A stretch of 64,000 bases of DNA from Echinarachnius parma (taxonomy: Eukaryota > Echinodermata > Echinoidea > Clypeasteroida > Echinarachniidae), in assembly GCA_037951105.1 (NCBI GenBank), contig JBAMJV010000852.1, positions 117,736 to 181,735 of the forward strand, read 5' to 3'. The translations under genes and the position numbers were made by a program. This document shows, in pieces, positions 1-64,000 of this stretch (within the stretch, counting starts at the first letter, position 1; each line of letters opens with the position of its first letter). Below the pieces are notes generated by a model that had not been told where the DNA came from, ran no database searches, and was given only the letters and a program-made list of their open reading frames with translations.

Positions 1-1607
1 AGGTAACAAGTCAACTGATGAACCATGATCCTTTCAATTGTCTTGCCAAGAAATTTTAGATGTGAAATCGGTCTGTAATTTTTTAAGTCATCAGGATCAA
101 GTCCAGTTCCCTTGATAATAGGTGAAATATGAGCCCCCTTGAGTGAATCAGGGAAGCGTCCACTTGTCAGCACCAAGTTAACTATCCTTGTGATGATTGG
201 AGCCAGTTCATTAATGCAACTTTTTAGTAAATCAGTTGGGATTGGGTCCAATTCGCTAGTGGATGATTTTGAGCGGGAAATAACTGTTTCAACCTGCAAT
301 GGAGATACATTTTGAAATTCATCAAAACGTAGATCAGTCCTCTGGAACATGACGTCATCGACTTCAGGACAAGATGAAGGATCAAGAGATGAAACAATGT
401 CAGCAGTTTTGTTAGCAAAGAAGGTACTAAAGCGGTCAGCTAAAGAAGGCCCATCAACATCATTTTTTGGCAATGTTTTTTGAGATTTCTTACACATGTT
501 ATTGACTTTGTGAAAAAATTCTCTCGGACCACAGCCTTCTAGTTCCGTTGAGTAAAAGGCTCTTCTCGCTCGGATTAAGACTGAATTATAGACTGATGCC
601 TCCTCTAGAAATATCTGATGATCAATTTCTAGCTTTGATTTCCGCCAACGTCTCTCAAGTCTTCGGAGTTTCCGTTTTGCACCACGACACTCATTAGTAT
701 ACCAAGGCGACCCAGGTCTGGCAGTAATTGTCCTGATGGTAAGAGGAGCGTGATGATCAAGTATACCTCGTAGTGTAGATTCATACTGTTCAATCAAGTC
801 ATCGGTGTCAAGTTCTGTGTGACGCATGCATAACTCTGAGCTTACAATATCCAATCGAAAAGTGTAAAGATCAATATCCTTTAACTTTCTAAACCTAATC
901 TTAGTCCTTACAGGATCAGGTTTGTTGACTGAAAGTTTGCACAGAACTGCCGAATGGTCTGAAGGCAGATAACTGGTGCACGAGATCTGGGAGATGATGT
1001 CATCTGAAGCTCGAGTTATTATCAAATCCAGGGTGTGCCCTTTGAGATGAGTTGCAAAGTCTATGTGCTGAAGCAAATTGACTGATGATATCAGATCAGA
1101 GAAGGCAGCAGCATCACGGTCGTTAGGGTCATTGATATGGAAATTAAAATCTCCTGCAATGACAAGTTTGTTGGGCTCTGTTATAAGTTTCTCTAGGAGA
1201 ATGGCAAATTCTTCGAAGAATTTTGGGGTCGTAGATGTACGATCTTTTTTCCTTTGAGGCCGGTATACAACAACCAACCGAAGAGGTTTCTGATCCTTGC
1301 TTGAGATAAGGATGTCCATATACTCAAAAGAGTCAGGCTCACGTTGTTTTTGTTGTTGTACTACGGTGAAGTTCTTGTGAAGAAAAATGCCAATGCCCCC
1401 ACCAGCTCTATCCTTCCGAGGTAAGTGTATGAGCTGGTGACTGGGTACGGATGAACTCACATCTGCCAAGCAACGGTTGTCCCTCGCATCACCAGTTAGC
1501 CAGGTTTCAGTTAGGGCTAGTATGTCAATGTGTTGAGCATTAACAAGATCGGATATCATGTGAGATTCATTTTTGACCGATCTCGCATTCCATAATGCAA
1601 ATGTCGA
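1..1607 (-). CDS. LINE ORF2 fragment: endonuclease plus start of reverse transcriptase (CR1/L2-like)
   Basis: One uninterrupted minus-strand reading frame runs from about 1607 off the left edge; 519 complete codons follow the first internal Met at 1559. Endonuclease (APE-type) signatures appear in order: WNARSVKN near the start, ILALTETWL (catalytic Glu), VVYRPQRK, GDFNFHIND, a HTLDLI block and SDHS. A linker follows, rich in basic residues, with PGSPWY and a basic RRLERRWRK stretch. The reverse transcriptase then begins with NYRPISHLKFLGKTIERI, at which point the window ends, so the catalytic YxDD box is not visible. This order and these motifs are typical of CR1/L2-group non-LTR retrotransposons, which copy themselves by target-primed reverse transcription. 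No stop or frameshift is seen, so the copy is young. The 5' side is joined to a GAGTCC-repeat block; the true start is unclear. Confidence 0.88.
1..1607 (-). mobile_element. Non-LTR retrotransposon, 3' part beyond the window
   Basis: Same interval as the open LINE reading frame. The 5' boundary is placed where recognisable endonuclease sequence meets the GAGTCC repeat at about 1608. The rest of the reverse transcriptase and the 3' tail lie outside the window. Confidence 0.85.
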
Positions 1608-1765
1608 AAGAACTGGACTCGGACTCGGTCTCGGACTCGTACAGTCTAGACTCGGACTCGGTCTCGGACTCGGACTCGGTCTCGGACTCGGATATTCTGG
1701 ACTCGGACTCGGACTCGGACAGTCTGGACTCGGACTCGGATTGGGTGGACTCGGATACAACACTG
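1608..1765. mobile_element. End of a hAT-like element rich in GAGTCC repeats
   Basis: A block of GGACTC/GGTCTC hexamers ends at 1765 with CGGATACAACACTG, that is CAGTGTTGTATCCG on the minus strand. The same type of terminus (CAATGTTG / CAGTGTTG next to GAGTCC repeats) bounds the complete 618-bp element at 29031-29648, which has an 8-bp target duplication. The other end here is not visible because the LINE fills the left side of the window. Confidence 0.55.
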
Positions 1766-1894
1766 TAAAATACATACAAAATTATAAGAATATAAAAATA
1801 CATTTCATTTACAGTTTTGCATGGCAGATTGCATGTACAAATTAAAAGTTATTATTTGAAGAGGGGTTGCAACCAAAAAGGAATCGGGTCCTTA

Positions 1895-3587
1895 TGCGGC
1901 GTTCCCACTGTCGTGCGATTGGTCATTCGTAGCTGATCGTGGAACTTCTCTGAAATTTCAGGTTTGGATACGAGGAGATGCGAGTCGATACGTTCTGGTG
2001 AGACACGATCTGTCACGATCTGGTTTCCCATTAAGATACGATCATATACGTTCCGATAAGATTGTCCCGATTGAGTCCACGATTGGGTCTCGATGTGACA
2101 CGATCATCACGATCGGGGTCCCCGATTTGGGACGATCGGGTACGTGCAGATACGTTCGGATACCTTCCGATACGTTCATCACTAACCGATACGCTATGTT
2201 GCGATAGGATACGAGTGTGGTCGCGATGTCTTTCACGATGAAGATCGAGAGTGATCACGATTTGAGCTACGATTAGACCCCGACGGATACACCGGCAGTC
2301 TGTACTACAATTACAAAGGCTTTTTTCTTATACCACTCCTGGCTATGGTGGATGCTTGGTGGAAATAACACATGTCAGATGCTCAGATATTGGGCGACTC
2401 TGAGCTGTACAACGGCCTGGAAGAGGAAGCCCTAGAACTCCCACACCCTGCCCTCTGACTGCAAGCCCTGATGACCACCAAGACATGTCCTTCGTCATCC
2501 TGGGGGATTACGCCTTCGCACTCAGGAACTACCTCATGAAGCCATGCGGCACTTGCTGCTGCTGCAAAAGAGGCCACATTTCGGGCATCCACCGTCTCAA
2601 TGTGAGGGATAACAAAAAGAGAACTTCTCCCACACCCACTTCTCTGTGCTGTTCATGTCAGTAATGGCATCTCCTCCTGATCCACTCTTCTTGGCGCGTT
2701 TCTTCAGCCGGCCCATCATGGTCCTCATGCTTGTGTACCTAATTTTAATATTGGCAGCCTGTGCAGCCCATAGTATAGATCCCCCTTCTGGGTGACATCT
2801 TTGAAACCCGCAAGGCATTTGCTGTAGCGGACCTAATTTCTCATGTGGAACTTAATGATTTCCTCCTTTTGCTCTTCAGTAAAGGCAGTTACTGTTTTCT
2901 TTCTCTTGGCTTTCTGGATGGGGTGGTCTCCTCTGCCTCCTATGGTGCCGGCTCTGACTGGACTGGTTCAGGCTCAGGGGGTGGGACAGTCTGGCCCCTT
3001 TCCATTCTTGCGGTGGCATCTCTCAAAGGCTCCAAAAATTACTAGCGAAAGCAAGTTGACAGTAAAGATGTTCTGTCTTCAAGACAGATCGATGAATGAG
3101 GCGCATTCAATCTTGTCTGGTATATATATGGGCGCGAGAACTCCGTAACAGATCGTGAACGTCCGTGAAAAAACATGACATCTCTACTCTACTCGCATTT
3201 ACTCGCATCTACTCGTATCAACTCCTATCTGCTCGTGAGTTATTCGTGTCAGGTCGTGAGCAATGGTACCCGACAGAGCGCCACATATCGTGACAGATCG
3301 TGGGAGATCGCAGCACATCTCAACAGAGCGTGGTGTTTGATTTGTCCAAGGTTGATCCCGATCACCACCATTTGGAAGCACGATTAGATGCGCTTTGTTA
3401 CGATCCAATACGATCCGATGCGATGATCACGATTGACAAGTAATCGTGTTGATCGTAGAAATGTTTTGAACCGTTCCAAAAATGTCCTACGATCAACACG
3501 ATACGATCACCACGATTACTTCACGATCAGCTACGAATAGCCAATCGTGGCGATCGTAACTAATCACACGACAGTGGGAACGCCGCA
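1895..3587. mobile_element. PIF/Harbinger-like DNA element with TTA target duplication
   Basis: The left end TGCGGCGTTCCCACTGTCGT and the inverted right end (3568-3587) match closely. TTA flanks both sides (1892-1894 and 3588-3590), the 3-bp TWA-type duplication usual for Harbinger. Further in, both ends share TTCGTAGCTGATCGTG. The subterminal regions (1920-2270 and 3170-3540) are crowded with variants of CGATACGA/CTCGTAT. A broken MADF-like gene lies inside and no transposase remains. About 1.69 kb. Confidence 0.8.
2610..2930 (-). pseudogene. Broken MADF/Myb-like DNA-binding ORF of the Harbinger element
   Basis: Minus-strand pieces in more than one frame read in the order expected of a MADF-type DNA-binding protein: TAFTEEQKEEIIKFHMRN (about 2845-2900), KCLAGFKDVTQKGDLYYG (about 2765-2825), then SMRTMMGRLKKRAKKSGSG and a WVWEKFSF box (about 2620-2730). 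A stop sits after HMRN, and the pieces are separated by frameshifts. Autonomous PIF/Harbinger elements often carry such a protein beside the DDE transposase; it helps bind the TIRs. The family assignment rests on the motif pattern alone. Confidence 0.6.
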
Positions 3588-3891
3588 TTACCCATTGGGT
3601 CCTTACCCATTGGGTCCTTTTTTTTTTTTAAGTGATTTTTATTCCTCCAAATTAAAACATTTACAATTGAATATACATAAACAAATATATGTCCAATGTG
3701 AACATCTTAAACAGAGAATAGAACAAATTACAATTCTAATGAAAGAAAGTATAAATAATTACCTTACATGCATAATCAATTACAAATCTTACTATAATTA
3801 TTAACTACAAACGAATAATGATAATTGGAGGTTTTTAAGCTATGATAAAAAGAAGAAAAAACAAAACAAAACAAACACCCTCTACCCCCTA

Positions 3892-3893
<2 letters not shown>

Positions 3894-3973
<80 letters not shown>

Positions 3974-3999
3974 ACACACACGCACACACACACACACAT
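3894..3999. repeat. (CA)n microsatellite
   Basis: About 50 CA units with a few CG interruptions near the right end. The reading frames it opens (poly Thr-His, poly Cys-Val) are artefacts. Confidence 0.97.
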
Positions 4000-4299
4000 A
4001 CTTGAAAAGAATAAACATCAACTTCAGACGTATGAACAAAATAAGCTTGCTTCTCAGATGTCAGATTATTTTTTTTTTTCATCAATGTTCAATGGAAAAT
4101 GCTCGTTTATCCGTTGTTCAGTTCACGGGCGAGATATCTGGGCAGGTAGACCTGGGAGTGGCGATACCACTGACTGCCCGCACTTTTCCTATGTGATGGC
4201 ATCAAGGTTTCTCCTCCTTACCTGCTGCACCATGTCGCACCTCCACTGATGTAGGTTGACCCCTGCTTCCCGCGCTGCTCCTCGCTCGCCGACTCTCTC

Positions 4300-5900
4300 C
4301 TACCAGTCGTACCCCCGCCCCCCCCCCCCCCCTCCTCCCCTCCCCTCCGCGCATCCAGTTCCTGTCGCCATATTCCCCTTTCCTGAACCCAATGGAAATG
4401 GCGCACTCAGCTTTCAAGGCTGCGGTCAAGATGGAGGGGGTGTCCGCTGCCAACAATTTTCGAGGCCGAGGCCGAGACCACTGTTTAAGTTGTTTAATCA
4501 TGGGGGGGGGGGTCCAAGACCATAGGTTTAGATTGTCGAGACTGATCAAAAGTGGACTAACCTTTCTGATTTTTTTTTTTTTTGGGGGGGGGGGGAGGGG
4601 GGGGGGGGAGGTGCGTACGCAACCACCCCCACTGGCTACGGGCCTGTATCGCATGATTAAATAAGGGCCTATAAGGACAACGAACCCGGACAAATCATTG
4701 TTTGCACTATAGATGAACAATCTCTAAATGTTTGAGTTCGATCGGTCAAGAAATAAGATAATTATTGCTCTTTGGAAATAGCCATGTTCTACGAGTGACT
4801 CAAATTGGCAACGCACTCTACCAAAGTTGTGGACAACTTCCCACACGATTAGTATGTAGAATTTCATTATTTTTTGTTTTCATTTTTCTAGAAATATATG
4901 TTTACCCTTTGTTTGAGATCAACCGATATGTATTTTAGAATACATTTGTACACAACATATCACGAGTGTTTGGAATGGAAATGTGTGACTATAAGGAAAA
5001 TCTGAGATTAGAAGGAAAACGTGTGGACAAAAGGTATAGGGAATTGTCCACAAACTTATCAGAGTCGGTGCTTATCCACTTTCAGTCCCCTATCATGTCT
5101 TTAGAAATAAATCGTCCATAGTCTTCTTGTTTATTGCCTGATCATGCTCTAACTTTCAGAGATTATTTCTACCAATCTCTTAGAATTTGAAATCAACAAT
5201 TTGCTTGGCTCCATTGTCCTCTAAATTTAGCCTAGGATTAATCGAGACGTTTCATATAAGTCACAATAATGTCGTCATATTTTTAGCCGTCGGGTTAAAT
5301 TCAACCTGAATATTGGTCGTGAGAGAAATTCATTTCCCCCTTCACCAACCCTGGAACCATATTCACTATTATCAAATAAGCAATATTATATAAGCACGAT
5401 TTGTTTGTTTTAAAGTTGGCATCATTAAAAAAAATTTAAAAACGCATGATTTGAGCAATGTAACGCATACTTATGTTTTCATAGTACAAATAAGCTGTTT
5501 TATCATGTTTATTGTTGGATTCTGTTGTTTGCAAAATAATTTGTTTATCTATTTTAAAGGGAATAAATGAAATAAATGAAAGGTAATTGTTTTGGTAGTC
5601 TACCTACAAAATCAGAAAAATTGGCTTCCAGATAAAAATTAAATAATTTGAAAACTAATCACCATACTAGCGTAAGTGTTCATGTGTCTGCACACGAAGA
5701 CTCCTGCTATATTATAGGTAGTCCAGATTCAGGACGTGATTTGTGAACACACACCACCTACATGCACACCACACAGTACGAATCAGAGCTACGGGCGCTA
5801 ACGCTACTATCGTTACGTCCGTAATTCCCCTTTCCTAGCTCAAAAATAACGTCCTGACGTTTCCGTGGGAATTGGGCGTGGAAAAAATCACCGGTTCGCA
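4300..5900. other. No gene seen; homopolymer runs and unassigned AT-rich DNA
   Basis: Contains a C run near 4318-4332, a T run followed by G-rich stretches at 4569-4607, then AT-rich sequence. I see no exon with plausible splice sites and no clear TIR pair. Confidence 0.5.
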
Positions 5901-6254
5901 GCGCACGTCAATCATTATTCATGAGCATGCAGCATTTTGTATACGATTGCCACAGTCATCGCGCTACGTCATAATACCCGCAGCCAATCACGTTTGGCTA
6001 GTTGCCAGCTAATTAACATCATGCTTACGTTCGCGGAGCAAAAGATACAAAAGCGACCGAACCATCTGCAGGTTCTAATATTACATACGGCAGCTATCAG
6101 CTGCGTGAGCGCTAACGGCAGCTATTGGCTGAGCTGAGCTAGCTATGTGCAGGCGGTTCGGGGAGCGAACTATATTATAGGACGTATTATATCCTACATG
6201 AATGAAATCCTGTTCAGTGATTGGTCTACATAGCGTCATGTGACCAAACATAGT

Positions 6255-7003
6255 ATGAAGGTGTGTCCCAACTTCGCGCACGAAAATTTCGGATTTTTTC
6301 AAAGTGGCTTAGGAACAAGAAAATTACAGTAATCTCAATGAAACAATCATAAATTAACCCTCAAATTCTGAGGATTCGATTTATCTTCATCAATTTCATT
6401 TTAAACTCACAATTCGTGGTTATAACGGACCTTTTCCGTGACCATGTCATATCAGAAAGAACTTCGTCACAGAGTACGGTAGTCTCCATACTTCGCGCGT
6501 ACATACCTAGGGCATCCTGCCATTGACTTAACACGTATCCCTGTGTAGCAAACTGTAACACGCATTTCAATGGCAGTGTGATGATGCAAACATTTTGCGC
6601 GCATTAGCATGTTAGCACGCGCGCCGTTGTCAAGCTATCTACGGAGATTGCGCGATCCGAAAGTAAATTTGAAGGGTAGGTCGAATAAAGGAGCATTTTG
6701 CGCAGCCTTTCGATGACAACAAATATGTTCTACTGGCACGATTTCCGATTAATTTGCTTGATTCTTCCTCCATAATTTTGTTGAAACACCAAAGTTGTGA
6801 TTACAAAAAAAGACCCCAAAAAGTGAGTATTTCTCCAGAAATATCGCTCTTTATTTTCTAATTTTTTGGTTGATGAGTAATTGATGTGTGCTCTTTCATT
6901 TGACATTGAAAATTTCCGTCGCCGTGTCCGTGTTCTAATTTGTGCGTATCTCGCCTATGATGCGCGAAGTTGGGATACGCGCGAAGTTAAGACACTTGTC
7001 CAT
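6255..7003. mobile_element. Possible TIR element (AACTTCGCGC ends)
   Basis: GTGTCCCAACTTCGCGC near 6265 faces an inverted copy near 6965-7003 (AACTTCGCGC twice, then CACTTGTCCATA). Both outer ends could be TA-flanked. The similarity is short and imperfect, so the boundaries are uncertain. Confidence 0.35.
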
Positions 7004-7032
7004 AATGCCCATGGAGAAAAATGTGCTATGCG

Positions 7033-7078
7033 TGACGTCATTCATGGAATAGTAAATGCTATTCCATGAATGACGTCA
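7033..7078. repeat. Perfect 20-bp inverted repeat with CRE-like ends
   Basis: The arms at 7033-7052 and 7059-7078 are exact reverse complements around a 6-base loop. Each arm ends outward in the palindrome TGACGTCA. Confidence 0.9.
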
Positions 7079-7751
7079 TAGACGCCGGGTGATCATATTG
7101 AGCCCATAGAGATGCGTGTTATAAAACTTCCCTGCGAGCAGAGGTCTTGTTTTAGCTTGCGAAAGATGCTCGACGAGATTTCTCAAAGAGTTTTAAAAAA
7201 AAGAAATACAGCATATTTTCACCCGTGAATATCAATAAGTTCCAAAGAATATTCTAGAGATGCATTTCATGTATAACGTAGCGGTATTCGAATTTTAAAA
7301 ATACGACAATGGTGCACATTGTGCATCGTTGTCCTTCTGTGGTCGTGACACTATTTCGTCATGTAACAATCGGCCGCGGGCCGGTGTGCACTGCACTAGC
7401 TGTATGTGTAATGTATTTTCTCCATACAATTACACGTGTGTAGTATGTAAAGCAGGCTAATTATTCACTTTGATGCGCGCGTTTTGCATTTGGGTGCGCA
7501 TTAGTTGTTAAGGCGCGTAACCATGAATGGAAAGATAGCGCAATACGCGCTCTGCGCTAGGACTATAATTGCGCAAAGGGGGTCAGTGTCACAAACAGAA
7601 CATAGTCAGTGCAGTGATGGTTCCATGATCAATGTTGAGTTTTTCTTTATATTTTTCTTTAATTGAATTGAAATCATTTGTTTTTGCGATGATTATGATT
7701 ATGCGAAGGATATAAAACAAATATATTATGCATTATTTCGAGCCACTAGTG

Positions 7752-7850
7752 AAATTATGGATTCCTCGGTGACAGAAAAAGCACTATGTTCTTCGGGTCT
7801 ACGACCCTCAGAACATAGTGCTTTTCTTGTCACCTCGGAATCCATAATTT
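7752..7850. repeat. Inverted repeat, arms about 41 bp
   Basis: AAATTATGGATTCC at 7752 and its complement at the right end (7837-7850) start arms that match except for a few bases. The loop is about 17 bases (TCGGGTCTACGACCCTC). Confidence 0.85.
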
Positions 7851-7879
7851 CAACTAGAGGCTCTCAGTGCATGGTATAT

Positions 7880-9010
7880 TTGTTTACGGTACGTGTCTTC
7901 GTGGCTCTATTGTCTCCGAACGTACGCGTGAATAGAGTTGGCGCACTCGCAGACAATTGGCGCATACGGAACCATGAGGCCCTAATGGTTCCGTAAGTGT
8001 TGTTGATTCAATGTTCAATGTTCAATGTTCAATTTTATTTCATTTTCAACAAGAAGGTACATATATTTACAATGAATAATTCACAACAACATTTGTGAAA
8101 GTATAAACAATAAATTATAAACATTGGCAATCAAAATGCATGTTGATATAATAATTGATTAAAATATAATGAATTAAGATACTACGAAATTTTTAGATTT
8201 TTAAATAAGGTACAATTCAATTTTGACATTTAGAAATAATCATATTATAAAAGCGGAAACAGAAAGTAAACGAATGTTGCTGTATGTTTAAATTTCAAGT
8301 GAAAATGGAGGGATCCACTAAAAATCATGGCTTGTAGAATGTGGAATCCCTCAAAAATTAATGTTTTACAAAGTAATGAAAGTATCAAATACGGAAAAAA
8401 ATACGAAAAATCAAATACGGAAAAATTGTGAATAATAGAAAGAAAAAAAACAAACAAACAAACAAACAAGATAGCAAATATTATACAGTGTAGTATTACA
8501 AAAAAAATGTAATTATTACAAAACTGTTTGATAAGAATTCAAAATAGTGTTGTGCCTACGGAGACTACTGAAGAGAACATGAATGTATGAACAAATAAGA
8601 CGCAGTGTGGAAGCATACATGAACAAGAAGATGCTGTACAAAAGATAATGAAAATATAGAAAATATGAATGGATTGAGAAGGTATGGAATGAGAAGGTAT
8701 GGACCTGCAAGACTAAAAGAAAATGTATAAAATAAAATAAAAACAAAAATTTCATACAAATTAAGAGAATAAGAAATATTATTTCATTAAAATAGCGGCG
8801 CAATTTCCAGAATAAGCAACAATAATAATAATGAAAGGTTTTTTACGATGACCCTTTTTCATTACCAAACAATTAAGTTAACTAGTACCATAACGTCTGA
8901 TTAATTGTATTGTTTATGAATTACACAACCCTTTGCAAAGTGTTGCACATCTATTTGATATCAAACACTGATACCAAAACATATATGACTGTGTTGTCCT
9001 GTGCGTGGTG
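7880..9010. repeat. Dispersed repeat, copy interrupted by about 0.9 kb
   Basis: 7890-8000 (GTCTCCGAACGT, ACCATGAGG, GGTTCCGTAAGTG) and 8895-9000 (GATTAATTGTATTG, ACACAACCCTTTGCAAAG) are adjacent in the related copy at about 38175-38400. The AT-rich segment between (about 8000-8890, starting with three TTCAATG units) is therefore extra sequence in this copy. Confidence 0.6.
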
Positions 9011-9298
9011 GTAAGATTTTCGAGACCATGACATTCTAATGTAAAGGACTAACTAGTGACTGTTCTTAATGCGACCTCGTTTCTTGTTAACTCTAACATA
9101 CTGACCGTAAATAATGTATTCAAGGATATATATTCTTAATTAAAAAACCTTAAATTAGCATGTCATAATAATTATGTAGAATGATAAGAAAAATAATATT
9201 TTGCTGCATCACACCAATCGATTGATTATATTGAGGATTATTCGTTGAGTTATGCGCGATTATCCACGTATATTGATTGCGTCTAGACCTCAAAATGA

Positions 9299-10011
9299 AC
9301 GGTTCAAAAAAAAGAAGGACAACATATTCCGCACACGTACCGAATTACGTCATCAGAAACTTCCACAATGAAAGAAAACGTTTAATTGGCGATATTATTT
9401 ATACTTACATATATACAAAGGGAATCAGACGTTATTTAAATTATCAGGCCCGTACGTAGCCGGGGGGGGGGGGGTACTATGAAAACATAAGTATGCGTTA
9501 CATTGTTCAAATCATGTGGTGTTTTTATTAATAATGCCAACTTTAAAACCACAAATAACAAATGAAAATAAAAAATGTAAATAAATAAATAAATGAAATA
9601 ATAAATAAATGAATTAGGTCCACTTTTCATCAGACTCGGTCATCGGTAACCATGCTAACATTGTTCGCGGTCATGATATGTATTGGGGGATCATCCCCCC
9701 CCCCCCCCCCCCCCCCCCCCCTCGGTTGCATGACTAAACTTTTCAGAAAAAAGAAGGACAAAATATTCCGCACACGTACCGAATTACGTCATCAGAAACT
9801 TCCACAATGAAAGAAAACGTTTAATTGGCAACTTTAAAACAAAAACAAAAAACCAAAAAAAAATTTAAATAAATAAATAAATGAATGAAATAATAAATAA
9901 ATGAAGGTCCACTTTTCATCGGTCTCGGTCATCGGTAACCATGCTAACATTGTTCGCGGTCATGATATGTCTTGGGGGATCACCCCCCCCCCCCCCCCCC
10001 CTGGTTACATG
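9299..10011. repeat. Direct duplication with poly-C runs
   Basis: About 85 bp (GAAGGACAACATATTCCGCA onward) at 9315-9400 recurs at 9755-9825. AATAAATAAATGAA, CCACTTTTCAT and GTTCGCGGTCATGATATGT at 9590-9680 recur at 9895-9970. Both copies end in a run of 18 or more C, and a third C run follows at 10064-10081. Confidence 0.8.
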
Positions 10012-10732
10012 ACTAAACCAGTGGTCTCGGTCTCAGCATGTAATGATTGATCTTGGCTATGATCACCCCCCCCCCCCCCCCTCCCCCCTTGAAAAATCCT
10101 GTCTACGGGCCTAATTATGATACATGTACAAAATTGCTCTGAAATTGACGAGGGAAAAAGCATGGACAAAAGGTAAAATACTCTAGGCCTACTAACTTTA
10201 TCTGAATCGACCAAACTCACTGGCTGGTTGGTTTCCTCTTACTAATATAAGTATGAATCCATTTGTTCTACTTTGTTATTGAGATATTTATAATTTTAAT
10301 TTAAACAAATCCTAGCCTGCATTTGCCGTGTACAACTGAATTCCCGAAGAATCGATTAAGAATTGAAATTTTCTTTAAACTTCCGATGTATTCCTTAGTT
10401 CTTTCTTTCTTTTGAGATTGTTATGTTGTGGCATGCACGGCTTTCTTGGGAATAAGTTCAACATAGATGTATTCTGACAATGAAAGTGGCCGAAATGTAG
10501 TCAATTGAAGGGAGGATAATATGGGTGTCATGGGTGTCATATATGCATACTCATCTAGCTACTGGAAACTTTTCAGATGATTTGTAAATAGCGGACACTA
10601 ATAAGTAAGCAATGATTTTCGCTTACTAGTTGGCCATAATATGACATTCATATACTTAACATTGAATTATCACACATCACTAAGTGGAAATATTAGATCA
10701 CAGAAATGTACATTTTATTACATCTACTAGTC

Positions 10733-10925
10733 CCTTCAAATGGATCTATTAACTTTGTTGACATGACAATAACTAGCGAATAATGTTGATCAAATGTGTG
10801 TGTTTTTATATGTCCACTGGGTGTGCGCACATGTCACGTTAAATGGATGTTGTATGGTCGAGTAATGACCGGATATGCACAGTGATATTCGCTAACTCAT
10901 TGCACTCACTTTGTATAAGGTTATA
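10733..10925. repeat. Partial copy of the GGATCTAGTAACTTTGTTG family
   Basis: CTTTGTTGACATG, ATGTCCACTGGGTGTG, GTTAAATGGATG and CATTGCACTCACTTTGTA match the fuller copy at 26492-26877. The right part is missing. Confidence 0.6.
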
Positions 10926-10938
10926 AGTTTCCAGTGGA

Positions 10939-10966
10939 TAGGGTTAGGGTTAGGGTTAAGGTTACG
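10939..10966. repeat. Short interstitial telomere-like repeat
   Basis: Three TAGGGT/TTAGGG units plus one variant (TTAAGG), just before two units of the GAAACGGGCA minisatellite (about 10975-11010). Confidence 0.75.
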
Positions 10967-11389
10967 TGAGACGGGCAGAGGCCGGTGTATGCATGGATGT
11001 GAAACGGGCAGGGTGTAATATATATGAACAGGGGCGTAGACAACGGGGGGGATGAGGGGGATGCATCCCCCCATCTCACAAGGTGGGGGGATGACATGTA
11101 CAATCATCCCCCCAGGTTTTAGGGAAGGATATAATTTGGTTGTTGTGTATCTGTATACGAGTGGGAAAAACATTAGTTATATGAGCTAAGACTTGTTAAT
11201 TCTACCGTAATTTGTACATCCACATTCCATTTTCGCTGCGCGCTTCGCGCGCCAACAGATTATCTCAGTTTGTTGTGTAACTTGGGTATGGTCCGGGGTG
11301 AGTATTTTGTTCTGTATACCGGGCCACGTACATGTAGTTCCAGCATAGGCTGGCATTGCTCTGGCTGCTTGTGTGACGTGCACCAAATT

Positions 11390-11480
11390 GCACCATTTCA
11401 AGTATATATAATGCAAAATCTTCTCCGTGGGAGGGGGATACCCCTTCCCAAACCCTCCCTATTTGGCTCTGCCCCAGCCC
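11390..11480. repeat. Fragment of the GCACCAGATTGCACAATTTC repeat
   Basis: The segment resembles the starts of the copies at 12058 and (inverted) 63600 and 63955: a TTGCACCATTTCAAGT-type start, then ATGCAAAATCTT, CCGTGGGAGGGGG and CCCTCCC. Confidence 0.6.
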
Positions 11481-11520
11481 TCGGTAGCTATACGCCCCTC
11501 AGGACTTTTATTTGGCAATA

Positions 11521-11825
11521 CACACTAAGAAAAAAAAGGTGCAAAGTATGCAACACTGGCGGCTCCTTTTAAGGTACAACTTAGCACCTTTAAAGGTGCA
11601 AAGTTGTACCCTAAAGGTACAAGATTGCACCTTTAAAGGTGCTAAGTTGTATCTTAAAGTGCAAAGTGTCACTTTGCACCTTTAAAGGTGCAAAGTTGTA
11701 CCCTAAAGGTGCAAAGTTGTACCCTAAAGGTACAAGATTGCACATTTAAAGGTGCTTAGTTGTACCTTAAAAAGAGACGCCAGTGCATACTTTGCACCTT
11801 TTTTGCACCTTTTTTTCTTAGTGTG
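11521..11825. mobile_element. 305-bp MITE with TA target duplication
   Basis: The ends read CACACTAAGAAAAAAA and TTTTTTTCTTAGTGTG and are flanked by TA (11519-11520 and 11826-11827). The whole element is an imperfect palindrome built from AAGGTGCAAAGTTGTACC-type units. TA flanks fit Tc1/mariner-type mobilisation. Confidence 0.85.
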
Positions 11826-12057
11826 TAAGCTAAGTTGTTGGATCATACATAATGTTTCATATGGTGATGTTGGAACTGTATATGACACTAAATATAAATA
11901 TAATATTTGTGTTTGCGTTGGGTGCATATTCATTAGTGTGTCAATTATTTGTTTTCTTCGTGAAAATATATTACAAATTTCTGGTCGATCAAGTTATAAC
12001 ACGCTTTCCCAGAAACATTCAATCCAACATTCATCCAAATTTCCTATCTAGGTAAGC

Positions 12058-12300
12058 ACCAGATTGCACAATTTCAAGTCTAAAATGCAAAATCACCCGT
12101 GGGAGGGAGACACCGGCCCTCCCACACCCTCCCCCCGCTCAGTCACTTCGCTCCCTCGGGCTTGGTCGCTTCGCTCCTTGCAATGTCACATCTGGCTCAA
12201 AGTTGGAAGCGCTGTGAGTGTGTTTGGGCATGAGCGCCTATACACACACAAAATTGTGAGCCCCCCCCCCCCCCCCATAGGTTTTGCCCCCCCCCCCCCC
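12058..12300. repeat. Dispersed GC-rich repeat (copies at 63380-63650 and 63720-63965)
   Basis: GCACCAGATTGCACAATTTC, CGTGGGAGG, CCGCTCAGTCACTTCGCTCC, GGGCATGAGC and a C run occur in the same order in the inverted copies near the right edge of the window. Confidence 0.8.
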
Positions 12301-12385
12301 AATCCAATCCAAAACTGCTTCCGCCCCGCCTGGTCTCGACCATCCTAACATCTAAGCCCCCCCCCCCCCACCCACTGAGAGGACA

Positions 12386-12650
12386 GTGGCGGATCCAGGG
12401 GGGGGGGGTTGGGGGTTTAAACCCCCCCTTGGGCTGCCAAGTGAAAATGTATCAGTGAAAGAAGTGGAAAAAAATCACTTACGGGGGTTCAAAATAGCAA
12501 AAAAAAAATCGCCGCTTCGCGGCTCACGGACGATGCTCTGCATCGTCATTGGGTCAACTCCCCCCTTAGCAAAAAGCTAGATCGTCATTGGGTCAACGCC
12601 CCCCCCCCCCCCCCCCCCCCTTAGCAAAAAGCTAGATCCACCCCTGGAGG
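12386..12650. repeat. Dispersed repeat with G/C homopolymer tracts
   Basis: GGCGGATCCAGGGGG, TTGGGCTGCCAAGTGAAAAT, CACTTACGGGGGTTCAAAAT, CGCTTCGCGGCTCA, GCATCGTCATTGG and TTAGCAAAAAGCTAGATC recur inverted at 34040-34295 and partly at 42445-42555. Confidence 0.85.
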
Positions 12651-12774
12651 ACTTGGTCTCGCAATATTTCGACAGGTGGTCTCGGCCGCGAACAAATTGG
12701 TATTGGTCCGGTAAACGGCAAATCATCCCCCTCCCCCCCCCAGGTGTGAGAACCTGTCTACGCCACTGGATATG

Positions 12775-13149
12775 AAACGGGCAATGATATAATGGATGTA
12801 AAACGGGCAAAGGGTGTAATGGATGTAAAACGGGCAAGGGGTGTAAAACGGGCAAGGGGTGTAATGGATGTAAAAACGGGCAGTGTGAAGATATGAAACG
12901 GGCAATGGTGTAATGGATGTAAAAACGGGCAAAGGTTTAGTGGATGTGATAGGGGCAAAGGGTGTAATAGTGTGAGACAGGTCAGGTGGAATGGGTGTGT
13001 AACTGGTAAGGGGGGTTATGGATGTGAAACGGGCAAAGGGTGTAATGGATGTGAAACGGGCAAAGGTTTAGTGGATGTGAAACAGGCAATGATGTAATGG
13101 ATGTAAAACGGGCAAAGGGGATGTAAAAACGGGCAAAGGGGGTGTAAAC
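12775..13149. repeat. Minisatellite, left block (GGATGTGAAACGGGCAAAGG units)
   Basis: Units of about 25-30 bp built on GTGTAATGGATG(T/G)AAAACGGGCAA in tandem. Interrupted at 13150 by a TIR element and resumed at 14897. Minus-strand 'HPLPVSHP'-like frames across it are repeat artefacts. Confidence 0.95.
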
Positions 13150-14896
13150 GGGTCATTCTTCGATAAGTGTATATTTTCGACCATCGTGAGATCGTGAAAA
13201 TCAAAACTGTTTCTCCACTTTCTTTCTGTGTGTTTAATATATTTTAACATCTGTAGATTAGGGAAATATGGTTTGGCGCGATCTTTAATGGGGCTATGTA
13301 ATTTTTTTTTTATTTTTATTAACATGCACACTGTTAATGCGTCATCTCCGTCACAACATTTTTGCACAACTAGATCGTCGCATTTTAACTGAAGAACATA
13401 ATTCACTTCTTATTCAATCTTTGTTTGGAAAGAAAGGGTGACTGTGAAAAGAAAAAAAAAACATTGGTCAACCATAATCACATTTTTTTCTCTAGAGCCA
13501 CCATTTATACTTGCCTTGCTGAATAAATAGTGAATTTTGCCAAATAGTTTTGCTTTCAATCAGTGTTATGAAATTTTCTCAGGAAATTAGGATGAAGAGA
13601 GGTACATGATTACGAGTAAATAGATCGCTAAAAATACCAATACAAATATTTTTTACCAGAGTATAATCTTTGTTGAAATTTATGCATTTGAACTCAGCGT
13701 GACGGAGATGACTGAAGCGTGACGGAAATGACTGAAGCGTGTATTTAACATGTTTAAGAATACATTATAATCACATGTTATATAATAATCTAAAATTCAT
13801 CCAAACTAAGCTTTGTCATAGAATATTTGTCAATTTTGAACAACATTGTGTGTCAATTAACTGAGTTGACAATCCAACTAAAACTCACCATCTCAGTCAC
13901 AAAAGAGCCGTGACGGAGATGACGCGTGACGGAGATGACTATCAGACACATTTAAAGCGCCGATAGCTAATGGCAATGTATTTAATACAAATGAGCGATA
14001 GTGATGTATGGTTGTTCCGTGGGCACATTCATACAAATGATTAGAAATTCAATCTAACATCTTTATCTAGCTAATATCAATCGTTCGGAGATGACGATCA
14101 TCATCTCCGTCACGAAAAAAACGTGACGGAGATGATGCGTGACGGAGATGACATTCAGACACATTTAAATCGCTGATAGCTTATAGCAATGTATGCAATA
14201 CAAATAAGCGATAGTGTTGTATAGTTGTTCCGCGGGCACATTCATACAAATGATTAGAAATTCAATCTAATATCTTTATCTAGCTAATATCAAGCGTTCG
14301 GAGATGACGCTTAATAAAGGTACGGACCTGGTTTTTGCCAAAGATCTCAAAAAAATAATGTTACTTACCTATAGACCGGGGAAAAAACGTGTCTCTTCTT
14401 TCTACTACCTAGTCACCCGACATGTTGCCACCACGATCACTCAAATTTAGCATATTTTTGTACCGTAGATGACGGACTCAAAATGCGTGACGGAGATGAC
14501 GCAAAATATCGGGACACACAAAACAGATTCCTTTTTTTTATTTTTTTTTATCGTTGCATGTGTGCGTATTTAATCTTGGTATTCGTAGTCAACTCATAAA
14601 ATTGAATTTATTAAGGTATATTAGGACCAAAAATATGCATCTTTTTTGAAATGCTATATTATGATATTTTTACATGATGCCATCGTGACATGCGAGTTTG
14701 AGGGGGGTGGAACATTAAAACAAATAATATTAAAAAAAAGTATAAGAGTTATCACTTTACTTTTTTTTGTATTAGTTGATTTTTGACTTACTTGGAAGTC
14801 AATACAAAGAGATAACAACAAAAAAGCTTTAATTTTGTTTCTATGCGACACCAAAGTAGCGGGACGCAAAACTATACACTTATCGAAGAATGACCC
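13150..14896. mobile_element. 1.75-kb TIR element inserted in the minisatellite
   Basis: GGGTCATTCTTCGATAAGTG at 13150 is matched by its complement at 14877-14896, followed inward by TATA and T-rich sequence at both ends. The interior holds many GTGACGGAGATGAC motifs and a roughly 205-bp internal direct duplication (13915-14110 and 14120-14310). No transposase frame is visible, so it is probably non-autonomous. Target duplication cannot be judged inside a tandem repeat. Confidence 0.8.
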
Positions 14897-16195
14897 AAAA
14901 ACGGGCAAAGGTTCAGTGGATGTGATACGGGAAAAGGGTTTACTTAGTGTGAGACAGGTCAGGTGGAATGGGTGTGTAACTGGCAAAGGGGTTATGGATG
15001 TGAAACGAGCAAAGGGTGTAATGGGAAACGGACAAAGAGGTTTAGTGAATGTGAAACAGGCAATGGTGTAATGGATGTAAAACGGGAAAAGGTTTAGTGG
15101 ATGTGATAGGGGCAAAGGGTTTACTTAATGTGAGACCGGTCAGGTGGACTGGGTGTGTAACTGGCAAGGGGGGTTATCGATGTAAAACGGTCAAAGGGTG
15201 TAATGGATGTGAAACGGGCAATGGTGTAATGGATGTGAAACGGGCAAAGGGTGTAATGGATGTGAAACGGGCAAAGGTTTAGTGGATGTGATAGGGGCAA
15301 AGGGTGTACTTAGTGTGAGACAGGTCAGGTGGAATGGGTGTGTAACTGGCAAGGGGTTTATGGATGTGAAACGGGCAAAGGGTGTAATGGATTTGAAACG
15401 GGCAAGGGTGTACTGGATGTAAAACGGGCAAAAGTTTAGTGGATGTGATAGCTGCAAAGGGTTTACTTAATGTGAGACAGGTCAGGTGGATTGGATGTGT
15501 AACTGGCAAGGGGGTTATCGATGTGAAACGGGCAAAGGGTGTAATGGATGTGAAACGGGCAATGGTGTAATGGATGTAAAACGGGCAACGGTTTAGTGGA
15601 TGTGATAGGGGCAAAGGGTGTACTTAGTGTGAGACAGGTCAGGTGGAATGGGTGTGAAACGGGCAGACCTGTGTGTAATTGATGTGAAACGACCAAGGGG
15701 TGTAATGGATGTGAAACGGGCAAAGGGGTGTAATAGATATGAAACGGGCAAGGGGGAATGGATGTGAAACGGGCAAGGGGTGTAATGGATGTGACAAGGG
15801 CAAAAGGTGTACTTAGTGGGAAACAGGTCAGTTGGGATGGGTGTGTAACGGGCAAGGGGGTTATGGATGTGAAACGGTCAGCATTTAATGAATGTGAAAC
15901 GGGCAGGTGTTTAATTGATGTGAAACGGGCAGGGGTGTAATGGATATGAAATGGGCAGACCTTTACGTAATTGATGTGAAACGACCAAGAGGTGTAATGG
16001 ATGTGAAACGGGCAAAGGGGCGTGATGGATGTGAAAGGGGCAAGGGGTGTAATGTATGTGAAACGTGCAAAGGGGTGTGATGGATGTGAAACAGGCAAGG
16101 GGTGTAATGGGTGTGAAAGGGGCAAGGGATGTAATAGATGAGAAAGGGGCAAAGGGTGTAATGGATGAGAAACAGGCAGGATTTTATGGATGTGA
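14897..16195. repeat. Minisatellite, right block
   Basis: The same units as at 12775-13149, with a higher-order pattern: a segment with GTGATAGGGGCAAAGGGT, GTGAGACAGGTCAGGTGGA and TGGGTGTGTAACTGGCAAGG recurs at about 14930, 15105, 15288, 15450 and 15605. The same segment begins at about 12945 in the left block. Confidence 0.95.
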
Positions 16196-16249
16196 ATTTT
16201 ATTATGTGAAATGGTTAGGTGGATGAGATTACATGAGAAAGCAAAGGCA

Positions 16250-16753
16250 TTAAAGAGATAGTTGAGTATTGGTCAAACTTGACTTTAGTAACAAAAACCT
16301 GCACCATTACGGTACAAAGTAATAGTTATAACTTCACCACGCTCAAAAAGTATACACAATTACAAACGACTAAGTTAAACCCCTGTTATCATTCAAAAAG
16401 AGCCGTTACAACTCAAGAGGGCGCTATTTTTTTTTAAAAAGCCTTTTTTCATACAAAATTGTGCATTTAATGTTTGTTAAAATAATGATTCAATAGAGAT
16501 ATCATCATCGACTTTTTAAAAACCTATTCTGATTTTGTTTATATCGCCAGGTGATTGCCGGTGAAGAACATTTTGAATAAAAATATATTTATGGATATTT
16601 CAGCCGTTTCTGAACCGATTTTGATCAAATAAAAGTTTATTCTGTCATTAAAATTGTATGTTCTTTCGAATTTGACAGTCAGTTTTTCATTATCTCATAC
16701 AAAAATATTGGGGGGCACTTTGGAAAATACCAATACTCAACACTACCTTTAAC
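16250..16753. mobile_element. TTAAAGRGATAGTTGAGT-family element
   Basis: Starts TTAAAGAGATAGTTGAGTAT and ends AATACTCAACACTACCTTTAA, so it has short TIRs. Internal landmarks: ACCTGCACCATTACGGTACA, GAGGGCGCTATTT, GATATTTCAGCCGTTTCTG. Related copies lie at 21230, 47537, 55961, 59289 and 61375. Confidence 0.8.
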
Positions 16754-16759
16754 ATATGC

Positions 16760-19080
16760 CATACACATGCATAATTTAATTTTATCATGTTATATTAATT
16801 AAAATTAATTGAATTGAATTTTCGACCAGCCTTGTGATTCTGACTATGCCTTCGCCATGCATGTCCATAGAAGTTGTCATGGGGACTAGAAAACGGAAAA
16901 AAAAGGATTTCATTTTTATACTTGATGTTACATTTTTTAATACAATTAAATTGTGTAAGATTTATACTCCAAACTTAAGACAAAATGCAAATAATCAAGT
17001 TTTTCTATGAGATTACATGATCACAGTTTATTCTGATCTTAGATCAAAATGTACATTGTAATACAAAACATCAATTATAAATGACCACCATTAGTCCCTA
17101 AAAGTCAATTAATAAAAAATAAAATCACATACATGTACACATGTACATGTGTATGCATGATTCGAATAGAAGGTATAAATCATTTAAGAGAAGAGAGAAA
17201 GACATTCAACTAACTCATGACAATTAAAATGTGCTTGGCTTAAACTTATCATGTTCTTCATAAAAATATAAGAAGAGGTCAAATAATCCAAAAATAAAAA
17301 TCAGGGATCCAAAATTACAAATTAGGGATCCAAAATAAGCTTCTGAGGGAAGAAATAAAGCAGCAAAGGAAAAAAAATGAATAACAACATAATCTTACAC
17401 TTTGCAAAAGAAAAGCTAAAATAAAACATTCAGTCCATGTTCTCTATGTACTCAATATCATACGTTGTATATAAAGTTACAATATATAACATAAGACACA
17501 TAAAAAGGTCCATGCGCATATCAAATTTGGTTGTGAAGTGTACAAACTCAGTGGTGTAGAGTGGTGGGACTGATTCACCCAAATGGTGAATGTTTTTAAA
17601 CAGATTTTTCTCACATGCCCCCCCCCCCCCAGTGCCCCATGTAGCTATGCCACTGTACATACTTTACCTATCAAGGATTGACAAATCATTCTTATCATAA
17701 GAATAGTTAGGTACACAAAATGTGTATGTGGTCACAATGATTTACATGATTTTGTTTTTAATTTGGGGGACTTATTACACTTATGCTGGTATATAAACCA
17801 AAACGGTTGATGGACAGAATTTAAGAGTTGCCTTAAAATATTATATACATGTAATTAAATGAACAAAAACCAAGAGTGATTCTTACTAAATCAATAGCGA
17901 TATACAGAGGATGTATGTGGAAGACAACAGGATAAACTACATTTATATACAACTTTACAGCGATTATTATGACACATACAGACACCCGCACAAACACATG
18001 AAGCAAAGCAAATATTAAACTACTTGTATTGAACCATTTGGCATATCATAATTGCATTGGCTTGTTACTATATACAACATTGGCGGTTGAGAAAGAGAAG
18101 AGGGCAAGTTCACTTTCTGAACTTTATCATAATAAAAGTTTGTAAGCCATGTAGTAGTTACTAATGTTGCTCTCTCTTACATCTGCGAAATGTGTTCCAA
18201 AATAAGACATAATCATTATCCGAAAAAATTCAGGAGGCTTCCATTTACAAGATGGTATACGTAACCCTATTTAGCCAAATATCAATTTCACGCCCTTCTC
18301 ACCCGACGAATACAACGGGGTAATTATACATCCTAGCTACATGTACATGCATCACATGGTTTAATCAATGCTCTACTTGCTATTATAGTACACTGTATTT
18401 CTTCATTTGTTTTCTTTGATTATCAATGGTAATGCGATCGAAATAAAAACTGGCAAGTAAGTGATTTCAAAAACACATTTGTAAATAAATACAAAATTTT
18501 AGATCGTGACAAACGCCGTTACAAAAAATAAAAGACATACTGAAGCACTCAAAGTTGCAAAAAATGCTGAGGTGAAATGGTATTAATTCATGTATATAGA
18601 TACCCGATTTTGTAGGCATATGACATTGAGATGACACACCGACAAAAGGCATTGCACTGACTAGTAATTAGTTAGACCCAACTGCCTCGTAAATAAATTG
18701 TGGTCCATTTTTTTTTCAATTTGAATATTAGGAAATGTCAACAACGTGATAAAAACTGACAATATGACGTTTTATTAGTTTTTGATAAAATTAAATGTTT
18801 ACGATTACAACGTGCACTTCCCTAAAACAAAACTGTGAAATACATATCTGGCAATAGGATACCTTTTTTTTTTAAAGGAAAAAAAAAGAGATATTGAGTA
18901 TGGAAATGCACTGGCATCTATTTGTGAGAATGATTCTTTTCCAAGTACTCGCATACTTGTGAAACTTTTGATTTTAAAAATTAATTTGTACTTTTCAAGA
19001 GCCATAAGAAAATCTTTTTCTGGGCGATCTCCACTGAAAAACACAAGGTTTGACCATGGTAACTTCAAAATGGCAAACAA
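16760..19080. other. No gene seen
   Basis: AT-rich DNA downstream of the NUDT5 stop codon, with a C run near 17618-17630. I find no convincing exon, TIR pair or array. Part of the NUDT5 3' untranslated region could lie on the right side, but no poly(A) site can be assigned with confidence. Confidence 0.4.
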
Positions 19081-19089
19081 TTGCACACG

Positions 19090-19172
19090 ACAACGCGGTC
19101 TTTGTCAGGCAGAAGGGCGTATCTCGAGTGGCGTGACACTCGACACGCCCTTCTGCCTGACAAAAGCCGAAC
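19090..19172. repeat. Inverted repeat around AGAAGGGCGT
   Basis: GTCTTTGTCAGGCAGAAGGG at about 19099 pairs with CCCTTCTGCCTGACAAA at about 19147. The loop carries nested CTCGAGTG / CACTCGA. Confidence 0.8.
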
Positions 19173-19682
19173 GGTAATGCGCATGCAGCTATTAAAGGGC
19201 TACAAACAGCATGATTCGTTTTAACGCTTTCCAGTACAAAATGTTTACTTAGTCAAGAATTTTGGCGTTTATTTCATTTACAGTGGAAGGTGTTGTTCTT
19301 GGAATGTAAACTGTGGGGTATGGGAAGTGAAAGCAACATGGCTTGTTAGGGTTAGGCTTAGGCCTGTAAATCTTATTAGAGGCCTTGTTGGACTTGCCCT
19401 TGGGCAGGCTCCAGTCTGCCAGGTAAACAGGGCAATGAGATCAAGCACCTGTCCCCGGTAGGGCTAGATTAGTCACAAAGCATGCTGCATTCGCTTCCCT
19501 TTATTTCTATTTCTATGTATGTCCATACTTTCGGGATGGCACCTTTAACATGTACGTATAGTAGTTTGTGTTTTGTTATTTGAAGTTACTACGCAATAAT
19601 GGTATGCTAAACCTTCCTTTAATTTTAAATTTCTAACAGCGCATAGAGACATATGTAATATGCGCATTATAAATATGACATA

Positions 19683-19900
19683 CCGTAGAACACCATCGTC
19701 AAGCACCCCCCAAGCACCTATATGCATCTTGCTTTTAAAGAGCGCCCGCTCTCTGTCCCAAACGGGAAACCTTAATCAAGAATGCAAATAATGGTGAGGA
19801 ATATTCATGAGGATAATAATGGAGGTGAATCTCATGGAAACGTCTTTAAAAGCAAGATGCGTATAGGTGCTTGGGGGTGCTTGACGATGGTGTTCTACGG
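19683..19900. mobile_element. 218-bp MITE, long TIRs, TA target duplication
   Basis: CCGTAGAACACCATCGTCAA opens TIRs of about 55 bp that extend through AAGCACC, GCATCTTGCTTTTAAAG and match the right end (to 19900). TA flanks both sides (19681-19682, 19901-19902). Fits a Tc1/mariner-type MITE. Confidence 0.92.
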
Positions 19901-20064
19901 TATACTATTATTATTTTAGATTCTGACAAACACTAAGATTTTAGATTGTATCATGGACATATAACCCTTTCAATTGATATTCAACAATATTTCTTCATTT
20001 TCTGGTTGCACAGCATGTTTTCTGCAAATTCGCAAACCTTGACCATTACTCAATTATTAACATA

Positions 20065-20574
20065 CCGTAAAACTCCGTGTATAAGGCGCACCCGTGTATA
20101 AGGCGCACCCCCAACTTTCTTTAAAAAAAAATATTCATGTTTTCATTAGATAGCAATGCTCATTAAATATGCAAAATGCTAAATTCATTAATAACTGTTT
20201 TTTAATGAGAAAAATGTATGACCACTGGTTAGAAAATTGAATATTAAATGAATGCTGCTACTCATGAACATTGAATAATCAATTAGTTGCAGTGTAACTG
20301 CTTACAAAACTTGTATTTTGTTTTACTAACCACTATCATTTGTATGTAGGAAAAAGGTATGTTGATAAATGTTCCCCTCACATCAAGCTCTTGTCATGCC
20401 TTATAGACCAGTGTAATACACATTGAACATGACTACACGGTGTCCCCCCCCCCCCCCCCCCCAAAAAAAAAAAAAAAAAAAATTTTTTTTGCTCTACCTG
20501 TGTATAAGGCGCACCCCCGACTTTGAAATTTTTTCCGACGGAAAAAAGTGCGCCTTATACACGGAGTTTTACGG
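20065..20574. mobile_element. 510-bp MITE (CCGTAAAACTCCGTGTATAA ends)
   Basis: The left TIR is CCGTAAAACTCCGTGTATAA followed by GGCGCACCC. The right end is its complement to 20574. TA flanks at 20063-20064 and 20575-20576. A C run followed by A and T runs lies at about 20443-20490. Confidence 0.9.
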
Positions 20575-20979
20575 TAATTGGAAAAGACCATAATAGCCAA
20601 AACAGAAAGAAGTACATGTATGTTCCCATTGCACAAGCTATTATCATCGTGGATCTAATAGTTGATGCCATAAAAACCTAAGCTACTGTCATACGAAACA
20701 TTTACTAATGCTATACAAATAATTCACTAATGTTGTAACAACGCATTCATTGTTGCCAAAGTAATCCTTGGCTAATGTCCATGGAATTTTCAGTTGTTGC
20801 TATAGTAACCATTTATGATTGTCTAAGAAACCATCACCCATTGTCATGGCAGCCACAAGCTACTGCTTTGAGGAACTACACTTGTAAGCTTTTACCATAG
20901 TAATCGTAGGCTTATCGCGATAGTAACCAATAGCTGTTACAGTTGTCATATGAAACAATAGCTATTGCCATAGGAACCA

Positions 20980-21104
20980 TTAGCTGTTGCCATAGGAACC
21001 GTTGGATGAGATATGCGAGGCCATTCCAAGGTGAGGTCGTTTCAAGGTGGATGAGTACATGAAGACCTGGGCATCAACAATCACGTCATTTCGCTTCGCC
21101 ATGC
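20980..21104 (-). CDS. NUDT5: NUDT5 coding exon 8 (stop codon)
   Basis: Acceptor TTTCAG, then [20 protein letters not shown] and a Ser/Gly-rich tail, stop at 20980. The VDAQVF block matches VDARVY of human NUDT5. Confidence 0.9.
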
Positions 21105-24100
21105 CTGAAAAGATAAGAATTGGGGATTCCATTATACGATAAAGGCAAGGTTCGACATTAGCAGTGGCCCGATGGCCCGGGGCCACTGCAAATTAGCATT
21201 AGGCCACCAAATTTAATAGATTTAATTGCTTAAAGAGATAGTTGAGTATTGGTCAAACTTTACTTTAGTAACCAAAACCTGCACCATTACGGTACAAAGT
21301 AATAGTTATAAATTCACCATGCTCGAAAAGTATACACAATTACACACGACTAAGTAAAACCCCTGTTATCATTCAAAAAGAGCTGTTACAACTCAAGAGG
21401 GCGCTATTTAAAAAAATGACTGGTTTTAGCCATTTTTCATACAAAATTGTGCATTTAATGTTTTGTTAAAATAATGATTCAATAGAGATATCATCAACGA
21501 CTTTTTAAAAACATATTCAGATTTTTTTCCAAGTAGTCTTTAAGCATTTTTAATTTTTTTTTCTAAAAAGTCTAAATATCCCCCGGTGTGGTGCTAAATC
21601 CGTGACCTGCGAAATTCGTACCCAGTAGCAAATGCGCATGCGTTAGACAGTTATGGTGCGTGTCTTGCGAAAATCGTGACCATTATTATGCAGCGATTTC
21701 ATGCTAGTAACAAATTGACACATGTTTTATCAAATTTTAAATGGCGTGAATGGAATTTCTTAATCCACCGTCGGGTTTTGACAACACTTTGTACCGCAAG
21801 GAGCCTCAAGGAGGCATTTTGCATGCTTTATTACAAATGGCATGAATGGGAACAAATTTTGCAGGCAATTTTCCCAAAAGGTGCGCATGTGCATTTGCGA
21901 CTGCGTACGGATTTAGCGTGACACCGGTGATTGCCGGTGAAGAAGCTTTTGAATAAAAATATACTTATGGATATTTCAGCCATTTCTGAACCGATTTTGA
22001 TCAAATAAAGTTTATTCTGTCATTAAAATTGTATGTTCTTTCAAATTTGACAGTCAGTTTTTCATTATCTCACAAAAAAATATTGGGGGGCACTTCGGGA
22101 AAAACCAATACTCAACGGTACCTTTAATTGCACTGGCCTGAATGGGCAACTAAATATTACATCATTTTCAATGCTCTTCTTTGTAAAGGGCCATTAGATT
22201 CAGCTTTCGGGCCACTAGAATTTGAAAAACATTGTTTTTAATAATAACAATTATAAATAACATTTGTAAAGCGCTTAATACATGAACATACTGTAGGTTT
22301 CTAAGCCCTGTACATAAAGAGATACAAGAATTACAACATAATAAGTACAAATCAGTAAGAAAGATAATACAGATAAAAAATAATATTTACTTGCCAGACT
22401 AGGCTACAAGGCAATAAAAGTAAATTACTAACATTCAAATTAATGAAACATAAATTCTCCTGTTCAAAAACCTGTCTATAAAGACCATCCAAGGGACCCT
22501 GAAAAAGTGGTCTTTAGAGACAGGTTCATTAACATGTCAACTGCATTCAAGGAAGTAAAGATTGGTGGTCTCTATACTAGACAGGTGGTCTTTACATACA
22601 AGTGGTTGCTTGATCAGGTTTGACTGTATAACCTATGTGCACAGTCATGCAGAAAACAATGCTGTGAAAGCTTGCAGTCATGTACATGGCAATCACGAGG
22701 TAAAACTAAAATGTCTCTATCAAAATAAAGATTAATATTTACCCATTAATCTGTCATGCATCTCGTTCACTGGAATAAGCAGTACTTCTGTGAATTCACC
22801 AGCGGCTGTCATAAAAAATAAATAAAAAAATAAAGGGAAAGAAATATTTTATACAACATATATCTTCAGTGACTAAAACCTATTTGATATCATTAAAAAA
22901 CGAATACATACATGTACCCTTATTGTTGAAAAGTTGTGAATGTGATTATTTTCTTTAAAAAAAATAATCTGAGTTATGCAGAGCTCCCCAGAGTTAGCTT
23001 GGGTTGCCCAAGTTCCCCAAAGTAGGGACCGTAGTTGGGATACTCATCACAGCATCATAGAGGGGCTTTAGAGAACTGCAATGGCAGTAGATTTCGACCT
23101 TTGACCTAGATTGTTTACCAACGCAGCCACTTTAGGAGCGGTTGATTTGATAAGGGCCTTTGTGGAGCATATAGGTACACCTGTAACAAGTAGTTGGGTA
23201 GGAATGCTTCCCAGGAAGTGGAAAGTGTGCATGTCACATGCAGATGGATTGTGTGTACATGTGTATATACACATGTATATCAAATTAGCAAAGGAGATAA
23301 TCTCTTGCTAAGCAAAGTGATATGCTGATCAATCAAGACTCTATGATGTAAAATGATAATAAAATTATCATAAATAGAAGAAATTAAATTTGCACTATCA
23401 TGGGATAACTTAAATAAACAACTAGATGGATCTTAGTCGAAAATGGTGCCTCCGCCATTGTGCGATTTATATATCAAGCCCAAATTAACATGCACTGAAT
23501 TAATTTGTCAACTCAATTTTGATAGTAATCTGTCTACCAGATCTGATATATCACAATTATAATGAGCTTTTTTTTGCATGAGCCATGACCTTGAACTTTG
23601 ACATAAAGACCCCAAAATCTTATAATTTGATTAACTCCCCAAGATACAAATAGGTACCAAGTTTGACTGGTTATTGAGATATTGCAATTACAAGCTATTT
23701 TTGCATGGGTCCTGTGACCTTGACCTTTGACCTCATGACCCCAAAATCTGCAGCTACAATGGCTTCCTGAGATACATTCAGGAACCAAGTTTGATTGAAA
23801 TCTGACATTCAGTTCTTGAGATTATGCAACTACAAGTTCATTTAGCACATATATTGAGCCCTGTGACCTTTGACCGCATGACCCCAAAATCTACTCAGTT
23901 CATTGGCGCCCCAAGATACATACATGTACATGAACCAAGTTTGGTGAGAAACTGTTAATCGGTCCTTGAGATAACGCGATCACGAGAACGGGACGTACGT
24001 ACGTACATGTACGTACGGACGGATGGACGGACAACCCGAAAACATTGGCCCGGATTCACAAAGGAGGTTTGTAGAAGGTTTGTACAAACCATGGTTTATC

Positions 24101-27100
24101 CATGGTCTACATCTATGGAGTGCCATTTGTAAACTGATGGAGAAAGAATGTAAACTCCTTACTTGTTAACAATGTTGATGGTACACATTTACAAAATGCA
24201 CCAAATAAATGTTTGTCTTCTCACATGGTGAAATTTGGTGGTTAGCAAGCACTAACAGTCATATCATTAGAAATTATAAATTGTTTTACTTGTCTACGAG
24301 CAGCACTCTATAGATGTAGACCATGGATAAACCATGGTTTGTACAAACCTCCTTTGTGAATCCGGGCCAATGCCTCCGGCTACTTCGTTGCATAAAAAGA
24401 AGAACTTGAATAAGTATGATTATGGAAGAATTACACAGTCAGTAGGTTTGTGGGAGCACCGTGTAAGATGAGGATGGATTGGTAGTCCTGAAAAGAACTA
24501 ATTATTTCATGGTTAGTCCTGAAAAGGACTGTGGTAGTCCTGTTAATGACCGTTGGTATTCTTTTTCGAGCTTGTAGTCCCGGGGGACTACAGCGCCGGT
24601 ATAAGTTTATTGTAGGGAAGGGTACAGTGGTACTCTGAAGGGGCTGAACATTATGGCAGGGTTCTTCTTCTTCTTCTTTTCTTTGAGGCAGCTTCAACAA
24701 CTAAGTAACATCACGCAAATTTTGTCTCCAATGAATTGTGTTGGGGTCAAAGTTGTTAAAGTTGGGGTTTGGGTTTGGTGGGCCGAGGATGGGGCACTCG
24801 TATATGATGTGGGCGGCCGTTTGCTCAGATGGCAGGGTTCATACTTTTACTTTCAAGTCAAATTCCATTACTTTCTAAGCCTTCCGAGCAAGAATGCCAT
24901 GACTTTTACATGACTTCTCACCAAGGTAAGCAAGGTTCTTTATAAACTCTTTCAATTCTTTTTGTAACAAATTGGTTGTATTCCAGTACTAGAGAAATGC
25001 AGATAACCATGACCATGACTTTCCATGACCAAATACCTCATTTTACAATTTCCCTGACTTTCAAGGACTGGAAATCACAAAAGTCAAATTCCATGACTTT
25101 TCCGGTTTTCCAGGCCCCGTATGAACCCTGACAGCATGGTAGAATTTGACCTTTGACCTCACCTGGGTGGCATTCAGAATGAGAGTTGATGTGATCATTT
25201 CCGTCAATCTATGAGGAAAGAAAAGGTCATGTAAAGAACTTGTATAAAGAATTTGCCAAAGGCCACATATTCCCTATCCCATTTACCCACATTGCAGAGA
25301 ATGCAGCTTGGCAATTGTAACACACACCCACTAGGCAATTACCGTATTTGCCGGTGTATAAACCGCACTTGTGTATTAACCGCACCACCCTTTTTGCAAA
25401 AAAATAAAAATAAATAAAATAAAATTTAAAAATTTAAAAAGTGCAGTTAATACGCTATAAACCGCACCCGGGAATTAACCGCACCCCCAATTTTGAAGAA
25501 AAAAACATTTGAAAAAAGGTGCGGTTAATACACCAGCAAATACGGTACTAAAAATAGCATGTGTGACCAAGTTACATTCTGTGCTGTATAATCATAACAT
25601 TAATGCAATCTGACTACCTGTAATTTTGCTCACTATTTGACAACTTATAAAGAATTCAATGAGAAGTGTCTCTTCATCAAGAGCAAGAAAAACAATCATT
25701 TAATAATTCTGTAATTTTGCATGTAAGTTGAACAAATGATCTTTACCGACTTACCAATAGTTACTACAGGGTTCAACAATAGAAATTGCCCAATTGCCTG
25801 GGGCAAGTACCCCGGGGGGGGCATTCATGTATAATGTAAGACGGGTATGTGCCGCTTAAAAGAACCCCTTTTTCACACCCAATCGCAGCTCTAAAGATAC
25901 CCGATTTTCAAAAATTGACGCTCCATAGACCCCCGGAATGACTTGGCTAGTGCCAAGTCCATTATTCTTCTTGTAGTTCGGCTCCATAGTCCTCCAGAAT
26001 GACTTGGCTATGTATTTGACTAGCGCCAAGTCCATTTTTCTCTTCTAGTTCGGCTCCTTGGACCACCATTTGAGCCTTTTTGAGGGTTTCCGTAGGTCTT
26101 TAGTAGCTCCATGTCTATGTTTTTTTGTAGTTTTAGTCTGCTCCTTAGACCCCTTAACTCCAGTTTCAGGGTTTTTGTAGCTCCAAAGACCCTATATTTT
26201 GTGCTTGTAGTCAGCTCTTCAGACCCCCATTTCAGAGTTCCGTGAGGCACACCCCCGTCAAAAAATAATTTGAGTGCCCCCCCCCCCCCCCCCCCCCCCC
26301 CCCGGGGCAAGTACATGTAACAATTTATTTTGGGAAAGCAACATTTCATAAATGGCCTAGTTTGGTTGCCCAATCTGTCAACTAATATATCTGTTCTACT
26401 ACTAGAGAAAAATGGAATTCCTTACGTGTAAAAATAAGCAAGAAATTTGCCAAGCAGATCGGGCTACCTAGTGCAATTATTTGTTCTATTGTTTAAAGGG
26501 ATCTAGTAACTTTGTTGCTATGTGCAAAAAGTGATAAATGGTTGGTACAATGTATATTGTTGTTATCTGATATGTCCACAGGGTATTGTGTGAGAATTTC
26601 AAGTCAAATGGATGTTATATGGCCGAGTAATGAGCAAAAATGCAAAGTGATATTCACTTACTCATTGCACTCACTTTGTACACGGTTTTTGCGATCTGTT
26701 GGATTATTTAACATCTGATAACTTCAATTGTAAATATCTTTTTAATGAAAGGGAAATTTGAAAAACCGAAACCTGTCCCATGATTTTATTGTTAATACGA
26801 ATACAACAAGGTATGAGGGAACTGCTAGAATTCCAATTGTATTTTGAGGATTTGGACAATGTACTAAGTCCTTTTAACATTATTTTGGGAGGCCAAGTAA
26901 ATTCTCTGTTTGGTCATGTAAAACATGACAAATTCATGATTTCCCTTGCCAGAACAAAAAAGGAAGAAAAAAAATAGTAGTGTGGAGGCTTAATGATTTA
27001 CCAAAAGTGGCATAAAAAAACTCTAGTTACTGCTCTCATTGATGCTTTCAAACCGACAGGCGATAGTGGGAATTGAATTGTTATCTAATAAATCAAATAT

Positions 27101-30100
27101 TATGTCTAGTTTATATGCACATGTGCAAGTACACAAAGTATAACTTTCACCTTTAACTAATTTATTTTAAATTTGTTTACCATATAACCTAAGCTAGGCT
27201 ATCAAGAGATGCACATGCACAAGATACACACGATGTTGCAAGGTGCACAAGAGATGTACTGATAAATACATTCATAACTTTGTATCTTTACCTGTACATG
27301 TACAAAGTTGCAAGATGAAGCAGAGATACCTGGATCTAAAGCTGTAGCTGTAATGAAAAAAACAAATATGGTTAATACATAATAATGTTCTGTTAACACA
27401 CAATGTGCTTCTCAATATAAACGTTACCACTCAATTTACTCACACAGTGTGAGAGCATCTAAATTATAAAAACGAATGCTAGAAATGAACTTTTCACATT
27501 CTAGTGGCTCAAAACCCCAAAAACTTGTATCCCCTGACTTAGTAAATACAGTACATGAGCTGCCATGTAATATTTTTGGATATTACATGGCACTGTTACA
27601 TGGCAATTCAGATGATAAAACAGTTGTTAACTTTGCTGTCGGGGAAAATCATGGAATGTTCCCCTCAGGATTTTAAATGCTATTTCGTGAAGAAAATAAG
27701 TCCCTCGACTACGTCTCAGGACTTATTTACTCTTCCCTCAATAGCATTTAAAATCCCTTGGGAGTGGAACATTCCGTGCTTTTCCCTCCACCACCAGTTA
27801 ACAACTGTATACTGTTATATTTGGTTGCCCATTCGGGTCAGTGGATTTAACCCATTCAGGACGGCTTGATTTTGCTATAACATGCATTCTCCATACACCC
27901 ACACCCAAGTATTTTCGGGACTAGTCCTAAATGGGTTAAAGCATCGATAGAAATTGGTGGCCCAAGGATAATTTTTAGTGGTCACTGGCCCCTGGCCAGC
28001 AGGCCCTTTAGGGGTGGGGGTCGAGCAATAATCCATACGCTTGCTAAATATCAATATTGTGGGAGAAGGGGTGGGGCAAGTAATTTCTTACTATATCCAT
28101 ATGTGACTCGCTTATAGCCCGGTCACATATCAACAAATTGCGCAAACGTATGTCAAACGGAGAGCTAAATTTTTCATCCGTTCTATGCGTTTCTTGTCCG
28201 TTCCTTGTCCGGTGATGTACGTTGTTCTATGTTTTGTACATGAAGCAATGGAGACGACTTTCATCACCGGATAATTTAATTTCGCAAATTGTCTATTCGT
28301 TGGGCATACGTTTCCGCTATCCGTTGATATCTGACCGGGCCATATATAGCAAAACCCGGCACTTGTTGGTAATTCATGTTTTGAAGAAATGGGCATTTTA
28401 ATTTCACACAGTGTGTGCTAAAGACCTATGATTGTAAAATTGAAACAATCATATCTTCGCAAATTATTGACCAATTAGTTAGAAAAAGCATCAAATGAAA
28501 GCTTGTGATGAGGTGTGAAAATCTACTGTTGGACTTACGAGGTGAAACTTGCAAGACTGTTCCTGTGTACCCAGTCTCCTCCTTAAGTTCTCTTATTGCC
28601 GCTTCTTCTGCACTCTCATTGGAATCAATCAAACCTAGAAATAAAATTACAATCAAAGTACACATTTTTAGATTCATATAATGCATACATATCAAAGGCA
28701 ACTAAATTTCTTTTTAACAGGTTTTTGTGAGGATTTTGTGAGTGTTTACTTCCCAGCCAGGAAAGTTGTTCCTGCTTAATGCAACCTCCTTCATTTCACT
28801 TATTGCTGCTACTTCCCCAGTCTCATTGGCATCTATCTAGCCTATAAATAAAGTTACAATAAAAGCACAAATGTATAGATTAATATAATGCCTATAGATA
28901 ATATCAAAGGCAACTAATTATTTTTTGTTTTAATAAACATGTTTTTGCCGGTATGTGCTTCCCAGCAACGGAAGTTATTCCCGTTTATCCAACCTCCTTC
29001 AGTTCAACTTCAATCTCCTTCACTTATTATCAATGTTGTTTCCGAGTCCGAGTTCGAGTCCAAGTCCAGACCATCCAAATCAAAGTCCGAGTCCGAGTCA
29101 AACTCTTTTTCTTTCTTTTTTTTCTTTTACATTTATTCCTTTTCTTTACCAAATGAAATCAATCTATCACTCAATCAAGTGATTAAAAGGAATCACTTCA
29201 TACATAGGGACACTGATTTTCCGCGATCGCGGAAAATCGCGGAATTTACCATTTGAAACGGAAAAACGTTAAAAAAAAGAAGAAAAAAAAAAGTTTTTTT
29301 TTTTTTTTTTTTTTTTTTGTGGGTGAAAATCATGATTTTACCCTACTCATTGAATTTTGTATGGAGTTCTATGTAAACAGAATTTGCAGTTTTTCACATG
29401 TACAAAGTCTATGGCAAAACGGAATTTCCATTTTTCAGGCAGGTAAAAACGGAATTCCAGATTTTCTGAAACGGAAAAGGCCTGTTTTTTAAACGGAAAA
29501 TCAGTGTCCCTACATACAGACAAACATGCAATCAAACATTGACCGGCCTCTAGCTGCACTCGGCCCGAGTCATTGAGTTCGCGACCTTCGAGTCCGAGTC
29601 CGAGGCCAGGGTCAGCCTCGGGACTCGGCCTTGAGTCATCCAACACTGCTTATTATCATTTCTTCTGCACTCGCATTGGCGTCATGAAACCTAGAAAATG
29701 TAGATTAATACACTGCCTACAGATAATAGCAAAGGCAACTAAATTTCTTTATTAATTAAAACATGTTTTTTGCCCGTATGGACTTCCCAGCAAGGGAAAT
29801 TGATTCCGTTTATCCAACCTCTTTCAGTTCAGTTCAACCTTCACTTATTGCCCCTTCTTCTGCACTTTCATTGGCATCAATCAAACCTAGAAATAAAGTT
29901 ACAATATCATTACAAATTAATAGATTAATATAATGCCTATACATGTATATATCAAACGCAAGAAAATGTCTTGTTCAATAAAGAAGTTTTTAGACAGTAT
30001 GATCTTCCCAGCAAGGGAAGTTGTTTTTTTCAACCTTCAGTTCAAAATCAACCTCCTTCACTGTTGCTGCTTCTGCTGCACTCTCATTGGCATCAATCAA

Positions 30101-33100
30101 ACCTAGAAATTAAGTTACATTCTTATAGATTAATACATTGCCTACAGATAATAAAAATGGCAACTACATTTCTTCATTAATTTAAAGAAGTTGTTGCAGG
30201 TATGGACTGCCCAGCAAGGGAAGATATTTCCGTTTATCCAACCTTCTTCAGTTCCACCTCAGCCTCCTTTACTAATTGCTGCTTCTGACGCACTCAATCA
30301 ATCAGACCTAGAAATAAATATACAACTAGATGGATCTTCGAGTGCGCGCAGTCGAAAATGATGCCTCCACCATTGCGCAATTTACATATCAAGCCCAAAT
30401 TAACTTACACTGAGTCAATTCTGTCAACTCAATTTTGATGGTAATCTGTCTATCAGATCTTGCCATATCACAATTATGAGCTATATATAAGTGACCATGA
30501 CCTTTGCCCTCATGACCCCAACATTTCATTAGTTTATTAGCTCCCCAAAATTCAAATTATATGTACCAAGTTTGATGGTTATTTGTCAACTGGTTCTTGA
30601 GATTTTTTTTACATGAGTCCTGTGACCTTGACCTTTGACCTCATGACCCCAAAATCTAATCAGATCATTGGCTCCTCAAGATACATACATATACCAAGTT
30701 TGTTCAAAATCTGTCAATCGTTCTTCGAGATAATGCGATCACAAGCTATTTTTGCATATATAATGAGCTCTTTGACCTTTGACCTCATGACCCCAACATC
30801 TAATCAGATCATTGGCTCTCCAAGATACATACATGTACTAAGTTTGGTCAGAATCCGTCAAACGGTCCTTGAGATAAAGCGATCACGAGCTATTTTTGCA
30901 TATATGATGAGATCTGTGACCGACCTCATGACTCCAAAACCTAATCAGATCATCGGCTCTCCAAGATACATACATATACCAAGTTTGGTCAGAATCCATC
31001 AATCGGTCCTTGAGATAATGCGATCACAAGCTATTTTTGCATACATAATGAGCTCTGTGACCTTTGACCTTTGACCTCATGACCCCAAAATCTAATCAGA
31101 TCATTGGCGCACCAAGATACATACATGTACCAAGTTTGGTCAGAATCTGTCAACTGGTTCTTGAGATAACGCGATCACGAGAACGGGACGTACGGACATA
31201 CGGACGGACATACGTACGTACGTACGTACGTACGGACGGACAGACAACCCGAAAACATAATGCCTCCGGCAACTTCGTTACGGAGGCATAATAAAGGTAC
31301 ACATTTGTATACATAAATATACGTGTCAAATGCAACTAAATTTATTTCTTAATAAATAATTCAGTTTATGCCAGTATTAATTGATTTCCCAGTGAACGAA
31401 GTTGTTCTTGTTTATCCAACCTCCTTTAGTTCACTTATTGCTGACAGCAGCTTCTTCCGCAGTATTATTCGAGAAAATCAAACCTAGAAACCAAAAACCT
31501 AGCCTAAAATTACAATAAAATATGGTCATGTTTAAGGTGGAGACATTTTCATCATACCTTTTCGTAGATTTTGTAGAATTCTGCACTATTTCAAGCTAGA
31601 TCTGAAATATCATAATCAATGAAATCAACTTTGAAATAAGTCTCCTAAATCAAATTATTAATCAATCAATTATAATAGAAATTAAACAAAAATATCAAAA
31701 AGGCAAACTTACTTTCCTATTTATAGAACACCTTCTTTAACAAAATGATTGGCAATATTAGCTTTGCTTCAATACAGTACGTACCTGCAGGGAATTCTAT
31801 GGTGTAGCACTTGAGTGGTGGTCTAAACTGCTTGACCAAGACTATGCAGTCATAATGCAGCAGTCTGTTTAGTATGGCTATCATGGCAACAGCTGGAAAT
31901 AAAGACACAAGGAAAGAAAAGCAGACAATTTCATGAAAAGACATGCAAAATTGTGAAATGATGTACACATCAAATATTCATCAAATGCACAAAGCTCACA
32001 GCCTAATTCTTGTACACTGCCATAAAGTCTTGAATGCAGCACAGCACGTCACGGGCTAGGCATTAGAGAAGGAGTGGCATCTTTTGGGGGATAAGTGCCA
32101 CGTTCGCAGTTGGCAGTTGGTGTCGTCATCATCGTTGGTATCCCCATTCCTTCGTGTTCATTTCACAACGTCCCATATCTCTACGCATAGCCTATTGAGG
32201 GACTTCCACGTTTCCAAATCCTACCCATGACCAGGGGGTAGCTGTTCTTTTTAAATTAGTACATGCAACAATGCACAAATTAATTTTTAATTTCAGGGGG
32301 CTACTTTTTCAATCTGATGGATATCACAAAATATTTCACATAAAACCCTATGGTAATTTTAGGGGCTACCTACTGATTTCAGGGGGCTATTTTAAAAATT
32401 AGGGGGCAAATTTGCCCTCCGCCCCCATATATTTCCTACCCTGACATGCAAGTGGGATTAGCAGTTTCTGATACAAGGTACATTGTAAAAGGTAATGTAC
32501 CACCCCCCCCCCCCCCCTCCACTCATACTCTTACACACAACCAATCACTAGTGTCTCCAGCCACTTAGCCCAACCACTTACAAAACCATACTTCTTTGTG
32601 CACCTGCATGGATTGGACCAAACACCACAACCCAAAATGCTACTCCTCTCATTTAATTGGATTCAAGATAAAAGATATTACTAACCATCTGCGGTACCCT
32701 TATTTGTTGATTTGGTTGTCCTGGTAACTGATTCCCACGTCTTCTCTCGTCCCGCAGGATCCTTGTAGGTGATTTTCTCTAGAGAAAGCCACTTCTCTTT
32801 GTGGAGCGTCTGAAATCATTTTTAGGAAAAAAGGCAAATATTACACATTAAAAAAAAAACTATTTACTTTTACATTATTTACATCCTCATCTAAATCATG
32901 GCAATTAATAACTTGAAATGTAATATCCAACGCATACATGGGCCCAAGGGACCGATTACAGACCAGCGACATTTACCATGGTAATTTGCATCATTGGCTC
33001 TAACTCATAGATGTCAACATGCTAGAGTAACATACAAACCAACAGAACATAGTAGAGCACACATTCCACCCTTATTCATTCAACCTAAATGATTTTACAG

Positions 33101-35060
33101 GCTTATCTAGAAATCAGTGGAACTAGGGCTGGTCCTGGGTCATGATCATGCTCTCGGCCACAGGTCACTCAAGTAGGACCAATATGCCCTCAGACTAGGG
33201 CCCCGTTGCAGAAAGAGATACAATCGATTGTAAGCTACGATTGATCTAAGTCAGAAAATGTATGCGTTTCAACCAATCAGATTTGCGCATCTAGAACACG
33301 TGATCTGACTTACGATTAATCGCAACTTACAATCGATTGTATCTCTTTCTGCAACGGGGCCTAGGACTGACACGAGTACAGGGTGGCCTCTCCAAAGCAG
33401 ACCGACATACTGCCAAGACCATGGGAACCAAACAAATAATTTCACTGAATGGGGAATTTTTTACATAGGAAAAAAATACAAAGATCAGCAATATGGTTTT
33501 CTTCTGACTTCTGAATGCATAATAATTATAAGAGTCTCTCCGTTAATACGCCCTCCTCACACAGAGCCGACTCGAACCGATCCAACTGGTTTTCAGTCGG
33601 TTCAGCTAAGTATATGTTGCCTCAGGACTCCTGTTTTGCCGGTCAAGAGCTAATCGGAGATCATTTGAGGCCGATTCAACATGTTGAATCGGCCATGACT
33701 GAGCAAAAACAACTCTAGCCTGAATGAAACCAGTCGGATCAATCGAGTCTGCTCTGTGTGCGGTGGGCTTTACGCTTTTCTTTCAGGAGGACGAATTGAC
33801 ACACCAGATAGACTCTCACCATAGACTACCGTATTTGCTGGTGTATTAACCTTTTTTAAAAACAAATTTTTTTTAAAGGGGTGCGGTTAATACACGACCT
33901 TATTAACCGCACTTTTTTTTCTTTTTTTTTTTAGGGGTGCAGTTAATACACCGACAAATACGGTACAAGTGTGTTGAAGAGTTTCTAGCAATGGCCAAAT
34001 CTAATTTCTGGTAGTCATTAGCACCCGTGCCACCACCAGGGGCGGATCTAGCTTTTTGCTAAGGGGGGGGGGGGGTTTGAACCAATGACGATCTAGCTTT
34101 TTGCTAAGGGGGGGTTTGAAGCAATGACGATGCGGAGCATCGTCCATGAGCCGCGATGCGGCAATTTTTTTTTGCTATTTTGAACCCCCGTAAGTGATTT
34201 TTTTTCTCACTTTTTCCCCACTTTTTTCACTGATACATTTTCACTTGGCAGCCTATGGGAGGGGCCCCCCCCCCCCCCCCTAGATCTGCCACTGACCACT
34301 TAGCACAGGCCGAAATGTCTAATTTAATTTTATATTAATGTACGATAGTTCCAAATTTGATATCTCACCCCTTCACACACACACACACACTGAGCATCCC
34401 CTTTAACCTGCAGAAAAATCCACTCTCCAAATACAAACTGTGCCGCTCTGGAACACCGCAACTAGTCAACCAAACACGCAAACACACAATTGAATTGACT
34501 AGAACATTCATTATAGTACACAAACAAGAACTGCTTAAATCTGCATAAACACACATATTATAAGATTGCATGAAGTTGAGGTTGCCTAAATCCCATTCAA
34601 GGCTATTTGATTCACAGAACTTGTCAAATCTGCGTACGTACGTACACTCTCTGCCCAAATTGCCCCAAAAATAAGCTTGCCTTGTTGTTGTAACTCATTC
34701 ATGACTATTTAATTCTCCATCTAGATAGAACACAGCCCAAGAACTGTACTGCAGCTGTAAATTGTTTATGAAGAAATTGGTAATGTCATTTGATCATATA
34801 AGGAAAAAATAAAAGGATGCTGAATAATTATCGATAAACCCGTTTTGGGGAGACAGGTTACCATTTTTCAAAATTACAGCATTCTTTTGGACTAATTAGG
34901 ACCAGTTAAAACAGCCATGAAACTTTCACACACTATTCAAAAGCAAAGACAATTTAACAATTTAATTTCCAACTCACAAGTCAGTAATAGAAAAAACCTT
35001 TTTTTTTGCCCTGTGGCCCATTGGGGCAAGTAAAAAAAAATTTTTTTCAAATATCTGTTG

Positions 35061-35092
<32 letters not shown>

Positions 35093-37596
35093 AAAAAACA
35101 TTAACAAATTTGTTAGAAATGGTTTCCCATTTGTGCCAGTGGAATTGAACATTAATTTATGAAATTTGGTGGCCTAAAGCTAATTTTTAGTGGCCGCAGC
35201 CGGGCCAGCGGGCCTGTGCTAATTTCAAGCAGTGCATAAACTTGTGCCCAAGCGTCTGCCTATAGATGTAAACATGTACCTCTTGTTTGACGAGAGAGCA
35301 TTTAGGTGCAGTATAATCACTGACCTCTACTAATGGATGGGCGGTCATGGCTCAGTAATTGAGGCCGCGGGCTGCGGGCGCGCGCCATGTTGGGACCATC
35401 AACCCGTAACAGCGGATATATGCACTAACGTGGTAGTGCATTATACTTGCTACGGAGTTGTTGCTCACCATGGCATTTTAATATCCCTTTATCCCCCCAG
35501 GAATGAAATATGATCATATGTGAAGTAAATAGCCTTAGTGATTGAATACCGCATGATTAATTAAAATTATTCAGCGTATTGAATCCCAGCTCAAGCAATG
35601 ATAATTCGCCATTTGTTATGATGCTTACACGGTAACGTAAGGTATATGTGCGCCGGCGTTGCCCGGAGAGATTCACTTGGATTCCCGCTATTGACCCGAT
35701 CTTATAACTAGGTACTCGCCCCCCTTTTATCTCTTATTTCCCCCTTGATTTTAACAAGATTTTGTTCCCCATGTAAAGAAAGAACCATGCGTTCATGCAT
35801 CACTTTACTATACCATATGGCACGTCATCCTCGTATATCAAAATATCATAAAAAGATAGCCAATCTTTGTTTTCTTTCCTTTTCAATTTATTTGGTAACA
35901 TGTTTTCCGCGTTCTTCCTGAGATTACTATTTCAAAGGGCATGCTTTGTGAGTTATGGTTCATAATGTTACCTTTATGGTTTGTTTTAAATCATTATGAA
36001 CATCGATCAGGGATCGATCATGGAGGTTATAATACACTTCTGAAGAAATTTGAAGTTCGACCATATGCAACCTCTATTTATTTTTATAAAAGTCAATATT
36101 GGAGAGACATGTTGTCGTTGTTTTGTTGATGTTGTTTTGTGTTTTTGTCGTTCTTCATTCATTTTGAGCCAATCTGTTTTTGTTTTCTTCCTTCTTTTCT
36201 CTTTTTTGTTTCAACTCAAATTAATTGCTCTTTTAAAAAAAATACATTATGTATCTTTCTATATGCCCATGATATACACATACCAATATTTCCCATCCGT
36301 AAACGATGCAATATAGATTAAAATGTTAATATTATTCAAATTACAATGGTAGGCCTATAAATACGACTGAGTTACATTATTTTGAATATTTTCCAAGGAA
36401 GATTCAAAGTCCTCCCATCTTTGTTTTTTTGTTTTTTTCACTTTATTACAAATCTCCTTTTTTCCCCCAAGCCATGTTTTGCTTCTCTATCAACCATTTC
36501 ATTGCATTAATTCCACAATGACTAGTATCCCCTCAAAATTCACCACGATTCCTTGTAAATTAAAATGAGTGCATAATACCAATATTTCATATACAAATGT
36601 ATCTTCTTTCATTATTTCACTTTTTATGGGCTGTAATTAACTTAATGAGTCACTGTCTCGACAGAAAACCCTAGCCTTAGTATAGGCTTCATGAATTCAA
36701 ACATACATTTTCAAGACCCTATCACTTATTCAATTATATCAAAAATACATTTTCAAGTTTACAATCACATTTTTGTCATCTATTTGCCTGCCCGTATCTA
36801 AATCTCTTATCGATTTCACTTGTTTTATTTCAATATTTAAACATATCTATCCGTACAGTACCCTATTTATAATAAATATAGCAACCTAATATATATGTGG
36901 AATATAAGAGGTAAACTATAATCTTTTCTGACACAAAACATAACACATGGGACTGTAGGCGGCCCAATGACTGCAAACAACTCGCCTATGAAACGTGATT
37001 TCAGCCTTTTGTATGTCATTATCATTTCGATTTGTACAGCCAAATGCCATGTAATGTGCCATCCTTAATCAGAATACAATCAACACTTTTTATCTAACGA
37101 GAACAATTGGTAAAATTAATCTGAAAAATGTTTACGAATGTTACACACTATCAACAGCGGGTTATCGACGGTCCATGATGATGGTCCCAATATGGCCGCC
37201 GTGCGCGCGCGGCGGCCTCATTTTTGAATGGCCAATCAACGTGCAGCCGCCCGTCCATTAGTAGAGGTCAGTGAGTATAATATACTTCATACTGATCAGC
37301 ATGAGTTTACAGTGAATATTTTGAACTGTGTGCATTAAGGTGTCCGCAATATGGTACCCCGTGTCTTGTTTGACGAGAGAGCATTTAGGTGCAGTATAAT
37401 TTACTTCACACTGACGAGCATGAGTTCACAGTGAATATTTTGAACTATGGTATGTGAAGGTGTCCGCAAGATGGTACCACGTGTCTGATTTAAGCATTTG
37501 AACCCCCTCTAATTGTCTGCCTACCTCTTGTTTGACGAGAGAGCATTTAGGTTTGGTGGGGCTGTGGGTGCCATGCTTTGCAGTTTGGTGTGACAT
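20980..37596 (-). CDS. NUDT5: ADP-sugar pyrophosphatase (Nudix hydrolase, NUDT5-type), 8 coding exons
   Basis: Coding exons on the minus strand: 37525-37596, 32686-32809, 31785-31892, 28539-28634, 27292-27347, 25163-25208, 22743-22805, 20980-21104. All have GT/AG junctions and compatible phases, giving about 229 aa (human NUDT5: 219). The Nudix box G102-x5-E108-x7-R116-E117-x2-E120-E121-x-G123 is intact and should bind the catalytic metal. W31 and W49 are 18 residues apart, like the two tryptophans that stack the adenine in human NUDT5. [14 protein letters not shown] and TIEFPAG precede the box, as in the family; the C-terminal part has DPG, GEFTEV and IVDAQVF. The enzyme hydrolyses ADP-ribose and ADP-sugars to AMP and the sugar phosphate, in cytosol and nucleus. 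Start chosen at 37596: A at -3 and in phase with exon 2. The N-terminal exon is the least certain. Confidence 0.93.
21230..22127. mobile_element. TTAAAGAGATAGTTGAGT-family copy carrying a nested insert
   Basis: Ends and internal landmarks as at 16250, but the sequence is split by an extra 335 bp (21591-21925) within TATCCCCCGGTG. Lies in NUDT5 intron 7, except for its left edge. Confidence 0.8.
21591..21925. mobile_element. Nested TIR insert with CCGGTG target repeat
   Basis: The ends GTGCTAAATCCGTGACC and (inverted) CACGCTAAATCCGTACG are similar. CCGGTG occurs on both sides, and the related copy at 47537-48064 has a single site here. Confidence 0.6.
22463..22635. mobile_element. MITE copy (CAGTCAAACCTG ends)
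   Basis: AAACCTGTCTATAAAGACCA on the left and GATCAGGTTTGACTGTATA on the right, like the better-preserved 45263-45449. The left end is eroded. Confidence 0.5.
22743..22805 (-). CDS. NUDT5: NUDT5 coding exon 7
   Basis: Acceptor TGACAG, donor GTAAAT. Encodes [20 protein letters not shown], matching the GEFVEV strand that carries a further catalytic-site Glu in human NUDT5. Confidence 0.92.
23420..24390. repeat. Dispersed repeat with tandem units containing TGACCTTTGACCT (NUDT5 intron 6)
   Basis: The start AACTAGATGGATCTTAGTCG, units with GACCTCATGACCCCAAAATC, the ACGTACGTAC/ACGGACGGA tract and the end ATGCCTCCGGC-ACTTCGTTG match the copy at 30324-31293. A TIR element is nested at 24045-24370. 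Confidence 0.85.
24045..24370. mobile_element. Nested TIR element (TTGGCCCGGATTCACAAAGG ends)
   Basis: TTGGCCCGGATTCACAAAGG and its complement close the element; the TIR continues through AGGTTTGT and TACAAACCATGGTTTATCCA. The sister repeat at 31245-31265 lacks it. Confidence 0.85.
24833..25130. mobile_element. MITE with CAGGGTTCATAC ends (hAT-like)
   Basis: The element starts CAGGGTTCATAC and ends GTATGAACCCTG. The interior repeats ATTCCATGACTTT-like motifs. The flanking 8-mers do not match cleanly, so the family call rests on the CAGGG end. Confidence 0.6.
25163..25208 (-). CDS. NUDT5: NUDT5 coding exon 6
   Basis: Acceptor CTCATAG, donor GTGAGG. 15 codons plus 1 base, [15 protein letters not shown]; this corresponds to the variable ING(D)D loop of the family. 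Phase fits both neighbours. Confidence 0.78.
25342..25545. mobile_element. 204-bp MITE (CCGTATTTGCCGGTGTATAA), TA target duplication
   Basis: Long TIRs with AACCGCAC-rich interior. TA at 25340-25341 and 25546-25547. A shorter relative is at 33829-33963. Confidence 0.88.
25812..26303. mobile_element. Insert with CCCCGGGG ends in a GGGCAAGTAC host repeat
   Basis: GGGCAAGTAC lies on both sides. The ends are C/G runs, and the interior has GGGTATGTGCCGCTTAAAAG and CTCCATAGACCCC-type units. Its right half recurs inverted at 41750-41985. A relative with the GATGTGCCGCT motif is at 39211-39597. Confidence 0.6.
26492..26877. mobile_element. GGATCTAGTAACTTTGTTG-family element
   Basis: TTTAAAGGGATCTAGTAAC on the left and TACTAAGTCCTTTTAA on the right form TIRs. 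Copies at 10733, 48060 and (inverted) 57957. In NUDT5 intron 5. Confidence 0.75.
27292..27347 (-). CDS. NUDT5: NUDT5 coding exon 5
   Basis: Acceptor TTACAG, donor GTAAAG. 18 codons, [18 protein letters not shown], matching the DPG loop after the Nudix helix. A second AG 6 bases inside could be used and would drop two codons. Confidence 0.88.
28117..28342. mobile_element. TIR element (TAGCCCGGTCACATATCAAC ends)
   Basis: TATAGCCCGGTCACATATCA is matched by the complement of TGATATCTGACCGGGCCATA. The interior repeats TCCGTT/ACGTATG motifs. Confidence 0.7.
28343..28533. mobile_element. Truncated MITE ending at the Nudix exon splice donor
   Basis: TATAGCAAAACCCGGCACTT to GAAAATCTAC matches the left two thirds of the MITE at 49668-49925. 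The match stops within about 10 bases of the donor of NUDT5 exon 4. Confidence 0.7.
28539..28634 (-). CDS. NUDT5: NUDT5 coding exon 4 (Nudix box)
   Basis: Acceptor TTCTAG, donor GTAAGT, phases 1 and 1. Encodes the catalytic helix: [20 protein letters not shown] then [11 protein letters not shown]. This is the only intact member of a 7-copy tandem array that continues to 31483. Confidence 0.95.
29031..29648. mobile_element. 618-bp hAT-like element in a dead Nudix exon
   Basis: The left end CAATGTTGTTTCCGAGTCCG and right end ...CATCCAACACTG are inverted repeats, flanked by the 8-bp duplication CTTATTAT (29023-29030 and 29649-29656). GAGTCC-type repeats lie inside both ends, with a T run at about 29294-29318. 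No transposase. Confidence 0.88.
30324..31293. repeat. Dispersed repeat with DR1-like tandem units (NUDT5 intron 3)
   Basis: AACTAGATGGATCTTCGAGT start, then four or so units of about 150 bp, each with TGACCTTTGACCTCATGACC, GATACATACAT(G/A)TACCAAG and CTTGAGATAA, then an ACGT/GGAC tract and GCCTCCGGCAACTTCGTTAC. The plus-strand frame through it is an artefact of the tandem units. Confidence 0.88.
31785..31892 (-). CDS. NUDT5: NUDT5 coding exon 3
   Basis: Acceptor TTCCAG, donor GTACGT, phases 1 and 1. Encodes [18 protein letters not shown] and TIEFPA, strongly like human NUDT5. Confidence 0.95.
32686..32809 (-). CDS. NUDT5: NUDT5 coding exon 2
   Basis: Acceptor TTTCAG, 41 codons plus 1 base, donor GTTAGT. 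Encodes [18 protein letters not shown] and [10 protein letters not shown], the N-terminal dimerisation region with both adenine-stacking tryptophans. Confidence 0.92.
33200..33360. mobile_element. 161-bp MITE with CTAGG target duplication
   Basis: GCCCCGTTGCAGAAAGAGAT and its complement are the ends; TIRs continue through ACAATCGATTGTAAG. CTAGG at 33195-33199 and 33361-33365. Confidence 0.85.
33829..33963. mobile_element. 135-bp MITE (CCGTATTTGCTGGTGTATTA), TA target duplication
   Basis: Same family as 25342-25545. TA at 33827-33828 and 33964-33965. Confidence 0.85.
34040..34295. repeat. Inverted copy of the 12386-12650 repeat
   Basis: GGGGCGGATCTAGCTTTTTG, GCATCGTC, GAGCCGCGATGCGGC, CCCCCGTAAGTGATTTTTTT and a C run, in reverse order and strand to 12386. 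Confidence 0.85.
35279..37390. repeat. Copies of the 3' end of NUDT5 exon 1
   Basis: TCTTGTTTGACGAGAGAGCA plus TTTAGG occurs at 35281-35306, 37364-37389 and, as the working exon end, at 37526-37551. The first two continue identically with TGCAGTATAAT, and are followed (in the first, after the hAT element) by similar CATGAG, CACAGTGAATATTTTGAACT sequence. They form a tandem duplication later split by the hAT element. Confidence 0.8.
35318..37273. mobile_element. hAT-type element, 1956 bp, perfect 8-bp target duplication
   Basis: CACTGACCTCTACTAATGGA opens TIRs that match 26 of 27 bases. Weaker matching extends about 90 bp inward (GAGGCCGC, GCGCGCGCCATGTTGGGACC). AGTATAAT is present at 35310-35317 and 37274-37281. 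Eight-base duplications are the hAT hallmark. The AT-rich interior holds no transposase, so it is non-autonomous. It sits just downstream of NUDT5 exon 1, in intron 1. Confidence 0.92.
37525..37596 (-). CDS. NUDT5: NUDT5 coding exon 1 (start codon)
   Basis: 24 codons from ATG at 37596 (context AACGATGT), MSHQTAKHG... to ...SLVKQE, then donor GTAGGC. It ends in phase 0, as exon 2 needs. A possible acceptor lies at 37615-37617 behind a pyrimidine-rich stretch. The N-terminus of this family is variable, so homology does not confirm this exon. Confidence 0.6.
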
Positions 37597-38174
37597 CGTT
37601 GACCCGGTGCCTTGCTGTTTGGGCACACAGAGAGATGAGCAAACACTGAAACTCCTCCTGAATGAAGACAAAAGGGGGAACAAAGAAGGTCAAAGGGATA
37701 AGCTTTGTCAACAATCCACACATTTTCCACAGGTCTCAAAACAAACAGGGGTGGGGATGAATTTCTTTTGTATCCTCCACTGCACTAAAATACCACAGTA
37801 ACAAAAACAATGATCAATTAGTCCCTCATAAATGCAATAAAGTAAAATTTATGAGTTTGCTTTTCTCACCTTGTAAAGTACAAAAGCAAGTATAATTCAG
37901 AAATGTTAAGAAATTGTATTTTATGTTGTTCAATATAAATGATGGGTAAAAAAAGAGCTTTTGCCAAAAGGGGAGGGGGGTTAACAATATTTGAACTGTG
38001 TTTGTGAATGCAAGGTCAAAGGTAGGGCCTGCCTTGTCTTATAACAATTTGTGGGCCTCTAGCTTTTACGTTAACTAAACGGGAACCACCACCCAAAAAT
38101 AATATTCTATTAGATGAAAGGTAATAGTTTTAGTAGTCCATTCCATCAACAAGTTCAGAAAATAGGTTTATGTT

Positions 38175-38400
38175 GTTCTATTGTCTCTAAACGTAATGTA
38201 CGCCTGTATAGAATTGGGGCATTCGCAGACGTTTGGTGCAACCATGAGGACCTGTTGGTTCTATAATATAAGTGCTGGGGATTAATTGTATTGTTGAATT
38301 ATACACAACCCTTTGCAAAGTGTTGGACATCTATTTAATATCAAACAACGGTACCGAAACATATAAGCCTGTGTTGTTCTTTAATTGCGTGTAGACATGG
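38175..38400. repeat. Uninterrupted copy of the repeat at 7880-9010
   Basis: TTGTCTCTAAACG, ACCATGAGGACC, GATTAATTGTATTG and ACACAACCCTTTGCAAAGTG follow one another without the 0.9-kb spacer seen at 8000-8890. Confidence 0.65.
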
Positions 38401-38446
38401 ACCCCTTGAGCTGTCACACTGTTGTGTATGTCGGCCCCTTCTATCC

Positions 38447-38878
38447 GCTATAGAGTACAGAAGCCATGACGTCATAAAAACACTTTTTTAGAATTTTCAA
38501 ATTTGGACTTAATTTTCAGAAAGAGCATAACAATTATCAAATAATGTCCAAATACCGAAAATCAAAGGATAGGTTACGTATTGGCTGAGATATGCCCATC
38601 CAAATGAATTTTACTTCAATGAGCAATCAGTGTTATAGTGCACTGGTTCCTAAATTTAGGAACCAGTGCACTATAACTAAGTTAACACTGATTGCCCATT
38701 GACAAACAAAAAATCATTCGGATGGGCATATCTTAGACATTATGTAACCTAGTCCTTTGATTTTTGGTATTTGGACATTATTTGTTATGCTCTTTCTGAA
38801 AATGAAGTCCAAATTTGAAAATTCTTAAAAGAATATTTATGACATCATTTATGACATCACACTCCACCACTCTATAAG
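38447..38878. repeat. Foldback element, arms about 210 bp
   Basis: The sequence reads back on itself around TTCCTAAATTTAGGAA at about 38655. Matching pairs include AATTTTCAAATTTGGACTT, GAAAGAGCATAACA, GATATGCCCATCC and CCAGTGCACTATAAC. The outer ends are TATAGAGT / ACTCTATA. Confidence 0.9.
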
Positions 38879-38964
38879 TGGCAAACGCATTGCATGGAGC
38901 GAAGCAACAATGGGATCAAATCTGTCATCTGTGGAACAATTACGGACACTCATGATAATGATAT

Positions 38965-39715
38965 CAGGGCTCCACACTCAACTTTTTACTCAGTGGCCTG
39001 ATCGGGCCAGTAAAATAACTTATTCCCCTATTCTGGTGGCCTGAAAGAAGAATTACTGGCCCCAACATAATGAGTAAACATTTTACAATTTACTATTCAA
39101 TATATCACTCTTTCTTATTCCCTTTGATTATAGATGAAGCATGACAATTGACAATTGACATAGAAGAAAACAAGATTGTTCTTATTTTGTCAATGTCAGG
39201 TTGAAAATCTGCCCGGGGGGGGTACTCACGTATATTGGATATACGGGGATGTGCCGCTGGGAAGGGTGACTTTTTCAAGAAAGATCCTTAGACATGGGTC
39301 CCCTTTTCATCAAAAAAATCCTTAGACATGGGTCCCTTTTTTCAGATTTCCCCTTTTTTATACGGAATTTTTTGGATTTGCTGATGTAAAATTGCAAAAT
39401 TTTTCAAGCTCGCTACGCTCGCTAACTTAAAACCGCAAAATTTGCGGGAAATACACCCAAAACATGCGCCGCAGGCGAAAACAAATCCTTAGGCATGGGT
39501 CCATTTTTCGCAAAAGGACCCTTAGATGTGGGTATGGGTTTGGAGGTCTCAGCCGCACACCCCCGTCCGACTATAATCTGAGTACCCCCCCCCGGGAAAA
39601 TCTGCCTGCCCGATCGGACCACCAAAATATTACTTTTATACATTTTTGCTGGCCCAAAGTGAAATTTCACTGGCTCCGGGCCAGCGGGCCAGTGTGAGTG
39701 TCGAGCCCTGGATAT
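38965..39715. repeat. Dispersed GGCCAGTGTGAGTGTCGAGCC repeat with nested insert
   Basis: The outer ends GGGCTCCACACTCAAC and GTGTGAGTGTCGAGCCC are inverted. A related copy is at 50829-51178, with fragments near 21150, 27950, 35170 and 58680. 39211-39597 is a nested element flanked by GAAAATCTG. Confidence 0.7.
39211..39597. mobile_element. Nested insert with CCCGGGGGGG ends
   Basis: CCCGGGGGGGGTACTCACGT on the left and GAGTACCCCCCCCCGGG on the right are inverted. GAAAATCTG repeats on both sides (9-10 bp duplication). The interior repeats CCTTAGACATGGGTCCC. Confidence 0.75.
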
Positions 39716-40735
39716 ATGCACAGGTTAAAAACCAAAAATATAACCATGTATGTACACATTTTAGAAATCATGGCTCATTGATCGACCCTGATCATCAACC
39801 CACAAACGCACCGATTTCATGACATCCACTTCATCAATCTAGGAGATTTATTTTCCAAATCGAAGCTTTTCTAGAAATCTGTATCATTATGTTCTGATCG
39901 GTTGTTGTGTGTATGCCATGGGTCATAGGGCCAACTCGAACAGCACTCGATCCACAAACTGAAAATAAATTTGATCCTTATACCAGCTCACAATTGCATA
40001 ATCCCATTGTGCGAGCAAATTAGGTTCTCTTTATGCAACGGGCATGCATGCTTCTGAAATTCCCACATTTTTACAATTATATGTTTTCCATCGATGGCAT
40101 CAATGCATGCCAACGGCAGCGTAAATAATTATGCGTCTTAATGTTGGCATTCTCTTTGAAGACGCATGCCCACGCCTCATTATGCATGACTGTAAAATAA
40201 AAGAGAAACCCCAATATTAATGCATGCTCTATGCAATTTGTATAGCGCATTGTTTTTTTAGTCATGCATACATGCCAAGTCGTGGGCACATCTTCGAAGA
40301 GAATTAAAGCCTCTTTTCTGGGGCTTTTCTGGCAATTTTGCATGTAAACAAAAGTGTCTGAACATTGCTGAATGCGAGTCAAAAATGTATTACAAACGTT
40401 ATGTGAAGTCTGAACTCTTGATATGCTAGTAGTAGTATAGTACGACTATGATTTCCATCTAATTTTTAGATTGCACACTATATATAATTATATAGTTATA
40501 TATTACTACCATATAGGATTATAAAATTTATAGCGATAGCGATAGCTGAAAATAAAAATAACATTCACAAATCACAATATAATTTGTAAAAACTATAATA
40601 ATAATTTGATCAGTGCCAGTGGTAAATTATATCTTCAATCTTGGCGCCCATATCTGTGGCTTTTCTTTATCATCATGATCATGTTTATTGCAGGTGTGAT
40701 TGTTTTGAGAATGAATTTTGAGGTATCCTACTCAC

Positions 40736-41010
40736 CTCGGGAACTGATCTGTTAGCAGACGATGTCGATGAACGGATTCAAATTCGGCTGGTTTTGACGA
40801 TTTCGGTACCCACTGCCTGCTCGAGATCACACTGTTTACATTTATATTGTGCAGGGCCGCACGTACACTCGAAAGGTAGCACCGAATGAATGAAGTGATT
40901 CCACGCATAATATACGAGTAATGCACGTAATATATTATACCAAAGACACCCCTTGTAGCTGTCTTTGATTATACGCACGTGCTTGCTACAGTAGTTCAAA
41001 GTCAACACTG
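40736..41010 (-). other. NUDT5: Possible NUDT5 5' untranslated exon and promoter area
   Basis: On the minus strand CCCGAG is followed by a good donor, GTGAGT, at 40735-40730. The frame that would join exon 1 has a stop close upstream and no ATG, so this would be non-coding. No TATA box or defined transcription start is evident. A transposon with subterminal repeats begins just upstream, at about 41030. Confidence 0.35.
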
Positions 41011-41029
41011 CGTTTCATACGGTTTTGGG

Positions 41030-43373
41030 CGGTCCTACCAATCACCGCGGACACCGCGAAAGCACTACGAAGCACTACGAATTCACTACTAAGCACTACT
41101 AAGCACTACGAAGAGCAAAAAAATTGCTAAAGGAGCTCATGTAGAGGTAGATGAGGTACGGTAGCTGCAAGACAACACAATTCGCAATTCATGATCGATC
41201 AGACGAGGATCGATAACCGCGCTAGAATTTAGTATTTTTACAACTTTGTTAAATCATTGTAATCAGGAGACGTCGACAGTGGCGTAGCTACAAAAAAAAA
41301 ACAATAGAAAACATAAGGGGCCATTTTTGGCAAAAACAAAGAAATTCATAAAGTGTGCCCTCCAACAATTGTCGTGCCACTGGGCGTCGATCACTGGGGG
41401 GGGGGGGGGGGGGGGGGTGTGGACTAGCTGTATTGTGATCCCCCCGTCCCCGAATATTTGGGGTTCAATAAATATATAATAAGTAAACATTAAAATTAAA
41501 GTGATCCAGGCAAAGTGTCTAACTCCACGAACCATACTAGGAGCTTCCTCGTTTCTCTTCTGCCGTCCCTTTAGTATGAAGATAATTATCATTGAAAAAT
41601 CATTATTTCAAAAACGTTAACTAACGGTTTTGATAAAAAAGTACACTATTGTCGTCGCTGAACACGTCCTGCCAGTGCGCGTGGGAAATTTTCCCGACCC
41701 ACTGAACGTTGAGCCTAGCTCGGGGAGGGGGGGGGGGGGGGGGGGGGGGCACACGAATTATTTTTTGACGGGGTGTGCCTCACGGAACTCTGAAATGGGG
41801 GTCTGAAGAGCCGACTACAAGCACAAAATATAGGGTCTTTGGAGCTACAAAAACCCTGAAACGGGAGTTAAGGGGAATAAGGAGCAGACTAAAACTACAA
41901 AATACGTAGACTTGGAGCTACCAAAGACTTACGGAAACCCTCCAAAAGGTTCAAAAAGGCTCAAAATGGCTCAAAAGACTCAAATGGAGGTCCAAGGAGT
42001 TGAAAAGGTCATTTGTTGGGTCAAAGAGGGTGGGGTTGATCCCCTCACCCCCCCCCCCCCCCCCCCCCCCCCCCTCCTCCCCCAGGCAAACCTTTTATAA
42101 TAACATAATCCTAAATTCATGCAAAAAAGAGCAATTTGTTTGAATGGGGGTACTTACTCGCACTGCTGGTTTAATTGTCCCTCTTCTTTCAATTAGGCGC
42201 AAGTAATTTTTCACACTCTGTACACCAACAGTCATTGATCGCCCATGCGTGAACGAAAATTTGTTTTGTTCGTGGTAGATAGATGAAACTTTTAGGCATC
42301 CATTGATATGAAAAAATCTTCGTATTATATAAAAATCTAATTTTGAAAAAACGCTTTTTTTGATACGCTCTGTATAAATTCGAACTGGAGGTCAGTGATA
42401 CTATGGAACCTGGTGATACGAACCATACATCAGTCCCAGTGCGGATCTAGAGGGGGGGGGGTAGGGGTATAACCCCCCCCCCCCCCCCCGGGCTGCCCCC
42501 GGGCCGCATCGTCATTGGGTCCCCCCCCCCTCTTAGCAAAAAGGTAGATCCGCCCCTGAGTCCTATACATTTTGAATAATTGTAATAAATGACGCCACCA
42601 CAGTATGCGTTCATCTTACCTGCAGATGAATTTAGGATTCACAATGATTTGTAATATTGTCCCAATAAATGTCGTTGATGATCCCTAATACTATAGCATA
42701 CCCTGTAGGATAGTGGGTATATTACGAGGGGGGGGGGGGGGGGGGGCTTTATAGTCCCTCGATAGAGAGAGTTGCGACATCTATTGTTCACAAATGGATA
42801 CAAAATGGCGGAAGGAATTTAAACCATTGAATGCTCAAAGAGGTTCAGTCATAGTTTAGCGCATTGTTGAACTCAGCATTCCTGGATAACTTAAACCAGC
42901 TGTCGCCATTTTGTATCCATTTGTGCACAACAGGTCGCTACTCATCTTTACTCTAGGGCGGGCTATGTCCAAGCAAAGGGAAATGTATGATTTTATCCGT
43001 TTTATCAATGTAACCCTATCAAGCCCAAGCTATTTTGGCACTCCCGTGATTATTATAATCGATCATTACATCCATGGCATCCATGGCATAAAAATATATA
43101 TTCTCAGAATCTCAAACGAGAAATGCTCTGACATCGATCATGATCGAATTGGATGGATGTTTAGCAGCTACCATAGTCTACCTCTACGTGTGCGCATTAA
43201 GGCGATTTTTTAGTACAGGGCGCTCTTCGCAGTGCACTCTTCGTCTTCGTAGTGCTTCGTAGTACTACGAAGACGTGCTCTTCGCAGTGCTTCGTAGGGG
43301 TTTCGTAGTGTTTCGTAGTGTGCTTCGCAGTGCTTCGCAGTGCTTAGTAGTGATCCTTGGGGATTGGTAGGAC
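41030..43373. mobile_element. 2.3-kb TIR element with AGCACTACGA subterminal arrays
   Basis: GGTCCTACCAATCACC on the left and GGGGATTGGTAGGACC on the right are inverted ends. Immediately inside each lies an array of GAAGCACTACGAAGCACTAC units (about 41058-41115; 43225-43350, inverted). Flanks CGGTTTTGGGC and CGGTTTGGGTG are near-matches of 9-10 bp. It contains an inverted copy of the 26000-26300 segment, several G/C runs and a hairpin. Subterminal arrays and 9-10 bp flanks are reminiscent of Mutator-like elements, but no transposase supports that. Confidence 0.65.
42762..42955. repeat. Palindromic MITE-like segment
   Basis: GTTGCGACATCTATTGTTCA and CACAAATGGATACAAAATGG are matched inverted by CCATTTTGTATCCATTTGTG and CACAACAGGTCGCTAC. 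Arms about 80 bp, imperfect in the middle. Confidence 0.8.
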
Positions 43374-44769
43374 CCGGTTTGGGTGTAGTCTAGTCTCTAG
43401 AAAGAGTCTGGGTGGGTACCTGTACAAAGGCATGCACTATATTCAGTACCCAATACAGTAACAGGTGTACAAAATACAAATTATGATTTTGCTCGGCTTG
43501 ACTAGAGGTCACAGCGTGGTCAACGAGTGTACTCTAAATTATGTTATCTAGTGTTATCTACTACACACTGTAATGATTTGCCAATTGTCAAGCTAGACGG
43601 GGGGGGGGGGGGGGGGGGGGGGGGGCGTCGGGGGAGAAATTAAGTTGAGAGGAGACTACAGCTTCAGGGATCTCGAAGTTGATAGTTGAGGGCTAATAAT
43701 GCTAATCAAGGCCTGGTATCAAAATAAATAATAACTTTTAAATAATTCCAGAAAAGACTATTCGAGTGTTAATTTATTAAAAGCTTCAAAGGCTCAATTA
43801 TGAAATATATATCAACCTTAACCGTAAAGAGGCCGGGCTATTTGAGGTCTTCCTACGCCTGGGGGAGGGGGGCCATTATGGCCCCCCTTAAGATCTCGGC
43901 CGCAGAGCGGCCGATCGCCGTGAAAATTTGCACGCATGATAAGTGACGTGTATAGAATGATAGAATACAATGGTAATTTAAATTTTTTTTTTTATTTATT
44001 AATTTGCATATTTATGGTAATTTATGCAAATATAACTAGGTCATAAAATTCATATTTTTACCCATAGCCTAAATCATATATTCTTCATAATTAAACTCTG
44101 GTTTTCACTACATATTCTTTAGAGCATTTGGAATAATAATACGACAAAAAAGTTTGGAAGAGCCAGGTTCTTCCTTATGTTTTCTATTGTTTTAATAATT
44201 TCTTATGTATTTCTTTTGTTTTTTTTACTTATGTATTTTTATTGTTTTTTTTTGTTTATTTTATTTCCAACTATAATTCAACTATTTTGAACCCCAAAAC
44301 AAACATATAAAATATGAACAAGACCAAATAACCAATGATATACCTCCTTTTACGAAATCTGATATTTCCATGTTTTGTACACAAATCACGAAATTGAGCG
44401 ATTTTCGGGCTGACATGCATAGACAAAAGGTCACGTGACTTCGTAACGGTAGGTCCGATTTTCAAAATTTTTGTTTTAAAATATGCGCAAGACCCAAAAG
44501 AAAAAAGTCACCAAGCAGCGGCGCGTCATCTTTCCGCGTTTTGGAGCAATGAAAAAATCGCGGAGGGGGGGGGGGGCCAGTATGCCCCCCCCCCCCGGCC
44601 TTTTTTTTATTGTATGGCAACCTTGAACACTTCCCAACATTATCATCACCATGCATGCATGGCTTGCCTTCACCATCGATTGACCATTACAATCAACGGG
44701 TCTAAATCATCATTGCCACTAAATTAACTACCATTACAATTATACCATTATCAGCATCATAAATAATGT

Positions 44770-45185
44770 CATATTGCATACAATCATACTAGAAACTTTT
44801 GTATGTAAAACAGATCACATCACCATCATCATCATCATCATCATCATCATTACCATAATATCAGCACATTATAGTCAACACCTAACGGCTATCATAATCA
44901 TCATCACGACAGCCATCATAATTATCAGCATCATTGTCATTACCACTCTGTTAACAAAAATTTAAATTGCATTTATAAGTGAACAATAGCCCCCAAAGAG
45001 CATCTTAAGAGCTCTTAAGGGCCAATCATCTGGTTCACAGCAGCTCAAACAAAAGAGGAGGTATTCATTATCCATTATCATCATAGCATGATCATTATGA
45101 CTACTGGACATTATCTTCATCATCATTAATCATCATCATTATCGACATCATCACCATCACATCCATCACCATCATCATCTTAACT
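44770..45185. repeat. Degenerate (ATC)n/(CAT)n microsatellite blocks
   Basis: Dense ATC repeats at 44820-44852 and diffuse CATCATTATC-type sequence to about 45180. Confidence 0.9.
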
Positions 45186-45262
45186 ACTGCCACCATCATC
45201 ATAAATTTCATATGCAACAGGTTGAAAGATTAGCCAAGTTGATGATAAACCTGAAATATGTA

Positions 45263-45449
45263 CAGTCAAACCTGTGTACAGTGACCACCTGAGGGAAACA
45301 AGAATATTGGCCACTGTAGAAAAGTGACCACTATAGACAGGTTCCTTAACATTCCTTTTCTCTGCAAGGGGATCATGTTTGGTGGCCACTATATATATAG
45401 GCAGGTTGGCTGCTATATAGACAGGTGGCCGCTATGACAGGTTTGACTG
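45263..45449. mobile_element. 187-bp MITE (CAGTCAAACCTGT ends), TA target duplication
   Basis: CAGTCAAACCTGTGTACAGT on the left, GACAGGTTTGACTG on the right, TA at 45261-45262 and 45450-45451. GTGACCAC(C/T)ATAGACAGG units inside. Confidence 0.85.
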
Positions 45450-45493
45450 TATGATCGAGTACAAGGGAGGGGGCTGGTGGGGCTACAGCCCTG

Positions 45494-46245
45494 GGGGGTG
45501 TTTCACAAAGATCCTAAGTTGAATTTAACTCTGTTGGACTTAAAAAGTATGGAAAGCCATTTGTAGCCTTGGAATAGAATATGTAACCCTAACTCTAACA
45601 TGAAATACCCTTGATAATAGGAAGGATCAATGATTTGAATCAACATTTTAAAGGTAAAGGCCAGTTTTGGAAACGCCCCCCTCTCCAAAAAATGAAATGG
45701 AAGCTCTTATTACCAATAATGTGAAAGAATATAATTGTACTAATATAGGATTATCCAAATTTGGCCAAGAAACCGCCTACTAATTGATATATTTGCAAAA
45801 TTATAACTTGATCTGCTGCAGATAGAGATCGCCAACTCCGGAATCGCCCATACGCTACGTACAATGACCACGTGCGAGTACACGAGGTGTTCGTTTTTAC
45901 GGGCTTGTCCCCAGCTTGTCGATATCTCCCCCAGCGCTAGCGGCGTGGACAGGTCCGAACTGGCGGTGGATTTATAAATTTCACAGGCGGATATTGGATT
46001 TCTTCCGATATTTCTGTATTTAACAATGCTTAGGTTCCGATTTTAACACACAAGCCCTATTTCAATACTTATTCAACAATGATCAATATAGATGTATTCG
46101 GCTTCTTTCCCAAAACCGGAATTCATCTTTAAGCCTTTTAAAATAAATTTTACAAAACTGTTTCAAAGAAACTAATGGCCTTCCATAATTTCTAAGTCCA
46201 ACTTAGAGTTAAGTTCAACTTAGGATCTTTATGAAACACCCCCCT
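45494..46245. mobile_element. TIR element (GGGGGTGTTTCACAAAGATC ends)
   Basis: GGGGTGTTTCACAAAGATCC and CTAAGTTGAATTTAACTCT are matched by the inverted right end. CTG flanks both sides. About 750 bp. Confidence 0.75.
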
Positions 46246-46249
46246 GACC

Positions 46250-47530
46250 CCTTCCCCCTCACCCCTTTTCTAGCCATGGAATATGATGGAGGGAAACCAA
46301 CAAAATGAGTAATGAAGCATTCAAAGATAATATGGTTACATTAGTATAAATTATTTGTTATTCAAATATTAAAGAAGACTTTTACATCACAGGTTATTCC
46401 AATTATTGACTGATATAGCAGTATACAAGACATTATCGCTCAAAGAAATATAAATGTACATCACTTCAGAAAAGCACAATAGAAACAGCAAAAACAAAAT
46501 TTAACATACTATATACAAGTCCATATTTATAATACAGTTCGTTTTGAAGAAAAAAAAGTACAGAAAAATTAGGAATGTTGCATTACAACTCACTTTTTTC
46601 AACTACCCCTTTCCTTCCAAGTTTGCAACCACCCCCCCCCCCCCCCCTCTCTCTCTCTCTCTCTCTATTTGTTATCACAAAGTTTATCAACACTTATAGC
46701 TGAATAGCAGCATTGGGAACGTTTCAGTAAACATGTATTTTTTATGTCTAAATAGTATACAAAATGGTTAAGATCTTAATTATCTGAACCTTTTGTTAAA
46801 TGCAGAAATATATATTTTGAAAGTTCCATGCACGCCATGGAACAGTCAGCATTTCTCAGCCTCATACGACTCTGCTCAGCCTGTACTCCTGCCTCTGCCC
46901 AGAAAATAACTGTGGCTACACGCTTGATCATGCCTTGGGCAGCTGCTTTTCATGCCATATCCATTTGCGCATGAAATTGTATCGTTAGTTTTGAAAATTT
47001 GATTGCTAAAATAGTCACTTTCAAGGTAGTTTGGGTCATCTTTTTACATGAACAGATAAGATATGATATATTATTTCACTTATGTTGAGAATAAAGGCAT
47101 TTATTTGACATTGTTTATGTGGGGCATTTCCCAATACTGCTAGTTAGCTTTAAATCAGTATTATATGACTTTTAATTCTATTACACTATAGTAAATGATA
47201 TATGGTGCATATTGCACAGACACTACATCTACCAAGAAATTAGATAAATTGGTTATAATAACAATAGTGTATACTCTAAAAATACTTGACTCAATTTAAA
47301 GCTATTTCCACAATACTATGTGTAGTCACGGTAAATCTTATTGGACTTGAAGTTTTATTTTACCTCCTCTGAAAATAAAAGGTGACCAACATGATTTTAG
47401 AAGAGTACTGTATTGAATCATTATGAATACTTTGATGTTTATCCTCATTCATACAGTAACAGAGATCGATACAGTTATCAATCAGCGAAATGTCACACTT
47501 AAACATATCAGTTTTCCATCTTCTTGATTT
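46250..47530. other. No gene seen; C run and (CT)n at 46629-46668
   Basis: AT-rich DNA between the two genes, with a C run followed by about ten CT units. No exon-like segment noticed. Confidence 0.5.
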
Positions 47531-47536
47531 ACAAAC

Positions 47537-48064
47537 TTTAAAGGGATAGTTGAGTATTGGTCAAACTTAACTTTAGTAACACGGTACAAAGTAATAGTTA
47601 TAATTTCACCATGCTCGAAAAGTATACACAATTACAAACGACTAAGTAAAACCCCTGTTATCATTCAAAAAGAGCCGTTACAACTCAAGAGGGCGCTATT
47701 TAAAAAAATCACTGGTTTTAGCCATTTTTCATACAAAATTGTGCATTTCATGTTTTGTTAAAATAATGATTCAATAGAGATATCATCAACGACTTTTTAA
47801 AAACCTATACAGATTTTTTTCCAAGTAGTTTCCATTTTTTTTTTTTTTTCTAAAAAGTCTAAATATCCCCCGGTGATCACCGGTGAAGAACCTTTTGAAT
47901 AAAATATACTTATGGATATTTCAGCCATTTCTGAACCGATTTTGAGTTTATTCTGTCATTAAAATTGTATGTTATTTCGAATTTGACTGTCAGTTTTTCA
48001 TTATCTCACAAAAAAATATCGGGGGGCACTTCGGGAAATACCAATACTCAAGACTACCTTTAAA
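47537..48064. mobile_element. TTAAAGGGATAGTTGAGT-family copy
   Basis: Landmarks as at 16250; single CCCCCGGTGATCACCGGTG site where 21230-22127 carries an insert. Directly joined to the family at 48060. Confidence 0.8.
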
Positions 48065-48398
48065 GTGATCTAGTAACTTGGTTGACATGTGCAAAAACTG
48101 ACAAAGAGTCAGTGTGAAAATTCCATGGTAAATGCATGTCATTTGACTGAGTAATGAAAAAAACATATCACTAACTCGATCATTGCACTGACTTTGTACA
48201 CAGTTGAAAGTCTCCACTAGAGACTTTCAAATCCAAACACTTCAATCATACATATCTTTATAATGAAAGAGAAGTTTGGTTAAACCCAAACCTGATCCAT
48301 GCTTCTATTGGTAATACGAATGCGACGAGGGCTGTGAGAACTGCTAGAGTTCTAAAGTAAATCTTGTGGATTTTGACAATATTACTAGATCCCTATTA
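48060..48398. mobile_element. GGATCTAGTAACTTTGTTG-family copy
   Basis: TTTAAAGTGATCTAGTAACT start and ATTACTAGATCCCTATTAA end. CATTGCACTGACTTTGTACA inside. It shares TTTAAAG with the end of the preceding element. Confidence 0.7.
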
Positions 48399-49667
48399 AT
48401 TGTAAAGTATATAATACACAAAACATGTACATTGATCATGTACCATTATTGAATATTGTTCAAAAACATAGAAAGTAGTGAGTGGGTCCTTTCCAGGAAC
48501 ACCACTCATCCAATATTTGATGTGGTCTATTTAAAGATTGAGGGTAAAATTGCTTCTCCAAGTTATATATATTACCATGTGGAAACCTACAAGGTAAACT
48601 TAATGACCAGTTTTACAAGCAATAAATATGACCAATTGGTTTTTAAATTTTAGTCACAAATTGCACTTTGCAAAGTGATATTATAAGCCTAGATCTAGAA
48701 TATACAGTAAACTTGCTTCTTTAAGTTATATATTACCATGAAAAATTTCAAGAAAACCTCATGACAACAGTTTTACAAGCAATAAATATGAAAAATGTTT
48801 TACTCACAAATGGCACTTCGTAATGAGAGATTTATAAGCCTCACAAAAGCAAAGGGAGACGAATGCTCACTAAATGACTGAATATGATAAGTCAAGATGT
48901 ATTCCAGTTGCCATTTAAGACAAAATCAACTAAAATTTTGAAGAAAAAAACACCCTGAAAAATTTGTGGAAATGATTTCCTACATAACCATAACATCAAA
49001 ATATATCTTAATTGTTTCTAATCATAAAAATAATGACAATTTCCTCGAACTTATCACACTTTGACATCATGATATTAAAAGTACATATACACAAACATAA
49101 ATCATCTAGCTAAAAGGATAAAGACACAATGATAAACTTTTCATAAGGGTTCACCCTTGAAAAGGTTTGTTTTTAACAGATGGTGGGTATAAAAGAGGAA
49201 TTTTCAGTGAAAACATTATTCATGAGCAAGCTTTCACTGGCTTGTACACGCTTATTCACTTATTTACCATTTTTGTATAATAATAATACTAATGAGCAAC
49301 TTTGATATAGCACATAACACAAACTGATAAAACATGTCCCTATAGATGCGCTATAGAATAAAAGAGTGGTAAAATCACTTCTTTCATTTGATTTCACAGA
49401 GTATGCTGAAAACGATTGCTTACATGTTTAGCTGTGTTTTAGCTAGTTTTAAAGCTAAATAGCACCTTTGGAAAGTTATGGGAAATGTCATTATTAAAAA
49501 TTGTTTTTAAAAAGTAATAAAAAAAAAAAAAAGGATTTGGATGGCAAAATCTGAACCTTTGCTAAATGCAAAAATAAATACAAAATCTGCAGGCAACTAA
49601 AATTGCATTAGTCCTGAAATAGTAAATTTGAAGGCAAACATGTGTTTGACAGGCTGTTAATGATATA

Positions 49668-49925
49668 TGTGACCGGCTATAGCAAAACCCTGCCCTTGTC
49701 GGTAATTCACGTTTTGAAGAAATAGGCATTTTAAGTTCACATAATGCCGTGTGTAAAAGACTTATGATTGTAAAATTGAAACAATCATATCTTCGCCAAT
49801 AATTGATCAATTTGTTAGAACAAAGCATCAAATTAAAGCTTGTGATAAAGCATTTCTAATGGTAAGAAAATCTACATTTTGATTTTTACAGACAAGTGCA
49901 GGGTTTTGCTATATAGCCGGTCACA
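49668..49925. mobile_element. 258-bp MITE (TGTGACCGGCTATAGCAAAA ends), TA target duplication
   Basis: The TIRs TGTGACCGGCTATAGCAAAA and CCCTGCCCTTGTC match the inverted right end. TA at 49666-49667 and 49926-49927. Confidence 0.88.
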
Positions 49926-50828
49926 TATATCAAAGTCAGTACTAATTCAAGAGAAATTTCTGTTTCTCAGTGAAGTTTCAAACCGTTATAAAGATGCTGT
50001 TTGTTTTCGATGCTCTCTTTTAGTTCTTTTTACTAACCATCATTTCACCAGGGTGAACATCAAATGTGGAATGCAGAAAATACACAACACAAATCATCAG
50101 CATCTTATACATGAAAGAATAACAGAATATTGGATCATTTGAATTATGTTACTGTTTAGTTATATTGTTATCCTTGATATGAAGTATGTTTTATATAATT
50201 TAATGATTTTTAAAAAGGGAGAGTTAGCCCTATTGTAGGCTTCACTAATAGATTAAAATAAATCATTTACGTAAACAAACATTCATACACATTTATATGT
50301 GCCATTACCATCCAAAAATATACATCCATGTCATAAGCACAGTGTGCTATGTGGCATATACTTAAATGCTAATACTACATTTTATATGAATATTAATGAA
50401 TACTACCAACTGTCTTATAAAAAGATTTGAACCCTTTCCTGATGTTGCATTTCCCATAGAGGTCATACATATGGTGCACCACGTTCCCATAGCATAGTGA
50501 ATTACTGAATGGGTTAAAAACTTTCAAATATCACATGATGATCAACTTGAAATAACAAGTATCATTTTATTGCTAAAAATCTGACAGGTTTTTAATAAAT
50601 GATGCTGTATTTGATCATCAATTCAGCCTAAATAAACATATATATATATATACAACCAAGCAACTCTGACGCATTTGATTTCTACTTTATATATTTAGCC
50701 AAAAAATTGAATCACAAGAGACCAAACAACTAAATCATTGAATTAAGATAAAAACACACATTTCAGATAAGAAAGGAAGACTAACCTATAGTTATTAAAG
50801 CAGAGCTCAATGTTTACTCAGGGCTCCC

Positions 50829-51178
50829 AGGGCTCGACACTCGCACTGGCCCGCTGGCCCGGGGCCAGTGAAATTGCACCTTGGGCCAGCACAAATTTAT
50901 AAAAGACGTATTTTGGTAGCCCGATCGGGCAAGCAGATTTTCAACCTGACATGGACAAAATTAGACAATTTTTTTTCTTTCTTCCATTTCATGTTTCAAT
51001 TTCAATCACAGGCTTGATCAGGAAGAGTGATATTTTGAATAGTAAAAAGTTTACATATGAAATATAATTTTTGGGCCAGTGAATATCTCATTCGGGCCAC
51101 CAGAAATAGGGAAGAAATCATTTCACTGGCCAGACAGGGCCACTGGCAAAAAAGGTGAGTGTGGACTGTGGAGCCCTG
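50829..51178. repeat. Dispersed GGGCTCGACACTCGCACTGG repeat
   Basis: GGGCTCGACACTCGC to GAGTGTGGACTGTGGAGCCC, inverted ends; GGCCCGCTGGCCCGGGGCCA and TTCAACCTGACATGGACA match (inverted) the copy at 38965-39715, without its nested insert. Confidence 0.75.
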
Positions 51179-52582
51179 GTTTACTTATTCGTACTGGCCC
51201 GGTTGAGGAAAAAATAATCATTATTCAATGCTAGAAAATTTAATCCTTTATTCGTGTTGCCCAGTCAGGCAAGAAAAATCACGACGTCAAATTTTAGTGG
51301 CCCGAGACCTGAATCTGGTAGCCCCTAAACAAAGAAAACATTACATTTCGTTACTGGTTGATTTTATACACACACCCTCAATGTCTACAATAGACCAATA
51401 TACCACAATACTTCAATGATATCATTCATGGAAACAAAAAAACATAGCAAAAAGAACATGACAGAATATCTACATTAAAAGCTTTCAACAATTTCCAACT
51501 AAACCCCAATTCTTTTTTTGCTTTTTTTTTGTATCCAAGTTCATATAGTTAATCTCTTTAAAGAAAATAATGTGACATAATCTATAATAGATGTATAATC
51601 TCTTTATTTTTTGGTTTTCAGAATAGAACTTCAAAATTGTTGGCCTAGCCATATATGATTGATGCTGATTATTACAAAGCACTATTGCACAATAATTTCA
51701 ACACTCTTTATCAATCAATAAGCCAATTATCAGGTAGAAGCAAATATTTTCATAAAAATGGCTACAATTATGTTGTCTTTGTTTATTGAAAACAAAAAAT
51801 TTAAATCAATCATAAAATATTTTTTACTAAGGACTTCTATCAGCTTGTCTCATTTACTATCTACCGGGTAAATTTCTTGGAAAAAGGTAATGATGAAGGT
51901 AATGATATCCATATTCATATGGAGGATAAATGATAAAAAGGAAACCTAAACTATGAAATGAAAAGTATGAAAGCATATTTACACATCCCGCCCAAGTATT
52001 TTAATGACTTGTCCTGGGAGTGTTACATGAAGAGTCGCAATTCAATGCAGGTCAGTTATGTGCCAAAATCTGCAAATATGACTGGCTCAAATGCTTGTAT
52101 TTTCTGACTTTTTAATCGCAACTTTGCGATTAATCACAACTCTTGATGCAACACCCTCATGTCATGGTAAAATCTTAACCCAATGCTCCAGGCATGTGTC
52201 TATCTATCTTATAAAGGGCTCAGGTGTATGTAAGATAAGTGTTGAAAATATTCAGGACAGGTCTAAAAACTACTCAGGCTTCAGTCAATATAGAACACAT
52301 GTTGCAGCAAAATCAACTAGTCTTCAGTGGGATAATGTTATAAATACTGAAATCTAATAATCTCCAAAGGGTTAACTTTGAGTATCAAACTTATAAAATC
52401 AATCTGAAATCTAAATGTATTACCATGCAACAGCAAAGACCAAAGTCATTGCCATGCTATGAGACAGCTATGTAATGAATAGCCTCTAAGACTCGGGGTT
52501 GCGATTTGTCCTGGCTAATTCAATTTAACTTTGGAGGCCCCAGGTGTAAAGATTATCAAAGAGCATAATTGCGATGCGATGA

Positions 52583-53118
52583 CTACGACATTAGCGGCTT
52601 CTGCGATTCAGGGTCGGTGCTCTTGCTGCGCTGAGCCTCCGCAGCAGCAGCCCGGTCCATGTCCTTCTTCCTCACATAGGTGTACAAGCCAGAGCCACCC
52701 ATAACCATGGCGGCGCTACTCCACCACAGCGCCGTCTTGACCTGGTGGAAGTACGCAATCGCAAGCATGGTCTGCGCGCCCGCCTTGGCCGTGCCGCTGA
52801 TGTTGTGCGTCAGCGGACTGGTCACCTTGATCTGCAGCCCGGTCACGAAGCCGATGGCGAACCCGAACAGGCCGCTAGTCGTCATCATGGACCAGAAGGA
52901 GGCGCTGCCGAGATGCTCGAAGCCGGTGATGACCGAGAACTCGCCGGACACCAGCATGAGAGGCAGGAAGAGGACGATGGCGTTGAGGTTGTTGTAGAAC
53001 ATGAGGAGGGTGATGTTGTTGTCTACCGCTGGGAGGATCTTCTTGGTAAAGATGGCATTGAGGGACACGCACAAGCTGGCTAGCACACCATAGACGACAC
53101 CCATGTATGACAGGGTAC
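52583..53118 (-). CDS. SLC35C1: SLC35C1 coding exon 6 (stop codon)
   Basis: 177 codons plus stop, starting [20 protein letters not shown] and ending QKPLMS. Acceptor ATACAG. Notably GC-rich compared with the surroundings, as expected of coding sequence; antisense frames on the plus strand are shadows. Confidence 0.97.
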
Positions 53119-56100
53119 CTGTATGGAACAAATGAAGAATGGAAAAGAAATGAGAAAAGGCTATCAAAAATATGTTAAGGAAACAGATGCTGTATGCATT
53201 TTCTTTGTAATGATAGCATTGAGGGAGACGCACAGGATGCAGATGATGTATGACATGGTACCACTACTAACAAATGAAGAAATAGAATGGTGATAATGAA
53301 ATTCATGAGAAAAAGATATTTAAGAGAGAATGTACAGGTGGTTTTTAACTTCTAATACAACTACTAAAGAAAGGGAGGGTACCCGTACAAACAAGTAGGA
53401 TGTATGACTGTTCAATAGAATACAAAATAGGGTCCTTCATCTTAGTAAATGAACATAAACTAACAAGAGAGAAAAAACAAACCATCACAAAGAAATTACT
53501 GAATTCTTGTATATTTTATGCAATTCAGGCATTGCACCATGTTTGGTCTAATATGAAAATTGGAATCCACTGTAGTATGATTAAAGGAATAATTCCAGAT
53601 GTATAGTTTACATCAACCTGTACAGGACTGTTGTGATTTTCAGATCTGCTACTGTATAAGCCAATATTTTTGCGTACAGATATTTTCGCGAATGAGAGGG
53701 TAACAGACATTTTCGCGAGTTGTTGATTTCACGTTCGGCATTATGTGGGTTTGCCACGGGACTGAAAATCAGTACAATCATGTCAAAAATGCAGCGCCTT
53801 TATGCTAATAAAACTGCTCATAAAATACAGAAAACTTGTAAATCAATATTAGTACCAGTATTTCTAATATCACGGAAATATGACTATGCACTGTTGAGAT
53901 TTACCTCGGTTATGGAATTTCTGACAAAAATAAGACTTAGAAGACCTCGGTAGCCGATCGTTTCTTCTGCATACTTCGGCGAATCTAGCAGCTATAGCGC
54001 CGCTATTTTTGGCTATTTCTTGCCAGCTAGCGTCATACGTTTACGTCTTAGCGATTATCATTGTGTTCGTGCAACAAACCGATGACTCCGATACAGATTC
54101 ATTTTCTAATAGGATATACATAGTTCAACTTCACATGCAAGCGAAGCAGCGAACATATGTGTACAATACATGCAAGAAATGCACTGGTACCTACGCAATC
54201 AATACGACTCGTATGACAGCCCTGGCGCATGTTTTTTCCTTGTTTTTGCGCGCATTTTTTCTTGTTTATTGATTCTAAATTCCATGCAATCACGTAAGTA
54301 GACAAATTATTAGACCTGTGTAGATCTAGTTCAGGTTATATATCTAGATAAAATGAGCTTCAGTATGCTTGTGTCCTTGCGTTAGCTACCATACCACTAG
54401 CACTACTCGATGTCTACCGGGGGCCTGGCCGCCCAATTGGCCAAGTGCATGTGAATGCCTGCTGACAAGATGTATGAATGACTGACAATATTTTCGCGCG
54501 TTGTTAATTTCGCGAATGTATATCGATACGCGAAAATAAAACCCTCGCGAAATTAACAGCTTATACAGTATCAGAATGTATCGCAAACTTTAGTTTAAAA
54601 ACATGAGTCCCCAAAACATTATCTGAAATTTGAAACTATCCATTCAATATGCTGTCAATTTGTCAATGTATTTTATCTGCAATTGAGGTGGTGGCCCAAT
54701 GTGAATATCAAGTTCACATTTGGCCTAACATGCAGGCAGCCTGGTTAGTTTCATAACAAGTCTTGAAAAGGTCAAACAATAAGTATAAACCATGCACAAA
54801 GAACATGGAATGGGTTCCAATCAACCAAAAAAATACACGGGGGCAAAGGGCGATTCGCCCCGATACCTTTAAAATCGCCCCCGTGAGCCACGGAAAGCGC
54901 CAGAAACGTACCAAACATGGCATAATCAGATCGATCAAATCATGATAATCATTTATTAGACCCTTGAGCAGTGAAAACGATGTTAAAAAAAAAGAGCCCC
55001 CGTGAGCCCCAAAATAGCCCTCGTGAATAATTTCACGAGGGCGTTTTTTTCCCTCAAAATTTTCAAAATCGCCCTCGTGAAAAAAAATTTTTTTTTTTGG
55101 TTGGTTCCTATGTTATCAAAAACCTGCACAGAAAGAACTAAACTGAGAACAAACATCTTACTTCATATGTGTATAAGCAAAAGCAAAGAAAACCTACTGC
55201 CTTTGTAAAAATTAAAAGACGTGCAAACTTGAGGGGTGATAGCCATAATTTTGAATACATTCAAACCTGTTTTAGGGACCACTTGTCTATACAGGGTGGC
55301 CCAGAAATAACGGAACGGGGCACTTCCCAAAATAAAGCAACGAAATGACTGGGTCCATCGGATAGTGTGTCTTTTCAAATGAAAATTGATACCAAGAACA
55401 TTAATTTTGGTCGTGTAGTTTTTGTTTGAGAGCGCTGTGAGTGACACTATGTCAGGGTTCATTTTTCTTCAATTTTGACTGACCTATTGGCTAAAGAATG
55501 ACACGAACGGCTCGGCATAGAATTACGGTGCTGTGGCTATTCAGTCGAATGCACACTAACAAAGGTGTCCGCATCATTGTGCATCGTAATTCTATAACGA
55601 GCCGTTCGGGTCATTCTTTAGCCAATAGGTCAGTCAAAATTGAAGAAAAATGAACCCTGACATGGTGTCACTCACAGCGCTCTAAAACAAAAACTACACG
55701 ACCAAAATTAATGTTCTTGGTATCAATTTTCATTTGAAAAGACACATTATCCAATGGACCCAGTCATTTCGTTACTTTATTTTTGGAAGTGCCCCGTTCC
55801 GTTATTTCTGGGCCACCCTGTATAGCAGCCAAACAGCCGATTATAGTGACAAAACTAAAAGTGACGCCCTGCACAGAAAAAATGTCATCGCAACAGTCAA
55901 TAGAGGCAACATGTATACAGTGGCCATTTTTCTTGTTTCCCTTTGGTGGTCACTGTATTTTTAAAGGGATAGTTGAGTTTTGGTAGAGAGGGCGCTACAC
56001 AAAATAACTTTTTTGTGAGATAATGAAAAACTAAGTGTCAAATTTGAAAGAGTACTATACAATTTTAATGGCAGAATAAACTTTATTTGATCAAAATCGG

Positions 56101-59100
56101 TTCAGAAACGGCTGAAATATCTATAAACATAACCATTTGTAATAAATGTGGGGCCCCACAAGTATTCGATAATTCTGACCCAGCCGTTAAAATTTGTTTT
56201 AAAATGCTTCCACTTTTCAAAAATTTTCAAAAGAGGTTTTTAGATAGTTGTTGATTATCCTAATCACTATTTCAACAAAACATCACATGCACAATATTTT
56301 ATTTAAAATGGTTTAAATCAATTCGTTTTTTGAAAGCGCCCTCTTTCGTTTGAACAGCTCTTTTTGAATGATAACAGGCTGTTTACTTAGTCGGTTGTAA
56401 TTTTTTCATTCCTTTTGAGCATGGTGGAGTTATAACTATTAGTTTGTAATGTAATGGTGCAGGTTATGGTTACTAAAATTCAGTTTGACTAAAACTGTAC
56501 TCTCTCTACCAGAACTCAACTATCCCTTTAATGTAATTGAGATCTTTCTACAGACCTAATGAGCCTTCTTGTTTGATTCCCAGCAGGAAACCTGCGATGA
56601 TGATGAGGCAGCAGAAGATTGCTCTGGGAGATGTCGTCTGCTTCAACACCATATATGAAAGACTCTGATGAAACACAAAGGAAAAGAATGTTCACATAGA
56701 AATACGTAACAACATTATATTTACAATTATGGTGAGAGCCAAGTTCTGTTTTGATTGGTATCTCTAGTATGCACTCTTCAAATACTTGGTTATACCTTAT
56801 CATCTGAATCTCACACTCACACACACACACACACACTGGTATAGAGACACATTTACACTTGAATCAAACTTTACATTATATGCACAACTCCACTCCATTA
56901 AGAGCATTCTAGCCAGGCCAATCAGGTATCAAAATCTTCTATGGCAAGCCTCATCCATTAATTACTGCAGTTTTGATCCATAGATAGAATGAGATTGTGC
57001 ATAATGGGCAGTAGGTTAATGAAATGATATTTTGACTTGAGGCCATCTTAACTTGACAGTAAATTATTTTACTTGCCCCAAACTGATATCTATCTGGCCC
57101 ACTTGCAAAAATACAAGTGTGGTCGAGTCCTGATTAAGATGCACAACTTACCATGTTGAAAACTGTAGTTAATGATCGTCCAACGTTGTAAAATGCCACA
57201 CCAAGATTCTTTAGACAAAGATTGTTGAATGATATCATCCCCACAAACACTATCGATAGAGGTAGGACCTAATGAGAGGGGTCATAAAAGAGGTTCAAAT
57301 TAGTAGATATTTTCATTTTACCGGTAATAGAAATTTAAATACGAAAGTAAGATTTAAAGATGATTTGAACCAATTGATTTAATCATATTTGAAAAGAAAG
57401 TTTAATGAAACAATGTTTTAATCAATGCAGCAAAAACAATGAATAACTTAGTCTTAAAAATAAATGTAAACTACTGGCTGACTGTGTATCTGTTGGTCTA
57501 ATATGTTACTTTTAAATTGTATTGTAAGAACTAAACAAATAAATTCTGAATCTGACCTACTTGACTCAGAAGCTCACCTCTCGTGTAACTTTGTAGATTG
57601 CAGTATGCAGTCATATTTGACTTGTTGGAAAGTGATCATGTTTGGGAAGAGTGAGCCAGTGAAACTAAGTAGCACACACTGGCTGTAACTTCAAAATTTT
57701 GTAAAAACTATAAAATAAAAAAAATTGCAATGGGCTGTGTGACTCAGAAACTCACCTCTCGTGTGATTTTGTAGTCAAACTTGATCTGTGGGAAAGTGAT
57801 TATGTTTGGGAAGAGTGAGCCGAGGAAGCTAAGTAGCACACATAGCAGCAGGGTGACGACACATTGGTAGAACGTCACGAATAGCGGAGCATCCAACTGT
57901 GAACAAAAGGAGAAAACAACGGATGGAATGTGAGTTTGAATAATCATTCAAATCATTTAAAGGGACTTAGTAACATTGTCCAAATCCTCAAAATAAAATT
58001 TTAATTCTAGCGGTTCCCTCATACCTTGTTGTATTCGTATTACCAATAAAATCATGGGACAGGTTTCGTTTTTTCAAATTTCCCTGTCGTTACAAAGATA
58101 TGTACGATCAAAGTATTCAGATAAGAAAAACTCTGGTGGAGTTTTTCTTACTGTGTACAAAGTGAGTGCAGTGAGTAAGTGACTATCACTTTGCATTTTC
58201 GCTCATTACTTCGCCATGCAATGTCCATTTGACTTGAAATTTTCACACAATACCCTGGGAAATATATGAGATAACAACAATATACATTGCATCAACCATT
58301 CATCACTTTTTGCACATGTCAACAAAGTTACTAGATCCCTTTAATTTGTTTCAACTCTGACTATCCTAATAGCTCTCTGAGTGCCAATTTCATTTGCAAG
58401 AATCAACCTTGATACTGACATTACTGCCGAGAGTTGCGCAAATACAAAATGCTAGAAGAAAAAAAAAACATATTTCTTCCTTGTAGCCCATTCTGGCAAG
58501 TAAAACACAATTTGTTTTGTTTTTGCCTAACCCCCTCCACCCCCCCCCCCCCCCACCTCAAACTCCCATTGCCAAAGAAAAACATCAAACAAATTATGTT
58601 GAATCGAGTTGCCCGATTCAGGCAAGTAAAATTGTGCATAAATTTGTGAAATTTGGTTGCCCAGAGCTACATGTAATTTCAGTGGCCCTGGAACAGCAGG
58701 CCAGTGTTAATCTAGGTTAAACCTTTGAAAGATTGAAAGAAAGAAAGTTACGTACCTTTAGATCTGGGCTGCTCAGCAGATACTTGTTAATGAAGACCAG
58801 CGAGATAGAGATAAACCTGTATATTAAATACAAACATTTAATGAAGACCAGCGAGATAGAGATAAACCTGTACATGTATATTAAACACAAATATTTAATT
58901 GATAATTATCTCTTAGCATACATACTTTTTTTTTTCATCATCAGTTTGTTTGAAACTTTGCAGTACTGGGGGCATATTCTGAAAACGATTTTAAGTTAAA
59001 ATTTATTGTATCTACCATCTACGTCACTAAAATACTACACTGTACTTAAGGAATTGCGATTTGCTAAAATATATTTTAGGGACGTAGATATGACGTAGAT

Positions 59101-60975
59101 AAAAATAAATTTTAAATTCAGAATACACCCCCAGTTTTTTCTGTGTGCATGGTAATTTTGGTTTTGAAAATCTAAAAGTTGCAACAATCATGTGGAAAGT
59201 ACATGTTATGTAACTTGAGTAAAGAAGTAAATAAGAATGATTAACGTCCACATGCTCACATTAATATATGTACTTGTGAACTTTGATAATTAAAGGCCAA
59301 GTTGAGTTTTGGTAATTTCCAAAGTGCCCCCCCAACATCGATTGTAACGGATTTGGTTGATTTCAATTCCATATGAAAGATCATCGAAAAAAACATGGGA
59401 AATAATAATAATTTCCATTCAAATGCTCTAATTGTTGTGAAATTTGCTTTCAAAATATCATATAAAAGTGGTTGACGCCCGGGTATCACTTTTTAGAACC
59501 GCTAGTGCGAGGCACTAGCGTTCTATGTTCTCCTAATAAAAGACTGAAACCAAATATTTGTGTGCACGCTAATTGTGCTTAAAACTATACATATGATACG
59601 GTACTTACCAGCAATTTACTCTCCAATATGTGATCCAACTACCGGGTGGATTAAGATTATGATTTTTCCTTCCATTCCGCAAAAAATCTGTGATATATGC
59701 GCCTCATGGACCAGTCTCTCCGTGTGTTAGCGCGACTGTGAACGAAAGGCGAACGAATGCGAATGGGGCTTGCGAGTTGCGTCAACGGCAGTGTTGGAGT
59801 CATACTTCTATGGTTGCGATACATAATATACACGTACTACTGTATAGTATTACCGCACACAGTGACTGCACTACAGTCCCGTATTACCGCACACTGCACT
59901 ATACAGTCCCGTATTAGGACCTACAACGCTAGTGCTTCGCGCCGAGTTAATTTGACACTTCGAGTTGTAACGGCTCTTTTTGAATGATAACAGGGGTTTT
60001 ACTTTGTCGTTTGTAATTGTGTATACTTTTCGAGCATGGTGAAGTTATAACTATTAGTTTATATCGTAATCGTGCAGGTTTTGGTTACTAAAGTTAAGTT
60101 TGACCAATACTCAACTATCCCTTTAATTGGTCCTTCTCATTATAAGTCCCCATGAGATCAATTATGATAAGGTACCGACAGTAGATTAAGAGATTGGCTT
60201 ATATTTGCGATTATGACAATTCATGCAAATATAAACCTAATATTTGACAATTGACAGACTTATGAAAGTATGGTGTATTTTTATAAAACAAAGTTAGTTT
60301 AGCCTTGACAAAGCTTGACCAGGCATTACTTTATAATTAATACATATGATATATATCGGCATTCTCTACCAAAGTGTGCCAACGACTTGGCATGCATGAC
60401 TAAAAGAACCAATGCTCTATGAAGTGCATGAGCATCGCCATCGGTTCTGCATGCCAAGTCGTGAGCATGCTTTGCTTGATAATGCCATGCATATCTTTGA
60501 CTCGGAACGTTATATACACCATCATGTAAACAAATGTCTGAATGATAAATTTTATATTTCTCATACAAATGTTCTTCTGAATCTGAACAAGCATGAATTG
60601 AAATGGGTTTTGATTTTGCAAATTTCCACCTACTCATGAAGATATCTAGGAGTGAATTGAAAAGCATTTCGGAATGGTGTCTGTATATTTTCACTTTCAG
60701 TGAAACTGACAAGTGACACTTACACGGACAACACAACATAAACAAACACATGACAAACATTTGAGACAGAAATAGAAACCGAAATCGTCATGGTCGTGTC
60801 AAACTCTATAGACTATACTCGTAATAATTATCAGCATTATATATTACCAATATGCACAAACTACGAGGAAGATTTTAAGGTAACGACTTCGGATTGATAC
60901 GGGCTTTCCAGCGGCGCTTATGTCCCCAGCCATCCCGTTAGATCCCCGCAAACCTCCACCCTTGCTGTCGGCCAT
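52583..60975 (-). CDS. SLC35C1: GDP-fucose transporter (SLC35C1-type), 6 coding exons
   Basis: Minus-strand exons 60848-60975, 58756-58816, 57756-57896, 57152-57268, 56556-56664, 52583-53118 join in phase to about 363 aa (human SLC35C1: 364). The protein should have ten membrane helices and import GDP-fucose into the Golgi in exchange for GMP, supplying fucosyltransferases. Family blocks seen: [16 protein letters not shown] (first helix), [56 protein letters not shown], and [20 protein letters not shown] with HNISGTAKA near the C-terminus. R141 lies where human R147 is, and the Thr of SGTAKA corresponds to human T308; both are mutated in the human fucosylation disorder and are kept here. Start at 60975 is the first Met of exon 1 in a suitable length. 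Exon 2 has a duplicated acceptor. Confidence 0.96.
53195..53300 (-). pseudogene. Decayed copy of the 5' part of SLC35C1 exon 6
   Basis: GATAGCATTGAGGGAGACGC, GATGTATGACATGGTACC and AACAAATGAAGAAATAGAAT match the working exon start and adjoining intron 160 bases away. On the minus strand it reads [20 protein letters not shown], that is the exon with about eight codons missing. Confidence 0.75.
53652..54568. mobile_element. 917-bp TIR element, TA target duplication (SLC35C1 intron 5)
   Basis: CTGTATAAGC ends, TA at 53650-53651 and 54569-54570. Both subterminal regions carry (T)TTTCGCG(A/C)(A/G) motifs. It holds two unrecognised short plus-strand frames (53720-53953 and 54009-54272, the latter starting with a hydrophobic stretch), but no transposase signature. 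Confidence 0.75.
55292..55820. mobile_element. 529-bp foldback MITE (CAGGGTGGCCCAGAAATAAC), TA target duplication
   Basis: Arms of about 235 bp from CAGGGTGGCCCAGAAATAAC through GACCTATTGGCTAAAGAATG to ACGGCTCG, inverted on the right. TA at 55290-55291 and 55821-55822. The sequences outside (AAACCTGTTTTAGGGACCAC; GGTGGTCACTGTAT) look like a CAGTCAAACCTGT MITE that it entered. CAGGGTGG ends with TA are typical of mariner derivatives. Confidence 0.88.
55961..56531. mobile_element. TTAAAGGGATAGTTGAGTTTTGG-family copy, related subtype
   Basis: Inverted ends TTAAAGGGATAGTTGAGTTT and CAGAACTCAACTATCCCTTTAA. The interior is the reverse orientation of the 16250 type (GAGGGCGCTACAC, GTTCAGAAACGGCTGAAATA). 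The right end lies about 25 bases from SLC35C1 exon 5. Confidence 0.85.
56556..56664 (-). CDS. SLC35C1: SLC35C1 coding exon 5
   Basis: 36 codons plus 1 base, [20 protein letters not shown] through KQEGSL, acceptor CATCAG, donor GTCTGT (GT but a weak context). Matches LLKQTTS and DQEG of human. Confidence 0.93.
57152..57268 (-). CDS. SLC35C1: SLC35C1 coding exon 4
   Basis: 39 codons, [20 protein letters not shown] through [10 protein letters not shown], acceptor CATTAG, donor GTAAGT. Includes the Arg equivalent to human R147. Confidence 0.96.
57569..57676 (-). pseudogene. Decayed partial copy of SLC35C1 exon 3
   Basis: GACTCAGAAGCTCACCTCTC, GTGTAACTTTGTAG, GGAAAGTGATCATGTTTGGG, AAGAGTGAGCCAGTGAA and AAGTAGCACACA parallel the 3' half of exon 3 and its donor, about 170 bases away. 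A 17-base or so extra segment breaks the frame. Confidence 0.82.
57756..57896 (-). CDS. SLC35C1: SLC35C1 coding exon 3
   Basis: 47 codons, [20 protein letters not shown] through DYKITRE, acceptor TTCACAG, donor GTGAGT. Second membrane helix region. Confidence 0.96.
57957..58344. mobile_element. Inverted copy of the GGATCTAGTAACTTTGTTG family
   Basis: TTTAAAGGGACTTAGTAACA left and AACAAAGTTACTAGATCCCT right. In SLC35C1 intron 2. Confidence 0.8.
58756..58816 (-). CDS. SLC35C1: SLC35C1 coding exon 2
   Basis: 1 base plus 20 codons, [20 protein letters not shown], donor GTACGT. A second acceptor 51 bases upstream (exon would start at 58867) is created by a tandem duplication and also keeps frame. 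Confidence 0.92.
58791..58880. repeat. 51-bp tandem duplication over the SLC35C1 exon 2 acceptor
   Basis: TGAAGACCAGCGAGATAGAG plus ATAAACCTGTA occurs at 58791 and 58842, with TATTAAAT/CACAAA and ATTTA in the spacer of each. It covers the first half of exon 2 and its acceptor. Confidence 0.95.
58967..59133. mobile_element. Small TIR element (CTGGGGGCATATTCTGAA ends)
   Basis: ACTGGGGGCATATTCTGAA versus inverted TTCAGAATACACCCCCAG, with ATCTACGTC / GACGTAGAT internal pairs. Confidence 0.7.
59289..60126. mobile_element. Composite TTAAAGG-GTTGAGTTTTGG element
   Basis: Left end TTAAAGGCCAAGTTGAGTTT; right end ACTCAACTATCCCTTTAA with GGCTCTTTTTGAATGATAAC of the 16250 family (inverted). Between, 59490-59950 is an insert-like stretch framed by CTAGTGCGAGGCACTAGCG and ACGCTAGTGCTTCGCGCC. 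Confidence 0.55.
60848..60975 (-). CDS. SLC35C1: SLC35C1 coding exon 1 (start codon)
   Basis: 42 codons plus 2 bases: [20 protein letters not shown], then a linker to [12 protein letters not shown] and the split Trp, which corresponds to VSLYW in human. Donor GTAATA. A polar N-terminus precedes the first helix. Confidence 0.85.
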
Positions 60976-61374
60976 AGTTCCACGAGCGTACAATCTTGGC
61001 ATATCCTGGTTAAACTCTCTTTTGGGGGCTCCCGACAGGCCCTAGGGTGGACTGAATAGTCGATATGGTGACGTGGACGCCGTAATAATGAAGCCAATGA
61101 AGCCGATTAAACAATAACGTTTGCAGAAGGAGTACTTTTCGAGTGCCATTCAGGGTTTTCAGCATTAATGCACACGAACAATACGGGACGTATATCGACA
61201 CAGCTATTACACATGCTAGCGCATGGTACAGGTAGATCGCATAGCTCTGCATGCTGTGGCGGGCCGGCCAGAGGGCCGCGCGCCTACCGGTGAACCCCTC
61301 CCCCCCCCCCCCCCCCCCCCTCCGACTTGGGTGTCATTTTGTCCATTGGTATGTCCAATGTTAGAAACAAAATG

Positions 61375-61852
61375 TTAAAGGGATAGTTGAGTTTTGGTAG
61401 AGAGGGCGCTAGACTGTTTGTGAGGTAATGAAAAACTGAGTGTAAAATTTGAAAGAGCATAATATTTAAATAATAAAATCATCTTTGTTTGATCAAAATC
61501 GGTTCAGAGACGGCTGAAATATCCATAAATATAACAATTTATAATAAAACTGGGGCTCCAGGTTTATTAGAGAATTTTGAACCAGCCGTTAAAAATTCAA
61601 AAAAATGCTTCCTCTTTTCAAAAAGTTACAAAATAGGTATTTAAATAGAGTGTTTAGAGAGCGCCCTCTTATGTTTTATCGGCTCTTTTTTAATGATAAC
61701 ATGATCTTTACTAAATACGTATTCTTTGTAATTTTGTGTTCCTTTCTAGTTATAACTATTAGTTTGTAATGTAATGATGCAGGTTTTGGTTACTAACATT
61801 CAGTTTCACCAAAACTGTACTCTCCTTACCAGAACTCAACTATCCCTTTAAC
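61375..61852. mobile_element. TTAAAGGGATAGTTGAGTTTTGG-family copy
   Basis: Ends as in 55961-56531. GAGGGCGCTAGAC, ATCGGTTCAGAGACGGCTGA and GAGCGCCCTCTTATG inside. About 400 bases upstream of SLC35C1 exon 1. Confidence 0.88.
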
Positions 61853-61984
61853 AAGAAAAAAACGTCATTTATACTATGTTTTTTCACTACTTTTCTGGAG
61901 GTATGTAAAAATAGCACATTTTCATGTTTTGCTACATTTCTTAGGGTTGGTGAAAATTGAGATTGCATTAACCCTGATAGCAGA

Positions 61985-62425
61985 CACTGGTAAAAATTAC
62001 GTCAAATTTACGTCATTTTACGTCGGGTACGTCGTCTTAACGACGTCTTAAATTAACGTCAAAAAGTGAAGATTTTGCACCCGCGTTTACCGTGATATCG
62101 ACGTCATATTTTGACGTGATATTGACGTATTTTTTTTCCGAAAAGGCGTCTTTATGACGTCTTTAAGTCGTCAATTTGTACCATTAATTACGTTATTAAG
62201 ACGACATAAAGACGTCGTATTGGTCAAAATAAGACGTGATTTTTACGTCTGGATTTGACGTGATTTTCACCTTGTGTACGTCGTCTTTAAGACGTCGTAA
62301 ATTAACGTCAAAAAGTGAAAATTTTGCACCCGCGTTTCACGACATATAGACGTCATATTTTGACGTGCTAGCGACGTCTTTTTATGACGAAAAGACGTCG
62401 TATTGACGTCATATTTTGAAGCGAT
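61985..62425. repeat. ACGTC-rich tandem repeat
   Basis: About 30 ACGT tetramers in 440 bp, as TTACGTC, TGACGT and GACGTC. Two long units match: CGTCAAAAAGTGAAGATTTT with GCACCCGCGTTTAC at about 62055, and the same at about 62305. Confidence 0.9.
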
Positions 62426-62807
62426 TTTTACATTATTATTATTAATAATTAAAAAATTGAGATGGTTATGTCTTGTAGTATATTCCACAGTCAACAGTTT
62501 TATAACATATAACATGTAACACATAATCCTATCCTATTCCTAAATCCTAAACCTATCCTATCCTATAACCTACGTCTAACACCTTACTGATCAGTTGTCG
62601 TATAGGTTCCGTATATATATCCCGCTTCTTAGTATGTGAGATTTAAATGGTTAGTATTGACTGTTTAGTATTTCAAAGAGTTGATGCCTAAATAATTAAT
62701 TTGCAAATCATGTTGAAAATATTAAAAACAGGTTGGTATTTATATTAGTTTTAATATCTGCAAAAACAAGATCATAATAACAATGTTTTCAATGTAAATA
62801 ATTATAA

Positions 62808-63335
62808 AAATTGGAATTTTACTTTGCACTCTAATGCGATTGTTTATAATCGATCATGAATGAATCCTGTATCCATTAGACCTGAAGACGTTAATCATAA
62901 GTCCTACTGTATTTTCTTTTGTTATTCATGTTCTAAAAGGTTTCTTTAGAAAATTTAGCAATATTACCACCTTGGGATCATTGGGTTATTTCCACTTTGA
63001 TACGATCGTTTATAATCGATCATGAATTATTCCTGTAGGCGATCCTATTATGTTGTAGACGTTCATAAGTCCAATATTTGTTTGTTTGTTTTTACTCATG
63101 TTCTAAAGGGATTCTTTAGGAAATCTAGCAATATTACCACCCTGGCATCATTGGGTTATTTCCACTTTGATACTATCGTTTATAATCGATGATGAATTAT
63201 TCCTGTAGGCGATAATAGGTTGTAGACAGTCCAATATTTGTTTGTTTTTTCTCATGTGCTTAAAGGTTTCTTTAGATAATTTAGCAATGTTACCTTGGCA
63301 ACATTGAACATTTGTTGTAGAATTAGCATTATACA
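62808..63335. repeat. Three tandem units of about 180 bp
   Basis: CGTTTATAATCGATCATGAAT-type blocks at 62838, 63005 and 63176, each followed by TTCCTGTAGGCGA-like, TCATGTTCTAAAGG-like, TTTAGCAATATTACCACC-like and (first two) ATTGGGTTATTTCCACTTTG segments. Confidence 0.9.
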
Positions 63336-63374
63336 GATAATCAGCTAAATTGCATATTTGTTTTATTAGGTCAG

Positions 63375-63655
63375 AGGCAGGCGCGCCGGAAGCAGTTTTG
63401 GATTGGGGGGGGGGGGGGCAAAACCCCAAGGGGGCTCACAATTTTTGTGTGTATAGGGGCTCATGCCCAACCACACTCTGGGTTGCCAAGTTTGAGCCAG
63501 AGGTGAGAGTGAGACATTGCGAGGGAGCGAAGCGACTGAGCGGGGGGAGGGTGTGGGAGGGGGGTGTCCCCCCTCCCACGGTAGGGAGTTTTTGCATTTT
63601 TGGACTTGAAATTGTGCAATCTGATGCATACCTAGATAGGAAATTCGGCTGTATT
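63375..63655. repeat. Dispersed GC-rich repeat, inverted copy 1
   Basis: Same order, reversed, as 12058-12300: a G run, GGCTCACAATTTTTGTG, GGGAGCGAAGCGACTGAGCG, CCTCCCACGG and GAAATTGTGCAATCTG. Confidence 0.85.
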
Positions 63656-63719
63656 TGGGAAAGCGTGATATGATTTGATCGACCAGAAAGTTTTAATATA
63701 TTTTTCACGTAGAAAACAA

Positions 63720-64000
63720 ATAATTGACACACTAATAAATATGTACCCCAAAACACACACACACAACACAACATAAACCATAATTATGCAACATTATGTA
63801 TGATCCAACAACACACTGCCAATAATGAGTCCCGATGGAGCGAAGCGCCTGAGGGCTGGGGCAGGGAGGGAGGGGGAGGGTTTGGGAGGGGGTATCCCCC
63901 TCCCACGGTAAGAAAGATTTTGCATTTATGAATTTGAAATTGTGCAATCTGGTGCATACCTAGATAGGAAATTCGGGCTTAAGATTAACTGCATCTGGGA
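63720..64000. repeat. Dispersed GC-rich repeat, inverted copy 2, runs off the edge
   Basis: GGAGCGAAGCGCCTGAGGGC, GGGAGGGGGTATCCCCCTCC, GAAATTGTGCAATCTGGTGC and TACCTAGATAGGAAATTCGG follow the same plan as copy 1. Confidence 0.8.

Follow-up and report, generated by a model that had tools for sequence, protein, structure and literature searches.

The window, a 64,000-nt stretch of contig JBAMJV010000852.1 (assembly GCA_037951105.1) of the echinoid Echinarachnius parma, carries a NUDT5-like gene on its minus strand. The exons were placed by tblastn with the human NUDT5 protein; matches lie at 32794-32684 (E 5.6e-8), 31893-31783 (E 2.7e-13) and 28635-28540 (E 7.9e-8), while the first exon was not located in the window by this search, and possible later exons are seen at ~27336 (motif only), ~22800 (E 0.38 match) and ~21084 (E 8.4 match). 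The two exons that flank the intron between 31785 and 28634 (~3150 nt), when joined, match PDB chains of human NUDT5 at E about 4e-24 (2.9e-8 for the best group under another name) and Pfam NUDIX at E 1.1e-12. On the basis of these two exons the best match is the ADP-sugar pyrophosphatase NUDT5, and the sequence contains a Nudix box; the gene is predicted to be a NUDT5 orthologue, in agreement with the preliminary description of this DNA. The phase of the working Nudix-box exon was read off the exon joins. The features of the locus are collected in Table 1.

Table 1. Exons flanking the intron, dead copies (D1-D6) and inserts of the NUDT5-like locus, in window coordinates; first stops are counted in codons from each copy's own acceptor.
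Feature	Coordinates	Strand	Acceptor	First stop	Remarks
Preceding exon of NUDT5-like gene	31785..31892	-			exon 3 of the preliminary description; ends CAG/gtacgt; human NUDT5 tblastn 70% over 37 aa, E 2.7e-13
Working Nudix-box exon	28539..28634	-	28634		96 nt, phase 1-1, 32 residues, donor ctC/gtaagt
Dead copy D1	28734..28942	-	28841	codon 2	
Dead copy D2	28943..29767	-	29690	codon 12	split by insert 29033-29658
Dead copy D3	29768..29988	-	29886	codon 18	
Dead copy D4	29989..30191	-	30102		open 37 codons, without Nudix motif
Dead copy D5	30192..31369	-	30307	codon 5	split by insert of about 30331-31290
Dead copy D6	31370..31520	-	31483	codon 18	outermost; homology detected to ~37 nt upstream of acceptor
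626-bp insert	29033..29658	not assigned			10-bp direct repeat CTTATTATCA on both sides
About 960-bp insert	about 30331..31290, edges approximate	not assigned			mostly ~144-bp tandem units; relative at 23435-24032

Six degenerate exon-like units (D1-D6) are present inside the intron before the Nudix-box exon, on the same strand as the gene. An AG lies exactly at all seven acceptor positions, the working one included, and the acceptor-to-acceptor spacings are 207, 849, 196, 216, 205 and 1176; the long gaps between units are due to the two inserts, and when these are set aside the spacing is 196-223 bp. Minus inserts, the working unit and D1-D5 measure 199-221 nt, and the array with its inserts fills roughly 2890 nt of the intron. 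The seven-unit array, its acceptor starts and its steady period near 205 bp after removal of two inserts had all been proposed in the preliminary description and are borne out by these values. Compared with dinucleotide shuffles, the 96-nt exon beats all 1000 in five of the seven segments aligned (D1, D2b, D3, D4, D6); 2/1000 shuffles reach its score in D5 and 14/1000 in the short half D2a. D6 was also recovered by nhmmer at 31520-31418 (E 4e-9) with a profile built without it. The profile search found no further copies in 31521-31783 or 28000-28577; an eroded eighth copy near 31645, suggested by eye in an alignment, gained no support from it and was dropped. The intron therefore holds sequence homologous to an exon of its own gene, as in a degenerate tandem exon duplication, and this sequence is laid out as a local tandem repeat array, with head-to-tail units of near constant length that are nearer to each other than to sequence elsewhere, within the sensitivity of the window and genome searches. 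The periodicity is present and the units do not group with unrelated repeats, and the derivation of the units from the exon stands.

The surroundings of the array are rich in other repeats. Inside the 626-bp insert a second element seems to be nested at 29205-29512, with exact 19-bp inverted ends (29205-29223 / 29494-29512) that are overlapped by a 24-bp palindrome (29215-29238). Downstream of the working exon there is an inverted-repeat pair (28113-28171 / 28286-28344, 78%) and a repeat at 28345-28509, which has a relative at 49678-49846 (88%) and an edge 29 nt downstream of the end of the working exon. Further away are two arrays of 27-bp tandem units, one with about 49 copies at 14899-16196 and another at 12767-13119. 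Local direct repeats form 12 other clusters in the window, and tandem growth is therefore common here. A minus-strand ORF of 216 aa (52583-53233), for which Pfam gives no family at 0.01, reads like a nucleotide-sugar (GDP-fucose) transporter.

The extent of homology to the working exon was followed with profiles built from the dead copies only, each dead copy being scored with itself left out. The profile of the intron part scores 76.2 on the working unit and 35.3-73.4 on five dead copies (maximum of 300 random windows 19.8), and that of exon bases 1-57 scores 64.9 on the working unit and 32.4-70.9 on the six dead copies (random maximum 16.4). Over the next 63 profile columns the dead copies score 37.8-61.0 and the working unit 15.3, a value equalled by 19/600 random windows. 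Columns 1-18 of this part match the working unit at +58..+81 with 0/3000 random windows as good, by a split chosen post hoc; from +74 on, the working unit is without a clear match to columns 18-45 or 18-63 (208/3000 and 477/3000 random windows). A breakpoint at +57 was considered and dropped, as the similarity continues over +58..+77. The identity of the working exon to the dead majority is 19/20, 19/20, 12/20 and 13/17 in successive segments up to +77, then 6/19 at +78..+96 and 5/11 at +97..+107.

The dead copies thus appear to consist of the acceptor, the intron preceding it and about the first 77 of the 96 exon bases, and are not recognisable as whole exons; the last 19 exon bases and the donor, for which homology is not detectable, would be either absent or changed beyond recognition. 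This departs from the preliminary description, in which complete exons had been copied. None of the six was found to span the entire exon together with its two splice sites, with some doubt left by weak similarity past +77: when all of the 3' part is included in the alignment, the score is reached by 48 (D3), 90 (D6), 360 (D1), 758 (D2), 764 (D5) and 1548 (D4) of 2000 shuffles. The duplication breakpoint probably lies inside the exon, or the founder lost the exon end before spreading; an exon end that was never copied is somewhat favored over one lost in the founder.

Several changes are common to the dead copies. In the alignments the Arg codon AGA reads AGT in five of six, which agrees with the Arg-to-Ser change reported earlier for several copies; in D6 the AGT is present but displaced by its own small insertion. 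Coding changes such as this one are assigned to the side of the dead copies, since the Nudix motif is intact in the working exon and 19/32 of its residues are as in human NUDT5. The sequence TGGATAAAC is found in four copies (D2, D3, D5, D6), D1 reads TTAAGC there and D4 has lost the site; five of the six dead copies keep the stretch, and all of these lack the same three bases. By alignment, the TAA shared by the four copies would follow the 3-base deletion and fall on the Tyr codon, within the matched part; its earlier placing at the Gly-Tyr codons is therefore upheld, but in no copy is it the first stop when read from the copy's own acceptor. A position was counted as shared if the dead copies, with one exception at most, have one base and the working exon a different one; five such positions occur in the first 77 bases of a curated alignment, against a mean of 0.008 for independent copying (0/2000 simulations reach five), on the assumption of dead-side changes, as a change in the lineage of the working exon itself would be counted as well. 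An automatic alignment gives eight shared exon positions (0/2000 simulations), of which three depend on the alignment; the intron part has four (0/2000 simulations). Since the shared changes exceed what independent copying would give, one already broken founder was probably amplified, as had been suggested before, although homogenisation among the dead copies at a later time would look identical. An extra insertion of 12-16 bases is common to D2-D5, is missing from D1 and is matched in place by 7 other bases in D6; the middle of the array therefore seems to have grown last. The tree of the seven units, which the preliminary description had put forward as a check, was built and is poorly resolved, with bootstraps of 25-70.

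None of the six dead copies keeps the Nudix motif in translation. Splice sites were scored with a rough matrix, by which the working donor reaches 6.2 and the best GTs of the copies 4.3 (D5), 3.5-3.6 (D2, D3, D6), 3.2 (D1) and 1.8 (D4); by this GT scoring none of the six has a donor to equal that of the working exon. The GT of D1, GAA/GTAAAC, is close to the place of the old donor. An open frame combined with both splice sites, as in each alternative of mutually exclusive exons, is not seen in any copy: five of six have early stops, the sixth (D4) is without the motif, and the GTs are weak.

The best explanation of the array is passive growth in tandem of a founder that lacked a good donor, through which the intron end and exon start came to be repeated about every 205 bases, and we hold this explanation with good confidence; the array is most likely passive DNA growth and not a working device. 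In the order of events and the mechanism of growth that we infer, a short tandem duplication would have copied ~205 bp, comprising the intron end, the acceptor and the first ~77 of the 96 Nudix-box exon bases; by ending inside the exon it would have produced an upstream part-copy lacking its donor. Because the upstream product would be without a good donor, splicing would have kept using the original exon and the product would have been free to decay; exon definition is expected to pass over a donor-less part-copy, which would therefore be neutral and able to grow. The founder may then have gained the Arg-to-Ser change, the 3-base deletion and the TAA; in this broken state it may have spread, through slippage or unequal crossing-over, into an array of six or more units, with the middle copies D2-D5 amplified last and the two elements inserted later.

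D6, the outermost copy, speaks against this explanation: after duplication of an entire piece it would be expected to retain the start of the unit upstream, and this was not found by the profiles, detected homology stopping near 31520. Simple alignment upstream of D6 gives 11/1000 for one unit and 52-937 of 1000 for the other five, and one genome search with 31510-31786 returned itself as the sole match. It is possible that the start of the unit was deleted or replaced later.

The main rival to a truncated birth is a copy of the whole exon that lost its end before spreading. The exon, perhaps once a mutually exclusive alternative, would have been duplicated entire, and the founder, before it was amplified, would have lost the end and the donor, for instance in a deletion of ~10 bases, and decayed; this overlaps with the lesser branch of the preferred explanation, in which the loss also takes place in the founder. 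Being 96 nt long with phase 1-1, the exon would keep the frame when copied whole, which speaks for this reading, as does the faint resemblance beyond +77 (48/2000 for D3 and 90/2000 for D6; profile 19/600); however, the similarity past +77 is near background while the bases before it match well, and there is no copy with the Nudix motif or with a donor equal to the working one. A whole-exon origin is accordingly considered possible but rather unlikely.

Readings that give the array a function are less probable still. The copies may be decoy 3' splice sites, consisting of acceptors only, that slow or regulate the splicing of the intron: the AG is retained in six of six dead copies, in five of which its score equals or exceeds that of the working acceptor (a level also reached by 7 other AGs among the 199 of the stretch), and the acceptor region is more alike among the dead copies than the average column (0.842 vs 0.695). 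Circular windows as conserved as this region number 17/195 for the dead copies, 13/208 for D1-D5 and 7/181 for all seven units, which is borderline given that several windows were looked at, and is not read as selection. As far as the available text of the source goes, the decoy exon of OGT needs its 5' splice sites, and decoy sites can be weak (PMC12017769); the GTs in the copies are weak, 4.3 at best vs 6.2, and none is as good as the working donor. We regard decoy sites as very improbable, and would say the same of a splicing brake, in which six acceptors without good donors, lying before the sole true acceptor, bind splicing factors and set the rate of intron removal as a donor-less exon satellite; were it true, the locus would test exon definition in a natural setting. 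If the array were a reservoir for gene conversion of the working exon, this would agree with the working unit being, up to about +77, no further from the dead profile than the dead copies are from each other, but such closeness is also to be expected of the terminal unit in any tandem array, and with all six copies broken conversion would be expected to damage the exon; this reading is barely credible. Among the reasons for expansion offered in the preliminary description, passive growth fits best, the decoy has borderline evidence at most and the reservoir is not shown. It is equally hard to credit that a dispersed element was the source of the copies and that the exon is merely alike. Dispersed repeats do sit nearby, but no support for such an origin was found, and the exon encodes a conserved Nudix box; in two DNA searches of the own genome (1.2 Gb), one for the working unit (161 bases), the other for a dead unit (217 bases), the 4 and 5 matches, query included, all lie within the array, and a dispersed-repeat origin of the units was rejected. 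These searches skip very common words and left out some known array copies, and diverged copies elsewhere could therefore be missed too.

Ordinary local tandem repeats (minisatellites) grow head to tail and diverge in a star-like manner, with a middle that is seemingly youngest. The array shares these traits and differs by its seed, which holds coding sequence and a splice acceptor. A literature search turned up no exon-derived intronic minisatellite, which does not mean that such an arrangement has never been published. Degenerate intronic matches of duplicated exons have been described as a class (the "intronic matches" of Exonize, PMC12343006; Ivanov and Pervouchine 2022, PMC9013439), and the array resembles the cases in the accessible parts of these papers in being exon-like intronic sequence of the same gene, beside the parent exon and on the same strand; it is unlike them in consisting of part exon plus intron, in its six extra copies, in having no working-like donor and in having apparently been amplified once broken. 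Pseudo-exon A of Drosophila Gr39a is likewise a tandemly duplicated exon, with its function lost in some species (PMC2204066); it has decayed in a gene that retains functional alternatives, and an array of broken copies is not described in the portion of that source at hand. The decoy exon of the retained intron 4 of OGT is also an intronic exon-like sequence with 3' splice sites that is rarely spliced in, but by the same partial account it has and needs 5' splice sites (PMC12017769), whereas the dead copies keep none like the working donor. We class the locus as a tandem array that was seeded by an exon and lacks good donors; it is a variant form of decayed exon duplication, and no function is assigned to it.

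The array illustrates that an intron can grow several-fold by repeating its acceptor and part of its exon while both flanking exons stay intact. It also brings together in nature several similar 3' splice sites, a good donor following one alone, and could serve to test how well exon definition protects a gene against upstream false acceptors. If the growth was passive, the locus would represent ordinary tandem growth from an unusual seed.
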